From Acidobacteriaceae bacterium (GTDB lineage: Bacteria > Acidobacteriota > Terriglobia > Terriglobales > Acidobacteriaceae), in assembly GCA_903970395.1 (NCBI GenBank), contig CAJCIM010000026.1:1-53654 (forward strand): a DNA stretch of 53,654 nt, read 5' to 3'. A model generated the notes under the pieces. That model made no database searches. It was not told the origin of the DNA and saw only the letters and a program-made list of their open reading frames with translations. The translations under genes were made by a program, and so were the position numbers. Of the stretch, positions 1 to 53,654 are shown piece after piece (position 1 is the stretch's first letter; each line of letters begins with the position of its first letter).

Positions 1-906
1 GGCCGCGTCCTCATCTTCGGCGAATCCGGCACCGGCAAAGAACTCATCGCCCGCACCATCCACTCCGAATCCCTCCGCAGCGAGCGCGTCTTCGTAGAAC
101 TCAACTGCGCCGCCATCCCCGAGGACTACATCGAAGCCGAGCTCTTCGGCTATCGCCACGGTGCCGGCGGCCCCAATCAGCCCACCACCAAACGCGGCAC
201 CTTCGAACGCGCCGACGGCGGCACGCTCTTCCTCGACGAGGTCGGCGATATGAGCCTCAAAACGCAGGCCAAGGTCCTCCGCGCCTTAGACGAGCAGCGC
301 TTCTATCCCGTCGGCGCCTCCACGCCAGTCCACATCGACGCCCGCGTCATCGCCGCCACCAACAAGGACCTCGAAGAAGAGATCGCCCGCGGCAACTTCC
401 GCGAAGACCTCTTCTACCGCCTAAACGTCATCCCCTTCTTCGTCCCGCCGCTGCGCGACCGCAAGGAAGACATCCCGCTGCTCTCGCGCGAATTCCTCTC
501 CGACCTCGGCCAGGAGTACGGACGCCCCCACGTCGAAATCGCCGACTCCGCACTCACCGCGCTCAAGCAGTATCACTGGCCCGGCAACGTCCGCGAGCTT
601 CGCAACGTCATCGAGCGCGTGCTCATCCTCAACCCCAAGGCGCAGCGCATCGAAGCCAAACACCTGCCGATGCTGGTCCAGCGCACTGAAGGCGTAACCC
701 AGCGCAGCGACAGTCCGCGCACCGCCAACGGCAAGGAAGAGTTCACCACACTTCAGCAGGCCCGCGAAGCCTACGAGCGCGACTACATCCTCAAAGAGCT
801 CGACCGCAACATGGGCAACGTCTCCCGCGCGGCCGAATCCCTCGGCCTCGAACGCTCTCATCTCTATCGCAAGATGAAAGCCCTCGGCATCGCCACGCGA
901 GAATAG
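1..906 (+). CDS. Sigma-54-type AAA+ transcriptional activator, 5' truncated
   Basis: The frame is open from base 1, so the start and any N-terminal receiver or sensor domain lie outside the window; 301 residues are visible. Seen: Walker A GESGTGKE (visible residues 7-14), Walker [10 protein letters not shown] (75-83), the WPGNVREL motif of the NtrC family, and a C-terminal Fis-type helix-turn-helix (about 255-297). These place it in the NtrC/sigma-54 activator family. Odd: where the family has the GAFTGA loop after ELFG, this protein reads GAGGPN (54-59) followed by a few extra residues. GAFTGA is the part that contacts sigma-54, so the remodelling step may be altered or lost. A tail-tube gene follows 73 bases downstream. 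Confidence 0.9.
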
Positions 907-979
907 CCATCAGTGGTTGATCCAGTAGTACACTTACCGCGGCCCCTGCTCCACGAACGCGTACACAACGGAGACAACC

Positions 980-1429
980 ATGCCCACCGCAGCCGTCACC
1001 TCTCCTTTACTCGCCAAGAACTTCCGCGTCGAGATCGACGGCATCGCCGCCACAACAACCTTCACCGAGGTCTCTGGCCTCTCAGCGGTGATCGACGTCG
1101 TCGACTACAGAACCGGCGGCTCGCTTGAAAACGCCGCGCAGAAACTACCCGGCCTGGGCAGCTTTCCCAACATCACGTTGAAGCGCGGCTTTATCTCAGA
1201 CATCTCTCTCTGGACCTGGATCAACAACAACCTCGCCGGCACGCTCGACCGCCGCAGCATCGCCATCACCCTGCTGGACCAGGCAGAAAATCCCGTCTGG
1301 ACATGGAAGCTGTCCAACGCCTTGCCCTGCCGCTGGTCCGGCCCGGACCTCGCAGCCGACTCCAGCGCAGTCGCCATCGAAACTCTCGAAATCTGCTACG
1401 AAAGCCTTCAGTCAACCCTGGCCACATAG
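980..1429 (+). CDS. Phage T4 gp19-like tail tube protein, orphan
   Basis: 149 residues with no signal peptide. The sequence pattern (NFRVEIDG near residue 14, a TEVSGLS motif near 29, then LKRGF and a C-terminal beta-rich part ending ETLEICYE) fits the gp19/conserved phage-tail-region family that forms the inner tube of contractile tails and extracellular injection systems. Size matches the family. GGAGA at 970-974 serves as ribosome binding site. No sheath, baseplate, spike or AAA+ CIS gene lies in the 50 kb downstream; a cluster could lie upstream of base 1. It may be an injection-system remnant, a distant cluster member or a domesticated protein; function here is unknown. Confidence 0.8.
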   Translation: MPTAAVTSPLLAKNFRVEIDGIAATTTFTEVSGLSAVIDVVDYRTGGSLENAAQKLPGLGSFPNITLKRGFISDISLWTWINNNLAGTLDRRSIAITLLDQAENPVWTWKLSNALPCRWSGPDLAADSSAVAIETLEICYESLQSTLAT

Positions 1430-1437
1430 ACCCTGCC

Positions 1438-1493
1438 GGTGCCCCATAGCCTGCCCCGAGCTTGTCGAAGGGTCTCACTTCTGAGACATGGGT
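1438..1493. repeat. Family-B-like repeat, divergent copy
   Basis: GGTGCCCCAT opens the element and ATGGGT closes it. An inner hairpin GTCTC-acttct-GAGAC lies at 1472-1487. The ends match the family-B hairpins at 8904, 22406, 41836 and 42541. It sits just after the tail-tube gene. Confidence 0.45.
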
Positions 1494-1551
1494 TCGCAGC
1501 AGTAGCCCGGGCACATCGCGTGCCTTGTAGCGAAACATTGCTCGAAATCGG

Positions 1552-1578
1552 TTGACGCGTTTCGTTAGAAATAGAAAT
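1552..1578 (+). promoter_or_regulatory. Possible promoter of the sortase substrate gene
   Basis: TTGACG at 1552-1557 resembles a -35 box and TAGAAA at 1573-1578 a weak -10 box, with a 15-base spacer. It lies about 110 bases ahead of the ATG at 1689. Weak match; by eye only. Confidence 0.25.
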
Positions 1579-1688
1579 CGACGATGGCCTACATCCAGGT
1601 GCCTATTTCCGCACAAGCTGGCATCCTTATCTCTGCCCGACGAAAGTTGAAAGAAGATCGAGCTTTCCCCGGTCTCCGAGGTGATTGC

Positions 1689-2396
1689 ATGAAAAAGGCA
1701 CTCGTTATTGTTTCAACATTGGTCTTCTCCCAGATCTGCTTTGCAGCTCCTGCCGACAAAAAGTTGCCGCCTACTGCTTCTTCCCTACATGTCGATGGGA
1801 AGACACAACTCCCGGAAGGCTCACTCTCCGCGGGCGACTACACAATCCGTATCGTCGACCATCTTGCGGACCGCGTGATCGTTGAAGTCAGCGGTGCAGA
1901 CGGCAGCGACCAGAAGTTTCTTGGCGTGCCGACGCGTAACATAGCGGCCTCATCGAAGCCTGGACCTGTCCTGATCAAAGGGGCGCACGGCTCATCTGCT
2001 CTACGTGGCTTCGTATTCCCAAAAGACAACGTGATCGAATTTGTCTATCCCAAAGATGACGCTGTAGCGCTCGCGAAGGCAAATGGGGTGATGGTCCTCG
2101 CAGTCGATCCGGCGTCTGATGGGCTCGCGACGAAGGACGCTCGTTTGAGCGATGAGGACCGCAAGATCGTAACTCTGTGGATGCTCACTCCAACCTCCGT
2201 GGGGCCCGGCATCGAGGCGGCACGCTACCACTCCGATGCGGCTCAGCCAATCCAACTGGCAGTTGCGCGGAAACCGGCTGTCAGCCGCCTGCCGAAGACG
2301 GCGAGTAAACTCCCTCTGTTCTTGTTGTTCGCCCTTGCCTCGCTGGCCGCGGCAATCGGCTTGACGCTGCGCCGTGTTCGCGCGGTGACCATCTGA
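1689..2396 (+). CDS. Secreted protein with C-terminal LPKTA sorting signal (sortase substrate)
   Basis: 235 residues. The frame is open further upstream, but the ATG at 1689 has AGGTG about 6 bases ahead and gives a clean signal peptide (MKKALVIV...CFAAPA). The mature part is an unrecognised beta-rich domain. The C-terminus is a textbook cell-wall-sorting signal: LPKTA at residues 201-205, a hydrophobic stretch (about 208-226) and a basic tail RRVR. LPxTA is the motif type associated with class D sortases. The next gene, 5 bases downstream, is a sortase, so this is very probably its dedicated substrate. Without a sortase the tail would simply be a C-terminal membrane anchor. The exact role of the protein is unknown. 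Confidence 0.85.
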   Translation: MKKALVIVSTLVFSQICFAAPADKKLPPTASSLHVDGKTQLPEGSLSAGDYTIRIVDHLADRVIVEVSGADGSDQKFLGVPTRNIAASSKPGPVLIKGAHGSSALRGFVFPKDNVIEFVYPKDDAVALAKANGVMVLAVDPASDGLATKDARLSDEDRKIVTLWMLTPTSVGPGIEAARYHSDAAQPIQLAVARKPAVSRLPKTASKLPLFLLFALASLAAAIGLTLRRVRAVTI

Positions 2397-2401
2397 AGCG
2401 G

Positions 2402-2983
2402 TTGTTCCAGCGCGTCGGCCCGCTGGAGATAGGGGCTTGGGGCCTGTGCCTTTTGTGCGGCGGCGCTTTGCTGGCGGTGAAGGTGAATGCCTCTTCCGCC
2501 TGCAGAGCAGCCTCCCATGTGGAGGCCCTCGGGGTCGCCGTTGGTCTTTCTCCCACAGCCGACCTGCCGCACGCGGGCGCTGTCATGGCCCGGCTGGAGA
2601 TCCCCAGCATCGGGCTGAAAGTGCCGATCGTCGAAGGCTTCGATCCAGCGGCCTTGCGCGAGGGTGTTGGACATATCGCGGGAACAGCTCTGCCTGGCGG
2701 CCTCGGCAACATGGCATTGGCCGGACATCGCGATACCTTCCTTCGACCGCTGCGAAACATCCGCCGCGGCATGAAGATGTCGGTCTTCACCGCCAATGGC
2801 CGCTACGACTACACAGTAGACTCCACGGCCATCGTAAAGCCGGAGGACGTGACCGTGCTCGCCATCCATGACACGCCAGAGATGACACTGATCACGTGCT
2901 ACCCGTTCAACTACGTGGGTTCGGCGCCAAATCGTTTCATCGTGCGCGCCCATCTGGCATCGGTCGTGCCTGCGCAGCCCTGA
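2402..2983 (+). CDS. Sortase, class D-like
   Basis: 193 residues from a TTG start 5 bases after the substrate's stop; GAAGCGG just ahead is a weak Shine-Dalgarno, so the start is provisional. An N-terminal hydrophobic segment (about 10-27) gives a type II membrane anchor. The sortase core follows: RLEIPSIGLKVPI (64-76), LAGHRDTF with catalytic His109, TLITCYPF with catalytic Cys166, and Arg178 in NRFIVRA. All three catalytic residues are present. Sortases cut LPxT-type signals and transfer the protein to an amino nucleophile. Placement with the LPKTA protein immediately upstream suggests one enzyme for one substrate. Sortases are common in Gram-positives and uncommon in diderms. Confidence 0.93.
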   Translation: MFQRVGPLEIGAWGLCLLCGGALLAVKVNASSACRAASHVEALGVAVGLSPTADLPHAGAVMARLEIPSIGLKVPIVEGFDPAALREGVGHIAGTALPGGLGNMALAGHRDTFLRPLRNIRRGMKMSVFTANGRYDYTVDSTAIVKPEDVTVLAIHDTPEMTLITCYPFNYVGSAPNRFIVRAHLASVVPAQP

Positions 2984-2986
2984 CTT

Positions 2987-3616
2987 CTAAAGATCGTTCA
3001 GAACGACCAGCGTCCTGGGATGATCGATGCAAGCGATGGCCTGCAGAAGATCCTCCGACGACGTCTCCCGCGCGCGGGCAACAACCACCGTTATCCCGAC
3101 GGCCTTCGCCAGAGCTGCGATCTGCGGCGTGGACTCCACGGCGGGGCCGTCGAGAATCGTCCAATCGTAAGAGGTTCGTGCCTCGAAGAGGAACTGATCA
3201 AAGGTAGAACTTGGATAGAGTGCATCTGGGGAATACTGTGTCCCGCCCGCAAGAGCGACCTTCAGGCCATCGACCCGTTCGCAAACAACAGAATCGAGTG
3301 GATGCCCTAACGCAATTGCGTCCCCCACGCCGAAGGAGATGAGCGAGGCACCAAAGATGTCAGCAAAAACCGGCCGCTCAAACGAGAGCTCCGCAAGCAG
3401 CACAGGAATCTTGCGCGCATGAAACGCATAGGCGAGGTTGACCGCGGTGACAGTTTTGCCGTCCCCGGCACCAACACTGGTGACCAGCACCTGGTGCGAG
3501 GAGTCTTCAATCGCAAGCAGCCGGTCAACCATCTCCGCATACCGTTCTCCCTCAGAAGAACCCGGAGCAGAGCCCTGCGTGGGGAAGTTCTCAAGATATC
3601 GTTGGGAAGGACTCAC
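2987..3616 (-). CDS. CpsD/CapB-like P-loop protein, degenerate tyrosine-kinase domain
   Basis: 209 residues from a GTG start overlapping the stop of the preceding gene (GTGA), with GGGGGAGAG as a strong ribosome site. Walker A SVGAGDGKT (47-55) and Walker B TILDGP (153-158) are intact. Walker A', normally hydrophobic-DxD-x-R in bacterial tyrosine kinases, reads LLAELSFERP (73-82) with the aspartates gone, and the protein ends at VVLNDL without the C-terminal tyrosine cluster. It is coupled to a Wzz-like membrane protein, the usual partner of such kinases in exopolysaccharide export. It may be a regulatory ATPase rather than an active kinase (inference). Confidence 0.82.
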   Translation of the reverse strand: MSPSQRYLENFPTQGSAPGSSEGERYAEMVDRLLAIEDSSHQVLVTSVGAGDGKTVTAVNLAYAFHARKIPVLLAELSFERPVFADIFGASLISFGVGDAIALGHPLDSVVCERVDGLKVALAGGTQYSPDALYPSSTFDQFLFEARTSYDWTILDGPAVESTPQIAALAKAVGITVVVARARETSSEDLLQAIACIDHPRTLVVLNDL

Positions 3617-4410
3617 CTCTCCCCCATGTGGGGCACTGTACCCAGGAACTTGACTGTCTGCGGAAGCAGATCGCGCAGCACGGCCTCGTCTCGAATGCGG
3701 GTGTCGGAGCCACGTGAAACTGCAAACGCGAGCCCTGCCGCGATGACTCCAAGGATCAGGCTCGCACTAACGATGGCAGGGACGCTGAGGGTTTCGTGCC
3801 GGGAATGCCGGGCGCCTGCAAGTTCCTTGGCGCGCTCCAGCTGTCTGAGCTGTTGGAGATCGATCTGTGTCTGCGCCTCGTTGAGCGAGAGTTGACGGTC
3901 CGTCTCTGCAACCTGGGTCCCCGTATCGGTAGTCGCGGCGGGAGCCACCGGCTGCACGCGACGTTCGGGCAGTGGCATCTCAGCGATCTGCGATTGGAGA
4001 CTATCAATCTGTTTACGCGTGTCCGTGGTCTCCGGGCTGCCTTCTGGATACTGCCTTTCAAGAGCTAACAGGTAAATCAGTTTGCTGACGAGTTCATGGC
4101 GTGTTCGCTCCGCCGGCGTCAGGACAATCCTTCGCTCTGGCGGAGCAACAGCGGTCAGTTGCGCACGCTTCGCCTGAAGCTCCTGGCGCTGCTGATTGTC
4201 AATTGCGATCTTTTTACTCAACGACTCGGTGGCAATGTCATTCACACTCCGTTGTGAAGCAGCAACATCACCTGCACCGGCTGTCGCGGATCGCGTCGTG
4301 AAGAACCTGATAGCAAAGAGCGCGGCCAAAGAAACGAGCACCACCGTCAACGCGGTCAGAGCGGGACGCTTCCACCGCGAACGCTTTCGAAAGATGATGT
4401 GAGTTGTCAT
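3613..4410 (-). CDS. Polysaccharide chain-length determinant (Wzz/GNVR-like) membrane protein
   Basis: About 265 residues from the ATG at 4410; the frame is open to 4548, but the extra residues look non-coding and no clear Shine-Dalgarno is seen. Layout: N-terminal transmembrane segment (LTALTVVLVSLAALFAI), a periplasmic part rich in Glu, Gln and Arg and likely coiled coil, a second transmembrane segment (VPAIVSASLILGVIAAGL), and a C-terminal cytoplasmic end (RDLLPQTVKFLGTVP) like the pattern that precedes the kinase domain in Wzc-type proteins. Family members set the length of exported polysaccharide. It is translationally coupled to the following kinase-like gene. The periplasmic domain is short for the family. 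Confidence 0.72.
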   Translation of the reverse strand: MTTHIIFRKRSRWKRPALTALTVVLVSLAALFAIRFFTTRSATAGAGDVAASQRSVNDIATESLSKKIAIDNQQRQELQAKRAQLTAVAPPERRIVLTPAERTRHELVSKLIYLLALERQYPEGSPETTDTRKQIDSLQSQIAEMPLPERRVQPVAPAATTDTGTQVAETDRQLSLNEAQTQIDLQQLRQLERAKELAGARHSRHETLSVPAIVSASLILGVIAAGLAFAVSRGSDTRIRDEAVLRDLLPQTVKFLGTVPHMGER

Positions 4411-4883
4411 GATTGCGTCTGCCGCGAACTTCGTTGGCGCATACGGCCCTCCCGGACAAATCCTCACCTTGATGGTATGGGTTGAGGACAAAGCGGATGC
4501 GCCATATCGCCTATGAACGACACAGAAGATTCGCGATAGCATGACCACTGTTCGTCATCGAAGCCCCCAGCTTTACATCATCCCTCACCACTGTCGCCCC
4601 ACCAACCTGGCGGACAGAACTCCGGCACCGCTCGCCTGCTACCCGCTTCTCAGCCCCTGCGGCCTGCCAAGGTTATCCGCAGGGGCTGGTCCTGCCCCCA
4701 TATCGTCATACTGGCTGTGCTGCGGAGGAACCCACACAACCACTGGCGTCGACTTCACAACTCTGTTCGTCGATCCCCGATATCTCCATAGTGCCGAGGC
4801 GCGAAAGATCGTTACAAAAAATCCTCGGGGTCTTCGTTGACGGCCGGACTCTTCTCCGCCCCGGCCCAGCGCCACCGCAGCAC
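4411..4883. other. Intergenic region, 473 bases
   Basis: No convincing gene on either strand. It should hold the promoter of the minus-strand Wzz-like operon and the end of the gtrA operon. The only clear structure is the hairpin at 4651-4688. Confidence 0.6.
4651..4688 (-). terminator. Strong hairpin, possible terminator of the gtrA operon
   Basis: Perfect 12-base inverted repeat CAGCCCCTGCGG / CCGCAGGGGCTG with a 14-base loop, about 195 bases past the gtrA-like stop. There is no T-run on either side, so it may act Rho-dependently or not as a terminator. Confidence 0.45.
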
Positions 4884-5372
4884 TTATTTTGACAACCAAA
4901 CCGACCAGCTGCCCGGGAACCAGCCACAACGGTTACGAGCCTGACGCTTTTCCGCTGCGGATCTTAGCGCCGGAATAGGGGGAGAGTGTGCCGCAAACGC
5001 CCACCGCTCTCCCAGCCCAAAGTTCACCACCGAGCAGCACGCAATCGCCACCGCATTTGCTGCGATCACCGGCAACCGCGCCCCACCGACCAGCAGCCGC
5101 ATCAGCACCACATTCCCCACCAACGACACCGCCCCATTCGCCAGGTGAAATCGCACCATCTGCCTCCAACGCGATCCGCCATAGCGCCCGCGCCACGTAT
5201 AGCGCACATGCCACACAAAGTTATGTAGCAACGCCAGTTCCACCGCAGTCGCAGTCACCATCAACACATGCCCACCGCACACGCGACTCATCACTGCCAA
5301 CGACCCCAGCTGCACAACCATCCCCATCGCACCAACCACATTGAACCGCCACCACCGCAGCAGAATATTCAT
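4884..5372 (-). CDS. GtrA-like membrane protein
   Basis: 162 residues from the ATG at 5372, which overlaps the previous stop (ATGA) and has GAGAGGAG about 8 bases ahead; the frame runs on upstream but only as shadow of the neighbour. Four hydrophobic segments and the family pattern FNVVGAMGMVVQL, HNFVWHVRYTW, FHLANGAVSLVGNVVLM and NFGLGERWAF match GtrA (about 120-150 residues), small proteins thought to flip polyprenyl-phosphate-linked sugars. Last gene of a three-gene operon with a phosphatidyltransferase, so the substrate may be a lipid-linked group. The tail past RWAF is longer than usual and low in conservation. Confidence 0.82.
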   Translation of the reverse strand: MNILLRWWRFNVVGAMGMVVQLGSLAVMSRVCGGHVLMVTATAVELALLHNFVWHVRYTWRGRYGGSRWRQMVRFHLANGAVSLVGNVVLMRLLVGGARLPVIAANAVAIACCSVVNFGLGERWAFAAHSPPIPALRSAAEKRQARNRCGWFPGSWSVWLSK

Positions 5373-6055
5373 GGCAGCGGCTCCTCTCGATACAGCTGCA
5401 CCGTATGCCGCAACGCAACAACAATCGCCATCGCGCACATCCCAACCGACGCAATCACGCCACCCACATCGAACAGCAGCCACCGGTGCCCGAACACCGT
5501 CGCATAGAAACTCCGCAGCAGCGCAACGTTCCCAACCGCCAGCAGAATCCGTATCTCAGTCGGCCCAAACATCCCCTGCGACATCTCAAATCTCCCCAGC
5601 GTGTACGTCGCCAGATAACTCTCGCTCGCCAGCACTAGGAACGCGACCAGCATCGCCATCGCAACCTGCCAGTGCAGCACACCGGAGAACGCCATCCCCG
5701 TCATCATCGCCACCGTCCCCAGCACATCCACCATATGATCCACATAAAACCCATAACGCGGCCGCTGCTGTCCACGCACACGAGCCAGCGTGCCATCCAG
5801 ACTGTCGCCCAGCCAGTTCAACGCGAGACACACAGTTACTCCCAGCAACGCACAGCGCTCATACCGCGACCAAGAATAGCAAGCGCCCGCGCCAACCTGC
5901 GCCATTAGCCCAAGCAGCGTCAACTGGTCGGACGTAACCCAACGCGGCGCACGCTCTGCCAACCAGCACAACACGCGTCTCTCCGCAGCCGCCGTCAACG
6001 ACACGTTCACCCGCGTTGCCGTCTTGAACTCCTCCCGCTTCACCATCACCGTCAT
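5369..6055 (-). CDS. CDP-alcohol phosphatidyltransferase family membrane enzyme
   Basis: 228 residues. The signature D-x2-DG-x2-AR-x8/9-G-x3-D-x3-D is seen as GDSLDGTLAR followed by G-FYVDHMVD, with every acidic catalytic residue present. About six transmembrane helices surround it. The family swaps CMP of a CDP-alcohol for another alcohol in phospholipid synthesis; which alcohol cannot be told. It overlaps both neighbours by 4 bases, so the three proteins are made together. Sequence is more diverged than housekeeping PgsA or PssA, suggesting a specialised lipid. Confidence 0.88.
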   Translation of the reverse strand: MTVMVKREEFKTATRVNVSLTAAAERRVLCWLAERAPRWVTSDQLTLLGLMAQVGAGACYSWSRYERCALLGVTVCLALNWLGDSLDGTLARVRGQQRPRYGFYVDHMVDVLGTVAMMTGMAFSGVLHWQVAMAMLVAFLVLASESYLATYTLGRFEMSQGMFGPTEIRILLAVGNVALLRSFYATVFGHRWLLFDVGGVIASVGMCAMAIVVALRHTVQLYREEPLP

Positions 6056-6837
6056 CGTCCGACTCCCTTCGCCTGCAACGCCGCACTCACCGCCCGCAGC
6101 GTAAACTCAACCGACTCCTTCGGCACGCTCTCCACAAACGGCCCCACTGCCCAACCCAACCCGCGCGGCACCGCCCGCGTCAGCGACACCGACTCCATCT
6201 GCACATACACGCCACCATCGCGCTCCGCCCAGCTCCAGTACGTGTTCTGCCGCCACAAAAATCCGTGATCGTCGCCACCAACCTCTTCCACGCGCGTACT
6301 CCGCGACAAGCTATAGCCATCCCGCACATCCAGCCGCGCAAACGTCACGTCATAGCTCGTATCCATCACCACCGTGATCACATGTTGCTGCCGCACGCGC
6401 ATCGATATCACCAGGCGATCACCGCCACCGCTCCCCACGCGCGCCGACACCACCTGTGGCGCAAACACCTTCGGGTACGCATCGAACCCGCGCATCAACC
6501 GCTCTACCTCAGCCGCCGTCGCTCTCGGCACAAACGCCGTCCCGCGCCAGTGATGCACCACCGCCCCCGGCAGCGCATCGCCACCATCCGGCGTCAGCCG
6601 CTCCACCACCACCTCACCGCGCCGCACCCGCGCACTAACCCCAGCGTCCGAATCCACTCCAGCCATAAACCCCAGATTCGACCGATGCTGCGCCTCCAAC
6701 CGCGCCTCGACCCCGCTCACATATCTGTCATAGGCGGCAACCGCCTTCATCGGAGCCTCCGCCGCAGCCGGAACCACCAGCACCATTCCACAAACTGCCA
6801 ACACCCATCTGAAAATCCTCTGCATCGCTCGCCTCAT
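6052..6837 (-). CDS. Secreted START/SRPBCC-like protein of unknown function
   Basis: About 261 residues from the ATG at 6837; a second ATG at 6825 is equally possible and gives MQRIFRWVLAVCGMVLVVPAAAEA, a good signal peptide. The frame extends to 6897 but adds an unlikely N-terminus. The mature part has an alternating strand pattern, a central RATAAEVERLMRGFDAYPKVFAP segment (split here by description: helix then YPKVF) and a long C-terminal helix SVEFTLRAVSAALQ, resembling lipid-binding START-like folds (inference from pattern only). First gene of the operon with the phosphatidyltransferase and GtrA; a role in handling the product lipid is plausible. Confidence 0.65.
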   Translation of the reverse strand: MRRAMQRIFRWVLAVCGMVLVVPAAAEAPMKAVAAYDRYVSGVEARLEAQHRSNLGFMAGVDSDAGVSARVRRGEVVVERLTPDGGDALPGAVVHHWRGTAFVPRATAAEVERLMRGFDAYPKVFAPQVVSARVGSGGGDRLVISMRVRQQHVITVVMDTSYDVTFARLDVRDGYSLSRSTRVEEVGGDDHGFLWRQNTYWSWAERDGGVYVQMESVSLTRAVPRGLGWAVGPFVESVPKESVEFTLRAVSAALQAKGVGR

Positions 6838-7005
6838 GCCTCGTACCTTGCCCTCAACCCGCCGCAAAATCAATCCCTTATGCCTCACGTGGATCACGTT
6901 TAAATCTCACCGTGCAACCGCCACTTTGCAAAGCACTTAGCGGAACTCCTCTATCACCGCAGACACACCCCATGATCTTCACAAGTTAGATACACTGATC
7001 CCCAC

Positions 7006-7821
7006 ATGCCAGACTCCAATCAGCCTCGCCGCTTTCACTTCGGTGTCTTCGAAGCCAACGAGGCCACCGCAGAGCTCCGCCGCAAGGGCGTCCGCGTCAA
7101 GCTCAACGCCCAGCCCTTTCAGCTCCTCATCTTCCTCCTTGAACATCCCGGCGAGATACTCACTCGCGACCAAATCGCCCGCCACCTCTGGCCCGCCGAG
7201 ACCTTCGTCGACTTCGATCACGGCGTCAACTCCGGCATCAACCGCATCCGTGAAGCCCTCGGCGACACCGCCAGCAACCCCCGCTTCGTCGAAACCCTCG
7301 CCCGCCGTGGCTACCGCTTCATCGCCCCCGTGCGGCTCGTTACGGACGAGATCTCCAACTCGGCACCCGACTCCGCTCCTCTAACCACATCAATCCTCGC
7401 GACCGCCGAAGAGCTCCCTCGCGCTTCGCATACCGTCACGAGGTCACTCTTCGTCTCGCTCCAACTCATGTACGTCGGCTTCTACGTCGGCGCGCTCGCC
7501 AACCTGCCGGAGATCGCCGACTTGCTCTCCCCGCTCGCCCACGCGTCGACGGTCTTCGCCATCCTTATCGCCACCGCCGCTGCACTCATCCCCGTTCGCG
7601 CCTTCGCCCTCACCGGTGCGCTTCTTCATCCACCAGAAGTCCGGACCAAACTCCTCAGGCTCTGGCCCTTCCTTCTGCCCTGCGACATCCTCTGGTCGCT
7701 CGCGCCCTTCCTCCTCCTGCACCACATCAACTTCGGATTCGCCATCGCCTGCATGCCGCTTCTTGTCTACTCACCCTTCGCGCAGCGCTCGCTCATCCTC
7801 ATGGGCGCAGCGGAACACTGA
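7006..7821 (+). CDS. Winged-helix (OmpR/ToxR-type) membrane-bound regulator
   Basis: 271 residues. Residues about 10-105 form an OmpR/PhoB-type winged helix: FHFGVFEAN, LNAQPFQLLIFLLEHPGEI, the recognition part GVNSGINRIREALGD and RFVETLARRGYRF. After a linker, residues about 145-265 hold four to five hydrophobic segments and no sensor domain. There is no receiver domain, so this is a ToxR/CadC-like one-component regulator whose output domain is tethered to the membrane; such genes are numerous in Acidobacteria. No obvious ribosome site; possibly leaderless. Target genes unknown; the TIGR03435 gene lies 99 bases downstream on the same strand. Confidence 0.85.
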   Translation: MPDSNQPRRFHFGVFEANEATAELRRKGVRVKLNAQPFQLLIFLLEHPGEILTRDQIARHLWPAETFVDFDHGVNSGINRIREALGDTASNPRFVETLARRGYRFIAPVRLVTDEISNSAPDSAPLTTSILATAEELPRASHTVTRSLFVSLQLMYVGFYVGALANLPEIADLLSPLAHASTVFAILIATAAALIPVRAFALTGALLHPPEVRTKLLRLWPFLLPCDILWSLAPFLLLHHINFGFAIACMPLLVYSPFAQRSLILMGAAEH

Positions 7822-7919
7822 TCCACCCGGTGGAGCAGTCCGCCATCTTTCACGATAGAAACATAAGGTATCGTTCGACACGAAGACGACAAATCTAAGA
7901 AGTATGCGGCAGATGAGAA

Positions 7920-8762
7920 GTGAAGACAATGATTAGACGTCGACTTGTAGTTAGGTTTTGCTTGTTGTGGATGTTGTCCATGGGCTGTGTTTGTGCTTTG
8001 GGGCAGGCTACCACCGGTACTCCAGAAAGCGCTGTAGATGGCTTTGATGTCGTGTCGGTCCGGGTAAATCATACTGGGAGCGATGTTCTAGGCCTTACCC
8101 CGAGCGCGGATGGCTATGATCTGACGAATGTCTCGCTGAGGAAACTTCTGTCCATTGCATATGACCTGCGGGAGGATCAGATCTCTGGACTGCCTGGCTG
8201 GGCACGTTCTGTACGATTCGACATAGTGGCAAAGATTACCAACTTCGATCCCACTAACGAGAAGCCCTTGACGTGGCCGCAGCGACAGAGGTATCTGGCT
8301 AATGTGCTGGTGGAACGATTTAACCTGACAACTCATAAAGACATAACGATACAACCTGTATTCAAGCTCGTACTGGCGCCCGGAGGGCAGAAGTTCAAGC
8401 ACAGTGCGCCGGTGGCGACAAAGGGCGATAGCGAATCAAAAGATGATCCCCAATTGCGTGGCGACATCCTCGTAACAAATCGGTTCATGCGCGGCAACGC
8501 CGTTCCGGTATCTTTGCTCACCAAAAATCTCGCCTTTGTGTTGGGGCGCGACGTTATCGATGAGACGGGCTGCGCGGGTCTCTATGATATTTCGCTACAG
8601 TGGGTACCATATGACGCTCCGAACTCTCCGCCTGATGATCCCGATATTCGATCTGCACTCTTTACGGCACTGCAGGAGCAGTTAGGGCTTAGGTTGGTGG
8701 CTAGCAAGGGGCCAGTACAGACGCTGGTCGTCGATCGTGTCGAGATGCCGTCGGCAAACTAG
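7920..8762 (+). CDS. TIGR03435 family secreted protein
   Basis: 280 residues from a GTG; an ATG three codons later (7929) is an alternative. Signal peptide to about residue 30 (WMLSMGCVCALGQA). The hallmarks of the acidobacterial TIGR03435 paralogous family are seen: FDVVSVRVN near the mature N-terminus, LTNVSLRKLLSIAYDLREDQISG, LPGWARSVRFDIVAK, the long FNLTTHKD segment, and a C-terminal LFTALQEQLGLRLVASKGPVQTLVVDRVEMPS. Function of the family is unknown. Base composition is clearly lower in GC and uses many A/T-ending codons unlike the surrounding genes, pointing to separate history or weak expression. Confidence 0.88.
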   Translation: MKTMIRRRLVVRFCLLWMLSMGCVCALGQATTGTPESAVDGFDVVSVRVNHTGSDVLGLTPSADGYDLTNVSLRKLLSIAYDLREDQISGLPGWARSVRFDIVAKITNFDPTNEKPLTWPQRQRYLANVLVERFNLTTHKDITIQPVFKLVLAPGGQKFKHSAPVATKGDSESKDDPQLRGDILVTNRFMRGNAVPVSLLTKNLAFVLGRDVIDETGCAGLYDISLQWVPYDAPNSPPDDPDIRSALFTALQEQLGLRLVASKGPVQTLVVDRVEMPSAN

Positions 8763-8903
8763 CGGGCTCGACGCGATGGAATCCTCGAAATTCGCCGCCG
8801 CCGCAGGCAAGCCGCTTCCGCAACCCAAGCTAGAAACCAGCGCTACCGCACTCACCACCGCTGCCATCTCGCTGCTGCAATAGCTTTCACTCTTCATCAA
8901 ATC

Positions 8904-8940
8904 GGGTGCCCCACATCTCGCCTATGAGACGTGGAGTTGC
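8904..8940. repeat. Family-B-like hairpin repeat, variant loop
   Basis: GGGTGCCCCACATCTC-gcctat-GAGACGTGG: arms pair over nine positions with one mismatch. It begins with the GGTGCCCC end shared by the other family-B copies but lacks the AGCTCCATC loop. It lies just past the stop of the minus-strand flavoprotein gene. Confidence 0.5.
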
Positions 8941-8946
8941 AACAAG

Positions 8947-10677
8947 TCAGCCCTGCGTAGCCGCGGCACTCGCCGAGCGTAGCGCCGCCAGAGCCGAGTT
9001 CGGCTCCGCCGCGAACTTATTGCGATGGTCCGCAAGATAGCGATGAACATCCGAGATGACCACCGAGCCTTCGCCCACCGCGGACGCAACCCGCTTCACC
9101 GAGTTGGAGCGCACATCGCCGACGGCATACATTCCGGGTACGCTCGTGGCATAGGGCGTGCTCTCAAAACCCTCGCTGCCACCAGTAAGAATGAAGCCCT
9201 TCTTGTCGAGCCGCACCGTGCCGAACAGCCAGCCGGAGTTCGGGTCCGCGCCGATCATCACGAAGACGCTTCCAATCGGCTTCATCGTACGTTCGCCGGT
9301 TCTGCGATTCACCCATGTGACGCACTCCAGGGAAGACTCTCCCTCAAGCTTCTCGATCTCGGAATGGGTATAGAGCGTGATGCGGGACGAGCTCTCGATA
9401 CGCGAGATAAGATAGTGCGACATCGTGCTCGCCAGCGACTTGCCGCGGACGATGTGATGCACATGCTTCGCGATGCCCGATAGAAACACCGCAGCCTGCC
9501 CCGCGGAGTTGCCGCCCCCCACTACGATGACCTCTTTCTCGCGGCACAGTACCGACTCCATCGCGGTCGCAGCGTAGTAGATTCCGCGGTTTTCAAACTG
9601 GCCGTAGTTCTCCACCGAAAGCTTGCGATACTGCGCGCCCGATGCCACAACCACGGCCCGCGAACACACTGGGATACCGCCCGCGAGCGTCAGCCTGTGG
9701 ATGCCATCGATCTGCTCCGCCGTGACGATATCTCTCGAGATCGCAAAGCGCACGCCGAACTTCAGAGCCTGCAGCTGCGCCCGGCTCGCCAGGCGTTGGC
9801 CGGAGATCCCTGTCGGAAAGCCGAGGTAGTTTTCAATCTTGGAGCTGGTGCCAGCCTGTCCGCCAGGAGCAGTGCCCTCGACCACAATCGTGCATAGCCC
9901 CTCCGACGCCGCGTAAACAGCAGCGGCGAGCCCCGAAGGCCCAGCGCCGACGACCGTCACGTCATAGATCATCGTGGGATCGGGAAGCTCGGTGATGCCC
10001 AGTTCGTCGGCAAGCTGCGCGATGGTGGGACGGCGCAAAACTCGCCCGTCGGAGAGAACCACCGCTGGCAGCGTGGGTTGATGATCGGATAGGTCGTCAT
10101 CTACCGTCACCGCTTCCTGAACAGGCGCTTCGACGATCCGGTGCGGATAGCTGTTGCGCACAAGGAAGCGCTGAATCTCTGTCGTCTCCGCGTCGTTGCT
10201 GTGTCCCATCAGCACAACGCCACTGGTCTCTTGACCGATGATGCCGATGCGTCGCCAGATCGTCGCTGAGGTGATGAGATTTGCGATATCCCCCTCTGCA
10301 CGCATCAGCCTCTGCAACTCGTTACGCGGTATGCGCAGAAGGCGACTCTCTTCGACCGTTCGCGCCTCAACCAGCGACCCCTGTGACGTCAGAAGATTTA
10401 GTTCCCCCGAAAAGTCGTACTTCTTATGATGGACAATGATCTTGGACTCGCCCTGCGCAGCAGGCAGCGAGATATCGATCGCCCCATCCAGAACGACGAA
10501 CATATCAACCTGCCGGTCCCCCTGGGTGAACAGTGGAACGTTTGCAGGGAAGATCTCCTCTCGACCATAGGCACGCAGACGTTCGACCATCTCCTCCGTA
10601 AGTTTAGGAAATGCAAGGTCCGGACGAAACTCCGGCGTGTTCCACCCGCTGTTATTGTTCTTTGCTTCATCGGCCAT
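8947..10677 (-). CDS. Thioredoxin-reductase-like flavoprotein with N-terminal cNMP-binding-like domain
   Basis: 576 residues, roughly twice a standard thioredoxin reductase. Residues about 22-140 are a cyclic-nucleotide-binding fold; about 150-225 a thioredoxin-like segment; 238-560 the two-dinucleotide-domain reductase with FAD motif GAGPSG (244-249), APGGQAG (270-276) and NAD(P)H motif GGGNSA (387-392). Two key features are missing: the phosphate-binding Arg of the nucleotide pocket (GELNLLTSQGS, Ser101 in its place) and the redox CxxC, replaced by AATA at 369-372. So it should bind FAD and NAD(P)H but cannot reduce thioredoxin by the usual dithiol route. Ribosome site GAGGAGA lies upstream of the ATG. 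Confidence 0.9.
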   Translation of the reverse strand: MADEAKNNNSGWNTPEFRPDLAFPKLTEEMVERLRAYGREEIFPANVPLFTQGDRQVDMFVVLDGAIDISLPAAQGESKIIVHHKKYDFSGELNLLTSQGSLVEARTVEESRLLRIPRNELQRLMRAEGDIANLITSATIWRRIGIIGQETSGVVLMGHSNDAETTEIQRFLVRNSYPHRIVEAPVQEAVTVDDDLSDHQPTLPAVVLSDGRVLRRPTIAQLADELGITELPDPTMIYDVTVVGAGPSGLAAAVYAASEGLCTIVVEGTAPGGQAGTSSKIENYLGFPTGISGQRLASRAQLQALKFGVRFAISRDIVTAEQIDGIHRLTLAGGIPVCSRAVVVASGAQYRKLSVENYGQFENRGIYYAATAMESVLCREKEVIVVGGGNSAGQAAVFLSGIAKHVHHIVRGKSLASTMSHYLISRIESSSRITLYTHSEIEKLEGESSLECVTWVNRRTGERTMKPIGSVFVMIGADPNSGWLFGTVRLDKKGFILTGGSEGFESTPYATSVPGMYAVGDVRSNSVKRVASAVGEGSVVISDVHRYLADHRNKFAAEPNSALAALRSASAAATQG

Positions 10678-10780
10678 AGGCGGTGGGTCTCCTCATTAAG
10701 TGTGTAGTCCTATTCTAGGACCTGAACAGCGGTGCCATCATCACCACTGGACTTCTCGCCCTTCACTATCCCCTGCTGCT

Positions 10781-11344
10781 CTACCCCTTGCTCTTCCGAT
10801 ACTTCACCGTCCCGGGCTCTTCGCCCGCACCGGCATAGATCATCCCGCAGCGCTCCATCACCTTGATCGACTCCGACATATGCGGAAATGTGCAAGCCGT
10901 CACCGCCATCACGCCTTCCTGCTGCAGCAGCCATGCCGTAAACGCATTCGCCCCCGCCGTCGCGAACCCTCGCCGCTGAAACCCCGGCAGCGTCGAGTAA
11001 CCAATCTCCACCTCGCCATCGGGTTTCGGATGCGCCCCCAGCGCGCCCACAAGCGTCCTGCTCATTCCCAGCCCATCGCACAGCACCACGTACCGGTGCC
11101 ATCCTTCTGTCTCAGGATGTTCCTCATACTGATTCAGAATGAACTTGTACACATGTGGCTCCCACTCCGCCGGAGGCCACTCCGCCGTCACCTTCGCGCG
11201 CAGCATCCGCCCCAGCTTCGTCCAGTCACTGGCCTCATCTGCGCGCAGCATCTCCACCGAAATCGCCACCAGGCGTAGCGAACCAGACCGCACACCTGCG
11301 CGCAGGTCGGTGCATCCACTCTGCCGCCACGGCAGCAACATCAC
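10781..11344 (-). CDS. GNAT family N-acetyltransferase (RimJ/RimL-like)
   Basis: 187 residues. Starts with GTG-ATG at the stop codon of era (GTGATG overlapping TGA), so translation is coupled to era. The acetyl-CoA-binding motif A is VEIGYSTLPGFQRRGFATAG followed by a helix, and the C-terminal SESIKVMERCGMIYAG motif is the usual closing part of RimJ/RimL-type enzymes. Substrate (ribosomal protein N-terminus, small molecule or antibiotic) cannot be deduced. Last gene of the phoH-ybeY-corC-era block. Confidence 0.85.
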   Translation of the reverse strand: MMLLPWRQSGCTDLRAGVRSGSLRLVAISVEMLRADEASDWTKLGRMLRAKVTAEWPPAEWEPHVYKFILNQYEEHPETEGWHRYVVLCDGLGMSRTLVGALGAHPKPDGEVEIGYSTLPGFQRRGFATAGANAFTAWLLQQEGVMAVTACTFPHMSESIKVMERCGMIYAGAGEEPGTVKYRKSKG

Positions 11345-12468
11345 TCTTCTTCGCCCCCGCCGTTGCTATCTCCGCCGCGCTGCTTCGCGAGGCTCGTGCC
11401 CAACTGCTGCTGCTCGGCCATCTGCTCCAGCTGACGCCGCCAGTCCAGCTCCTCCACAAACCCACGCGACGCCCGCCACTCCTCGCGCACCTTCACAAAC
11501 AGTTCCAGAAACACCCGCGTCCCCAGCAGCGACTCCAGCTCCTTCCGAGCCATCGTCCCAATCTGCTTCAGCATTGCGCCCTGCTTGCCGATCAGGATCG
11601 CCTTCTGCCCGTTCCGCTCGCAGTAAATCGCGGCGATGATCTTCGTCACCGGCAGTTTGCCGTCTTTGCCCTTCTTCATTGACGCGGGCTCTTCCCAGCG
11701 CTCGATCACCACCGCCGTCGCATAGGGAACCTCCTCGCCAGTCAGCAGCAGAATTTTCTCGCGAATCACCTCCGCCGCCAGAAACCGCTCCGGCTGGTCC
11801 GTCAGCTGGTCCTTCGGAAAGTACCGCTGGCCCTCCGGCAGATGCGTCACCACCTTATCCAGCAGCAGCTCCAGGCCTTCCTTCTTCTTCGCCGAGATCG
11901 GAATCACATCCGCAAACTCATGCAGGCTGCTCCAGTGCGCGATCAGCGGCAACAGCGCACTCTTCGGCAGCGCATCGATCTTGTTCAACACCAGCACCAC
12001 CGGACAATCCAGCTTCTTCACCAGCTGCAGTGCAAAATCATCCTCAGCCTTCGACAGCTGCCTGCGATGCTGCCCCAGCGTCCGCACCTTGCGGGCCTCT
12101 GCAAACTCTTCGCTTGTCTGCGGCTTCTTCGCTTCTGGCAATCTGTGCGTCACATCCACCAGGAACAGCACCACATCGCGCGTCTCCAGCGCGTCATGGA
12201 CCTCCTGCATCATCCGCTTGTCCAGCTGGGTCTCCGGCTTGTGCACACCAGGAGTATCCACCAGCACCACCTGCGCCGCCGCACGCCCTGCATCGCCCTT
12301 CGCCTTCTTGCGCACCGGCAGCTCCAGCACGCCTTGAATGCGCGTCCGCGTTGTCTGCGGCTTATGCGTCACAATCGCAAGCTTCTGTCCCAGCAACGCA
12401 TTCAGCAGCGTGCTCTTGCCCGCATTCGGACGCCCAACGATCGATACAAATCCACTACGCAATGCCAT
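11341..12468 (-). CDS. era: GTPase Era
   Basis: 375 residues, longer than the usual about 300. G1 GRPNAGKS (12-19), G3 DTPGVH, G4 NKID and G5 SAKKKEG are present, followed by the KH domain with GKQGAMLKQIG. Era binds the 3' end of 16S rRNA and checks small-subunit assembly. Extra length comes from an insert after LELPVRKKAKGD, a charged insert of about 30 residues between G3 and G4 (after VTHRLPEA), and a Gln/Gly/Glu-rich tail of about 30 residues. Sits downstream of the CorC-like gene and overlaps the GNAT gene, the conserved bacterial order phoH-ybeY-...-era. Confidence 0.96.
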   Translation of the reverse strand: MALRSGFVSIVGRPNAGKSTLLNALLGQKLAIVTHKPQTTRTRIQGVLELPVRKKAKGDAGRAAAQVVLVDTPGVHKPETQLDKRMMQEVHDALETRDVVLFLVDVTHRLPEAKKPQTSEEFAEARKVRTLGQHRRQLSKAEDDFALQLVKKLDCPVVLVLNKIDALPKSALLPLIAHWSSLHEFADVIPISAKKKEGLELLLDKVVTHLPEGQRYFPKDQLTDQPERFLAAEVIREKILLLTGEEVPYATAVVIERWEEPASMKKGKDGKLPVTKIIAAIYCERNGQKAILIGKQGAMLKQIGTMARKELESLLGTRVFLELFVKVREEWRASRGFVEELDWRRQLEQMAEQQQLGTSLAKQRGGDSNGGGEEE

Positions 12469-12517
12469 CCCTCTATGATGACACCGTTTCGCCCTTCTCT
12501 ATCCTTTATCCTCTGTC

Positions 12518-13879
12518 CTACTCCGCTTCGCTCGCAACCAAACTCCCGCGCAGCCCCACCCGCACCCGCTCCACCAGTCTGTCTGTCGACGCGATCACCT
12601 CCAGCCGCAGCGGCCCATCCTCCACAACCTCGCCGGCCAGCGGAATATGCCCGGCGATCTCGCTCACCAGCCCACCCACTGTCGTCGCCTCGTAACCGCT
12701 CAGCAGCTGCGACACCTGCTGTTCAGCCTCCTCGGCATCCCCTTCATCACAATCTTTCTCGGCCGCCTCCATGCAAGGCTCCTCATCGCGCCCCGCCTCA
12801 AACAGCTCACGCAGCCGACCCACTTCAAAGCTCCCCGGCACAAGCCACGTCCCCTCCGGCTCCGCCACAGGAGCCTCCTCCGCAGTCTCCGCATCGTGCT
12901 CGTCCTCAATGTTGCCGACGATCGCCTCCAGCAGGTCCTCAATCGTGACCAACCCCGCAACGCCGCCGTACTCATCGATCACGATGCTCATGTGTTGCTT
13001 CTGCCGCTGCATCTCGCGCAGCAGCTCATTCACCTTCTTCGTCTCCGGGATAAACAACGCTGGCCGCTCCAGCTCCTTCACCGTCCGCGTCGCCGCGTCG
13101 GAGTCCTTCACCCCCAGCAGATCACGCGCAAACGCAATGCCCGTAATGTTATCCAGGCTCTCACCATATACCGGCACACGCGAGAAGTTATGCGCATTCA
13201 CCTCTGCTGTAAACGTCTCCAGCGTCGTCACACCCGCAACTGCAAACATATCCGGCCGTGGCGTCATCACCTCGCGCACAACCTTGTCTCCGAACTCCAC
13301 CACGCTCCGCACCAGCTCGCGGTCTTGCTCGTCCAGCACGCCCTCTTCTTCGCCAGCCTCCAGCAGCGCATCCATTGCCTCGCCCGGATGCTCCGGTTCC
13401 GTAATCTCCGGCTCCGCCAGCCCCGCAATCGACAGAAGCAGAGTGATCGCCAGCGTCACCGGCAGGACCAGGTAGAACAGCGCTTGCAGCAGCGGCGTGA
13501 TCCCCGCAATCCACTCACCCTTCGTCTTCGTGAAAAAGATCTGCGGCAGCAGCCGGTCGAACACTACCAGCACCAGCAGCAGCTCAAACACCGTCCGCGC
13601 AATCTCCTCCAGACTGTGCCCCAGCCTGCCCTGCAAACGGATCGCCAGCAGAAACGTTAGCGCAATCAGCGTCATCTGCCGCAGTACGCTGGCAGACATC
13701 GCCGATGACTCGCGACTCAGCCGCAGCTTCGGCTCAACCCGCTCCTCCCACGCCTCAATATTCTCCGTGTACTCACGCGAGAGGAACTTGCCCATCTCGA
13801 AGTAAATGCGGTCCACATACGCCACCAGCGCCAGCACACACAGCAGCACCGTAACAGAGATCCCCCACACGCCCGTCAC
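12518..13879 (-). CDS. CorC/HlyC-family CBS-domain membrane protein
   Basis: 453 residues from a GTG overlapping the ybeY stop (GTGA). N-terminal hydrophobic DUF21/CNNM-like part with about four segments (to 175), then two CBS motifs ([11 protein letters not shown] near 205 and the [36 protein letters not shown] region near 280-325), and a C-terminal CorC_HlyC domain (about 345-445) interrupted by a Glu-rich insert ([18 protein letters not shown]). The family is linked to Mg2+/Co2+ efflux. The membrane part is less conserved than in typical members. It sits between ybeY and era, where corC-type genes are commonly found. Confidence 0.9.
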   Translation of the reverse strand: [453 protein letters not shown]

Positions 13880-14475
13880 GCCGCCACCCCCCGCCGACGC
13901 TTTACTGCGCCACCACGCTTCGCGGTTGCACGACTGCCGTGGCGAACCTTGGCTAACTTGGCGCCCTTTGTGGGAGAGCCTTTGCCTTTGCCCTCTTCAA
14001 CCCGGGCAATCAATCCTCTACGCAGCCTCAAACGCGCCCGCAGCTCGCTCTCCCGGGCCGCCATCTCGCCATCATCCGTCTCATGATCCATACCCGCCAG
14101 ATGCAGCAAACCGTGCAGCAGCAGCACACGCACCTCATCCCGCAACGAGTGTCCCTGCCCCACAGCCTGCCGCGCCGCCGTCTCCAAAGACACGGCAAGA
14201 TCTCCCGCATGCACACCAGCCAGCTCACTCGCCGCTGGGAAGCTCAGCACATCGGTAGCCTTGTCCTTGCCGCGCCACTCGCGATTCAGCTTGCGCAGGG
14301 TGCGATCGTCTGCCAGCAGGACATCTACTTCGCCCCGCAGACCCACCGCGTCCTGAGCCGTGCAAACAAACCGTTCTAGCCCAGCGCGCGACAACCCCAA
14401 TGCCCGCCATACTTCAATCTCTCGAAGCGCAGCCGCACCGGGCACCATACGTCGTGGAGGCTCAATCGTCATCAT
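13876..14475 (-). CDS. ybeY: Endoribonuclease YbeY
   Basis: 199 residues. The zinc site H-x3-H-x5-H is seen as HGLLHLAGMDH (His121, His125, His131), with the DVLSFP motif at 75-80. YbeY is a metalloenzyme for 16S rRNA 3'-end maturation and ribosome quality control. The family is usually about 150-160 residues; here a basic tail of about 40 residues follows (from EEGKGKGSPTK). Part of that tail is encoded by a dispersed repeat (13936-13978) found also at 33886 and 47899, so the tail probably arose by repeat insertion and read-through. The next gene starts within its stop codon. Confidence 0.95.
   Translation of the reverse strand: MMTIEPPRRMVPGAAALREIEVWRALGLSRAGLERFVCTAQDAVGLRGEVDVLLADDRTLRKLNREWRGKDKATDVLSFPAASELAGVHAGDLAVSLETAARQAVGQGHSLRDEVRVLLLHGLLHLAGMDHETDDGEMAARESELRARLRLRRGLIARVEEGKGKGSPTKGAKLAKVRHGSRATAKRGGAVKRRRGVAA
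13936..13978. repeat. Dispersed repeat D, copy inside ybeY
   Basis: GCCGTGGCGAACCTTGGCTAACTT-type unit ending GCGCCCTTTGTGGGAGAG. It matches 33886-33928 and 47899-47941 over about 40 bases with few differences, and encodes YbeY residues about 166-180. This copy is in coding sequence; the others are intergenic. Confidence 0.75.
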
Positions 14476-14540
14476 GCGTCTATTGATGCTACCTCACCAA
14501 CAACAAACCTTCAGCTATCAAACCCCTGCTCCGCAAATGC

Positions 14541-14570
14541 GAGATGCGAGCCACCATCAGCTCGCATCTC
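14541..14570. repeat. Intercistronic hairpin between phoH and ybeY
   Basis: Perfect inverted repeat GAGATGCGAGC / GCTCGCATCTC with an 8-base loop, 26 bases past the phoH stop. No T-run follows in the direction of transcription, so it is more likely an RNA-processing or attenuation structure than a full terminator. Confidence 0.55.
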
Positions 14571-14596
14571 GTCTTTCCTAATCCCTACTCGCTGCT

Positions 14597-15637
14597 TTAC
14601 TGCGTATGCAGCATCCGCTTCGGACGCTCCGCCATAGGTACCGCATCACTCCGCTCCCCTGGCATATCGATCGCCAGCGGTAGCTGCTCAGCAGCCTTGT
14701 AGCTGTCGTAGGCGCGCACAATCCGCTGCACCAGCTGATGCCGCACCACGTCCACATCCTCAAAGTGGCAGAACTTGATGCCCTCCACGCCATCCAGCAC
14801 ATGCAGAGCCTCCAGCAGACCGCTCTTCTTCGGGTTCGGCAAGTCCGTCTGGGTCAGATCCCCGGTAATCACAGCCTTAGCGCCATTACCCAGACGAGTC
14901 AGAAACATCTTCATCTGCTCGTTGGTCGTATTCTGCGCCTCGTCCATGATAATGAACGCGTCGTTCAGCGTCCGCCCACGCATAAACGCCAGCGGAGCGA
15001 TCTCAATCACGTTCGTCTCCAGCATCTTGTCGACCTTCACCGGATCCAGCAGGTCATACAGCGCGTCATACAGCGGCCGCATGTAAGGATCGACCTTCTC
15101 CTGCAGACTTCCCGGCAGAAACCCGAGCCGCTCGCCCGCCTCTACCGCCGGCCGCACCAGCACAATTCGAGACACCTTCTTCGCCAGCAGAGCGCTCACC
15201 GCCATCGCCACCGCCAGGTACGTCTTGCCTGTACCTGCCGGCCCAATGCCGAACACCATGTCGTTCGCCTCAAGCGCCTCGACATACTTCCGCTGGTTCG
15301 TCGTGCGCGGCTGTACCATCCGCTTTACGCCCGCATTGCGCTGCTTGCCACTCTCGACCAGCCCGCGCAGCGTCACCGTCGGATCGGCGATCACCATCTT
15401 CAGCAAGGCATTCAGCTCGCCGTTATGCGGATGAACCCCAAGTTTTCGTAGATGCTCAAAATCGCCGAAGATCCCCTCCACTCGGGCGACCGCCGCAGCG
15501 TCCCCCAGCAGCTGAATCGAGTCCGATCGCAGATCAATCTGGACGTCCAGCCCATCTTCCATCAGACGAAGGTTCTCGTCGCGTGTGCCATACAGCGGCT
15601 CAATTCCGGGAGTGAGGTGAAGGGATTTTTTTAGCAA
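14597..15637 (-). CDS. phoH: PhoH family ATPase
   Basis: 346 residues from a TTG start; GGAGGT lies 11 bases upstream. Walker A GPAGTGKT (132-139), the VEAGERLGFLPG motif, and Walker B IIMDEAQN with VITGDLTQTDLP are all PhoH hallmarks. An N-terminal KH-like region precedes the ATPase. PhoH-type proteins are thought to act on RNA and are typically next to ybeY, as here. Odd: the Shine-Dalgarno sits in the loop of a small hairpin (15645-15660), and the start codon is the rare TTG, suggesting weak or regulated translation. Confidence 0.95.
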   Translation of the reverse strand: MLKKSLHLTPGIEPLYGTRDENLRLMEDGLDVQIDLRSDSIQLLGDAAAVARVEGIFGDFEHLRKLGVHPHNGELNALLKMVIADPTVTLRGLVESGKQRNAGVKRMVQPRTTNQRKYVEALEANDMVFGIGPAGTGKTYLAVAMAVSALLAKKVSRIVLVRPAVEAGERLGFLPGSLQEKVDPYMRPLYDALYDLLDPVKVDKMLETNVIEIAPLAFMRGRTLNDAFIIMDEAQNTTNEQMKMFLTRLGNGAKAVITGDLTQTDLPNPKKSGLLEALHVLDGVEGIKFCHFEDVDVVRHQLVQRIVRAYDSYKAAEQLPLAIDMPGERSDAVPMAERPKRMLHTQ

Positions 15638-15644
15638 GTAGTTG

Positions 15645-15660
15645 CCTGACCTCCGTCAGG
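15645..15660 (-). promoter_or_regulatory. phoH: Hairpin carrying the phoH ribosome binding site
   Basis: Read on the minus strand: CCTGAC-GGAG-GTCAGG, a 6-base stem whose 4-base loop is the core of the phoH Shine-Dalgarno. It could present or hide the site depending on structure; this is inference. Confidence 0.45.
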
Positions 15661-16013
15661 AAGTTGCAAGGGGTTAGATGCTTTTGCCGTCTGAGCCGAC
15701 ACTCGCCCGATAGGGAGTCTCCGGCACGCGGCCACCGCCGCGTCCCTCGTCTCCATCGTATTGGCCAGAGTTCCCAATAGAGTGTCGATGCCTCAGACGG
15801 TATCCCCAACTCGCCCCCGGCGTCAACCACCGCTGTGTAAATCATGAACCACATTAGAGCCTGTCGCATCAACGCGTGCCGTAATGACGGTGCAGGCATG
15901 ACAATCTATCATTTCCGCTGACTCCGCCTATCCTCGGCGCATCATAGCCATAGTAGTCATCGCAAACGTCTGAATATATAGCGGTAAAGAATGTAACTCG
16001 CACTAAGAATAAA
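15661..16013. other. Intergenic region between divergent phoH and histidine kinase
   Basis: 353 bases with no convincing gene. Both promoters should lie here; the part near 15970-16013 is AT-rich (TGAATATATAGCGG) ahead of the kinase start. No clear -35/-10 pair was identified. Confidence 0.5.
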
Positions 16014-17675
16014 ATGGAGAGACCACCCCTGCAGACATCCGACAATGGCACCCAATCCAGGTGTCGCATCTTCGCAACAGGGGAGATGGCCGACTTGATC
16101 TGCGCCACAGACTGGCGCAATACCGCTGTCGGAAGCATCCATCAGTGGCCTGATCTGCTACTCTCCACCGTGAATATGTTGCTGGCCTCGCAGCAACCCA
16201 TGTTCCTCTGGTGGGGTGAGGAGCTGACGCAGTTCTACAACGACGCCTACCGCCCCAGCCTCGGCGCGGACAAACACCCTTCGGCACTCGGCCAGCGAGG
16301 ACCGGAATGCTGGCCCGAGATCTGGCCGGTCATCGGCCCCCTGATCGACGCTGTAATGAAACTTGGCCGCCCCTACTGGAGTGAGAACCAGCTCATTCCT
16401 ATCTTTCGCAACGGCAAGCTCGAAGACGTCTACTGGACATTCAGCTACAGTCCCATCTGGGACGCAGACGGCACGATTCGCGGCACTCTGGTTGTATGCG
16501 CTGAAACCACCGGGAAGGTTCTCGCCGATAAAGCAGTCCTCGAAGAACGAGCCAGGCTCCTTGAAGTCCTGCAACAGGCACCGGCCTTCTTTGCCCTCTT
16601 GGAAGGCCCCAATCATGTCATTACCATGGTCAATCCGCTCTATCTTCGCCTGACCAACAACCGCGATATCCTTGGCAAGCCCGTCCGGATCGCGTTGCCC
16701 GAGACCGTCGAGCAGGGTTACATCGAAATTCTCGACCGCGTCTACCAGGGCGAACGTTATGTGGGGTTTGATGCGAGGTACGATGCCTTCGCAGGGGAGG
16801 GTCTGCCGCCGGACGAGCGTTACGTCGACTTCGTCTATGAACCTTTGCGTGGGGCGAACGGGGAAGTCACCGGGATCATCGCCTTGGGCGTCGACGTCAC
16901 CGACCGCAAAAAATCGCACGACGCCCTCCTGCAAACCGAAAAGCTGGCCGCCGTCGGCCGCCTCGCAAGCTCCATCGCCCACGAGATCAACAACCCTCTG
17001 GAAGCAGTAACCAACCTCATCTATCTGGCGCGAAGTGCAGCCATGAGCACCGAAACTCAACAGTATCTTTCCGACGCCGAAGTAGAACTGCGGCGTGTCT
17101 CAGCGATCACAAATCAGACACTCCGGTTTCATCGCCAGTCCACGAGCCCCACCACCTGCAGCGCCGAAGACCTCATTTCCAGCACCCTATCCATCTATCA
17201 GGGGCGTTTAGCCAACACCCACATTCAGGTCCTTCGCCACGACCGGGAACACCGACCGTTACTCTGCTTTGAAGGCGAAATCCGACAAGTTCTCAGCAAC
17301 TTCGTCGGGAACGCCATCGACTCCATGAACAGCGAAAGCGGGTGGTTGCTCATCCGAAGCCGAGAAGGCGTCAACTGGCGCACAGAAGAGCGCGGCCTCG
17401 TGATCACCCTCGCTGACACCGGCATCGGCATGAGCCCTACAACGGTATCTCGCATCTTCGAGCCCTTCTTCACCACCAAAGGCCTCAACGGAACGGGGTT
17501 AGGGCTGTGGCTCAGCCGGGAGATCGTGACCCGGCATCGAGGACATATTGCCGTAAGAAGCAGTCAGCGCGCCAGTCAGCATCAGAACCGCTCCGGAACC
17601 GTCTTTACCATCTTTCTCCCCTATGGCGAATCGCCGCAAAGCATTGACCGAAACCCCGGAAATCCATACACTTAA
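16014..17675 (+). CDS. Soluble PAS-domain sensor histidine kinase, orphan
   Basis: 553 residues with no transmembrane segment. Two PAS-like regions (about 40-165, with QPMFLWWGEELTQFYNDAYRP, and about 180-297, ending LGVDVTDRKK) precede a HisKA domain: LASSIAHEINNPLEAV with phospho-acceptor His323. The ATPase domain has N-box VLSNFVGNAIDSM, G1 ADTGIGM, F-box FEPFFTT and G2 GTGLGLWLS. All catalytic motifs are intact. It senses something inside the cell, unknown. No response regulator lies beside it, so its partner is elsewhere. Start at 16014 has only a weak ribosome site; ATG 16086 is a fallback. Confidence 0.9.
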   Translation: MERPPLQTSDNGTQSRCRIFATGEMADLICATDWRNTAVGSIHQWPDLLLSTVNMLLASQQPMFLWWGEELTQFYNDAYRPSLGADKHPSALGQRGPECWPEIWPVIGPLIDAVMKLGRPYWSENQLIPIFRNGKLEDVYWTFSYSPIWDADGTIRGTLVVCAETTGKVLADKAVLEERARLLEVLQQAPAFFALLEGPNHVITMVNPLYLRLTNNRDILGKPVRIALPETVEQGYIEILDRVYQGERYVGFDARYDAFAGEGLPPDERYVDFVYEPLRGANGEVTGIIALGVDVTDRKKSHDALLQTEKLAAVGRLASSIAHEINNPLEAVTNLIYLARSAAMSTETQQYLSDAEVELRRVSAITNQTLRFHRQSTSPTTCSAEDLISSTLSIYQGRLANTHIQVLRHDREHRPLLCFEGEIRQVLSNFVGNAIDSMNSESGWLLIRSREGVNWRTEERGLVITLADTGIGMSPTTVSRIFEPFFTTKGLNGTGLGLWLSREIVTRHRGHIAVRSSQRASQHQNRSGTVFTIFLPYGESPQSIDRNPGNPYT

Positions 17676-17783
17676 CTCTGTACCGGAACCGCTGCGCTGC
17701 GCTCTCTGTAGCCCCGCATCAGCCTCCAGGTGCATCCCCCACATTCCCCGCGGAAGCGGGCGACAAGAAAAGAGCAATTACTC

Positions 17784-18059
17784 ATGGCAAATCACGTCTC
17801 ATCCCTCAAGCGCGCCCGTCAAACCGTCACCAAGACGGCCATCAACCGCGCCAATAAGTCCAAGCTCCGCGGCACCCTGCGCCTCATGCGCGAGGCCCTC
17901 AACGCCGGCGACAAGAAGACCCTCAACGACACCTACCGCGCTACCGTCTCGGTCCTCGACAAGAGCGTCCAGAAGGGTATCCTGCACAAGAACACCGCCA
18001 GCCGCTACAAGGGCCGCCTCAACGCCCGCGTCAAGGCTATCGTCACCGCCAAGGCTTAA
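17784..18059 (+). CDS. rpsT: 30S ribosomal protein S20
   Basis: 91 residues from ATG 17784 ([13 protein letters not shown]); the frame extends upstream but S20 begins here. Very basic, helix-rich, with the family patterns [32 protein letters not shown] and a C-terminal alanine-rich end. S20 is a primary 16S rRNA binder. Single-gene unit closed by a strong terminator at 18081. Confidence 0.97.
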
Positions 18060-18080
18060 GCTGCTGCGACAAGAAATCTA

Positions 18081-18115
18081 AAGAGGCCGGGATCATCTCC
18101 CGGCCTCTTCGTTTT
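18081..18115 (+). terminator. rpsT: Rho-independent terminator of rpsT
   Basis: Perfect 12-base stem AAGAGGCCGGGA / TCCCGGCCTCTT with a 5-base loop, then CGTTTTC, 21 bases past the rpsT stop. Confidence 0.9.
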
Positions 18116-18130
18116 CTCCACCCATATCCT

Positions 18131-18189
18131 GTCATCTCGGCCGAAGCATGACAGCTCCATCGTCATGCGCAGCGGAGAGACCTGCAGTT
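18131..18189. repeat. Repeat A with embedded AGCTCCATC hairpin
   Basis: GTCATCTCGGCCGAA opens and GCGGAGAGACCTGCAGTT closes the unit, as at 29830. Inside is the hairpin GCATGAC-AGCTCCATC-GTCATGC (18146-18168), which carries the same 9-base loop as family B. Lies between convergent genes. Confidence 0.75.
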
Positions 18190-18205
18190 CGAACCACCAC
18201 CAGCT

Positions 18206-19867
18206 CTAATTCGGCCCTTCACTCTCGCCGTTTTTGCTCCCGCCAAACTCCGCATGTTCCCCCGGCAGCAGCAGCGTCGGAGGCTTCCGCCTCCCTGTCG
18301 CCACCTCACCGCTCTGCGTCCCTTCCGGAGACAGCGCATTATCCGCATTCGCGACCACCGCCGCCAGTGTCCCCGGCATCGCCGTCGCCACAATCTTCTG
18401 CGCCGGGTCATCCCGCACCGACATCACCGGCCCATTCGCCAACTTCGTATCGGCAGCCACCATCGGCACCTTCGCCACCACAGGCTTACTCTCAGGCGTC
18501 GTATTCGACGCTAACGCAACCGGCTTCGCACTCAACCGGCGCTCGGTCGCGCCTGTCAGCAGCCTCAGCACTACCGGCCCATCGCTCTCCGGCGGAGAGA
18601 GCTTCGCCACCTCCGCAATGTCTTCCTTATCTCTCGGCTTCAGCTCCGCGAGCTTGTATACCTCCAGCGCGCCGCCTCGCACCACCACCAGCTCGCTGCC
18701 ATCCTCGGCAAGCGAAAAGTTCTCCCCCGTCTTCATCGCCGGGAAGCAATCCGTCTTCAGCACCAGCTCACCACTCACATTCTGGTACACGCGTATCTCC
18801 TGCCGGTCCACCGGCGTCGGCTGCGGCGCAGGCGAGGCCAGATTCGGCGGCGTCACGGGGTCCGACATCTTGCGGCTCACCGCAAACCGTCCCGCCTCAG
18901 GAGCGAACGCAAACACCGGCGGCCCAAACTCCCCAAAGTCCTCCTGCCATGTCTCCTGCGCGTCCAGCCCATACGACGCCATCCGCACCCGGTCATCCGA
19001 CCCGCGGCACGTCATCGCCAGAAACTCGCTATGGCTCACCAGCTGCAGTCTCGGCGTGCAGCTGCTCTGCAACGTTCCCACCTGCGCCGTCTTGCCGCGC
19101 ATATCGTCGAACGTCACGGCCCACTGATTGTTCCCCGCCGGGCTAGGCCACAGGTATCCGCGCGAATCGATCGGCAGATAGAACGGCTGTGGCGACCGCA
19201 CCGTTCCCGCCGCCACCACCTTCAGCGGAGCCGCCTCACTCCCATCGCCGCTCAGCCGGTAGAAGTCCAGCAACGTCGTCGTCTCCTGCTTCACCGTCTC
19301 GACATCGCCGACCTCGATCTCGGTCTGGCTGTGCGGAGTCACCATCTGCGCTTCGATCGTCAGCAGCTCTCCATCTTCTGACGTAAACAGCGCAGTCGGC
19401 CTTCCAGCACGCCAAGGAAATGACATCCGCTGAAACGGGTCTCTTTCCTTGTCCATAAGCCCCACCTCCGGCGTCATCACCGAGAGCGCGTTGCCAATTC
19501 GCACCATGAACCTTCCCTGTCCCAGGTTCCACAGGTAGCGCGCATGGTCGTGCATATGCCACTCTGTCCGCGCCACTCTCTTACCGCTCGGCAGCTCCAG
19601 AATCTCCGCGGCAACTATGCGGTCGTCATCGTCCTTGGGATCATCCGGCAGCCGCGGCACCAGCCCGCGCTCGCTGTAGGTCAGCAACAGGTGCTTGCTG
19701 TCGACAAAATTCACCGTCAGCATCGACATCCCGGCGTCCAGAAAGTTCTGTCCCAGTGGCGGAACTCCCAGCGACTCCAGCGTCAACTTCACCGCCGGCC
19801 CACCCTGCTTCGGCCCTGAATCGCCCCACGCGACCCCCCTCACGCACAGAAAGAACAGCCACACCAC
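18206..19867 (-). CDS. Secreted protein of unknown function
   Basis: About 553 residues if started at the GTG at 19867, which gives a short signal peptide (VWLFFLCVRGVAWG). The frame is open to 20095, but that stretch contains repeat hairpins and is probably untranslated; no good ribosome site was found, so the start is uncertain. Many strand-like repeats (for example LLTYSERGLVP, RFMVRIGNALSV, FLAMTCRGSDD, RFAVSRKM) suggest a beta-propeller, and the last about 100 residues are Pro/Thr/Ala-rich and probably disordered. No family was recognised. Divergent from the M13 peptidase gene. Confidence 0.7.
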   Translation of the reverse strand: MVWLFFLCVRGVAWGDSGPKQGGPAVKLTLESLGVPPLGQNFLDAGMSMLTVNFVDSKHLLLTYSERGLVPRLPDDPKDDDDRIVAAEILELPSGKRVARTEWHMHDHARYLWNLGQGRFMVRIGNALSVMTPEVGLMDKERDPFQRMSFPWRAGRPTALFTSEDGELLTIEAQMVTPHSQTEIEVGDVETVKQETTTLLDFYRLSGDGSEAAPLKVVAAGTVRSPQPFYLPIDSRGYLWPSPAGNNQWAVTFDDMRGKTAQVGTLQSSCTPRLQLVSHSEFLAMTCRGSDDRVRMASYGLDAQETWQEDFGEFGPPVFAFAPEAGRFAVSRKMSDPVTPPNLASPAPQPTPVDRQEIRVYQNVSGELVLKTDCFPAMKTGENFSLAEDGSELVVVRGGALEVYKLAELKPRDKEDIAEVAKLSPPESDGPVVLRLLTGATERRLSAKPVALASNTTPESKPVVAKVPMVAADTKLANGPVMSVRDDPAQKIVATAMPGTLAAVVANADNALSPEGTQSGEVATGRRKPPTLLLPGEHAEFGGSKNGESEGPN

Positions 19868-19895
19868 GCTTGGTACGTGGCGCAGACCTAGAAGG

Positions 19896-19915
19896 GGCAC
19901 GGCTTCAGCTGTGCC
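19896..19915. repeat. GGCTTCAGC-loop hairpin (repeat C)
   Basis: GGCACGGC-TTCA-GCTGTGCC, an 8-base stem with one G-T pair. It has the same TTCA loop as the hairpins at 37068 and 37107. Confidence 0.55.
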
Positions 19916-19923
19916 GTATTTCC

Positions 19924-19955
19924 GGTGCCCCAAAGAGAGCTTTAGCCTCTGGGGT
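19924..19955. repeat. Family-B-like hairpin with AGCTTTAGC loop
   Basis: GGTGCCCC opens the element and CTCTGGGG closes it; CCCC and AGAG pair with CTCT and GGGG around a 9-base loop AGCTTTAGC. It sits in the divergent gap before the M13 peptidase gene. Confidence 0.5.
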
Positions 19956-20149
19956 AAGCTTGGCTCACAGTTCGCCGGATGCGTCTCTTCAGACCCTTGT
20001 CCGCCGCGCCGATGGAACCCCGGAACCTGCATCCTCAACCCCGCGTACACTACTCTTTCACAGTCCACCATCTCCGAGCCAGCCCGCACCTGCAAGCCGC
20101 GTCTGTCTCGTCAAAATCAATTCGCCCCCAATTCCGTTCTGGAGCCACC

Positions 20150-22285
20150 ATGAAACTGCACAGCCTCCGTCCACTCTGCGCCGCCGCCGTCGTAGCTCTT
20201 GCCGTCCCTGCGTCTCTCCACGCCCAGGCCGGCTCCACAACCACCGGTTCCCCGGCCCCAGCCACCCACTACGTCCCATCCCCGGCCTTCGACAGCGCCG
20301 CCATCGACACCCACGCCGACCCCTGCAACGACTTCTACAAGTTCGCCTGCGGCAACTTCACCGCCCAGCACCCCATCCCGTCTGACCAGACCGGCGTCGA
20401 CCAGTTCTACCTCCTCTACAACGTCAACACCGAGCAGCTCAACGGCATCCTGCAAAAGTACGCCGCCGACGCCTCCACCCGCACCGCCACCGAGCAGGTG
20501 CTCACAGCCAATGAGAAAAAGATCGGCGACTACTACGCCAGTTGCATGGACACCGCCGCCATCGACAAGAAGGGCCTGGCTCCCATTCAACCGCTGCTCG
20601 ATGAGATCGCCAGGGTCTCCAAAGCCGGCCTGCCCTACCTCACCGGCGAGTTCCAGCGCTTCGGCGTCAACGTCTTCTTCGGCTTCGGGGAACAGCAGGA
20701 CTTCAAGGACGCCACCAAGCAGGTCGCCAACTTCGACCAGGGCGGCCTTGGCCTCCCCGAGCGTGACTACTACACCCGCACCGGCGACAAGGACAAGGAG
20801 ATCCGCAAGCAGTACGTCGAGCACCTCACCAACCTCCTCACTCTCTCCGGCGACTCGCCGCAGAAGGCCCTCGTCGAGGCCAACGCTATCCTCGCCTTTG
20901 AAACCAAACTCGCCGTCGCATCCATGACCAACACCGAGCGCCGCAACCCCGACGCGGTCTACCACCCCCAGACCCTCGCCGACTTCGAAGCCTCCATCAA
21001 ACCCGTCAACATCAAGCCCTTCCTCGAAGCCATCCACGCACCGTCGTCACTCCCCGGCCCGCTCGGTCCCGACTCCATCATCGACGGCAACCCCAAATTC
21101 TTCCCCGCCATGGTCGCCGCCGTCCGCGACGCCGACATCGACACCCTCCGCGCCTACATGCGCGTCCATCTCCTCGAAACCTTCGGCAGCAGTCTTCCAC
21201 ACAACATCGACGCGGAAAACTTCCACTTCTACGGCACCCAACTCGAAGGCCAGCCCGAACAGCGTCCGCGCTGGAAGCGCTGCTCTTCGGCCGTCGATGG
21301 CGCACTCGGCGAAGCCCTCGGTCAGGTCTACGTGCAGCAATACTTCCCGCCCTCCAGCAAGGACAAGACACTCGAAATGGTGCATGACATCGAAGCGGCC
21401 ATGGACGCCGACATCGACACCCTCGATTGGATGAGCCCCGCCACGAAAGAAAAGGCCAAGGTCAAGCTTCACGCCGTCGCCGACAAGATCGGCTACCCCG
21501 ACCACTGGCGCGACTACAGTAAGCTCGAAGTCGTCCGCGGCGACGCCCTTGGCAACGCCCGTCGTGCCACGGACTTTGAAAACGACCGCGAGCTCAACAA
21601 GATCGGCAAGCCCGTCGACAAGCTCGAGTGGGGCATGACGCCGCCCACTGTCAACGCCTACTACAACCCCAGCATGAACGACATCAACTTCCCTGCCGGC
21701 ATTCTGCAGCCCGCCTTCTTCGACCCGAAGGCCGATCTCGCCGTCAACTACGGCCACGCCGGTGCCGTCATCGGCCATGAGCTCACCCATGGCTTCGACG
21801 ACGAAGGCCGCAAGTTCGACGGCAACGGCAACCTCTCCGACTGGTGGACGCCTGCCGACATCAAGCAGTTCGAAGCCAAGACCAGCTGCTTGGTCAAGGA
21901 GTACGGTGGCTTCACCGCCGTCGAAGACCCCAAGGAACCGGTGAAGGTCAACGGCCAGCTCACCCTCGGCGAAAACACCGCCGACAACGGCGGCCTGGTC
22001 CTCGCCTACATGGCCTACCTAGCCCGCGCCAAGAAGGAAGGCGTCGACATCAACAAGAAAACGGACGGCTACACCGGCCCGCAGCAGTTCTACATCGCCT
22101 TCGCGCAGAACTGGTGCGAAAACTCTCGTCCCGAAGCCGTCCGAGCACAGGTCCTCACCGACCCGCACTCACCCGACCACTTCCGAGCCAACGGAGCCAT
22201 CGTCAACCAGCCCGGCTTCTCCGCCGCCTTCGGCTGCAAGAAGGGCTCCGCCATGGTCCCGGCCGACAACTGCCGCGTCTGGTAA
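20150..22285 (+). CDS. M13 family zinc metallopeptidase (neprilysin-like)
   Basis: 711 residues from ATG 20150, with GGAG five to six bases ahead and a signal peptide (LCAAAVVALAVPASLHA). The N-terminal mature region has DPCNDFYKFACGNF, the M13_N start. The catalytic zinc site is HELTH (543-547) in GAVIGHELTHGFDDEG, with the third ligand in LGENTADNGG, the NAYYNP substrate-strand motif, and the closing C-terminal CRVW. All catalytic residues are intact, so this should be an active endopeptidase, periplasmic or exported. Length fits the family. Such genes occur in many copies in Acidobacteria. Confidence 0.96.
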   Translation: MKLHSLRPLCAAAVVALAVPASLHAQAGSTTTGSPAPATHYVPSPAFDSAAIDTHADPCNDFYKFACGNFTAQHPIPSDQTGVDQFYLLYNVNTEQLNGILQKYAADASTRTATEQVLTANEKKIGDYYASCMDTAAIDKKGLAPIQPLLDEIARVSKAGLPYLTGEFQRFGVNVFFGFGEQQDFKDATKQVANFDQGGLGLPERDYYTRTGDKDKEIRKQYVEHLTNLLTLSGDSPQKALVEANAILAFETKLAVASMTNTERRNPDAVYHPQTLADFEASIKPVNIKPFLEAIHAPSSLPGPLGPDSIIDGNPKFFPAMVAAVRDADIDTLRAYMRVHLLETFGSSLPHNIDAENFHFYGTQLEGQPEQRPRWKRCSSAVDGALGEALGQVYVQQYFPPSSKDKTLEMVHDIEAAMDADIDTLDWMSPATKEKAKVKLHAVADKIGYPDHWRDYSKLEVVRGDALGNARRATDFENDRELNKIGKPVDKLEWGMTPPTVNAYYNPSMNDINFPAGILQPAFFDPKADLAVNYGHAGAVIGHELTHGFDDEGRKFDGNGNLSDWWTPADIKQFEAKTSCLVKEYGGFTAVEDPKEPVKVNGQLTLGENTADNGGLVLAYMAYLARAKKEGVDINKKTDGYTGPQQFYIAFAQNWCENSRPEAVRAQVLTDPHSPDHFRANGAIVNQPGFSAAFGCKKGSAMVPADNCRVW

Positions 22286-22746
22286 AAGCCCTTCGACAAG
22301 AAGCTCTGGTTGTTTGGAATTTCGCCCTATCACTCGTTGGTCTGTCATCTCGACCGACCAACGGGTGCGGACAGATCCCCGCATGAGGAACCACCTCGAC
22401 CGCCAGGTGCCCCCAATCATGACGACAGCTCCATCGTCGTCCTGATTGGGGTAAACACTGTCCATCTACCCCAATTACCCACAAACTTTCCCCAACAAAT
22501 CCCTGTGTCAACCCCTTCCACCACCTAAACCCAACAAACCAAAAGCTATACCCTCCAAATATTCATCTCTGCCAACCCGCTACAATAGAAATAGCGCCGA
22601 ACTCCAACCTCAAAGCTTCAGACTGAAGGCCTGGCTCCATCGGGCCGTCAAACACCGGCAGGACCTTCACAAGTCCACCACTAAACATCTTCGTTTCAGT
22701 ATTTTAGATCGAAAAATCAGGGAGGGGAGGCCCCCACCCACCACAG
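22286..22746. other. Intergenic region with repeats and possible promoter
   Basis: 461 bases. It holds an incomplete repeat A (CTGTCATCTCGACCGACC near 22340), the family-B hairpin at 22406-22451, and further down TACAAT (22581-22586), a possible -10 box for the EamA gene, giving a leader of about 150 bases. GGCCT-GGCTCCATC-GGGCC at 22628-22646 is a weak hairpin with the same kind of loop. No gene seen. Confidence 0.55.
22406..22451. repeat. Family-B hairpin repeat
   Basis: GGTGC, then the arm CCCCAATCATGACGAC (22411-22426), loop AGCTCCATC (22427-22435) and arm GTCGTCCTGATTGGGG (22436-22451). Sixteen pairs with one mismatch. The arm sequence differs from other copies but still pairs. Confidence 0.8.
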
Positions 22747-23676
22747 ATGAACCAATCGAAACCCCAAAACCGCCTCCTCGGCTTCGCCGCCGCCGCACTC
22801 GCCTCCAGCTTCTGGGGCTGCGGGTTCTTCTTCGGCAAGATCGCCCTCGCTGAGATGAGCGTCGGTCACATGGTCTTCTACCGGTTCTTCTTCGCCACGC
22901 TCGGTCTGCTGCCGCTCATCGTCACGCACCGCCCGAACCTCAAGCCATCCGAGTGGCGAACGCTCGCACTAGCCTCCATGCTCGGCGTGCCATTGCAGTT
23001 CCTGCTCCAGTTCCGCGGCCTCTCGCTCACCACCGTCTCGCACGCCAGCCTGATGGTCGGCACGATGCCCGTTATCCTCGCGCTCGGCGCAGTCGTCTTC
23101 GCGCACGAACGCCTCGACGCGATCGGCTGGATCGCACTCGCAGCCTCCAGCGTCGGCGCAGCACTCATCGCGCTAGGCGCGCATCACAAGCCCGGAACGG
23201 GCGGTCCAACCCTCGAAGGCGATCTCCTCGTCATCGTCTCGCTCGCCATCGCACTCTTCTGGATCCTCCTCAACAAGCGCCTCATGGAGACGCACAACCA
23301 CGTCGTCGTCACCGCCTACGGAGTCCTCCTCGGAACCCTCATGCTCTCCATCTGGGTCCCGCTCACTTGGGGACCGCCGCCCGTGCACGGCGTCTCGCTC
23401 AAGGCCTGGCTCGCGCTTATCGGCAGCGGAGTCCTCTGCACCGCCACCACAACGCTCCTCTGGAACTGGGGCATGACGCAGGTGCCCGCCTCGCAGGCTG
23501 GCATCCTCCTCAACATGGAGCCGCTCATCGGCTCTGTGCTTGGCATCCTCATCCTGCACGAGCATCTCGGTGGTCTCGTATGGCTCGGCGGAGCGCTCAT
23601 CCTCGCCGCCGCCATCATCCTCACCACCCGGCAGCCACACGTCGAGCTCGCCGAGACGATCCTCGCCGAAACCTAA
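22747..23676 (+). CDS. EamA/DMT-family transporter
   Basis: 309 residues with ten hydrophobic segments in two EamA repeats. Seen: SSFWGCGFFFGKIAL in the first repeat, TVSHASLMVGTMPVILALGA and LFWILLNKRLM, and in the second repeat TTTLLWNWGMTQVPASQAGILLNMEPLIGSVLG. The family exports or imports small metabolites such as amino acids or drugs; the substrate cannot be told. A purine-rich stretch (GGGAGGGGAGG) lies upstream but farther than usual from the ATG. Confidence 0.93.
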   Translation: MNQSKPQNRLLGFAAAALASSFWGCGFFFGKIALAEMSVGHMVFYRFFFATLGLLPLIVTHRPNLKPSEWRTLALASMLGVPLQFLLQFRGLSLTTVSHASLMVGTMPVILALGAVVFAHERLDAIGWIALAASSVGAALIALGAHHKPGTGGPTLEGDLLVIVSLAIALFWILLNKRLMETHNHVVVTAYGVLLGTLMLSIWVPLTWGPPPVHGVSLKAWLALIGSGVLCTATTTLLWNWGMTQVPASQAGILLNMEPLIGSVLGILILHEHLGGLVWLGGALILAAAIILTTRQPHVELAETILAET

Positions 23677-23788
23677 CTAGCCTTCTGAGCGGCGCAAAAC
23701 TTTCATCTCGAATCCTCGCTCAAAGCTGCTACCATCCTCTGCGTATCCCGGCCACATCCGCAATGCCATTCAACTTGGAGACCCATCT

Positions 23789-24286
23789 ATGTTCAATGCA
23801 CGCATCATTCTTCCCACACTCGCGGCTGCGCTGCTCTGTTCCGCCGCAGCACTCGCGCAGGCTCCTGCCGGCGCGCCCGCCGGCGCAACCGGCACCTGCA
23901 AAGACGGCACCTACACCACCAACGCCACCAAGTCCGGCGCCTGCTCCGGCCACAAAGGCGTAGGAACCTGGTACGGCCCCACCACCGCGAAGGCCACGCC
24001 CGCTGCAGCTCCCGCCACGAAGCCTACACCTGCTCCGACTCCTGTAGTCGCCGCCAAGCCCGCTCCGGCTCCCGCGCCAGCACCAGCTGCTAAGACGATG
24101 CCCGCTCCCGCAGCGACAGCCGCTGCCGGCGGTGGCCCTGGCATGGTCTGGGTCAACACCTCTACCAAGGTCTATCACTGCCCAACGGATCGCTACTACG
24201 GCAAAACCAAAGCAGGAAAGTACCTCTCCGAGCAGGCAGCCATCGCCGAGGGCGACAAAGCCGACGCCGGCAAGAAGTGCTTCTAA
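23789..24286 (+). CDS. Secreted DUF3761-like protein with Ala/Pro linker
   Basis: 165 residues with a signal peptide (LPTLAAALLCSAAALAQ). Mature layout: a short Cys/Gly domain (CKDGTYTTNATKSGACSGHKG, stated here by its ends, about 37-57) resembling DUF3761; an Ala/Pro/Thr linker (about 66-113) that probably spans the envelope or wall; and a C-terminal module VWVNTSTKVYHCP...YYGKTKAGKYLSE...AGKKC with two cysteines. Both modules are frequent in secreted proteins of soil bacteria; their role is unknown. Confidence 0.8.
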   Translation: MFNARIILPTLAAALLCSAAALAQAPAGAPAGATGTCKDGTYTTNATKSGACSGHKGVGTWYGPTTAKATPAAAPATKPTPAPTPVVAAKPAPAPAPAPAAKTMPAPAATAAAGGGPGMVWVNTSTKVYHCPTDRYYGKTKAGKYLSEQAAIAEGDKADAGKKCF

Positions 24287-24313
24287 CTACCTCTTCGCAC
24301 TCCCTAACAATGC

Positions 24314-24350
24314 AGGCCGTCCCCACCGGGACGGCCTTCATCTTTCTCTA
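24314..24350 (+). terminator. Terminator after the DUF3761-like gene
   Basis: AGGCCGTCCC / GGGACGGCCT, a perfect 10-base stem with a CACC loop, followed by TCATCTTTCTC. It lies between convergent genes and may serve both. Confidence 0.75.
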
Positions 24351-24369
24351 CTCCTTTACTCTCTGCTTC

Positions 24370-25626
24370 CTACACCGGCGTAATCACGCCGCCAACCGGC
24401 AGCGACGTCGGCAGCGTTCCCGGCCGCTTCAAGTGCATCGCCTCCGCAGTCATGTCTGTGTACTTCAAACCAGCACCTGTGTTGAACAGAACCACGCGCT
24501 CACCGCGTTTGATCTCGCCACTCGCCAGCAGCGAGTCATACGCGGCCGTCGCAGCGGCACCCTCCGGAGACAGGAATATCCCCTCCTCCTTCGCCCAATC
24601 AAGAATCGACGTCAGAATCGCCGCATCATCCGAGCTCACAGCGCGACCGCCGGACGCCTTCAGGATCTCAAGGATGATGTAGTCGCCATACGGCTTCGGC
24701 ACGCGCAACCCGGCAGCAAACGTCTCCGCATTCTGAAAGAACTCGCTCGCATCCTTGCCTGCGTCGAACGCAGTCGTCACCGGCGCGCAACCCGCAGCCT
24801 GTAGAGCATACATTCGTGGCCGTTTCCCCTTCACCCAGCCAAGCTGCTCCATCTCCTCAAACGCCTTCCACATCCCGATCAGCCCAACACCGCCGCCAGT
24901 CGGATAGAAAACCGCATCTGGATACTCCCACCCAAGCTGTTCCACCAGCTCGTAGCCCATCGTCTTCTTGCCCTCCACGCGAAATGGCTCCTTCAGCGTG
25001 GAGATATCGAACCAGACATCCTCAGCAGCAACGCCGCTCTCGCGCTGCTCCTTAATCTGCTCGCCCACCATCCGCGCGCAGTCCGAGATCAACCCATCGA
25101 CCATCGTCACATCGGCACCATACACCACGCCCTCCAGGTAGTTGGCGAACGGCACATCCTGAGGCATAAAGATATGCGCCGCAATCTGCGCCGCTGCCGC
25201 ATACGCCGCCAACGCACCCGCAGCATTGCCCGCCGAAGGAACCGCGAGATGCCGCAATCCATAGTGCTTCGCCATTGTCACAGCCAGCCCCAGCCCGCGA
25301 GCTTTGAACGTCCCCGTCGGATTGGCACCTTCTTCCTTGACGAACAGCCCATCATAGCGGCGGCTGCGCAACATCGGCGTCCAGCCCTCGCCCAGAGTCA
25401 CCGGCGTAACTGCAGGCAGCACATCGGCATAGCGCCACATGCCCAGACTCGCGTGCGACTTCGCCGCCAGTTCCGCAGGCCGCTCTCGTTTGGCGGTCTC
25501 CCTCACTGCATCCATGTCATAACGCACGTACAGCGAGCCCGCATCAATCGGGCAAAGTGTTTGAGGAGTTTCGGCAGAGATTCGATGGTGGCAACGGGAG
25601 CACTCAAGGTACGCAATCGCGGGCAT
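24370..25626 (-). CDS. thrC: Threonine synthase
   Basis: 418 residues. PLP lysine in NPTGTFKARG (Lys108), the phosphate-binding PTGGGVGLIGMW glycine loop, and SAGNAAGALAAYAA are those of fold-type II threonine synthases. It converts O-phospho-L-homoserine to threonine, using the aspartate branch fed by the lysC and asd genes at 34-37 kb. An N-terminal Cys-rich segment (C9, C12, C25) is a zinc-ribbon-like extension seen in this subtype. No other threonine gene is adjacent. Confidence 0.93.
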   Translation of the reverse strand: MPAIAYLECSRCHHRISAETPQTLCPIDAGSLYVRYDMDAVRETAKRERPAELAAKSHASLGMWRYADVLPAVTPVTLGEGWTPMLRSRRYDGLFVKEEGANPTGTFKARGLGLAVTMAKHYGLRHLAVPSAGNAAGALAAYAAAAQIAAHIFMPQDVPFANYLEGVVYGADVTMVDGLISDCARMVGEQIKEQRESGVAAEDVWFDISTLKEPFRVEGKKTMGYELVEQLGWEYPDAVFYPTGGGVGLIGMWKAFEEMEQLGWVKGKRPRMYALQAAGCAPVTTAFDAGKDASEFFQNAETFAAGLRVPKPYGDYIILEILKASGGRAVSSDDAAILTSILDWAKEEGIFLSPEGAAATAAYDSLLASGEIKRGERVVLFNTGAGLKYTDMTAEAMHLKRPGTLPTSLPVGGVITPV

Positions 25627-25781
25627 CTCTCTATGGTATTCGATATATTACGGCTCAGTACACCTCAAATCACGCCGCCTGACTTCTGTGACGGTGGAAG
25701 AAACCGGCGAATCTGCCACTGCGGTCAACGCCCGTTGCCCAGCAGCCAACCTTCGAGGCGAATATCGCCTAATCTAAAACG

Positions 25782-26705
25782 ATGGACTTTCGCCTCATTG
25801 CAGTGGACATGGACGGGACGTTGCTGGACTCCGACGGCCGTGTAAGCCCACGCAACCGCGCCGCACTCAAGGCCGCCGAAGCTGCTGGCATCGAAACCGT
25901 CATCGCCACCGGCCGCCGCCACTGCTACGCCATGCGCGTCCTCCGCGAGCTAGATTTGAATCCCGCCAGCGCGGTCGTCAGTTCCAACGGCACTGTCATC
26001 CGCACCATCGGCACAAAGCTCCTCCATCGCACTGAAATGGCAACCGCCAGTGCTCTTTGGCTCTGCGATCACCTTGCCGAGTTTCGCAACACGCTCGTGC
26101 TCACCTTCGACACCGTCAGCCCTGACGGCGAAGACTCCCGCGGAGCGCTTGTCGTCGAGCATCTCGACGAGCTCCACGCCAATATCGGTCGCTGGATGCG
26201 GTCTAACGAGCCCTACATCCTGCGTGTCGAACGCCTCGAAGACGCCCTCACAAGCACCGCCCCCATTCAGGCCATGCTCTGCGGCCCCGTAGAGCGCATG
26301 GCGCGCGCCGAAGCCCGTCTCCTCGAGCACCCACAGGTAGCCGCCGTCGGCGTCGAAGCCCAGCCGCAAACCGAGATTACCCTGCACCGCACCATCTATC
26401 CCGACCGCGACCTCTCCATCGTCGACATCCTGCCCGCGGGCTGCTCCAAAGCCTCCGCGCTTCAACAGCTCGCCGACCTGCGCGGCATCTCCACGAGCGA
26501 AATCCTCGCTATCGGCGACAACTGGAACGACCTGCCCATGCTCCGCATCGCCGGCTCGTCTGTGCTGATGGATAACGCCCCTGAAGATCTCAAACAGCTG
26601 GCCCTCCAGCACGGCTGGGCCATCGCCGCCAGCAATGACGATGACGGAGTAGCGCTCACCATCGAAGCCGTGCTCGATAACATGCTCACCTACTTCGGCT
26701 CATAA
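25782..26705 (+). CDS. Cof-type HAD hydrolase
   Basis: 307 residues. HAD motif I DMDGTLLD with catalytic Asp9 and Asp11, motif II ATGRR, motif III/IV LAIGDNWNDLPML near 245-257. A type-IIB cap lies between residues about 85 and 190. Family members dephosphorylate sugar phosphates, FMN or similar small molecules. The substrate here is unknown. The following transglycosylase gene begins within about 60 bases. Confidence 0.92.
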   Translation: MDFRLIAVDMDGTLLDSDGRVSPRNRAALKAAEAAGIETVIATGRRHCYAMRVLRELDLNPASAVVSSNGTVIRTIGTKLLHRTEMATASALWLCDHLAEFRNTLVLTFDTVSPDGEDSRGALVVEHLDELHANIGRWMRSNEPYILRVERLEDALTSTAPIQAMLCGPVERMARAEARLLEHPQVAAVGVEAQPQTEITLHRTIYPDRDLSIVDILPAGCSKASALQQLADLRGISTSEILAIGDNWNDLPMLRIAGSSVLMDNAPEDLKQLALQHGWAIAASNDDDGVALTIEAVLDNMLTYFGS

Positions 26706-26762
26706 CCCCTCCGCGTCGTGGATCCCTTCATTCGGCACGCAGGATGCTTCCCTGAGCCCACA

Positions 26763-27542
26763 GTGCTAGTCTCATACTCAGTGTTTCGCGGTCTACCAAT
26801 CCGAATCGCCCTTACGGCCGCCGCGTGCTCGTTCGCTCTCTGCGGCTCGGCCCGCGCACTCGAACGCGTCAACCTAACCACCGGCTTCTCCTACGACTGT
26901 GTCCGCAGTGAACCTGCAGACTCCGGTCGCGTCCGTCTCTACCTCTACACCCCGAACAGCACCACGGTCAGCGACAACTTCGTCGTCATCGACGCCCACC
27001 AGATCGCCAGCGTGGAGACGCTCCCCGACCCGCCGCAACCAGCCCCGAAGGTAGAAGCCAACGCAGCATCCGCAGCCGTCACCGACGTTCACGAACTGCT
27101 CGCCCGCGCTGGTGAGCAGCACAACATCGACGTCGAGCTACTCGCCAGCGTCGTCAAGGCCGAAAGCGGTGGCCGCAGCAACGCCGTCTCCCGCACCGGC
27201 GCGCAGGGCCTCATGCAGCTCATGCCCGGCACCGCGCGCGGTCTCGGCGTCAAAGACGCGTTCCGCCCCGACCAGAACATCGCCGGTGGTGCCAGCTACC
27301 TCGATTCGCTGCTGACGCTCTACAAAAACAACCTCGATCTCGCGCTGGCCGCCTACAACGCCGGCCCGGCAGCCATCGCCCGCTATCATAACCACATTCC
27401 TCCCTACGCAGAAACCATCGCCTACGTCAGACGCGTAGAAAACGAGTTCATCCGGCGCAAAAAAGCCGCACAGCAGGCTGCGGCGCGACAACTCGCCACT
27501 CAGCGCACCAACGCCCTCACCGCCGCAGTCGTCGCGCGTTAG
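26763..27542 (+). CDS. Secreted lytic transglycosylase (SLT domain)
   Basis: 259 residues from GTG 26763, chosen because it gives a signal peptide of normal length (GLPIRIALTAAACSFALCGSARA); GTG 26718 and 26781 are alternatives. Residues about 110-235 form a Slt/MltE-type goose-lysozyme fold: catalytic Glu in VVKAESGGRSNAVS, GAQGLMQLMPGTA and LALAAYNAGP. It cleaves murein glycan strands to 1,6-anhydro ends in the periplasm. The N-terminal mature part (YDCVRSEPADSGRVRLYLY) is a small unrecognised domain, and the C-terminus is an Ala/Gln/Arg-rich helix. Confidence 0.9.
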   Translation: MLVSYSVFRGLPIRIALTAAACSFALCGSARALERVNLTTGFSYDCVRSEPADSGRVRLYLYTPNSTTVSDNFVVIDAHQIASVETLPDPPQPAPKVEANAASAAVTDVHELLARAGEQHNIDVELLASVVKAESGGRSNAVSRTGAQGLMQLMPGTARGLGVKDAFRPDQNIAGGASYLDSLLTLYKNNLDLALAAYNAGPAAIARYHNHIPPYAETIAYVRRVENEFIRRKKAAQQAAARQLATQRTNALTAAVVAR

Positions 27543-27579
27543 CCATTGCGCCTTCGCCAAGGTACGCACAGAGCCCCTC

Positions 27580-28674
27580 ATGCCTCCTGAAGCGCCCAAC
27601 CAAGCCGCCCTGGCAGCAGCCTCACCGAGCCCGTCCGCATCTGCCACGACGCCCATCAGCAGCCGGACACGAACCATCGTCCTGTTCCTGCTCACCATCG
27701 TCCTCATCGCAGTCATGGCGTGGCTGTCACGAGACCGCATGCACCTCGACTGGCACTCACTGCGACAGCAGTTCTACGCCGTCTCCTGGGTCCGCGTGGC
27801 CATCGGCATCGCTCTCATCTATCTGTGCTTTGTTCTCCGGGCAGCACGTTGGTCCGTTCTGCTCGCACCCATGCGCAAGGCGTCTACCTGGCAGCTGCTA
27901 CCCGCACAGGTACTCGGCTTCACCGGCGTAGCCATCTTCGGTCGCGTGGCTGACCTCTCCCGCCCCTACATGATCGCGCGCCGCACCGACAGTCCGGTCA
28001 CCACGCAGGTCGCCATCTACTCCATCGAGCGCGCCTTCGACCTCGCCGCTGCGGCCACGCTCTTTTCGCTCGCGCTGGCCTTCGCTCCAGCCTCGACACC
28101 GCACCACCAGGCCTTCGCCCGAGCCGGCGTGCTCTCCATCGTCGCGACGCTGCTGCTCGCGGCCACCGCCATCAGCATCCGCCTCGCAGGAGAGCGCCTC
28201 GCGCGCCTCATCGAACGCCTGCTCTCCCCGCTCTCCGCAAAACTAGCTGCCAAGGCCTCGGCACGCGTGCTCGACCTCCAGAGCGGCTTCGGCGCCATCT
28301 CCACCTTCGGCGAGTTCGCAGCCGCCATGTCGCTCTCCCTCATCATGTGGGCCGGCATCGCCGGTTGCTATCTCATGGGAACGACAGCCTTCCGCGCCAC
28401 GCCAGAGCTCGCAGGCTTCAGCATCTCCTCTACCATGCTCATCATGGCCACCGGCATGGGAGGCTCCGTCATACAGCTTCCCGTCCTCGGCTGGTTCACG
28501 CAGGTCGCGCTCTTCGCCACCGCCATGCACGCCCTCTTCGGCGTTCCGGTGCAGACAGCAACAGCCTGCGCAGCGCTCATCTTCACCATGACGAACCTCT
28601 CCGTTATCCCCGGCGGCCTGCTGATGGCACGACTCCAGGGCTCCGGCCTGCGCGGAGCCATCAGCCTGCAATAA
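27580..28674 (+). CDS. Flippase-like membrane protein (LPG synthase TM/UPF0104)
   Basis: 364 residues with eight or more hydrophobic segments. FVLRAARWSVLLAPM, the GFTGVAIFGRVADLSRPYMIAR segment and SIERAFDLAA match the membrane half of lysylphosphatidylglycerol synthases (pfam03706) without the aminoacyl-transferase domain. Members without that domain are thought to move lipid-linked molecules across the membrane. It starts 37 bases after the transglycosylase stop, so the two may be cotranscribed in envelope work. No terminator was seen before the convergent gene 12 bases away. Confidence 0.88.
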   Translation: MPPEAPNQAALAAASPSPSASATTPISSRTRTIVLFLLTIVLIAVMAWLSRDRMHLDWHSLRQQFYAVSWVRVAIGIALIYLCFVLRAARWSVLLAPMRKASTWQLLPAQVLGFTGVAIFGRVADLSRPYMIARRTDSPVTTQVAIYSIERAFDLAAAATLFSLALAFAPASTPHHQAFARAGVLSIVATLLLAATAISIRLAGERLARLIERLLSPLSAKLAAKASARVLDLQSGFGAISTFGEFAAAMSLSLIMWAGIAGCYLMGTTAFRATPELAGFSISSTMLIMATGMGGSVIQLPVLGWFTQVALFATAMHALFGVPVQTATACAALIFTMTNLSVIPGGLLMARLQGSGLRGAISLQ

Positions 28675-28686
28675 AGCCTTCAGCCG

Positions 28687-29208
28687 CTAGAACTGCGTCA
28701 GATCCACCGTTCCCATGTGCCCGTTGATGGCATCGCGCACCATGAAGCGCAGTCGAACCGCCCCCTTCGTCGCTTCCAGCGGCAACGTATAGATCGCATC
28801 GCCATCCTGAATCACACGTTTGAAGATCTCCTCGCGCGCCATGTTCCCCAGCATCTTGCCCTGGGCGTCGTACCAAGCCACCGCCACCATCGCCTCCGAA
28901 TGCTGCGATGCATCGGTCGTACCCGACGTCCAGCCAACCCCATTCGGCGATACGTTCAATACCCACAACCCGCTGGAGCTCTTCATGGCCTTCACGATCA
29001 ACCCGTCATAAGTAGTCGTCGACATCAACGCATTCGACATATCCAGCTTCAGACTCGCCTGCACCTGCTCCAGCACACCAGTCTGAGGCCTGGAGTTCGT
29101 CGACTGCAACGGCGCGTCCTGCGCCCAGCCCCCTTCGGGGCTCAACAATCCCAGCGACAAACTCGCCACAAATAAACGCAATGGCGTACGCGAAGCGAAC
29201 TTCACCAT
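28687..29208 (-). CDS. Secreted hypothetical protein
   Basis: 173 residues with a signal peptide (LRLFVASLSLGLLSPEGGWAQ). The mature part alternates strands (GLWVLNVSPNGVGWTSG, MVAVAWYDAQGKMLG, GAVRLRFMVRDAINGHMGTVDL) and could be an immunoglobulin-like or jelly-roll fold (inference). No family recognised. Divergent from nrdR, with 109 bases between starts. Confidence 0.7.
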   Translation of the reverse strand: MVKFASRTPLRLFVASLSLGLLSPEGGWAQDAPLQSTNSRPQTGVLEQVQASLKLDMSNALMSTTTYDGLIVKAMKSSSGLWVLNVSPNGVGWTSGTTDASQHSEAMVAVAWYDAQGKMLGNMAREEIFKRVIQDGDAIYTLPLEATKGAVRLRFMVRDAINGHMGTVDLTQF

Positions 29209-29317
29209 GGAACTCCCAGCCTACTGGCTCTTGAGATTTGAGGCGACACCAGTGTACCCGCCCGCGTCCAGCGGCCTCATTTTCTCCTCTACCCTCGAAT
29301 CCTCTACACTCTGTTCT

Positions 29318-29803
29318 ATGAAATGTCCGTACTGTGGCTTCACCCAGGACAAGGTCATCGACAGCCGCGAAAGCAAAGAGGCCGACTCCATCCGCCGCCG
29401 CCGCGAGTGCGAGCGTTGCAACAAGCGCTTCACCACCTATGAGCGCCTCGACGAAATTCCCTACATGGTCGTGAAAAAGGACGGCCGTCGCGAAAACTTC
29501 GACCGGCAAAAAGTCCTCACCGGTCTCCTGCACTCCTGCCAAAAGCGCAAAGTCTCCGTCACCCAGATGCAGGAGATCGTCGACGCCGTCGAAGCCTTCG
29601 TCGTCGACTCACCCGAACGCGAGCGCACTACGGCCTCGGTCGGCGAGCTCATCATGACCCGCCTGCGCGAGATCGACACCGTCGCCTACATCCGCTTCGC
29701 CTCGGTCTATCGCGACTTCAAGGACGTCAACGAGTTCAAGGAAGAACTTGAAGGCCTCCTGAACAGCCGCGACTCACGCCACCGCCGCAGCAACCCCCGT
29801 TAG
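29318..29803 (+). CDS. nrdR: Transcriptional repressor NrdR
   Basis: 161 residues from ATG 29318 (MKCPYCGF); the open frame starts earlier but NrdR begins with this zinc ribbon. Cys3, Cys6, Cys31 and Cys34 form the ribbon (ECERCNKRFTTYER), followed by an ATP-cone (VVKKDGRRENFDRQKVLTG through about residue 135). NrdR senses ATP/dATP and represses ribonucleotide reductase genes at NrdR boxes; no reductase gene is in this window. Length is typical. Confidence 0.97.
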   Translation: MKCPYCGFTQDKVIDSRESKEADSIRRRRECERCNKRFTTYERLDEIPYMVVKKDGRRENFDRQKVLTGLLHSCQKRKVSVTQMQEIVDAVEAFVVDSPERERTTASVGELIMTRLREIDTVAYIRFASVYRDFKDVNEFKEELEGLLNSRDSRHRRSNPR

Positions 29804-29829
29804 AACCTCTCGTTCACCCACCCCACATT

Positions 29830-29889
29830 GTCATCTCGACCGAAGCCAAACGGCTCCATTGCTTGGCCTAGCGGAGAGACCTGCAGTTT
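29830..29889. repeat. Repeat A with embedded GGCTCCATT hairpin
   Basis: TGTCATCTCGACCGAA...GCGGAGAGACCTGCAGTTTG, matching 18131-18189. The inner hairpin GCCAAAC-GGCTCCATT-GCTTGGC (29845-29867) has unrelated arms but a related loop. Lies between convergent genes. Confidence 0.75.
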
Positions 29890-29919
29890 GGCGCTGTCGA
29901 CGCCCTGCGCAAGAACCTG

Positions 29920-30909
29920 CTACCGCGACCAGGCCAGCCCATCCGCCAACGGCCCGGCCGCAATTACCGACGACACCGTCCAGCTCGTCAAATCAATCGC
30001 GGCAACCTTCCCGCTCGTATTGCACGAGACATACGCAACCTTCGCATCCGGCCGTATCAGCACCTCCTGCGGAGCCATCGGCACATCAATCGTCTTCGCC
30101 ACCGTCATGCGCTTCAGGTCGATCACCGCGACCTTCCCCGCCGCCGGGATCGCAATCACCAGCCAGCGTCCATCCGCCGTCGGGGCAGCACCATAGCCCA
30201 GCCCCGGCAACGCAATCCGCTGCTTCACGCTACGCGTAGCCGTATCGATCGCCACAAGCTCCGGCTTCTTGTAATCCGAAGTAAATACCAGCTTGTCATC
30301 GTTCGAGATCGCAATCCGCTGCACCTCGGCCGCCACTGGAATCACAGCAAGCGTCTTTCGCGCCTTCATATCCAGCACGCTCACCGTCCCAGGCCCAACA
30401 TTCGCCGTGTACCCCAACTTGCCATCATGCGACAGCACAAGCATGTGCGACTGCTCCTGCCCCGTCGGCACCGCGCCCACAATCTTCAGCGTCTTCGGAT
30501 CGATGATCGAGATCGTCTTATCCAGCTCTGTCGTCACGTACAGCATTCCGCTTGCCGGGTCGAGCAGAGGCCGATGCGGCCGCACTCCATGCCCAAAGTC
30601 CACATGCGCCACAATCTTCCGCGAAGGCACGTCCAGCACCAGCATCTCGTGCCCATCGATCCCTGGTTTGCCCACTCCCGTGCTGCCATAGATCGGCAGA
30701 TACGCAATGCGCCCATCTGGTGATGTCGCAAGCTCATGCCCATGCACTGGGCCTGTATTCTCCGCAATCGTCGCAACCAGCTTGCCACTCGCAGGATCGA
30801 CCACACCCACAGTCGCATCACCCTGGTTTGCCACCAGCAACGACTGCGCGTTCAAAACCATCGCGCAGCCACACAGAGCCACAACGCAAAACTTCGTTAG
30901 TCCTCGCAT
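29920..30909 (-). CDS. Secreted YncE-like beta-propeller protein
   Basis: 329 residues with a signal peptide (FCVVALCGCAMVLNAQS). Repeated blades of the YVTN type: LVANQGDATVGVVDPASGKLV, then LYVTTELDKTISIIDPKTLK, LGYTANVGPGTVSVLDMKAR, AYVSCNTSGKVAAIDL. About seven blades are visible. Such proteins act as binding scaffolds or store cofactors in the periplasm; a specific role is not evident. Ends in a convergent arrangement with nrdR. Confidence 0.87.
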   Translation of the reverse strand: MRGLTKFCVVALCGCAMVLNAQSLLVANQGDATVGVVDPASGKLVATIAENTGPVHGHELATSPDGRIAYLPIYGSTGVGKPGIDGHEMLVLDVPSRKIVAHVDFGHGVRPHRPLLDPASGMLYVTTELDKTISIIDPKTLKIVGAVPTGQEQSHMLVLSHDGKLGYTANVGPGTVSVLDMKARKTLAVIPVAAEVQRIAISNDDKLVFTSDYKKPELVAIDTATRSVKQRIALPGLGYGAAPTADGRWLVIAIPAAGKVAVIDLKRMTVAKTIDVPMAPQEVLIRPDAKVAYVSCNTSGKVAAIDLTSWTVSSVIAAGPLADGLAWSR

Positions 30910-31101
30910 GGCAGAGAAGCATACCGCACTTCACTGCACGGTTACCGTTCCCCTCTTCAGAATGCCCCTTAACGCAGCCTTTACAATGAAAAGACGGACT
31001 GAAGCAGCTTTTACCATCACCCAGGCGGATTACAGCAGACCAAAGCTCGGAATCCTGCTCGCTCCTCAGCCTCCACAAGCCATCTCAAAGGAACCCACTG
31101 G

Positions 31102-32121
31102 ATGTCCACCCGCACGCACAAAATTACGCTGATCGCCGGCGACGGCATCGGCCCTGAGGTCTCCGCTGCCACCGTCAGCATCCTCGAAGCCGCCGGCAAA
31201 CAGACCGGCTGCACCTTCGACTGGCACCGCTACGACGCCGGCGCCGACGCCTTCGCCAAGACCGGCGAGTACATCCCCAAGGCCCTCTACAACTCCATCG
31301 AAGACACCCGCGTCGCCCTCAAGGGTCCCGTGACTACTCCCATCGGCGGAGGCTTCTCGTCCATCAACGTCACGCTGCGCAAAAAGTTCGACCTCTACTC
31401 GAACTTCCGCCCCGTCAAGTCGCTCCCCGGCCTCAAGACCAAGTTCCCCGACATCGACATGGTCATCTTCCGAGAGAACACCGAGGACCTTTACTCCGGT
31501 GTCGAAGTCATGATCAACCCAGACCTCGCGCAGAGCTTCAAGATCATCACCACCAAGGGCTCCACGCGAATCGCGCAGTCGGCCTTCGACTACGCGAAGA
31601 AGCACAACCGTAAGAAGGTCCACGCCATCCACAAAGCGAACATCATGAAGCTCTCCGATGGCCTCTTCCTGCGCTGCTGCAAGTTCGTCGCCGACAAGTT
31701 CCCCGAGATTACCTACGCCGAGCACATCGTCGACAACACCTGCATGCAGCTGGTGATGAACCCCTGGCAGTACGACATCATCCTCACGGAAAACCTCTAC
31801 GGCGACATCCTCTCCGACCTCTGCAGCGGCCTCATCGGCGGCCTCGGCCTCGTCCCCGGCGCAAACCTCGGCACCGAGTGCGCCATCTTCGAAGCCGTGC
31901 ACGGCTCCGCCCCCGACATCGCCGGCCAGGACAAGGCCAACCCCACGGCCCTGCTGCAATCAGCCGTACTCATGCTCCACCACATCGACGAGACAGACAC
32001 CGCCGACAACGTCCAGACCGCCCTCGAAAAGGTCTACGCCGAAGGCAAAACCCTCACCCGCGACGTTGGCGGCCAATCCGGCACCAAAGCCTTTGCCGAA
32101 GCCGTCATCGCAGCCCTTTAG
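31102..32121 (+). CDS. NAD-type isocitrate dehydrogenase (isocitrate/isopropylmalate dehydrogenase family)
   Basis: 339 residues; AAGGA about 11 bases ahead of ATG 31102. Motifs: IAGDGIGPEV near the start, substrate loop SSINVTLRKKFDLYSNFRP, RENTEDLYSGVE (isocitrate-type, not leuB-type), the catalytic TENLYGDILSDL segment and the coenzyme site HGSAPDIAGQDKANPTA. The short length and the coenzyme loop favour an NAD-using, IDH3-like enzyme over the long NADP-dependent E. coli type. It oxidises isocitrate to 2-oxoglutarate in the TCA cycle. Homoisocitrate dehydrogenase is a less likely alternative. Monocistronic with its own terminator. Confidence 0.9.
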   Translation: MSTRTHKITLIAGDGIGPEVSAATVSILEAAGKQTGCTFDWHRYDAGADAFAKTGEYIPKALYNSIEDTRVALKGPVTTPIGGGFSSINVTLRKKFDLYSNFRPVKSLPGLKTKFPDIDMVIFRENTEDLYSGVEVMINPDLAQSFKIITTKGSTRIAQSAFDYAKKHNRKKVHAIHKANIMKLSDGLFLRCCKFVADKFPEITYAEHIVDNTCMQLVMNPWQYDIILTENLYGDILSDLCSGLIGGLGLVPGANLGTECAIFEAVHGSAPDIAGQDKANPTALLQSAVLMLHHIDETDTADNVQTALEKVYAEGKTLTRDVGGQSGTKAFAEAVIAAL

Positions 32122-32134
32122 ACAAGCCCGCGAC

Positions 32135-32176
32135 AAACTGAGAGCCACGACACGATGTCGTTGCTCTCAGTTTTTT
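32135..32176 (+). terminator. Terminator of the isocitrate dehydrogenase gene
   Basis: AAACTGAGAGC / GCTCTCAGTTT outer stem (11 pairs) with an inner CGACA / TGTCG stem, ending in a T-run (TTTTTTC). Very strong, 14 bases past the stop. Confidence 0.92.
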
Positions 32177-32209
32177 CTACGTTCTACTGTCTACCCTCTA
32201 CTGTCTGTC

Positions 32210-32971
32210 TTACTTCCCAAACACCTGCTTCAGCAACCCCGTCGTACGCGCCGCCGGATTCGTCCGAATCTCTTTCTCCTGCTGCCCCAGCATGTAGAAT
32301 AGACCACTCAGCGCGCCATTCACCACATACGTATTGATGTCGAACCCACCGTTGCCTCCACCCATCCCAAACGGCATCTTCGGCGCAGAGCCTTGCAGTT
32401 CCTGGTACTTCTCCGTCACACCCGTCGTCTTCATCGCCGCCTCCACATGCGGACGAAACGCCACTGCCAGTTTGTCGCTCGTCTTCTCCTTGAAGTAGTC
32501 GGTGATCGACGTATCGCCGCCATTCAGCAGCTTCCTCGCATCGTCGATCGTCATCGCCTTCACCGCATCGCCAAAGATCCCCGCCGCCTCCGGAGCAGCG
32601 CTCTCCGCCGCGTGGTTCATGCTCGCAATAAACCCGTCGATCTTCTCGCCCTGCCCTGCGCCGCGCAATACCTTCTCCACCGGTTGCAGGTTCTTTGGCA
32701 GCAGAATCTTGATCGCAGCATTGTCCAGATACCCACCCTGCGCACTCACCAGCGTCACCGCCTTCTGTGTGCCGATAGACAGCGTCTGCTTCAACCCATC
32801 GCCAATCTGCGAATCACTTAGTCCCGCACCAAGGCCGCCGCTCTGCGTGCCGCTCTTCAACCCACCCAGAGAAGGCATACTCGGCATCTGGCCCAAAACG
32901 GGCACGCCAACAACAAGAGCACCTGCCACCACAACAGGCAGCCATGAAGAGGAAAGACGGTGGTTCTTCAT
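32210..32971 (-). CDS. DUF4197 family exported protein
   Basis: 253 residues with a signal peptide (LPVVVAGALVVGVPVLGQ). DUF4197 features are clear: GLKQTLSIGTQKAVTL, GYLDNAAIKILLPKNLQ, VEKVLRGAGQGEKIDGF, MNHAAESAAPEAAGIF, DDARKLLNGGDTSITDYFK and the closing EKEIRTNPAARTTGLLKQVFG. Mostly helical. Function unknown. Divergent from the cupredoxin lipoprotein gene, with 71 bases between starts. Confidence 0.92.
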   Translation of the reverse strand: MKNHRLSSSWLPVVVAGALVVGVPVLGQMPSMPSLGGLKSGTQSGGLGAGLSDSQIGDGLKQTLSIGTQKAVTLVSAQGGYLDNAAIKILLPKNLQPVEKVLRGAGQGEKIDGFIASMNHAAESAAPEAAGIFGDAVKAMTIDDARKLLNGGDTSITDYFKEKTSDKLAVAFRPHVEAAMKTTGVTEKYQELQGSAPKMPFGMGGGNGGFDINTYVVNGALSGLFYMLGQQEKEIRTNPAARTTGLLKQVFGK

Positions 32972-33042
32972 ACGAACACCTCGCTAGGTTTGAAACGTCC
33001 TCGAAGGCTACACCCCGCTGCCTTCCGCGTCGAACGAATAGA

Positions 33043-33864
33043 ATGAAAATTGTGATGAATCGAGCCAGTCTTTTGATGCCACTTCCTGCGCGCCACCGTA
33101 TCGTTGCCGCCACCGTCCTTGGCCTCACACTTACCGCCGCAGGCTGCAAGCACGCAGCAACCCCTGGAGCCACCACCGGCACAACCACCGTAGCCGCTCC
33201 CGCAGCCCCAGCTATCGACCCCGCCACCGCCGGCACCATCGCCGGCACAGTCCACTTCGACGGCAAGCCGCCCGCCCGCGTCTCCATCGACATGAGCATG
33301 GATCCCGCCTGCGCCATGTCCGCCACGCCCAACAGCGCCGAGCAGGTCGTCGTCACCGGCCACTCTCTCGCGAACGTCTACATCTACGTCAAGTCTGGAA
33401 TCCACGCATCCTCCGCGCCCACCGGCACAGCCCCCACCGTTCTCGACCAGAAGGGCTGCCGCTACACTCCGCACGTCATCGCCCTGCAGCAAGGCGGCTC
33501 GGTACAGTTCAAAAACTCCGACCCCACCATGCACAACATCCATACCACACCCGCCGACGGCAGCACCTCCATCGACGTCTCGCAGTCCCCCATGGGTGAG
33601 CCGCAGACCAAGCAGTTCAACCAGGCGGAAACTATGCTTCCCGTCCGCTGCAACAACCACCCCTGGATGCAGGCCTACATCAACGTCGCGCCCAACCCCT
33701 ACTTCGCCGTCACCGGCACCGACGGGACCTTCAACATCCCCAACCTCCCGCCCGGAACCTACACCCTCGCAGCCATCCACGAAACTCTCGGCGAAAAGGA
33801 CATCCAGATCACCATCGCGCCTAAGTCCACCACCAAGGCCGACTTCACCTTCGCCGCCAAATAG
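33043..33864 (+). CDS. Cupredoxin-like lipoprotein with carboxypeptidase-regulatory-like domain
   Basis: 273 residues from ATG 33043 (ATG 33055 also possible). Lipobox LTAAGC puts the lipid on Cys35. After a Thr/Ala/Pro linker, residues about 65-215 form a cupredoxin fold with the type-1 copper ligand pattern H164/H167 (NSDPTMHNIH), Cys203, His206 and Met209 (VRCNNHPWM). The last about 50 residues (GTDGTFNIPNLPPGTYTLAAIHETL) are a regulatory-like Ig-type domain. Probably an envelope electron-transfer or copper-binding protein. Extra cysteines C90 and C139 may pair. Confidence 0.85.
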   Translation: MKIVMNRASLLMPLPARHRIVAATVLGLTLTAAGCKHAATPGATTGTTTVAAPAAPAIDPATAGTIAGTVHFDGKPPARVSIDMSMDPACAMSATPNSAEQVVVTGHSLANVYIYVKSGIHASSAPTGTAPTVLDQKGCRYTPHVIALQQGGSVQFKNSDPTMHNIHTTPADGSTSIDVSQSPMGEPQTKQFNQAETMLPVRCNNHPWMQAYINVAPNPYFAVTGTDGTFNIPNLPPGTYTLAAIHETLGEKDIQITIAPKSTTKADFTFAAK

Positions 33865-33885
33865 CTCCTCAGGTTTCTCCACAGC

Positions 33886-33928
33886 CACCGTGGCGAAACT
33901 TTGCTAACTTCGCGTCCTTGGCGGGAGA
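33886..33928. repeat. Dispersed repeat D
   Basis: ACCGTGGCGAAACTTTGCTA-type unit ending CGCGTCCTTGGCGGGAG. Intergenic, just after the cupredoxin lipoprotein gene; same unit as 13936-13978 and 47899-47941. Confidence 0.75.
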
Positions 33929-34041
33929 CACAACCGCCCGAACCCAAGTCAACGCCAAAATCCATCCCCCGAGACAACTCTGTACCGCCAATCGCTCTCG
34001 AACTTAGAGATATCATCTGCTGTCTACCGAAAGGCCTGTCC

Positions 34042-34353
34042 ATGAACGTCTCGCTCGCACTTACGGTCCACTCCATCCCGCTCTGGTTTCTCGTTCTGTC
34101 GCTCTTTCTGCCGCGGCTCTGCATCTTCCTCGCGTGGCTGCAGCACGGCACGGGTCACTTCATCCCCGTCACGGTCAACCTAATCGGCATCGTGCTCTGG
34201 ATACTCATCCCACGCCTGCTCATTCTCTATTGGATCTACATCGACCAGGGCATCAGCCTCTGGTTCATCATCCATCTCATCGCTCTGGCCATAGCCTGGG
34301 GCGGAGGCGGCTCCCGAGTCTACTCCCGCCGCCGCGTCACCTACGTCGACTAG
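34042..34353 (+). CDS. Small three-helix membrane protein
   Basis: 103 residues from ATG 34042; AAAGG lies about 9 bases ahead. Three strongly hydrophobic segments (LWFLVLSLFLPRLCIFLAWL, VNLIGIVLWILIPRLLILYW and ISLWFIIHLIALAIAW) and a basic C-terminus (YSRRRVTYVD). Upstream open sequence lies over repeat D and is not coding. No family recognised. Confidence 0.7.
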   Translation: MNVSLALTVHSIPLWFLVLSLFLPRLCIFLAWLQHGTGHFIPVTVNLIGIVLWILIPRLLILYWIYIDQGISLWFIIHLIALAIAWGGGGSRVYSRRRVTYVD

Positions 34354-34364
34354 CCTCCCCAACA

Positions 34365-34403
34365 GCAACGGCCCGCGCATTCCATCAACGCACGGGCCGT
34401 TGC
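34365..34403 (+). terminator. Hairpin after the small membrane protein
   Basis: GCAACGGCCCG / CGGGCCGTTGC, an 11-base perfect stem, 11 bases past the stop and just before asd. No T-run, so terminator strength is uncertain. Confidence 0.6.
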
Positions 34404-34458
34404 CACTCCCTATTCCCCACTCCCTACTCCCTGCCTCTTGCGCTATCCTAGAAGGATT

Positions 34459-35583
34459 ATGGAACGGCGTAACGTAGGCATTCTTGGCGCGACCGGCGCA
34501 GTCGGCCAGCGATTCATCCAGCTCCTCGCGGACCACCCCTGGTTCAACGTCACCTGGCTCGCCGCCAGCGACCGCTCGGCCGGCAAAACCTACGCCGAGG
34601 CCTGCCAGTGGCGTCTCGACACACCTCTGCCCGCGCACATCGCGCAGATGGTCCTCCAGCCCAACACTCCTGAAGACGCCGGTGCAGACCTTCCGCGCCT
34701 CATCTTCTCGTCTGTCGACTCGCCTATCGCCAAGGACCTCGAGCCCCGCTTCGCCGCCGCCGGCTGCGCCGTCATCTCCAACTCCTCGGCCTTCCGCATG
34801 GCGCCTGACGTCCCGCTCGTCGTCCCCGAAGTCAACGCCGACCACCTCGAAGTTATCGAGTCCCAACCGACCCGCAAGCGATCTGGCGGCTTCCTCGTCA
34901 CCAACCCCAACTGCTGCGCCATTGGATTGGTCCTCCCGCTCAAGGCACTCGAACAAAACTTTGGTATCGAGAAGCTCTTCGTCACCACCATGCAGGCCGT
35001 CTCCGGCGCAGGCTACCCCGGCGTTCCTTCGCTCGACATCCTCGGCAACGTCATCCCCTTCATCAAGTCCGAGGAAGAAAAGCTGCAGGAAGAGGTAGCC
35101 AAACTCCTCGGCGGCGCGACCAGCGCAGGCTTCCAGCCGCTCGACGCCACCGTCTCCGCCATGTGCAACCGTGTGCCTGTCCTCGAAGGCCACACCGAGT
35201 GCGTCAGCATCAAGCTCCGCAAGCCCGCCACGCACGAGCAGATCCTTGCCGCCTGGCAGAGCTTCCAGCCCCTCCACGGCAAGGGTCTCGACGGCCTGCA
35301 CCTGCCCTCCGCGCCCGAGTTCCCCGTAGAGTACGTCCACGGTGACGCTCGGCCGCAGCCCCGCCTCGACCTCATGCGTGGCAACGGCATGACCACCACC
35401 GTCGGCCGCCTCCGTCCCTGCACCCTCTTCGACTGGAAGTTTACCCTGCTATCGCACAACACCATCCGCGGCGCAGCCGGCGCGGCCATCCTCAACGCAG
35501 AGATCCTCGCCGTCCTCGGCAAGTTCGACTTCCGCGACTTCCCCCCCGTGAACTCGCAATCAGAATCTCTGGTGTCCGCATGA
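34459..35583 (+). CDS. asd: Aspartate-semialdehyde dehydrogenase (archaeal/fungal type)
   Basis: 374 residues from ATG 34459, with AGAAGG at the right spacing; the frame opens slightly earlier. NADP-binding [10 protein letters not shown] (10-19) and catalytic Cys152 in NPNCCAIGL, with the [13 protein letters not shown] and GHTECV motifs of the longer archaeal/fungal subtype. Reduces aspartyl phosphate to the semialdehyde at the branch point to lysine, threonine and methionine. First gene of asd-lysC-dapB; lysC starts inside its stop (ATGA), so the two are translationally coupled. Confidence 0.95.
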
Positions 35584-37025
35584 GCACACCCCGTCAGGAC
35601 ATCGTCGTCATGAAGTTCGGCGGTACCTCCGTCGAGGACGCTGCCGCTATCCTCCGCACCGCGGCCATCGTCACCGGCCGCGTGCGCAAGCAGCTCAAAC
35701 CCATCGCCATCGTATCGGCCATGTCCAAGGTGACGGATACGCTCCTCGCCGCAGCAGCCGCCGCAGGCAAGAACGACCGCGAAGGCGCGCTCCGCCTCTC
35801 CGACGGCCTCCGCACGCGCCACCTCAAGACCGCCGCCGATCTCCTCAGTAATTCCAAAGACGGGGGCGACCGCCTTACCAGCCTCCATCTCAACATCCAT
35901 CACGACTTCGACTGCCTCGACGACCTGCTCCGCGGCATCTCCGCCGTCGGCGAGCTCACACCACGCACCGAAGACAACGTCGTCAGCTTCGGCGAGCGCC
36001 TCTCCAGCCAGATGGTCGCCGCCGCCTTCGCCGAACAGGGCATGAACGCCGCCCATGTCGACGCCCGCACTGTAATCCTCACCGACAACCACTACGGCAA
36101 GGCCACCCCCAACGAGAACGCCATCGAAAACGCGCTCGTATCTCAGGTCCTTCCCCTCGTTGACCTCGGCAAGGTCCCCGTCATGGGCGGCTTCATCGGC
36201 TCCTGCGACGGCATCACGACCACCCTCGGCCGCGGAGGTTCCGACTACACCGGAGCCCTCGTCGGCGGCAGCCTCCACGCCGGAGCCATCGAAATCTGGA
36301 CCGACGTCAACGGCATCATGACCACCGACCCGCGCATCTGTCCCGATGCCCTGCGCGTCCGCACCATCAGCTTCGAAGAGGCCGCCGAGCTCGCCTACTT
36401 CGGCGCCAAGGTGCTGCACCCGGCCACCATCCTCCCGGCCGTGCAGAAGAACATCCCCGTCTTCGTTCTCAACAGCCGCAACGCGGAAAACGAAGGCACC
36501 CGCATCGTCGCCACACCGCCGCCCTGCGCCAGCCCCTTCAAGTCCATCGCGGCCAAAAAGCGCCTCACCATCATCGACATCGTCGCCAGCCGCATGCTCC
36601 TCGCGCACGGCTTCCTCAAGCTCGTCTTCGACGTCTTCGACAAGCACAAGTGCGCCATCGACATGGTCTCCACCTCGGAGGTCTCCATCTCCGTCACCGT
36701 CGACTCCCGCGAAGCCCTGCCCGCCATCTGCGCCGAGCTCAGCAAGATCGCCGACGTCAAATACGAGTCCGAAAAGGCCCTCATCTGCCTCGTGGGCGAA
36801 GACATCCGCGGCCAGGCCGGCATCTCCGCGCAGGTCTTCACTGCCATCTCCCACGTCAACGTGCGCATGATTTCGCAGGGCGCCAGCGAAATCAACATGA
36901 GCTTCATGATCAACGAGGAAGATGTAGACGAGGCCATCCGCTCGCTGCACAAGAAGTTCTTCGCGTCCCCCGACCCCACCGTCTTCGACGTCGAAGCCAG
37001 GACAGTCGTAGCCGCCAAGGTCTAA
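35580..37025 (+). CDS. lysC: Aspartate kinase
   Basis: 481 residues. KFGGTSV near the start, then the SFGERLSSQ motif, GFIGSCDGITTTLGRGGSDYT and the WTDVNGIMTTDPR kinase motifs. Two ACT domains follow (about 325-475, with AIDMVSTSEVSISVTVD and VRMISQGASEINMSFMI) for feedback by lysine or threonine. Makes aspartyl phosphate, the first step of the pathway. It is a lone kinase, not fused to homoserine dehydrogenase. Overlaps asd by 4 bases. Confidence 0.97.
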   Translation: MSTPRQDIVVMKFGGTSVEDAAAILRTAAIVTGRVRKQLKPIAIVSAMSKVTDTLLAAAAAAGKNDREGALRLSDGLRTRHLKTAADLLSNSKDGGDRLTSLHLNIHHDFDCLDDLLRGISAVGELTPRTEDNVVSFGERLSSQMVAAAFAEQGMNAAHVDARTVILTDNHYGKATPNENAIENALVSQVLPLVDLGKVPVMGGFIGSCDGITTTLGRGGSDYTGALVGGSLHAGAIEIWTDVNGIMTTDPRICPDALRVRTISFEEAAELAYFGAKVLHPATILPAVQKNIPVFVLNSRNAENEGTRIVATPPPCASPFKSIAAKKRLTIIDIVASRMLLAHGFLKLVFDVFDKHKCAIDMVSTSEVSISVTVDSREALPAICAELSKIADVKYESEKALICLVGEDIRGQAGISAQVFTAISHVNVRMISQGASEINMSFMINEEDVDEAIRSLHKKFFASPDPTVFDVEARTVVAAKV

Positions 37026-37067
37026 CGTACGTAGCTATACTTCGCTTGCGTCGGCAAACGGAGGGAG

Positions 37068-37122
37068 CAGGGGCCTTCAGGCCCCTGAATCAGGTGATCG
37101 TTTCCTCGGGGCTTCAGCCCCG
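37068..37122. repeat. Pair of TTCA-loop hairpins (repeat C)
   Basis: CAGGGGCC-TTCA-GGCCCCTG (37068-37087) and CGGGGC-TTCA-GCCCCG (37107-37122), both perfect. They lie between lysC and dapB and share the loop with 19896-19915. They may reduce or tune read-through between the genes. Confidence 0.7.
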
Positions 37123-37144
37123 GCCTCTTTTGAAGGAGCACCAA

Positions 37145-37834
37145 ATGCGTGTCCTCGTCCTCGGTGTCGGCAAGACCGGCAAACTCGTAGCAGAAGTCGC
37201 CGCCCAGCGCGGCCACAGCGTCCACGTCCTCGACGCCACCGAGAACAAGGAAGGCGCGGCTCTCACCGCTCCCTTCGTCGCCGGCTTCGACGTCATCATC
37301 GACTTCACCACACCCGAGGCCGTCGTCACCAACATGCGCGCCTGCCTCGCCACCGGCGCAAAGATGGTCATCGGCACCACCGGCTGGTACGCCAAGCTCG
37401 ACGACATGAAGTCCCTCGCCGAGCGCCGTGGCGGCTCGCTCCTCTACGGCACCAACTTCTCCATCGGCGTGCAGCTCATGCTGCAGCTCAGCAAGCAGAT
37501 GGCCGCCGCGCTCAAAGACGCCGGCTACACATTCTCAATCTCTGAGACCCACCACATCAGCAAGCTCGACTCCCCCAGCGGCACCGCCATCACCCTCGCC
37601 GACGCCGTCAAGATCATCGTCGACCCGCACAAGGAGATCCCCATCAGCGCCAGCCGTGTCGGCGACGCCGCAGGCATCCACACCGTCGAAGCCGTCAGCT
37701 CCAACGACCGCATCCTGCTCACGCACGAGTCGACCTCACGCCGTCCCTTCGCCGAAGGCGCAGTCCGCGCCGCCGAGTGGATCTCCACCCGCACCGGCAT
37801 CTACGATATCCGCGACATCTACGACAAGTTGTAG
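37145..37834 (+). CDS. dapB: 4-hydroxy-tetrahydrodipicolinate reductase
   Basis: 229 residues from ATG 37145, with GAAGGAG ahead; upstream open sequence is shadow of lysC. Rossmann GVGKTGKL (7-14), IGTTGW (76-81) and the signature SETHHISKLDSPSGTA with His136, His137 and Lys140. Reduces the DapA product on the way to diaminopimelate. About 40 residues shorter than many DapBs, with the shortening in the N-terminal domain. Separated from lysC by two repeat hairpins. Confidence 0.95.
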   Translation: MRVLVLGVGKTGKLVAEVAAQRGHSVHVLDATENKEGAALTAPFVAGFDVIIDFTTPEAVVTNMRACLATGAKMVIGTTGWYAKLDDMKSLAERRGGSLLYGTNFSIGVQLMLQLSKQMAAALKDAGYTFSISETHHISKLDSPSGTAITLADAVKIIVDPHKEIPISASRVGDAAGIHTVEAVSSNDRILLTHESTSRRPFAEGAVRAAEWISTRTGIYDIRDIYDKL

Positions 37835-37852
37835 TTGCCACATAGCACACAT

Positions 37853-37884
37853 AACGAAGGCCAGCATCAAAGCTGGCCTTCGTT
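37853..37884 (+). terminator. Terminator of the asd-lysC-dapB unit
   Basis: AACGAAGGCCAGC / GCTGGCCTTCGTT, a perfect 13-base stem with a 6-base loop, 18 bases past the dapB stop, followed by GTGTGTCTG rather than a T-run. Confidence 0.8.
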
Positions 37885-37960
37885 GTGTGTCTGACATTTG
37901 CTCTTTTTGTTTGTCATTCCCGAAGGGAATCTGCGTCTCCGAATCACCCACAAGGCCTTT

Positions 37961-38063
37961 CATCTCGACCGTAGCGGAGCGGAGAGACTCCTGTATTTTG
38001 CTCGAATCACCGCTACCGCGGGGTGCCCTATCTTCGACGCAGCTCCATCGCGCCTAAGGTGGG
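37961..38063. repeat. Repeat A followed by a diverged family-B hairpin
   Basis: CATCTCGACCGTAGCGGAGCGGAGAGAC near 37961-37988 (described by its two halves) is repeat A without an insert. GGGTGCCC at 38021 starts a family-B copy: arm 38027-38040, loop AGCTCCATC 38041-38049 and arm 38050-38063, which pair over 14 positions with two mismatches. Between convergent dapB and the TonB receptor gene. Confidence 0.65.
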
Positions 38064-38083
38064 ATGCAAAATCTCCGAAGCCT

Positions 38084-39913
38084 CTACTCCTGCCGCCCGA
38101 TCACAACCTCCACACCCGCTACCACCGCGCGGCTCTGATTCTGAACACCCAGAACCTCCTGGTAATCCGTATTGCTCAAATTCGTAGCCCGCACATACGG
38201 CTGCACGCGCTTGCCTTCATACGCCGCAGAAGCATCCCAAACCGGATAAACACTCCTGTCAATCCGGTTCACCACTCGCAGCCGCTGCCGCAACAACAAC
38301 CCATTCCGAAACTGCCCAATCCACTCCGCACTCGCATTCTGCACCGGATAGTTGAATACATACTCTGACTGCAACCCATTCAGCGCTCTCTGCGCGCCGG
38401 TCAGCGTTGTCAGTCCTATACGAAATTCCTGCCCAGCCATCGGCCGCCAGTCCACGCTCTCTTCTGTCCCGGTAAAGTGCAGCCCATCCAGATTCTGCGC
38501 CTGCCAGGGCGACGACGCATTCGCGCGCACATAGTCGATCGCATTCGTCTGAACCGAATGAAACGCCGTGAACGACAGCGCCAGCTTCGCGCTCGCGTAC
38601 CAGTCCACACCGCCATCAAAGTTCCATGCGCTCTCCGGCTTCAAGTTAGGATCGCTGATCGTCGAAGGATCGTTGTAGTAAAGATCGATATACGTAGGCA
38701 GTCGAAACCCGCGCCCCACCGAAGCCCGCAGCTTCAACTGTCGCGGCAACCGCACACTCACTGCCACATCAGGAGTGAACACATTCAGTCCGCCGCTGAA
38801 AACCTCCTCCCGAGCACCAGCCGACAGCGTCCCCCACTTCGCACCCGTCCACTCAAAACCCGCATACCCCGCGCCACGATTGCGCCCATGGTCGCCCAGG
38901 CTGTTGCTGTGGATCTCATCCGCATTCGCCTCCAGTCCATAGAACACTGCAGCTCCATGCAGCGGCAGCGTCTCCTTGCGCCGCACCGCGCCCTGCCAGC
39001 TTGTATCGATGTGGTTGTTCTCATACACGCTCGGATCATCACGCAGCAGCACATACTCATCCGTATGCCGCCGATACGCCAGCATCGCCTGCGTCTTCGC
39101 ATCTATCTGTTGATTGATACCAGCGAGCCACCCTTTCGTCCGTTCATACGACGGATAATTCCCATAAAACTGGTTCGCCCCAAAGGCACGATCGCTCGCC
39201 GCCAGCAGCACATCGCTATCACCGAACAGCGACTTCACCCGCGTCTCCGAGTTAGCCTCCTCCGACCTGTAGTCGCGATCAGTGATAAACCCATCCGAAA
39301 ACTCGCGCCCACCCGCAAGCATCTCGCTCGCTCGCTTTCCACCCCACGACGCGACCGCCGCCTGCTCCTGCTCACCATAGCTCCCACCCCCCGCACGCAA
39401 GTGCAGCGAGTATCCCGGAGCAGGCGCAGCCGTCACAAAGTCCACCACCCCAGCCACTGCATCCGACCCATACAGCGCCGACCCCGCCCCATGCAGCACA
39501 TTCACGCTCTGCAACGCATCGGCCACCACTGGCAGATCCAGATTGAAGTGCGACGTCTCCGCATCATTGATCCGAAACCCATTCAGCAGCACCAGCGTCT
39601 GCTCAAACGACCCACCCCGGATCGTCACATCCGTCTGCACACCCGCGCCGCCGCGCTCCTCCAGATCAACACTCGTATCGCTGCGTAACAGATCCTGCGC
39701 GTCGCCATACACCAGCTTCGTCGGCTGCACATCCAGCGTCGCCGTCGACCGCGCCGATTGCCCCTCCGTCAACGGATCAGGCGTGCCGACCACCACCACC
39801 GTCGACTGCACCGTCGGTACCGCTGCCACCGTCGGCTGCTGTTGCCCCTGCTGCGCACTGCCCGCAAGTGCGAACGCCAGCAGCCCCGGCAACATCCATA
39901 CGGCCTTCTTCAC
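38084..39913 (-). CDS. TonB-dependent receptor (BtuB-like)
   Basis: 609 residues from the GTG at 39913, which gives a signal peptide (AVWMLPGLLAFALAGSA); GGAAG is 11-12 bases ahead. Plug domain about 60-200: DVTIRGGSFEQTLVLLNGFRIND and AGSALYGSDAVAGVVDFV (each quoted in part) are classic. A 22-strand barrel pattern follows to the end (NLSNTDYQEVLG near the C-terminus). Outer-membrane uptake of a siderophore, cobalamin or similar; no riboswitch was identified in the leader. Divergent from a MarR gene over a palindrome that is a likely operator. Confidence 0.92.
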   Translation of the reverse strand: MKKAVWMLPGLLAFALAGSAQQGQQQPTVAAVPTVQSTVVVVGTPDPLTEGQSARSTATLDVQPTKLVYGDAQDLLRSDTSVDLEERGGAGVQTDVTIRGGSFEQTLVLLNGFRINDAETSHFNLDLPVVADALQSVNVLHGAGSALYGSDAVAGVVDFVTAAPAPGYSLHLRAGGGSYGEQEQAAVASWGGKRASEMLAGGREFSDGFITDRDYRSEEANSETRVKSLFGDSDVLLAASDRAFGANQFYGNYPSYERTKGWLAGINQQIDAKTQAMLAYRRHTDEYVLLRDDPSVYENNHIDTSWQGAVRRKETLPLHGAAVFYGLEANADEIHSNSLGDHGRNRGAGYAGFEWTGAKWGTLSAGAREEVFSGGLNVFTPDVAVSVRLPRQLKLRASVGRGFRLPTYIDLYYNDPSTISDPNLKPESAWNFDGGVDWYASAKLALSFTAFHSVQTNAIDYVRANASSPWQAQNLDGLHFTGTEESVDWRPMAGQEFRIGLTTLTGAQRALNGLQSEYVFNYPVQNASAEWIGQFRNGLLLRQRLRVVNRIDRSVYPVWDASAAYEGKRVQPYVRATNLSNTDYQEVLGVQNQSRAVVAGVEVVIGRQE

Positions 39914-40019
39914 TCGAACCACGTCTTCCAAAATCACCTGTCGCAAATCCTTAACCTCACCGTTGAGCCTGAGCCACCCATGCAAAACTTTCAAGCATAG
40001 TTTCGTATCATCAGAGATA

Positions 40020-40034
40020 ATTGAGTCACTCAAT
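40020..40034. promoter_or_regulatory. Palindrome, candidate MarR operator
   Basis: ATTGAGT-C-ACTCAAT, perfect 7-base arms around one base, 15 bases before the marR-like start and in the divergent gap to the TonB receptor gene. Size and place fit autoregulation plus control of the receptor (inference). Confidence 0.6.
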
Positions 40035-40048
40035 CAAGGCACACCCTT

Positions 40049-40474
40049 ATGCGCATCGAAACCTTCCTTAAAGAAAGCCCCATGTTCTGCATCTCCCTTA
40101 CGGCACGTCGTTTCGACGCACTCACAACCCGCCTCTTAGAAGCAGACGACCTCAATTTTCTTGAAGCCCTCATCCTCTCAACCCTCTTCTTCGAGTCGCC
40201 CACCCCGGTGAAACCCTCGCAACTCGCGGAGACCTTCGGCACAACACGAGGCAACGTAAGCCACTGCATCTCGTCTCTAGAGGCCCGCGGCCTCGTGCAA
40301 CGAAAGATCGACCCCGAAGACGCAAGAGCCTACCACCTCGCGCTCAAACCCCAGGGCAGGAAGGTTGCAATCCGCGTCATCGGCGCTCTGGACAAGGTGC
40401 AAAGAGAATTTGAGCACAAAGTCGGCAAAGATGCCCTGCAGTCCGCACTCCGCGTGATCCGTTCTCTCGGCTGA
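40049..40474 (+). CDS. MarR family transcriptional regulator
   Basis: 141 residues. Winged helix with VKPSQLAETFGTTRGNVSHCISSLEARGLVQRK (quoted by parts: helix PSQLAETFG, recognition TTRGNVSHCISSLE, wing ARGLVQRKIDPEDARAYHLAL) matches the MarR fold; the N- and C-terminal helices would form the dimer. Two cysteines, C13 and C71, could be redox sensors. Divergent to the TonB receptor, so a nutrient or stress response controlling uptake is likely (inference). Confidence 0.88.
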   Translation: MRIETFLKESPMFCISLTARRFDALTTRLLEADDLNFLEALILSTLFFESPTPVKPSQLAETFGTTRGNVSHCISSLEARGLVQRKIDPEDARAYHLALKPQGRKVAIRVIGALDKVQREFEHKVGKDALQSALRVIRSLG

Positions 40475-40539
40475 ACTCCGCAAAGCCATAATCACTCCCG
40501 CCCTTGCGATCTTTCTCCGCGCCGCCTACCCTTGAAATC

Positions 40540-41823
40540 ATGAGTTCTACCACCCTCGCGCCCACCGCCTTCGCCGCCCTCTCGTTCGACCAAAAGCTCG
40601 ACCGCCTCGCCGAAGTCGCAGTTCGCGTCGGCCTTGGCATCGAGCCTGGCCAGACCCCGGCGCAGGAGCTCTTCCTCACCTCGCCCATCGATGCACTCCC
40701 TCTCGCGCGCCTCATCGCCGCCCACGCTTACAAGGCCGGCGTCAAGCTCGTCACCACCATCTTCTCCGACGACGCCAGCACCCTCGCCCGCTACCAGCAC
40801 GCCACCGACGAAAGCTTCGATTACGCGCCCACCTGGTTCTACGATGGTGTCGCCGCGGCCTTCAAGTCCGGCGCAGCGCGCATGGCCATCGCCGGCGCCA
40901 ACCCCGCTCTGCTAGCCGGTCAGGACCCCGACAAGGTCTCCCGCGCCAACGTTGCCGTCTCCAAGGCCTACAAGCCCGCCCTCGAGTTCATCACCCGCCA
41001 CGATATCAACTGGACCATCGTCGCCGCCGCCACGCCCGCCTGGGCCGAGCTGGTCTTCCCCCACGACCCACCCAACGTCGCCATCGGCAAACTCTGGGAC
41101 GCCATCTTCTTCTGCTCCCGCATCACCGGCGACGATTACCTCGCCGACTGGAAGCAGCACAACGCCAACCTCCGCACACGCGTCGAGTTCCTCAACAACA
41201 AGCGCTACCACTCCCTGCGCTTCTTCACACCAGACAACGCAACCGACCTGACCGTCGGCCTCGCCGATAACCACCTTTGGGCCGGCGGAGGCACCACTGC
41301 AGGCAACGGCATCTACTGCAACGCCAACATCCCCACCGAAGAGTGCTTCACCACCCCGCACAAATCCCGCGTCAACGGCCACGTCAGCGCCTCAAAGCCG
41401 CTCTCACATCAGGGCACGCTCATCGAAAACATCCGCTGCGAGTTTAAGGATGGCAAGATCATAAAAGCCACAGCCACCGCCGGCGACGCTGCCCTCAACA
41501 AGCTCATCTCGGCCGACGAAGGCGCGCGCCAGCTCGGCGAAGTCGCGCTCGTACCAAACCCGTCGCCCATCGCACAATCTGGCATCCTCTTCTGGAACAC
41601 CCTCTTCGACGAGAACGCCGCCAGCCACATCGCCCTCGGCCAGGCCTACTCCACCTGCCTCATCGACGGCGACAAGCTCACCCGCGAGCAGCTCGCCGCC
41701 CTCGGCGCCAACGAAAGCCTCATCCACGTCGACTGGATGATCGGCGGACCCACCATGTCCGTCGACGGCCTGTCCGCCGACGGCACCGCCGAACCCCTCA
41801 TGCGAAACGGAGACTGGGTCTAA
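40540..41823 (+). CDS. M29 family aminopeptidase
   Basis: 427 residues from ATG 40540. The N-terminal half contains the AVRVGLGIEPGQ start typical of M29 and a Rossmann-like part. The C-terminal metal site is seen in EECFTTPHKSRVNGHV (first Glu and His), and later in LGEVALVPNPSPIA, ENAASHIALGQAY and IHVDWMIGG, which hold the remaining two-metal ligands. Family members (AmpS/aminopeptidase T) remove N-terminal residues, in the cytoplasm. No signal peptide. Confidence 0.95.
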   Translation: MSSTTLAPTAFAALSFDQKLDRLAEVAVRVGLGIEPGQTPAQELFLTSPIDALPLARLIAAHAYKAGVKLVTTIFSDDASTLARYQHATDESFDYAPTWFYDGVAAAFKSGAARMAIAGANPALLAGQDPDKVSRANVAVSKAYKPALEFITRHDINWTIVAAATPAWAELVFPHDPPNVAIGKLWDAIFFCSRITGDDYLADWKQHNANLRTRVEFLNNKRYHSLRFFTPDNATDLTVGLADNHLWAGGGTTAGNGIYCNANIPTEECFTTPHKSRVNGHVSASKPLSHQGTLIENIRCEFKDGKIIKATATAGDAALNKLISADEGARQLGEVALVPNPSPIAQSGILFWNTLFDENAASHIALGQAYSTCLIDGDKLTREQLAALGANESLIHVDWMIGGPTMSVDGLSADGTAEPLMRNGDWV

Positions 41824-41835
41824 CCTCACCAACTG

Positions 41836-41874
41836 GGTGCCCCATTCATGACGGCTTCATCGTCATGAATGGGG
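41836..41874. repeat. Family-B hairpin repeat
   Basis: GGTGC plus CCCCATTCATGAC (41840-41852), loop GGCTTCATC (41853-41861), GTCATGAATGGGG (41862-41874). Thirteen perfect pairs. Thirteen bases past the aminopeptidase stop. Confidence 0.85.
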
Positions 41875-41956
41875 TTACGAACCCATCCCACACCGATGCC
41901 CCTTTCGCTCGCATGTAATGTGATGGCAACGCCTCCTCGTTGTATCCTTCCCACAC

Positions 41957-42556
41957 ATGCCCGAACATCAGCTCAGCACCGCCCGCATGGAAGCCTTCTC
42001 CGACGGCGTCATCGCCGTCATCATCACCATCATGGTGTTGGAGCTCCACGTCCCCGCCGAACACCTCAGCAACCTCGACAGCGTCCGCGCCATCCTGCCC
42101 ACCCTCTTCATCTACCTCCTTAGCTTTGTCCAGGTCGGCATCTACTGGGTCAACCACCACTACCTTCTCGACGACGCCGACAGCGTCAGTCACGGCATGC
42201 TCTGGGCTAACCTTGCTTTCCTCTTCTGCTTGTCGCTCTTCCCATTCGCTGCACGCTGGGTCGGCGAGCGCGACATCTCGTCCTTCTCCATCGCTCTCTA
42301 TGCCTTCGTCTCCGTCCTCCCCGCGCTGGCGTGGAATGTGCTCTCTGCCATCATCTGCCGCCGCAACGGCAGACGCTCCACCGACAACCCCATCAAGCTC
42401 GCCGCTTCCACGTCGCTTTATCTCGGCGCGATCCCCATAGCCTTCCTTTCGCCGTATGCAGCCCTTGCCATGCTCATCGCCGTCGCCATCCTCTGGCTCA
42501 TTCCGCCTCGCAGGATCGTCGAGCGTACCCAAAACTCTCGGGTGCCCCATTCATGA
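41957..42556 (+). CDS. TMEM175 family potassium channel-like protein
   Basis: 199 residues with six hydrophobic segments. The first contains the family signature R-x3-FSD (RMEAFSDGVIAVIITIMVLEL, with Phe14, Ser15 and Asp16), whose residues line the pore in bacterial TMEM175 channels. NHHYLLDDAD and the LWANLAFLFCLSLFPF segment are also typical. One six-helix repeat, so it would assemble as a tetramer. The C-terminus (RVPHS and stop) is encoded by the start of a family-B repeat. Confidence 0.9.
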   Translation: MPEHQLSTARMEAFSDGVIAVIITIMVLELHVPAEHLSNLDSVRAILPTLFIYLLSFVQVGIYWVNHHYLLDDADSVSHGMLWANLAFLFCLSLFPFAARWVGERDISSFSIALYAFVSVLPALAWNVLSAIICRRNGRRSTDNPIKLAASTSLYLGAIPIAFLSPYAALAMLIAVAILWLIPPRRIVERTQNSRVPHS

Positions 42557-42579
42557 CAGCTCCATCGTCATGAGTGGGG
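42541..42579. repeat. Family-B hairpin repeat overlapping a stop codon
   Basis: GGTG then CCCCATTCATGAC (42545-42557), loop AGCTCCATC (42558-42566), GTCATGAGTGGGG (42567-42579). One G-T pair, otherwise perfect. The TMEM175-like gene ends inside its 5' arm. Confidence 0.85.
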
Positions 42580-42627
42580 TGACGAACCTCACCGCTCACC
42601 ACGAATACCTGTAAACTAAGCCACGGT

Positions 42628-43521
42628 ATGAACCTCTCCGGCTGCGGCACCGCTCTCATCACCCCCTTCTCTCAAGACGGCTCACTCGACGAGCCTGCTC
42701 TGCGCTCCCACGTCACCTGGCAGATCGAGCAGGGCGTTTCGCTCCTCATCCCCTGCGGCACCACGGGCGAGGCCTCCACCCTCACCGAGCAGGAGTGGCT
42801 CCGCGTCATCGAGATCACCGTCGAAACCGCCGCCGGCCGCGTCCCCGTCTTCGGCGGATGCACGCACAACGCGACTGCCGTAGCTGTCGCCAATGCAAAG
42901 AAGCTCGCGAAGCTCTCCGGCCTCACCGGCATCCTCACCGCCAATCCGTACTACAACCGCCCTGGCCAGGAGGGCCAGTACCAGCACTTCCGGGCCATCG
43001 CCGAAGCCGTCGATCTGCCCATCCTCCTCTACAACATCCCCGGCCGCACCGCGACCAACCTGCTCCCCGAAACCGTCCTCCGCCTCGCCGAGCTCAAAAA
43101 TATCGTCGGCATCAAGGAATCCTCCGGCGTCATGGGACAGATCACAGAGCTCCTTGCACAGGCCCCCACCGGATTCAACGTCCTCGCCGGCGACGACGCC
43201 CTCGCGCTCCCGGTCATCGCTCTCGGCGGCACTGGCCTCGTCTCGGTCGCCTCCAACGCCATCCCCGGCCCCTTCTCGCAGATGATCTCCGCCGCCCTCA
43301 CCGGCGACTGGCAGACCGCGCGCGCCCTCAACGCAAAGTACTTCGCGCTTATGCAGGCCCACTTCATCGAGCCAAGCCCCGCCCCCATCAAGGCCTCACT
43401 CGCCCTCCTCGGCCGCGGCACAGAAAACCTCCGCCTCCCAATGATCCCCGTCACCGAAGCCACCCGCACCAAACTCCGCACGCTGCTACAGGGTCTCGCA
43501 CTCCTGCCAGCCGCGTCTTAA
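42628..43521 (+). CDS. dapA: 4-hydroxy-tetrahydrodipicolinate synthase
   Basis: 297 residues. CGTTGE (43-48), Tyr135 in YNIPGRT and the Schiff-base Lys163 in GIKESSG are all present. TIM-barrel aldolase that condenses pyruvate with aspartate semialdehyde, the first committed step to diaminopimelate. It stands apart from asd-lysC-dapB (about 5 kb away). The family-B repeat lies 48 bases ahead. Confidence 0.96.
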   Translation: MNLSGCGTALITPFSQDGSLDEPALRSHVTWQIEQGVSLLIPCGTTGEASTLTEQEWLRVIEITVETAAGRVPVFGGCTHNATAVAVANAKKLAKLSGLTGILTANPYYNRPGQEGQYQHFRAIAEAVDLPILLYNIPGRTATNLLPETVLRLAELKNIVGIKESSGVMGQITELLAQAPTGFNVLAGDDALALPVIALGGTGLVSVASNAIPGPFSQMISAALTGDWQTARALNAKYFALMQAHFIEPSPAPIKASLALLGRGTENLRLPMIPVTEATRTKLRTLLQGLALLPAAS

Positions 43522-43813
43522 AACATCTGGCACCCGCAATAGAGGTGTCATCTTAGCCGGAGCAGGATGGCATTCTCGTTCTGCGACGTGGAGAGCACGG
43601 CTTCGACCAGTTGAGACCGCGGACGTTACAGAAACATCAGGTCGAGCGGCCAGCCAACGCCTCACGCGTTCGTCTACAGAAGCGTGTCATCGGTACGGAC
43701 CACAGAGGCAAGCTCTGTAGACTTTAGCCGCTACCCTGCATTCTGAATTGCGAGACGATAAACCAGCGTCGCCAAGCGGTTGAATCCCTATCCTGCGCGT
43801 TGGAGTTTTTTTG

Positions 43814-45256
43814 ATGAGCAGCACGATTGGCGACCTTTCACTCTTGGGCGAACCAACGGCTCTCCCCATAGGCGCAGATGAAGAGCTCGCCGGGCCAATT
43901 CGCATAACCCCCGTCGGACTATCTGAGCGAATCTCCTCGATCGACGTGCTGCGCGGCTTTTGCCTGATGGGGATTCTTCTCGCCAACATCACCGACTTCG
44001 CGCTTCCCGGATGGAACTATACCTTCCCTCTCGATACTGTGAACCCTGTCTTCAATGGACCGCACTGGAAGATCAATACCGCGGCCTGGTTCCTGCGATG
44101 GATGTTTGTCGAGGGCAAAATGCGCGCTCTCTTCTCGATGCTCTTTGGAGCGGGCATCATCCTGCTGACAACCCGCGCGCAGGAACGCGGCGTCGGCATT
44201 CGCGCTGCCGACATCTACCTGCGCCGCAACATGTGGCTCGTGGTCTTCGGCTTCATCCACTGCCTGTTCATCTGGAGTGGCGATATCCTGTTCTTCTATG
44301 GCGTCTCAGCCTGGCTCTTTCTCTTCGTCCTTCGCAACCTGAAACCGAAAACATTGATCCTTCTGGGCGTCGTCGCTCTCTTCGCAAACACGCTGATCGT
44401 GCCGGTCAAGCAGACAATCCGCGCGGCACACTATAAGCGAGACGCCGAGCAGGCCAACATCGCCCTGGCGCACCACCAGGTGCTGACAGCACTACAGATC
44501 ACCGCGCTGGAGGGCTGGAAGGCCGAGCAGGATCGCTGGCGGCCCGGCGTGGAGAAACTCTACGCCGACATTGCTGCACATCAGCACGGTTATATCGGAG
44601 CTCAGCGCGCCGACGCCCATGATGCCATCTACAGTGAAGTCAGAAGCGCGCACACCTTCGGCGACTGGATCAGCACGATGCTCATCGGCATGGCGCTCTT
44701 CAAGCTGGGCTTCTTCTCCCTCCGATGGTCCACGCGTAGCTACATGCTCACAGCTGTCGTCGGCCCGGGTATCTCACTGCCACTCACTTTCTGGGGCTGC
44801 TGGCGGACATGGCGCAGCGGCTTCGATATGTTCGACGCCGCCCACTCGCTGCTCTATCCTGGCGATCTCACGCGGGTTGCGGGAGCGCTCGGATACGCCG
44901 CCATTCTTCTGCTGTTGGTGCGGGCCGGATTCTTCCGCTGGCTTCTCGCACGCTTCGCCGCCGTTGGCCAGATGGCATTCTCCAACTACATCCTGAACAG
45001 CCTGGTAATGAAGACACTCTTCGTCTGGGGCCCGCTCCACTGGTATGGCTATGTGGACTACTACAAGTTGTACTTCGTGGTCGCCGCTGAATGGATCGTC
45101 AACATGACCTTCTCCGGACTCTGGCTTCGCCATTTCCGCTTCGGTCCACTCGAGTGGTGCTGGCGTTCATTGACCTACTGGCAACGGCAGCCCATGCTAT
45201 TGCCCTCTGCTACGGAAGCAGATCTGATGAGTGCCGAGTCGGCTTCTGGGAAGTGA
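43814..45256 (+). CDS. DUF418 family multi-pass membrane protein
   Basis: 480 residues from ATG 43814 with GGAG 8 bases ahead. About ten hydrophobic segments. RISSIDVLRGFCLMGILLANI starts the family, and RALFSMLFGAGIILL, FIHCLFIWSGDILFFYG and the C-terminal AVGQMAFSNYILNSLV and LWLRHFRFGPLEWCWRSLTYW are DUF418 hallmarks. The family is unassigned but related to acyltransferase/heparan-acetyltransferase-type membrane proteins. A charged loop (EGWKAEQDRWRPGVEKLYAD) enlarges the middle. Confidence 0.92.
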   Translation: MSSTIGDLSLLGEPTALPIGADEELAGPIRITPVGLSERISSIDVLRGFCLMGILLANITDFALPGWNYTFPLDTVNPVFNGPHWKINTAAWFLRWMFVEGKMRALFSMLFGAGIILLTTRAQERGVGIRAADIYLRRNMWLVVFGFIHCLFIWSGDILFFYGVSAWLFLFVLRNLKPKTLILLGVVALFANTLIVPVKQTIRAAHYKRDAEQANIALAHHQVLTALQITALEGWKAEQDRWRPGVEKLYADIAAHQHGYIGAQRADAHDAIYSEVRSAHTFGDWISTMLIGMALFKLGFFSLRWSTRSYMLTAVVGPGISLPLTFWGCWRTWRSGFDMFDAAHSLLYPGDLTRVAGALGYAAILLLLVRAGFFRWLLARFAAVGQMAFSNYILNSLVMKTLFVWGPLHWYGYVDYYKLYFVVAAEWIVNMTFSGLWLRHFRFGPLEWCWRSLTYWQRQPMLLPSATEADLMSAESASGK

Positions 45257-45418
45257 TGCCGTCATCTCCGGGGAGCGGCGTCTTCGGGAACTTCCGGTAG
45301 CCCGCACTCTATAGACTGCCTCACCACGCATCTTGACACGTCTGCCGCGCCTTCATACACTCGCGTCTTCAGAACATCCAGCACCGGGCCCACATCAAGA
45401 GTTCCCTCCGAGGCGCCT

Positions 45419-46171
45419 ATGCCCCTGCCCTTCCTCAAGTACCGCCAGCAACACCTTGAAGCCCGTCGCCAGCTCTCACCCACCGAGCGCTTCGCCGAAA
45501 GCCAAAAGGACCTCCGTTTCTGGACCAACCTCGGCCTCGCCAACGCCATCATCATCGGCTTCATCGTAATCATCGCCCACGGCGGCATCCTCACCTCCGC
45601 CATCGCCGCCTTTGGAGCAGCGCTTGGCACCGGCGGCATCCTCGGCTTCCTCTTCGGAGTTCCCAGTGCCGCCAAGGCTCCCGTCAACATCAACAATGCA
45701 GGCTCGGTCGCGGTCGGCACCGGTAACGACTCCCGCACCACCGGCGGCGCCGTTAACGACCCCACAGCCGGCGTGGCCGCCGTTCAAACCACACCCCCGG
45801 GGCCATCCCTCGTCGCTTCTCCTCCTGCACCCTCTTCCAACACAGCCGCCAGCGATCCCGCCTCCACCACCGCCGACAACGCCACGCTGGCACACTACAA
45901 CATCTCCAATCTCGAACAGGTCGCGGACTGGGTCACGAAGCTTCTCCTCGGCGGCGGCCTCACGCAGATGCAGCGCATTCCACCCACCATCTGGCGATGG
46001 TCACAGATCGTCGCGTGGGGCATCATCGGCGACAATGCCAAAGTCACTCCGCAGCGCATGCTCGCCGAGCAATCCTACTCCGCCGCTCTGCTCGTCTACG
46101 GCTTCGTCCTCGGGTTCTTCGCAGGCTTCCTTATCACCAAGCTCCAGCTAGGCAAGGCCATCGCCGACTAG
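45419..46171 (+). CDS. Membrane protein with N- and C-terminal helices and low-complexity middle
   Basis: 250 residues; GAGG is about 8 bases ahead. Two hydrophobic segments at about 36-55 and 60-82 (ending FLFGVP), a Pro/Ala/Ser/Thr linker (about 85-152), then NLEQVADWVTKLLLGGGLTQM and a last transmembrane helix (LLVYGFVLGFFAGFL). The FLFGVP plus LEQVADWVTKLLLG arrangement recalls membrane domains found in some bacterial immunity or signalling proteins, but this is only resemblance from memory. Function unknown. Confidence 0.72.
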   Translation: MPLPFLKYRQQHLEARRQLSPTERFAESQKDLRFWTNLGLANAIIIGFIVIIAHGGILTSAIAAFGAALGTGGILGFLFGVPSAAKAPVNINNAGSVAVGTGNDSRTTGGAVNDPTAGVAAVQTTPPGPSLVASPPAPSSNTAASDPASTTADNATLAHYNISNLEQVADWVTKLLLGGGLTQMQRIPPTIWRWSQIVAWGIIGDNAKVTPQRMLAEQSYSAALLVYGFVLGFFAGFLITKLQLGKAIAD

Positions 46172-46384
46172 AGCCCGATATGAACCTGACGCCATTGCCT
46201 TAGCGACAGTCCTGGAAACTATTTTCCTCAGTGTCCGCAATTCCTTGGAATAAAGTCTTTGCTGCCTTGTTATGTCCAACAGCGGCAATACGGTTAGGGC
46301 TGGGTGAGCTTGTAAGCGCGGAATAGAAACCTGGTTCTGACCACGACAGTTCATCCTCAGCATATTCAGAAGAGAAATAGTCCA

Positions 46385-47242
46385 ATGATGAATGGTATTT
46401 CAAACGCGATAACGTCACCCCTGGAAGACCTGAGTCCTGTTTCGGACAGTCTGTCGAATCTGCCACAGGGTTTCAGTGGCGAGGATCAGGCGGCAGGGGC
46501 AAATGGGAACTCAAACCTTGAGTCGGAAATTCAGAATACCCTCATGGCCCTGGCTCAGGAACTTCAGCAGTTAGAGCAACTTATAAGCAACTTGGGGGGT
46601 TCTCAGCAGGGCGGGGATGACAGCGGCCAGGGTGGCGCGTCCGGTATCTCTTCAGGTGGTTCAGCTTCGCCGGGTGCTTCGACGCAATCACTCCTTGCTG
46701 CTGGACCGGAAGGCGGCGCCTCCGGTCCGAGTGGGGCGCCGCAATCTGGTGCTGGCGCTCCTGCTGCCAGCGCAGGAGCGAGCGGCGCTGCCGCGCCAGG
46801 TGGAGCATTGGGGCCAAATGTACCGAGCGCATTGCAGCCGTACACGCAGGAGATCAACGCAGCTGCAAAGCAAACAGGCGTGCCGGCTTCTCTTATTGGG
46901 GCGCAGATCCTTCAGGAATCGAGCGGCAATCCAAACGCGGTCACAACAAACCCGGCTCTAGGTAAGCCTGATATGGGATTGATGCAAGTCGATCAGGATA
47001 CATTCCAGGGACTGCAGCAGCAGTATCCAAATTTGCTGGGTGGTAAATCGGCCTTTGATCCAGGAGCCAATATTATGGCCGGAGCGCTTTATGATGCACA
47101 GATGCTGAAGCAAAACAACGGAGATATCGGCGCAGCTTTGACCGCATATAATGGCAATGCAGACTCGAATTACGTCAACGAAGTGACCGCAAAGATGAAC
47201 GCGCTCCAGAACGGCACTCCTGTTCCGGGCGGCTTTTCATAG
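46385..47242 (+). CDS. Signal-less SLT-fold lytic transglycosylase with glycine-rich N-terminus
   Basis: 285 residues. No signal peptide. Residues 1-70 are Ser/Asn/Gln-rich with a Leu-rich helix (TLMALAQELQQLEQLISNLG); 71-145 are Gly/Ala/Ser-rich; 150-285 are an SLT domain with catalytic Glu178 in ILQESSGNPNAV, DMGLMQVDQDTF and AYNGNADSNYV. The N-terminal layout recalls harpin-like or type III-secreted murein hydrolases, and no secretion genes are near. Codon use is more A/T-rich than neighbours, suggesting transfer. AGAAGAGAAAT upstream is the ribosome site. Confidence 0.82.
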   Translation: MMNGISNAITSPLEDLSPVSDSLSNLPQGFSGEDQAAGANGNSNLESEIQNTLMALAQELQQLEQLISNLGGSQQGGDDSGQGGASGISSGGSASPGASTQSLLAAGPEGGASGPSGAPQSGAGAPAASAGASGAAAPGGALGPNVPSALQPYTQEINAAAKQTGVPASLIGAQILQESSGNPNAVTTNPALGKPDMGLMQVDQDTFQGLQQQYPNLLGGKSAFDPGANIMAGALYDAQMLKQNNGDIGAALTAYNGNADSNYVNEVTAKMNALQNGTPVPGGFS

Positions 47243-47287
47243 TGTCTCTCTGATTCTGGAGGCTTCGATGTATCCCAAGCTCTCCAA

Positions 47288-47348
47288 TCGCAAGATAGGC
47301 CGGCAGAGCTGCCATGACGTCTTGGGCAGCCTCTCCCGCCTATCTTGC
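47288..47348. terminator. Large two-way hairpin between convergent genes
   Basis: CGCAAGATAGGC / GCCTATCTTGCG, 12 perfect pairs, enclosing a second GGCAG-type palindrome. It lies between the transglycosylase and the convergent secreted protein, overlapping the latter's stop. Confidence 0.7.
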
Positions 47349-47801
47349 GTACAAGAACGTCCCGCAGAGGTCCGTAGCCGTCGCCAGTCCTTCAGCCGTC
47401 AGTACCGGCATATCGCTGCCGGAGAAGAACGCCAGGTGCAGGCTCCTGCCATCGGAATAGCTCACCATCCACTGCGTATCTTCGCTGCCGCACAGCGTAT
47501 TCCTATGCGCAAACCGCTTTGACGCCGGAATCATCGTCCGGTACAGATGACCGCTTCCAACCGCACCGGGCTCCACATCAAACACCCCGGTCGCCTCCTC
47601 CGGCTTCAATGTGCGAATCTCCGCAATGGTGAACGCCGAGAAGTTGATCGAAACCTTCTGACCGGAAAAATACACATCGCCCGTCGTGGACTTGGCCGCC
47701 TCATTCGCAGCGCGCCACTGCCCGCTATCCTGGGCCTCACCCGTCGCCGCAAACGCCAGCCCGCACACCATCGCCAAACTCAACAACATCCGTCGCTTCA
47801 T
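47340..47801 (-). CDS. Secreted hypothetical protein
   Basis: 153 residues with a signal peptide (MLLSLAMVCGLAFAATGEAQ). Two cysteines (LCGSED and DLCGTFLYAR) could pair. Strand-rich (DVYFSGQKVSINFSAFTIAEI, MVSYSDGRSLHLAFF). No family recognised. Its 3' end lies in the hairpin shared with the convergent gene. Confidence 0.7.
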   Translation of the reverse strand: MKRRMLLSLAMVCGLAFAATGEAQDSGQWRAANEAAKSTTGDVYFSGQKVSINFSAFTIAEIRTLKPEEATGVFDVEPGAVGSGHLYRTMIPASKRFAHRNTLCGSEDTQWMVSYSDGRSLHLAFFSGSDMPVLTAEGLATATDLCGTFLYAR

Positions 47802-47898
47802 CTATCCAGCATGACACCGACGCCAAACCCAATCAAATGCACCCACATCAAACCAGCCAACTTCAAGAACTCCGAATAACCTCAACCATCCCCACCAC

Positions 47899-47941
47899 AG
47901 CCGTGGCGAAACTCGGCTAACTTCGCGCCCTTTACTGGAAG
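47899..47941. repeat. Dispersed repeat D
   Basis: AGCCGTGGCGAAACTCGGCT-type unit ending CGCGCCCTTTACTGGAAGG, in the gap before dapD. Third copy, with 13936 and 33886. Confidence 0.75.
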
Positions 47942-48012
47942 GCCCTGCCTTTGCACTTGCTTTTACCCTTCCAGAAAATCCGCCACCCGCTGCCGCTACA
48001 ATCTAAATAACT

Positions 48013-48888
48013 ATGTCCCATGTAAGCCCACACACGCTGGAACCCAAGATCGAGCACTGGTTCGCCCAGGGCGCTGCCGCCGTCGGCGAAAACGACGCCA
48101 TCTACGCATTTGAGCTGCTGCGCGAGCAACTTGAGCTCGGTCACCTCCGCTCAGCCGAACCCGACGCAAGCTCGCCGACCGGCTGGCGCGTCAACGCCTG
48201 GGTCAAGCGAGGCATCCTGCTCGGCTTCCGTCTCGGTGCACTCGAAGATATGTCCGGCAACTGGGCCATGGCTCCGGGCCCACTCAGCTTCGTAGACAAA
48301 GCCACCTACCCAATCCGTCGCTTCACCCCGGAAGACGGCATACGCATCGTCCCCGGCGGCAGCAGCGTCCGCGCCGGTGCGCACCTCGCCAAGGGCACCG
48401 TCATGATGCCCCCGGCCTACGTCAACGTCGGAGCCTACGTCGGCGAAGGCACCATGATCGACTCACACGCCCTCGTCGGCAGCTGCGCCCAGATAGGCAA
48501 GCGCGTACATCTCTCCGCCGCCGCGCAGATCGGCGGCGTCCTCGAACCCGTCAACGCCTCGCCCGTCATCATCGAAGACGACGCGCTGGTTGGCGGCAAC
48601 ACTGGCGTCTACGAAGGCACTATCGTCCGTTCCAAAGCCGTGCTCGCCGCCGGAGTCATCCTCACCCGCGGCACACCGGTCTACGACCTGCCGAACAACA
48701 CAGTCCTGAAGGCCACAGCCGACAGCCCTCTGATCATCCCCTCCGGAGCCGTCGTCGTCGCCGGCAGCCGCGCCATCACCCATGGCCCCGGCAAGGACCT
48801 CGGCCTCTCGGTCTATACCCCCATCATCGTGAAGTACCGCGACGAAAAGACCGAACTCTCCACCACGCTGGAGGATCTCCTGCGCTAG
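48013..48888 (+). CDS. dapD: Tetrahydrodipicolinate N-succinyltransferase
   Basis: 291 residues. N-terminal helical part ([10 protein letters not shown] through about 105), then a left-handed beta-helix of hexapeptide repeats ([59 protein letters not shown] in pieces) and a C-terminal arm. Transfers succinyl from succinyl-CoA to tetrahydrodipicolinate, so this organism uses the succinylase branch to diaminopimelate and lysine. dapE, dapF and lysA are not in the window. Confidence 0.95.
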
Positions 48889-48940
48889 CGCGGGAACCGC
48901 CAGCTCAACACCCTCGTACTGAAGAAGGAAGGAGTTTCTC

Positions 48941-49129
48941 ATGAAGGTCCTGCTCTTCGTTATCCTGCTTGTCATCTGCTGGCCGCTCGCACTGCTGGCT
49001 CTGGTTCTCTATCCCATCGTCTGGCTGTTTCTGCTGCCCTTCCGCATCGTCGGTATCGCAGTCGATGGCGTCCTCGAGCTCGTCCGCGCCATCTTCACCC
49101 TGCCGGTGCGCCTGCTCCGCGCCATCTAG
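48941..49129 (+). CDS. Small hydrophobic membrane protein
   Basis: 62 residues. GGAAGGAG lies 6-13 bases ahead of ATG 48941, a strong site that supports this small gene. Two hydrophobic segments (LFVILLVICWPLALLALVLY and VWLFLLPFRIVGIAVDGVL) and a basic end (PVRLLRAI). Similar small proteins are common in Acidobacteria and Proteobacteria; no function known. Lies 52 bases after dapD. Confidence 0.78.
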   Translation: MKVLLFVILLVICWPLALLALVLYPIVWLFLLPFRIVGIAVDGVLELVRAIFTLPVRLLRAI

Positions 49130-49164
49130 CAGCGCCCACTGAACCTGATACGCTATGGCCAACT

Positions 49165-49902
49165 ATGCAAGCGTTCAACGAGCACATCGCGAAAGACGGC
49201 TTCCGCCTGCGCGGCACTGCCATGTCGCGTATCGACGGTTTCTCTGATGTCGTCTTTGGCTTTGCGCTCACTCTCCTCGTCGTCTCACTTGAGGTGCCCC
49301 GTACTTACGACGAGTTCCACGCCGCCATTCTGGGGTTTCTCCCTTTCGCCGTCTGCTTCTTCTTCCTTCTCCTGATCTGGAGAGCACACTTCCGCTTCTT
49401 CCGGCGGTACGGTATGCACGATGCCGGCACCATCTGGATCAACGGAGCCCTGCTGTTCGCCGTTCTCTTTTATGTCTATCCGCTGAAGTTCCTGTTCTAT
49501 GTCGCCAACGGAAGACACACGAACGACAATGTCTTCACCAATCCCTACCAGCCACGCGAGATGATGATCGTCTACGGCCTGGGCTTTGCGGCGATCTACT
49601 TCTGTCTCTCCGGGCTGTATCTCAACGCCTGGCTCCAACGCAAGAGTCTTCACCTCAATCCGCTCGAGGTCGTCCTCACCATGTCCAGTGCAACGGACAT
49701 GGTCGGCATCGGCAGCATCGGTATTCTTTGCGCCATCATCGCTCGAATCCTTCCGCCAGAGCACGCAGGCAATGCCGGCTGGTTCTTCTTCCTCATCGCC
49801 ATCTGGAGCACCGCCCACGGCTTCGTATCCGGACGCTTCATCCGCGCCGCTCGCGCCCGCACGGCACCGGAGGACCTCCAGCCGTTACCACATGGAAGTT
49901 GA
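49165..49902 (+). CDS. TMEM175-like (DUF1211) membrane protein
   Basis: 245 residues, six hydrophobic segments. The R-x3-FSD signature is present as SRIDGFSDVVFGFALTLLVVS (Arg22, Phe26, Ser27, Asp28), but the residues after FSD differ from the channel at 41957 (VVFGFALTLLV in place of GVIAVIITIMV). NGALLFAVLFYVYPLKFLFY is the TM3 region. A second, diverged member; channel function is likely but ion choice may differ. A shorter start at ATG 49222 is possible. Confidence 0.82.
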   Translation: MQAFNEHIAKDGFRLRGTAMSRIDGFSDVVFGFALTLLVVSLEVPRTYDEFHAAILGFLPFAVCFFFLLLIWRAHFRFFRRYGMHDAGTIWINGALLFAVLFYVYPLKFLFYVANGRHTNDNVFTNPYQPREMMIVYGLGFAAIYFCLSGLYLNAWLQRKSLHLNPLEVVLTMSSATDMVGIGSIGILCAIIARILPPEHAGNAGWFFFLIAIWSTAHGFVSGRFIRAARARTAPEDLQPLPHGS

Positions 49903-49962
49903 GTTTGTCCTGCACCGCTCAGCGCGGCGCCGCGCTTGTATAGTGCGATAGACTGGAAGTCC

Positions 49963-51624
49963 ATGGCAAATGAAAAACTGCAGATAATTCCTTTAGGCGG
50001 GCTCGGTGAGTTCGGTATGAACTGCCTCGCACTCCGCTACGATGACGACATCATCGTCATCGACGCTGGCCTGATGTTCCCCGAAGAAGAGCTCCTCGGC
50101 GTCGACATCGTCGTCCCCGATATCAGCTACCTGATCGAGAACCGCGACAAGGTTCGCGGAATCATACTGACCCACGGACACGAAGACCACATCGGCGGCC
50201 TTCCCTGGATCCTCTCCGAGCTCAACGTGCCCGTCTACGGCACCGAGTTCACACTCGCCTACGTCGAAGGCAAACTCGAAGAGCACCGCCTACTCGACGA
50301 CACCGAGCTCATCGAAATCCTCCCCGGCGAGCGCATCAACCTCGGCGCGTTCTCCATCAACCCCATTCGCGTCACGCACTCACTCGTCGACTGCGTCGCC
50401 CTCGCCATTTACACACCGGCCGGCATCGTGCTCCACACCGGCGACTTCAAGATTGACCTCTCCTCACCCGACGGTCATCCCTTCGACCTGCACGCCTTCG
50501 CCGACCTCGGCAAGCAGGGCGTCCTCGTCCTCTTGCAGGACTCCACCAACGTCGATCGCCCCGGCTTCACGCCCGGCGAGCGGGCCGTCATCCCACGCCT
50601 CGACGACATCTTCGCAGCCACGAAGAAGAAGCTCTTCTTCTCCTGCTTCTCCTCGTCGATACACCGCATGAAGATCGCGATGGACCTCGCTCACAAGCAC
50701 GGCCGCAAGGTCGCGCTCATCGGCCGCTCCATCGACAACTCCGCGGAGATCGCTCAGGACCTCGGCTACCTCGACCCCGCTCCGGGCCTCATCATCAACC
50801 CCGGCCAAATTCGCGACACCCCAGCGAGCAAGCTGCTCATCCTCATCTCCGGCACGCAGGGCGAGCCCATGTCCGCGCTCTCCCGCGCCGCGGTCGACAA
50901 CCACAAGTTCGCCAAGATCGACGCCGGCGACACCGTGCTGCTCAGCTCGCGCGTCATCCCCGGCAACGAGAAGGCCATCTACCGCGTCATCGACCACCTC
51001 GAACGCCGCGACGCCCGCGTCATCCACGACGACGGCACCAACGGCCTCATCCACGTCTCCGGCCACGGCTCGCAGGAAGAACTCCGCATGATGATCAACC
51101 TCGTGCGTCCGAAGTTCTTCATCCCTGTCCACGGCGACTACCGTCACCTCAAGCGCCACGTTGAGCTGGCAACCGCCACCGGCATTCCGGAGAAGGTCAT
51201 CCTCATGGAAGACGGGGACGTCCTCACCGTCGACCGCAACTCCGCCGAAAAGACCGGCAAAGTCACCACCGGCCGCGTCTGCATCGATAACAACTCCACT
51301 GCCGACGTCGTCGAAGACACCATCATCCGCGACCGCAAGCACCTCGGCGAAGACGGCGTCTTCCTCCCCATCATCGCCATCAACCGCCGCACCGGCCAGG
51401 TCGAAGGCACACCCGAGATCACCACCCGCGGCTTCGCGGCAGACGATCCCGAACTCCTCCGCAACGCCCGCGACATCGTCGTCCGCACACTCGAAACCTC
51501 CAGCAACGAAGAGCGCCGCGACTACGGCGTGATGAAGGACAAGATCCGCGGCGACCTCAAGCGCTTCCTGCAGAAGAACGCCAATCGCAAGCCCCTGATT
51601 ATGCCGATCATACTGGAGCTGTAA
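49963..51624 (+). CDS. rnj: Ribonuclease J
   Basis: 553 residues from ATG 49963 with GGAAG just ahead. Metallo-beta-lactamase/beta-CASP nuclease: HGHEDH (71-76), HTGDFKID, SGTQGEP and the HVSGHGSQEEL motif, plus the C-terminal domain closing at PIILEL. RNase J cuts and trims mRNA and rRNA from the 5' end; in this phylum it stands beside or in place of RNase E. Typical length, all metal ligands present. Convergent to the OPT gene, with 8 bases between stops. Confidence 0.96.
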   Translation: MANEKLQIIPLGGLGEFGMNCLALRYDDDIIVIDAGLMFPEEELLGVDIVVPDISYLIENRDKVRGIILTHGHEDHIGGLPWILSELNVPVYGTEFTLAYVEGKLEEHRLLDDTELIEILPGERINLGAFSINPIRVTHSLVDCVALAIYTPAGIVLHTGDFKIDLSSPDGHPFDLHAFADLGKQGVLVLLQDSTNVDRPGFTPGERAVIPRLDDIFAATKKKLFFSCFSSSIHRMKIAMDLAHKHGRKVALIGRSIDNSAEIAQDLGYLDPAPGLIINPGQIRDTPASKLLILISGTQGEPMSALSRAAVDNHKFAKIDAGDTVLLSSRVIPGNEKAIYRVIDHLERRDARVIHDDGTNGLIHVSGHGSQEELRMMINLVRPKFFIPVHGDYRHLKRHVELATATGIPEKVILMEDGDVLTVDRNSAEKTGKVTTGRVCIDNNSTADVVEDTIIRDRKHLGEDGVFLPIIAINRRTGQVEGTPEITTRGFAADDPELLRNARDIVVRTLETSSNEERRDYGVMKDKIRGDLKRFLQKNANRKPLIMPIILEL

Positions 51625-51632
51625 ACCACCGA

Positions 51633-53654
51633 CTACTCGCTGGACTCAATCTCGTCCAGCAGTTTCTCTGAGTCCAGCGGCTTGCGCGCAAAGTAGTACA
51701 GGCTATAGGCGAGCGCAGCGAAAGCCACGATGCTCACGCCCCGGTTGTAGAGCGGGTTGGCATCGCTGAACCGGAAGATCGCCTTGTCTGTTGCGGCCTC
51801 ATACAACTTTACACAGACACCCAGCAGCCCCATGATGCCGCCTGCGGCGATTAGTCCAGAAGCATAGAGACTTCCCGGGGACACCTCTTCGGAGGAGCTG
51901 TCACGCAACGTCCCGGACCGCGCCAGGGCCCGGTCCACCAGCCAACGGATCACCCCGCCGCAAAAGATCGCCAGCGTCGTGCCGATCGACAGATACGCCC
52001 CCACAGCAAACGTGAGCGAGCGGATGCCCAAGAGTTCTATGCCGAGCACAAGCATCACGCCCAGCAGCACCAGGCTCCACGGCAGCTTGCGGCTGAGAAT
52101 GCCGTTGATCACCGTCGCCATCAGACGCCCCTGCGGCGCCGCTGCCTTCTCACTGCCGATGCCCTGCACCCACTGCACCTCAATCTGACCTGTGGTCGGG
52201 TTGTAGAGATACTTGCCGTCCTCCAGCGTGGTCGAGCCAATCGAGTTCAGCAGCACATACTGCCGCGCGTTGGTCAGTTCCTCATGAGAGGTGGACCCGC
52301 TGGGCGACTTGACCGTGAGCGCCACGTGATCGCGGCTAAAATATCCCTGCTTCGAAACCCCGTCCGGCAACGCCGTGAGCGAAAACGTCTTCGCTGCCGG
52401 AAGCTTTTGAAACGTCTCCAGCCCTTTGTTCATCGCATTCAGCGTCCAACCGATGGAGAACGTCGAAATCACTACGCCGATCATCAGCGCTACCTGCTGC
52501 TTCCAGGGCGTCGCACCGATCAGGTAGCCCGTCTTCAGGTCCTGCGATGTATCGCCGGCATTGGAAGCCGCAATGCAGACCATACCGCCGATCGTGATCG
52601 CCAATGCGCCGAATGCCGGTGCGGTCCAGCCCTTCACGAGGAAGATGGCCGCAGTGGCCATGAGCGTGGCTATGGTCATGCCGGAGACGGGACTTGAACT
52701 CGAACCTACGATGCCGACGATGCGCGCCGCCACGGTCACGAACATGAACCCGAAGACCATCACCAGCAGCCCTGCCGCAATGTTCGCCGCCAGGCCGACA
52801 TACGCGCCAGGCACCGGCTTGAACTGCAGGAACAGCACGATCAACACCAGCAAAGAGCCAACGCCGAGCAGAATCAGCGGCAGCGGCATGTCGCGCTCGG
52901 TACGCGGCACCTGCGTCGCGGCACCACCAGTTGCTGACGCGCCGGAAACCGCCTTCTTGCCCTTGAACGTCCCCGTCAGCGCACTCACAATCGTGGGAGC
53001 GGTGCGGCACAGCGTAATCAAACCGCTGGCCGCCACGGCGCCTGCACCCATGGGCCGAACATAAGTCTTCCACAGTGCGCTCGGGTCCATCATGCTGATC
53101 GGGATGGTCCCGGGATACAGCGGCCCAGCCGAATGCTTGCCGAAGAACACAATCGCCGGCATCAGCACCAGCCAGCTGAAGACGCCGCCGGCCAGCATCA
53201 CGGCCGCGACGCGAATCCCAATGATGTAGCCCACACCCAGATACTCCGGCGTGACGTCGGCGCGGACAGCAGCCCCTTTGAGAATCTGCTGCCCATTAGG
53301 ATCGAAGTTGAAGTTGACGTTGGGTGTGGAGGGAAACAGGCTCAGCAGATTGTCATTCTGAAAGAGCGTGTACAGGCCGCCCAGCCCCAGGCCGAGAAAG
53401 ACGCGGCTTGCGAAGGAACCACCCTGCTCGCCGGCCTTCAGCACATCGGCACACGCCGTTCCCTCTGGATACGGCAGTGTCCCGTGCTCGTCCACGATAA
53501 GCTGCTTACGCAGCGGAACCATAAAGAACACGCCCAGCCATCCGCCAAACAGCGCTAGTGCGAAGATGCGGAAGCTTTCGAGGTCGAACCCCAGGAAAAT
53601 CAATGCCGGCAGCGTAAAGATCACTCCCGAGGCAATCGACTGTCCGGCGTTGCC
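51633..53654 (-). CDS. OPT family oligopeptide transporter, 5' truncated
   Basis: 673 codons visible; the frame continues beyond the window edge (GNAGQSIASG at the last bases), so the N-terminus is missing. Many hydrophobic segments, with EGTACADVLKAGEQGG near the start and NAGDTSQDLKTGYLIGATPWKQQ in the middle, the signature region of the bacterial OPT subfamily. Moves small peptides or metal-chelate complexes across the inner membrane, proton-driven. An uncommon soluble loop of about 70 residues (about 440-515) interrupts the helices. Confidence 0.93.
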   Translation of the reverse strand, partial: GNAGQSIASGVIFTLPALIFLGFDLESFRIFALALFGGWLGVFFMVPLRKQLIVDEHGTLPYPEGTACADVLKAGEQGGSFASRVFLGLGLGGLYTLFQNDNLLSLFPSTPNVNFNFDPNGQQILKGAAVRADVTPEYLGVGYIIGIRVAAVMLAGGVFSWLVLMPAIVFFGKHSAGPLYPGTIPISMMDPSALWKTYVRPMGAGAVAASGLITLCRTAPTIVSALTGTFKGKKAVSGASATGGAATQVPRTERDMPLPLILLGVGSLLVLIVLFLQFKPVPGAYVGLAANIAAGLLVMVFGFMFVTVAARIVGIVGSSSSPVSGMTIATLMATAAIFLVKGWTAPAFGALAITIGGMVCIAASNAGDTSQDLKTGYLIGATPWKQQVALMIGVVISTFSIGWTLNAMNKGLETFQKLPAAKTFSLTALPDGVSKQGYFSRDHVALTVKSPSGSTSHEELTNARQYVLLNSIGSTTLEDGKYLYNPTTGQIEVQWVQGIGSEKAAAPQGRLMATVINGILSRKLPWSLVLLGVMLVLGIELLGIRSLTFAVGAYLSIGTTLAIFCGGVIRWLVDRALARSGTLRDSSSEEVSPGSLYASGLIAAGGIMGLLGVCVKLYEAATDKAIFRFSDANPLYNRGVSIVAFAALAYSLYYFARKPLDSEKLLDEIESSE

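Follow-up and report, generated by a model that had tools for sequence, protein, structure and literature searches.

Sortases are usually regarded as Gram-positive enzymes that anchor proteins to the cell wall. Parts of the literature describe them as unknown in diderms, or as having an unknown role there. The best comparison for the pair analysed here is provided by class D sortases, whose systems are described from Gram-positive bacteria and have been tentatively connected with sporulation (PMC4498605). It was reported that the B. anthracis class D sortase cleaves LPNTA and that the proteins sorted there are attached to m-DAP (PMC3208642), and that the gene for C. perfringens SrtD is clustered with a gene for an LPQTGS protein (PMC4498605). 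Class GN sortases and their targets (TIGR03784/TIGR03788) also form sortase-target pairs, and do so in diderms. In class GN, VIT and vWA domains are part of the target. PEP-CTERM/exosortase systems, which are linked to EPS, likewise combine a C-terminal motif, a helix and a basic tail with a Cys/Arg/His enzyme, and exosortases are described as not homologous to sortases (PMC1569441). A further system, LPxTATN, is defined by profiles for its signal (NF058670) and its sortase (NF058671). The parts, namely the sortase, the sorting signal and class GN pairs in diderms, are already known. We found no description of acidobacterial sortase-substrate pairs in the titles and abstract openings of the openly licensed literature; the Ca. 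Solibacter genome paper has a table entry 'Sortase 6' (PMC3174227). Here we analysed such a pair in a stretch of 53,654 bases (the window), which is contig C26 of a 3.82 Mb genome of 214 contigs.

A class-D-like sortase and its adjacent substrate gene

The sortase gene (2402..2983, + strand, TTG start) encodes 193 aa and matches PF04203 at 104.4 bits (cut-off 26.6, E 4.5e-30). The protein passes NF058671, the LPxTATN-specific class D profile (145.2 bits, cut-off 140), and falls below the class D subfamily profile NF033746 (136.5 bits, cut-off 165) and the class GN profile TIGR03784 (81.6 bits, cut-off 158.25). Because the NF033746 cut-off is not reached, we call the enzyme only class-D-like. 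Class D enzymes (B. anthracis SrtC, C. perfringens SrtD) are its closest relatives by sequence, with the best match to 2ln7 (E 1.5e-21), which we take to be a class D enzyme. They are also the closest by fold: the predicted structure (pLDDT 89.2) matched solved sortases, the best being 4d70, C. perfringens sortase D (E 1e-13). The model has an N-terminal helix at residues 7-42, hydrophobic at about 8-28. The predicted catalytic residues His109 (2726-2728), Cys166 (2897-2899) and Arg178 (2933-2935, all + strand) are all present, as the initial annotation had read them.

The substrate gene (1689..2396, + strand) lies 5 bases upstream, so that the adjacency claimed from the sequence holds. It encodes 235 aa, comprising a signal peptide, a beta-rich ectodomain (about residues 30-180), a linker and a C-terminal sorting signal. 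The predicted signal peptide covers residues 1-19 (1689..1745, + strand), with a hydrophobic peak at 4-22 and cleavage after ...QICFA judged by eye. The tail was also as first described: the LPKTA motif at residues 201-205 (2289..2303, + strand), with predicted cleavage between Thr204 and Ala205, is followed by a membrane helix (about 208-227, hydropathy peak 2.22) and basic RRVR (228-231), together at 2310..2381 on the + strand. LPxT, hydrophobic helix and basic end, the elements of an LPXTG-type sorting signal, are thus all found in the sequence. By profile the tail lies just above the cut-off of Pfam Gram_pos_anchor (PF00746; 20.7 bits, cut-off 20) and below that of NCBIfam LPXTG_anchor (TIGR01167; 13.5 bits, cut-off 15.9). 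These general profiles miss most such tails, matching 19/60 and 5/60 aligned substrates, respectively. NF058670 matches 5/60 (best 2e-5) and gave no match to the window substrate at E 0.01.

An AlphaFold2 model of the substrate, built on 60 aligned substrates with the window protein first, had a mean pLDDT of 83.5, with strands at 30-179, a low-confidence linker and a helix at 208-234. When the ectodomain was compared with the PDB by Foldseek, no fold reached E 0.001; a limit of E 10 let in 542 matches, the best at 0.17. The substrate profile matched no PDB chain sequence at E 1. DUF2911 matched 8 of the 60 aligned substrates weakly (best 2e-4) and did not match the window protein.

The pair resembles class D systems in that their substrates, LPNTA and LPQTGS, have Ala or Gly after Thr, as in the acidobacterial motif. 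Unlike them, it occurs in a probable diderm, its substrate domain has no curated family, and its motif has a second Pro five residues after Thr (LPxTASxLP). The LPxTATN system is matched on one side only: the sortase passes NF058671, whereas the substrate, whose motif reads LPKTASK, has no NF058670 match. The class GN pair differs in that the window sortase lies far below the TIGR03784 cut-off.

Envelope and sorting systems of the window genome

LptD (PF04453), the one outer-membrane marker examined, was found in the window genome at 30.6 bits against a cut-off of 22.4, and therefore this soil bacterium likely has an outer membrane. The genome holds two PF04203 genes. The second sortase (contig C205) is followed by a protein that ends in LPEAGTNLP and a hydrophobic segment and has no Pfam match at 1e-4. 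We searched the genome with a tail profile, A1, made from 30 tails adjoining sortases of family genomes, with both window-genome tails among its rows. All 87 candidates were scored: the LPEAGT tail (E 8.4e-12) and the LPKTA tail (E 2.7e-11) were followed by a next match at E 0.19. Because A1 finds just two tails, each adjoining a sortase, each sortase seemingly has one substrate with such a tail. The alternative of many substrates per sortase was ruled out for this genome on the same result. Together, PF04203, the tail profile and LptD support the proposal that a probable diderm carries a dedicated sortase next to a single LPxTA substrate.

In addition to the sortases there are two exosortases (PF09721), at C82:31374-32174 (E 6.0e-37) and C81:21070-21864 (E 4.2e-34), so that this genome has two kinds of C-terminal sorting that are not related to each other.

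Distribution in Acidobacteriota

The initial annotation regarded Gram-negative sortases as rare. Within Acidobacteriota this does not apply: PF04203 was found in 73/200 genomes of the family (98 matches listed) and, among phylum genomes at least 85% complete, in 59/297, representing 44/168 genera. For the family we chose the regions round 60 of the 97 non-window matches, which with the window gives 61 sortases. His and Cys are conserved in 61/61 of them and Arg in 60/61, the exception, L067, being gapped there; close relatives lacking Cys or Arg, proposed earlier as evidence against the pairing, were therefore not encountered. For 54/61 there is a tail match on the sortase strand, no more than 3 kb away. 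The window sortase falls in a clade with L089, L093, L094 and L062 (support 99/86), where a related substrate and sortase occur in the same gene order. Their motifs, with that of the window, are LPKTAS, LPHTAS or LPHTAG, and their substrates are 41-46% identical to the window's.

Named genomes were scanned by sortase similarity alone. Of 568 relatives the best 80 were retained, each from a lineage named as acidobacterial. Those that match best come from Granulicella, Terriglobus, Silvibacterium and Acidipila, and on this ground we place the window in Acidobacteriaceae. Named isolates with pairs include Terriglobus roseus DSM 18391 (L120) and Silvibacterium bohemicum S15 (L102). A tailed partner was found within 4 kb in 72/80 named loci, and 71 have the ectodomain of the window substrate. 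The partner lies upstream on the same strand in 70/72, the exceptions being L153 (opposite strand) and L156 (downstream). Of the eight loci without a partner, six have less than 1.5 kb of upstream sequence, and L147 and L170, with more than 1.5 kb, are misses. The named loci and the loci of the genome samples overlap in places (by our reading, L102 with L093 and L103 with L062), and their counts were not summed.

A vWA protein is encoded near 46/80 named sortases, and in 42 of the loci its gene separates that of the sortase from that of the substrate; the commonest locus type in the phylum carries it as an extra gene. Many acidobacterial loci differ from class GN in giving vWA a gene of its own, placed between the other two. 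We scanned four of these vWA proteins, and each passes TIGR03436. The window locus is without this gene. Elsewhere in the window genome, TIGR03436, the profile of a large family of acidobacterial vWA proteins, gave 19 matches (15 above cut-off) on 16 contigs, none of them one of the two sortase contigs.

L053, L088 and L092, all from family genomes, form a separate sortase lineage (support 100/100), and each adjoins an open frame of 720-757 aa with a hydrophobic C-terminal segment. L053 passes TIGR03784 at 173 bits. Class GN sortases seem to be present in Acidobacteriota too.

Motif types and sortase lineage

Tails of the named loci were selected as [LM]Px[TS][ASG], which imposes Pro at position 2 and leaves free Thr over Ser at position 4 and Pro at position 9. 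The 71 tails came from 72 ectodomain frames, the frame of L147 having none. Position 1 is L or M and position 4 is T in 71/71; position 5 is A in 62, G in 5 and S in 4; S occupies position 6 in 62/71 and P position 9 in 63/71.

Among 54 family loci, position 4 is T in 40 and another residue in 14, two of which (L042, L078) do not have clean LPx motifs. We placed this state on the sortase tree for 54 of the 61 loci, omitting those without a tail match (L038, L053, L076, L079, L086, L088, L092). Three changes were counted, as against a mean of 12.7 and a minimum of 9 in 500 shuffles. This comparison of sequences indicates that motif type tracks sortase lineage, and few changes are expected of any linked pair that is inherited jointly. 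The non-Thr tails adjoining sortases (LPSAGS, LPGASS, LPEGGS, LPEAGT and similar) group on the sortase tree; they were read at L040, L044, L046, L049, L054, L057, L068, L072, L080 and L035-L037.

Dependence of the tail on a sortase

We compared the occurrence of tail and sortase, with tail cut-offs of E 0.01 for the family and E 0.001 for the phylum. The tail was found in 38/297 phylum genomes, every one of which belongs to the 59 that bear a sortase; A1 had rows from only three of the 38 (G000, G050, G168) and none from the other 35. No tail was found at E 0.001 in the 238 sortase-less phylum genomes, an absence that is slightly weaker than it appears, since in larger genomes just 26 first-look candidates (39 for the family) were scored. 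A further 21/59 sortase-bearing phylum genomes have no tail recognised by the profile. The initial annotation had asked whether the two genes always co-occur: a tail goes with a sortase in 38 of 38 cases, whereas the reverse does not hold.

The 200 family genomes were divided into 70 with both, 3 with only a sortase (G028, G071, G178), 5 with only a tail (G041, G058, G073, G096, G105) and 122 with neither, a table that is partly circular because the rows of A1 come from tails adjoining family sortases. Four of the tail-only genomes were read. The sortase-less G041, G073 and G096 keep the helix, and their LPxT has decayed to PRKTA, NPQNA and LRDAG. G058 has an intact LPKTAS, and its gene stops 219 bases short of the contig end. 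The tail of G105 is weak (E 0.007). L199, in sortase-less G110, also keeps the hydrophobic segment and has lost LPxTA.

Short homologues of the ectodomain without a tail (open frames of 160-204 residues) were read in seven cases. Six are in genomes without a sortase match (G037, G051 twice, G077, G161, G110) and the seventh is in G021, which bears a sortase. G071, too, has a sortase and no tail match, and a tail-less homologue (L209). Homologues without LPxTA where the sortase is absent had been named as a finding that would speak against the pair. They do occur, as tail-less forms and as forms with a decayed motif, and they fit the pairing and do not count against it. The comparison shows an intact tail to depend on a sortase, while G071 and the 21/59 phylum genomes with a sortase and no recognised tail speak against a strict rule.

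Neighbouring genes

The pair converges on two genes. The first (2987..3616, - strand) encodes an ATPase resembling polysaccharide (BY-type) tyrosine autokinases (TIGR03018 E 7.4e-17, TIGR01007 E 1.5e-16, both under the curated cut-off). The second (3613..4548, - strand) encodes a membrane protein in the position of Wzz, a label given from position and from hydrophobic ends seen by eye; Pfam gave nothing meaningful for it, and NCBIfam gave no match at all. Beyond it, at 4884-6055 (- strand), are a GtrA-like membrane protein and a CDP-alcohol phosphatidyltransferase. On the other side, between a sigma-54 regulator and the pair, a gene at 980-1429 (+ strand) encodes a T4 gp19-like tail-tube protein (PF06841 E 2.8e-40; TIGR02241 above cut-off), and a Pfam scan of 17 window ORFs showed no further gene for such a tail.

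A polysaccharide setting had been suggested from the convergent genes. Similar genes were observed near other pairs: a convergent BY-kinase 40 bases away at L102, three adjoining glycosyltransferase-family genes at L101, a glycosyltransferase one gene away at L062, a polysaccharide deacetylase upstream at L100, and an adjoining GDP-mannose dehydratase and epimerase at L093. No polysaccharide-synthesis family was found among the scanned neighbours of L094 (four) and L140 (three). A constant partnership with the Wzz and kinase genes was ruled out: a phmmer search with this gene pair at E 1e-4, covering 2.5 kb around each of the 80 sortases, gave one kinase-type match, at L102 alone. The neighbours of L089, read by sequence as kinase and Wzz, were not counted, as Pfam gave nothing at 1e-6. 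The suggestion is partly supported: the kinase-like gene of the window resembles autokinases below the curated cut-offs, the Wzz-position gene has no meaningful family match, and the setting is recurrent near window-type pairs, not constant.

A proposed mechanism and its alternatives

We consider it probable, from the sequence and by analogy with class D, that a dedicated class-D-like sortase cuts its substrate between Thr204 and Ala205 and moves the ectodomain to an amine of the envelope, the likeliest being m-DAP of a murein precursor. After export via Sec, the substrate would stay in the inner membrane, held there by its C-terminal helix. The neighbouring sortase would sit in the inner membrane with its catalytic domain (Cys166, His109, Arg178) in the periplasm, where it would recognise LPKTAS, cut Thr204-Ala205 and, as expected from its family, hold the ectodomain as a thioester on Cys166. 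The ectodomain would then be passed to an amine, most likely the m-DAP side chain of lipid II. Acidobacterial murein would be expected to contain m-DAP. This acceptor is favoured because B. anthracis class D sorting ends on m-DAP (PMC3208642), and another amine could serve instead. The outcome would be a beta-rich domain held covalently on thin periplasmic murein. The second sortase, with its own LPEAGT substrate, is parallel to it in the same genome. Counting against the proposal are the 21/59 sortase-bearing phylum genomes in which the profile recognises no tail, the partnerless loci L147 and L170, and G071.

The main rival to an m-DAP acceptor is a polysaccharide setting, in which the sortase would attach its substrate to a non-murein target (exopolysaccharide, LPS or pili) and the domain would be displayed outside the cell with polysaccharide. 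The convergent BY-kinase-like and Wzz-position genes of the window argue for it, as do the BY-kinase at L102, the glycosyltransferases at L101 and L062 and the GDP-mannose dehydratase and epimerase at L093. However, L094 and L140 lack such families among their scanned neighbours, the extra gene of the commonest phylum locus type is a vWA protein, and the genome already has two exosortases, sorters described as EPS-associated (PMC1569441). We therefore regard a non-murein target as rather improbable, although it is the most serious competitor to attachment to murein.

It is also conceivable that proteolysis is the main activity of the sortase: the membrane tail would be cut off and hydrolysis would set free a soluble protein, periplasmic or secreted. 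The seven tail-less short homologues suggest that the domain is tolerated in a free soluble form. An enzyme with a transpeptidase-type fold and all of Cys, His and Arg would, however, hardly be kept if short soluble forms sufficed, and we judge this reading unlikely. Least probable by far is that the two genes are chance neighbours, in which case the substrate would be a common membrane protein with a C-terminal anchor and the sortase would serve something else. Such a reading has against it the sortase in every tail-bearing phylum genome (38/38), the decay of the motif in three family genomes that lack a sortase, the adjacency in 72/80 named loci, and the finding that the genome has just two such tails, each adjoining a sortase.

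Significance

Taken together, attachment to murein being our preferred reading, these pairs may represent a widespread and apparently undescribed covalent anchoring machinery of Acidobacteriota, in which a class-D-like sortase acts with one family of LPxTASxLP ectodomains, often with a vWA protein as a third gene. In these diderms it would add protein domains to a thin murein, and it would have radiated into several parallel pairs within single genomes, including pairs whose motifs lack the usual Thr (LPEAGT, LPRSSS, LPSAGS). We hold this broader proposal tentatively, with slightly more doubt than belief. The sortase-substrate pairs recur, patchily, across this phylum of soil bacteria, each sortase clearly matched to its substrate, and named isolates are included among them. 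These recurrent pairs make the attachment target of a diderm sortase directly testable.
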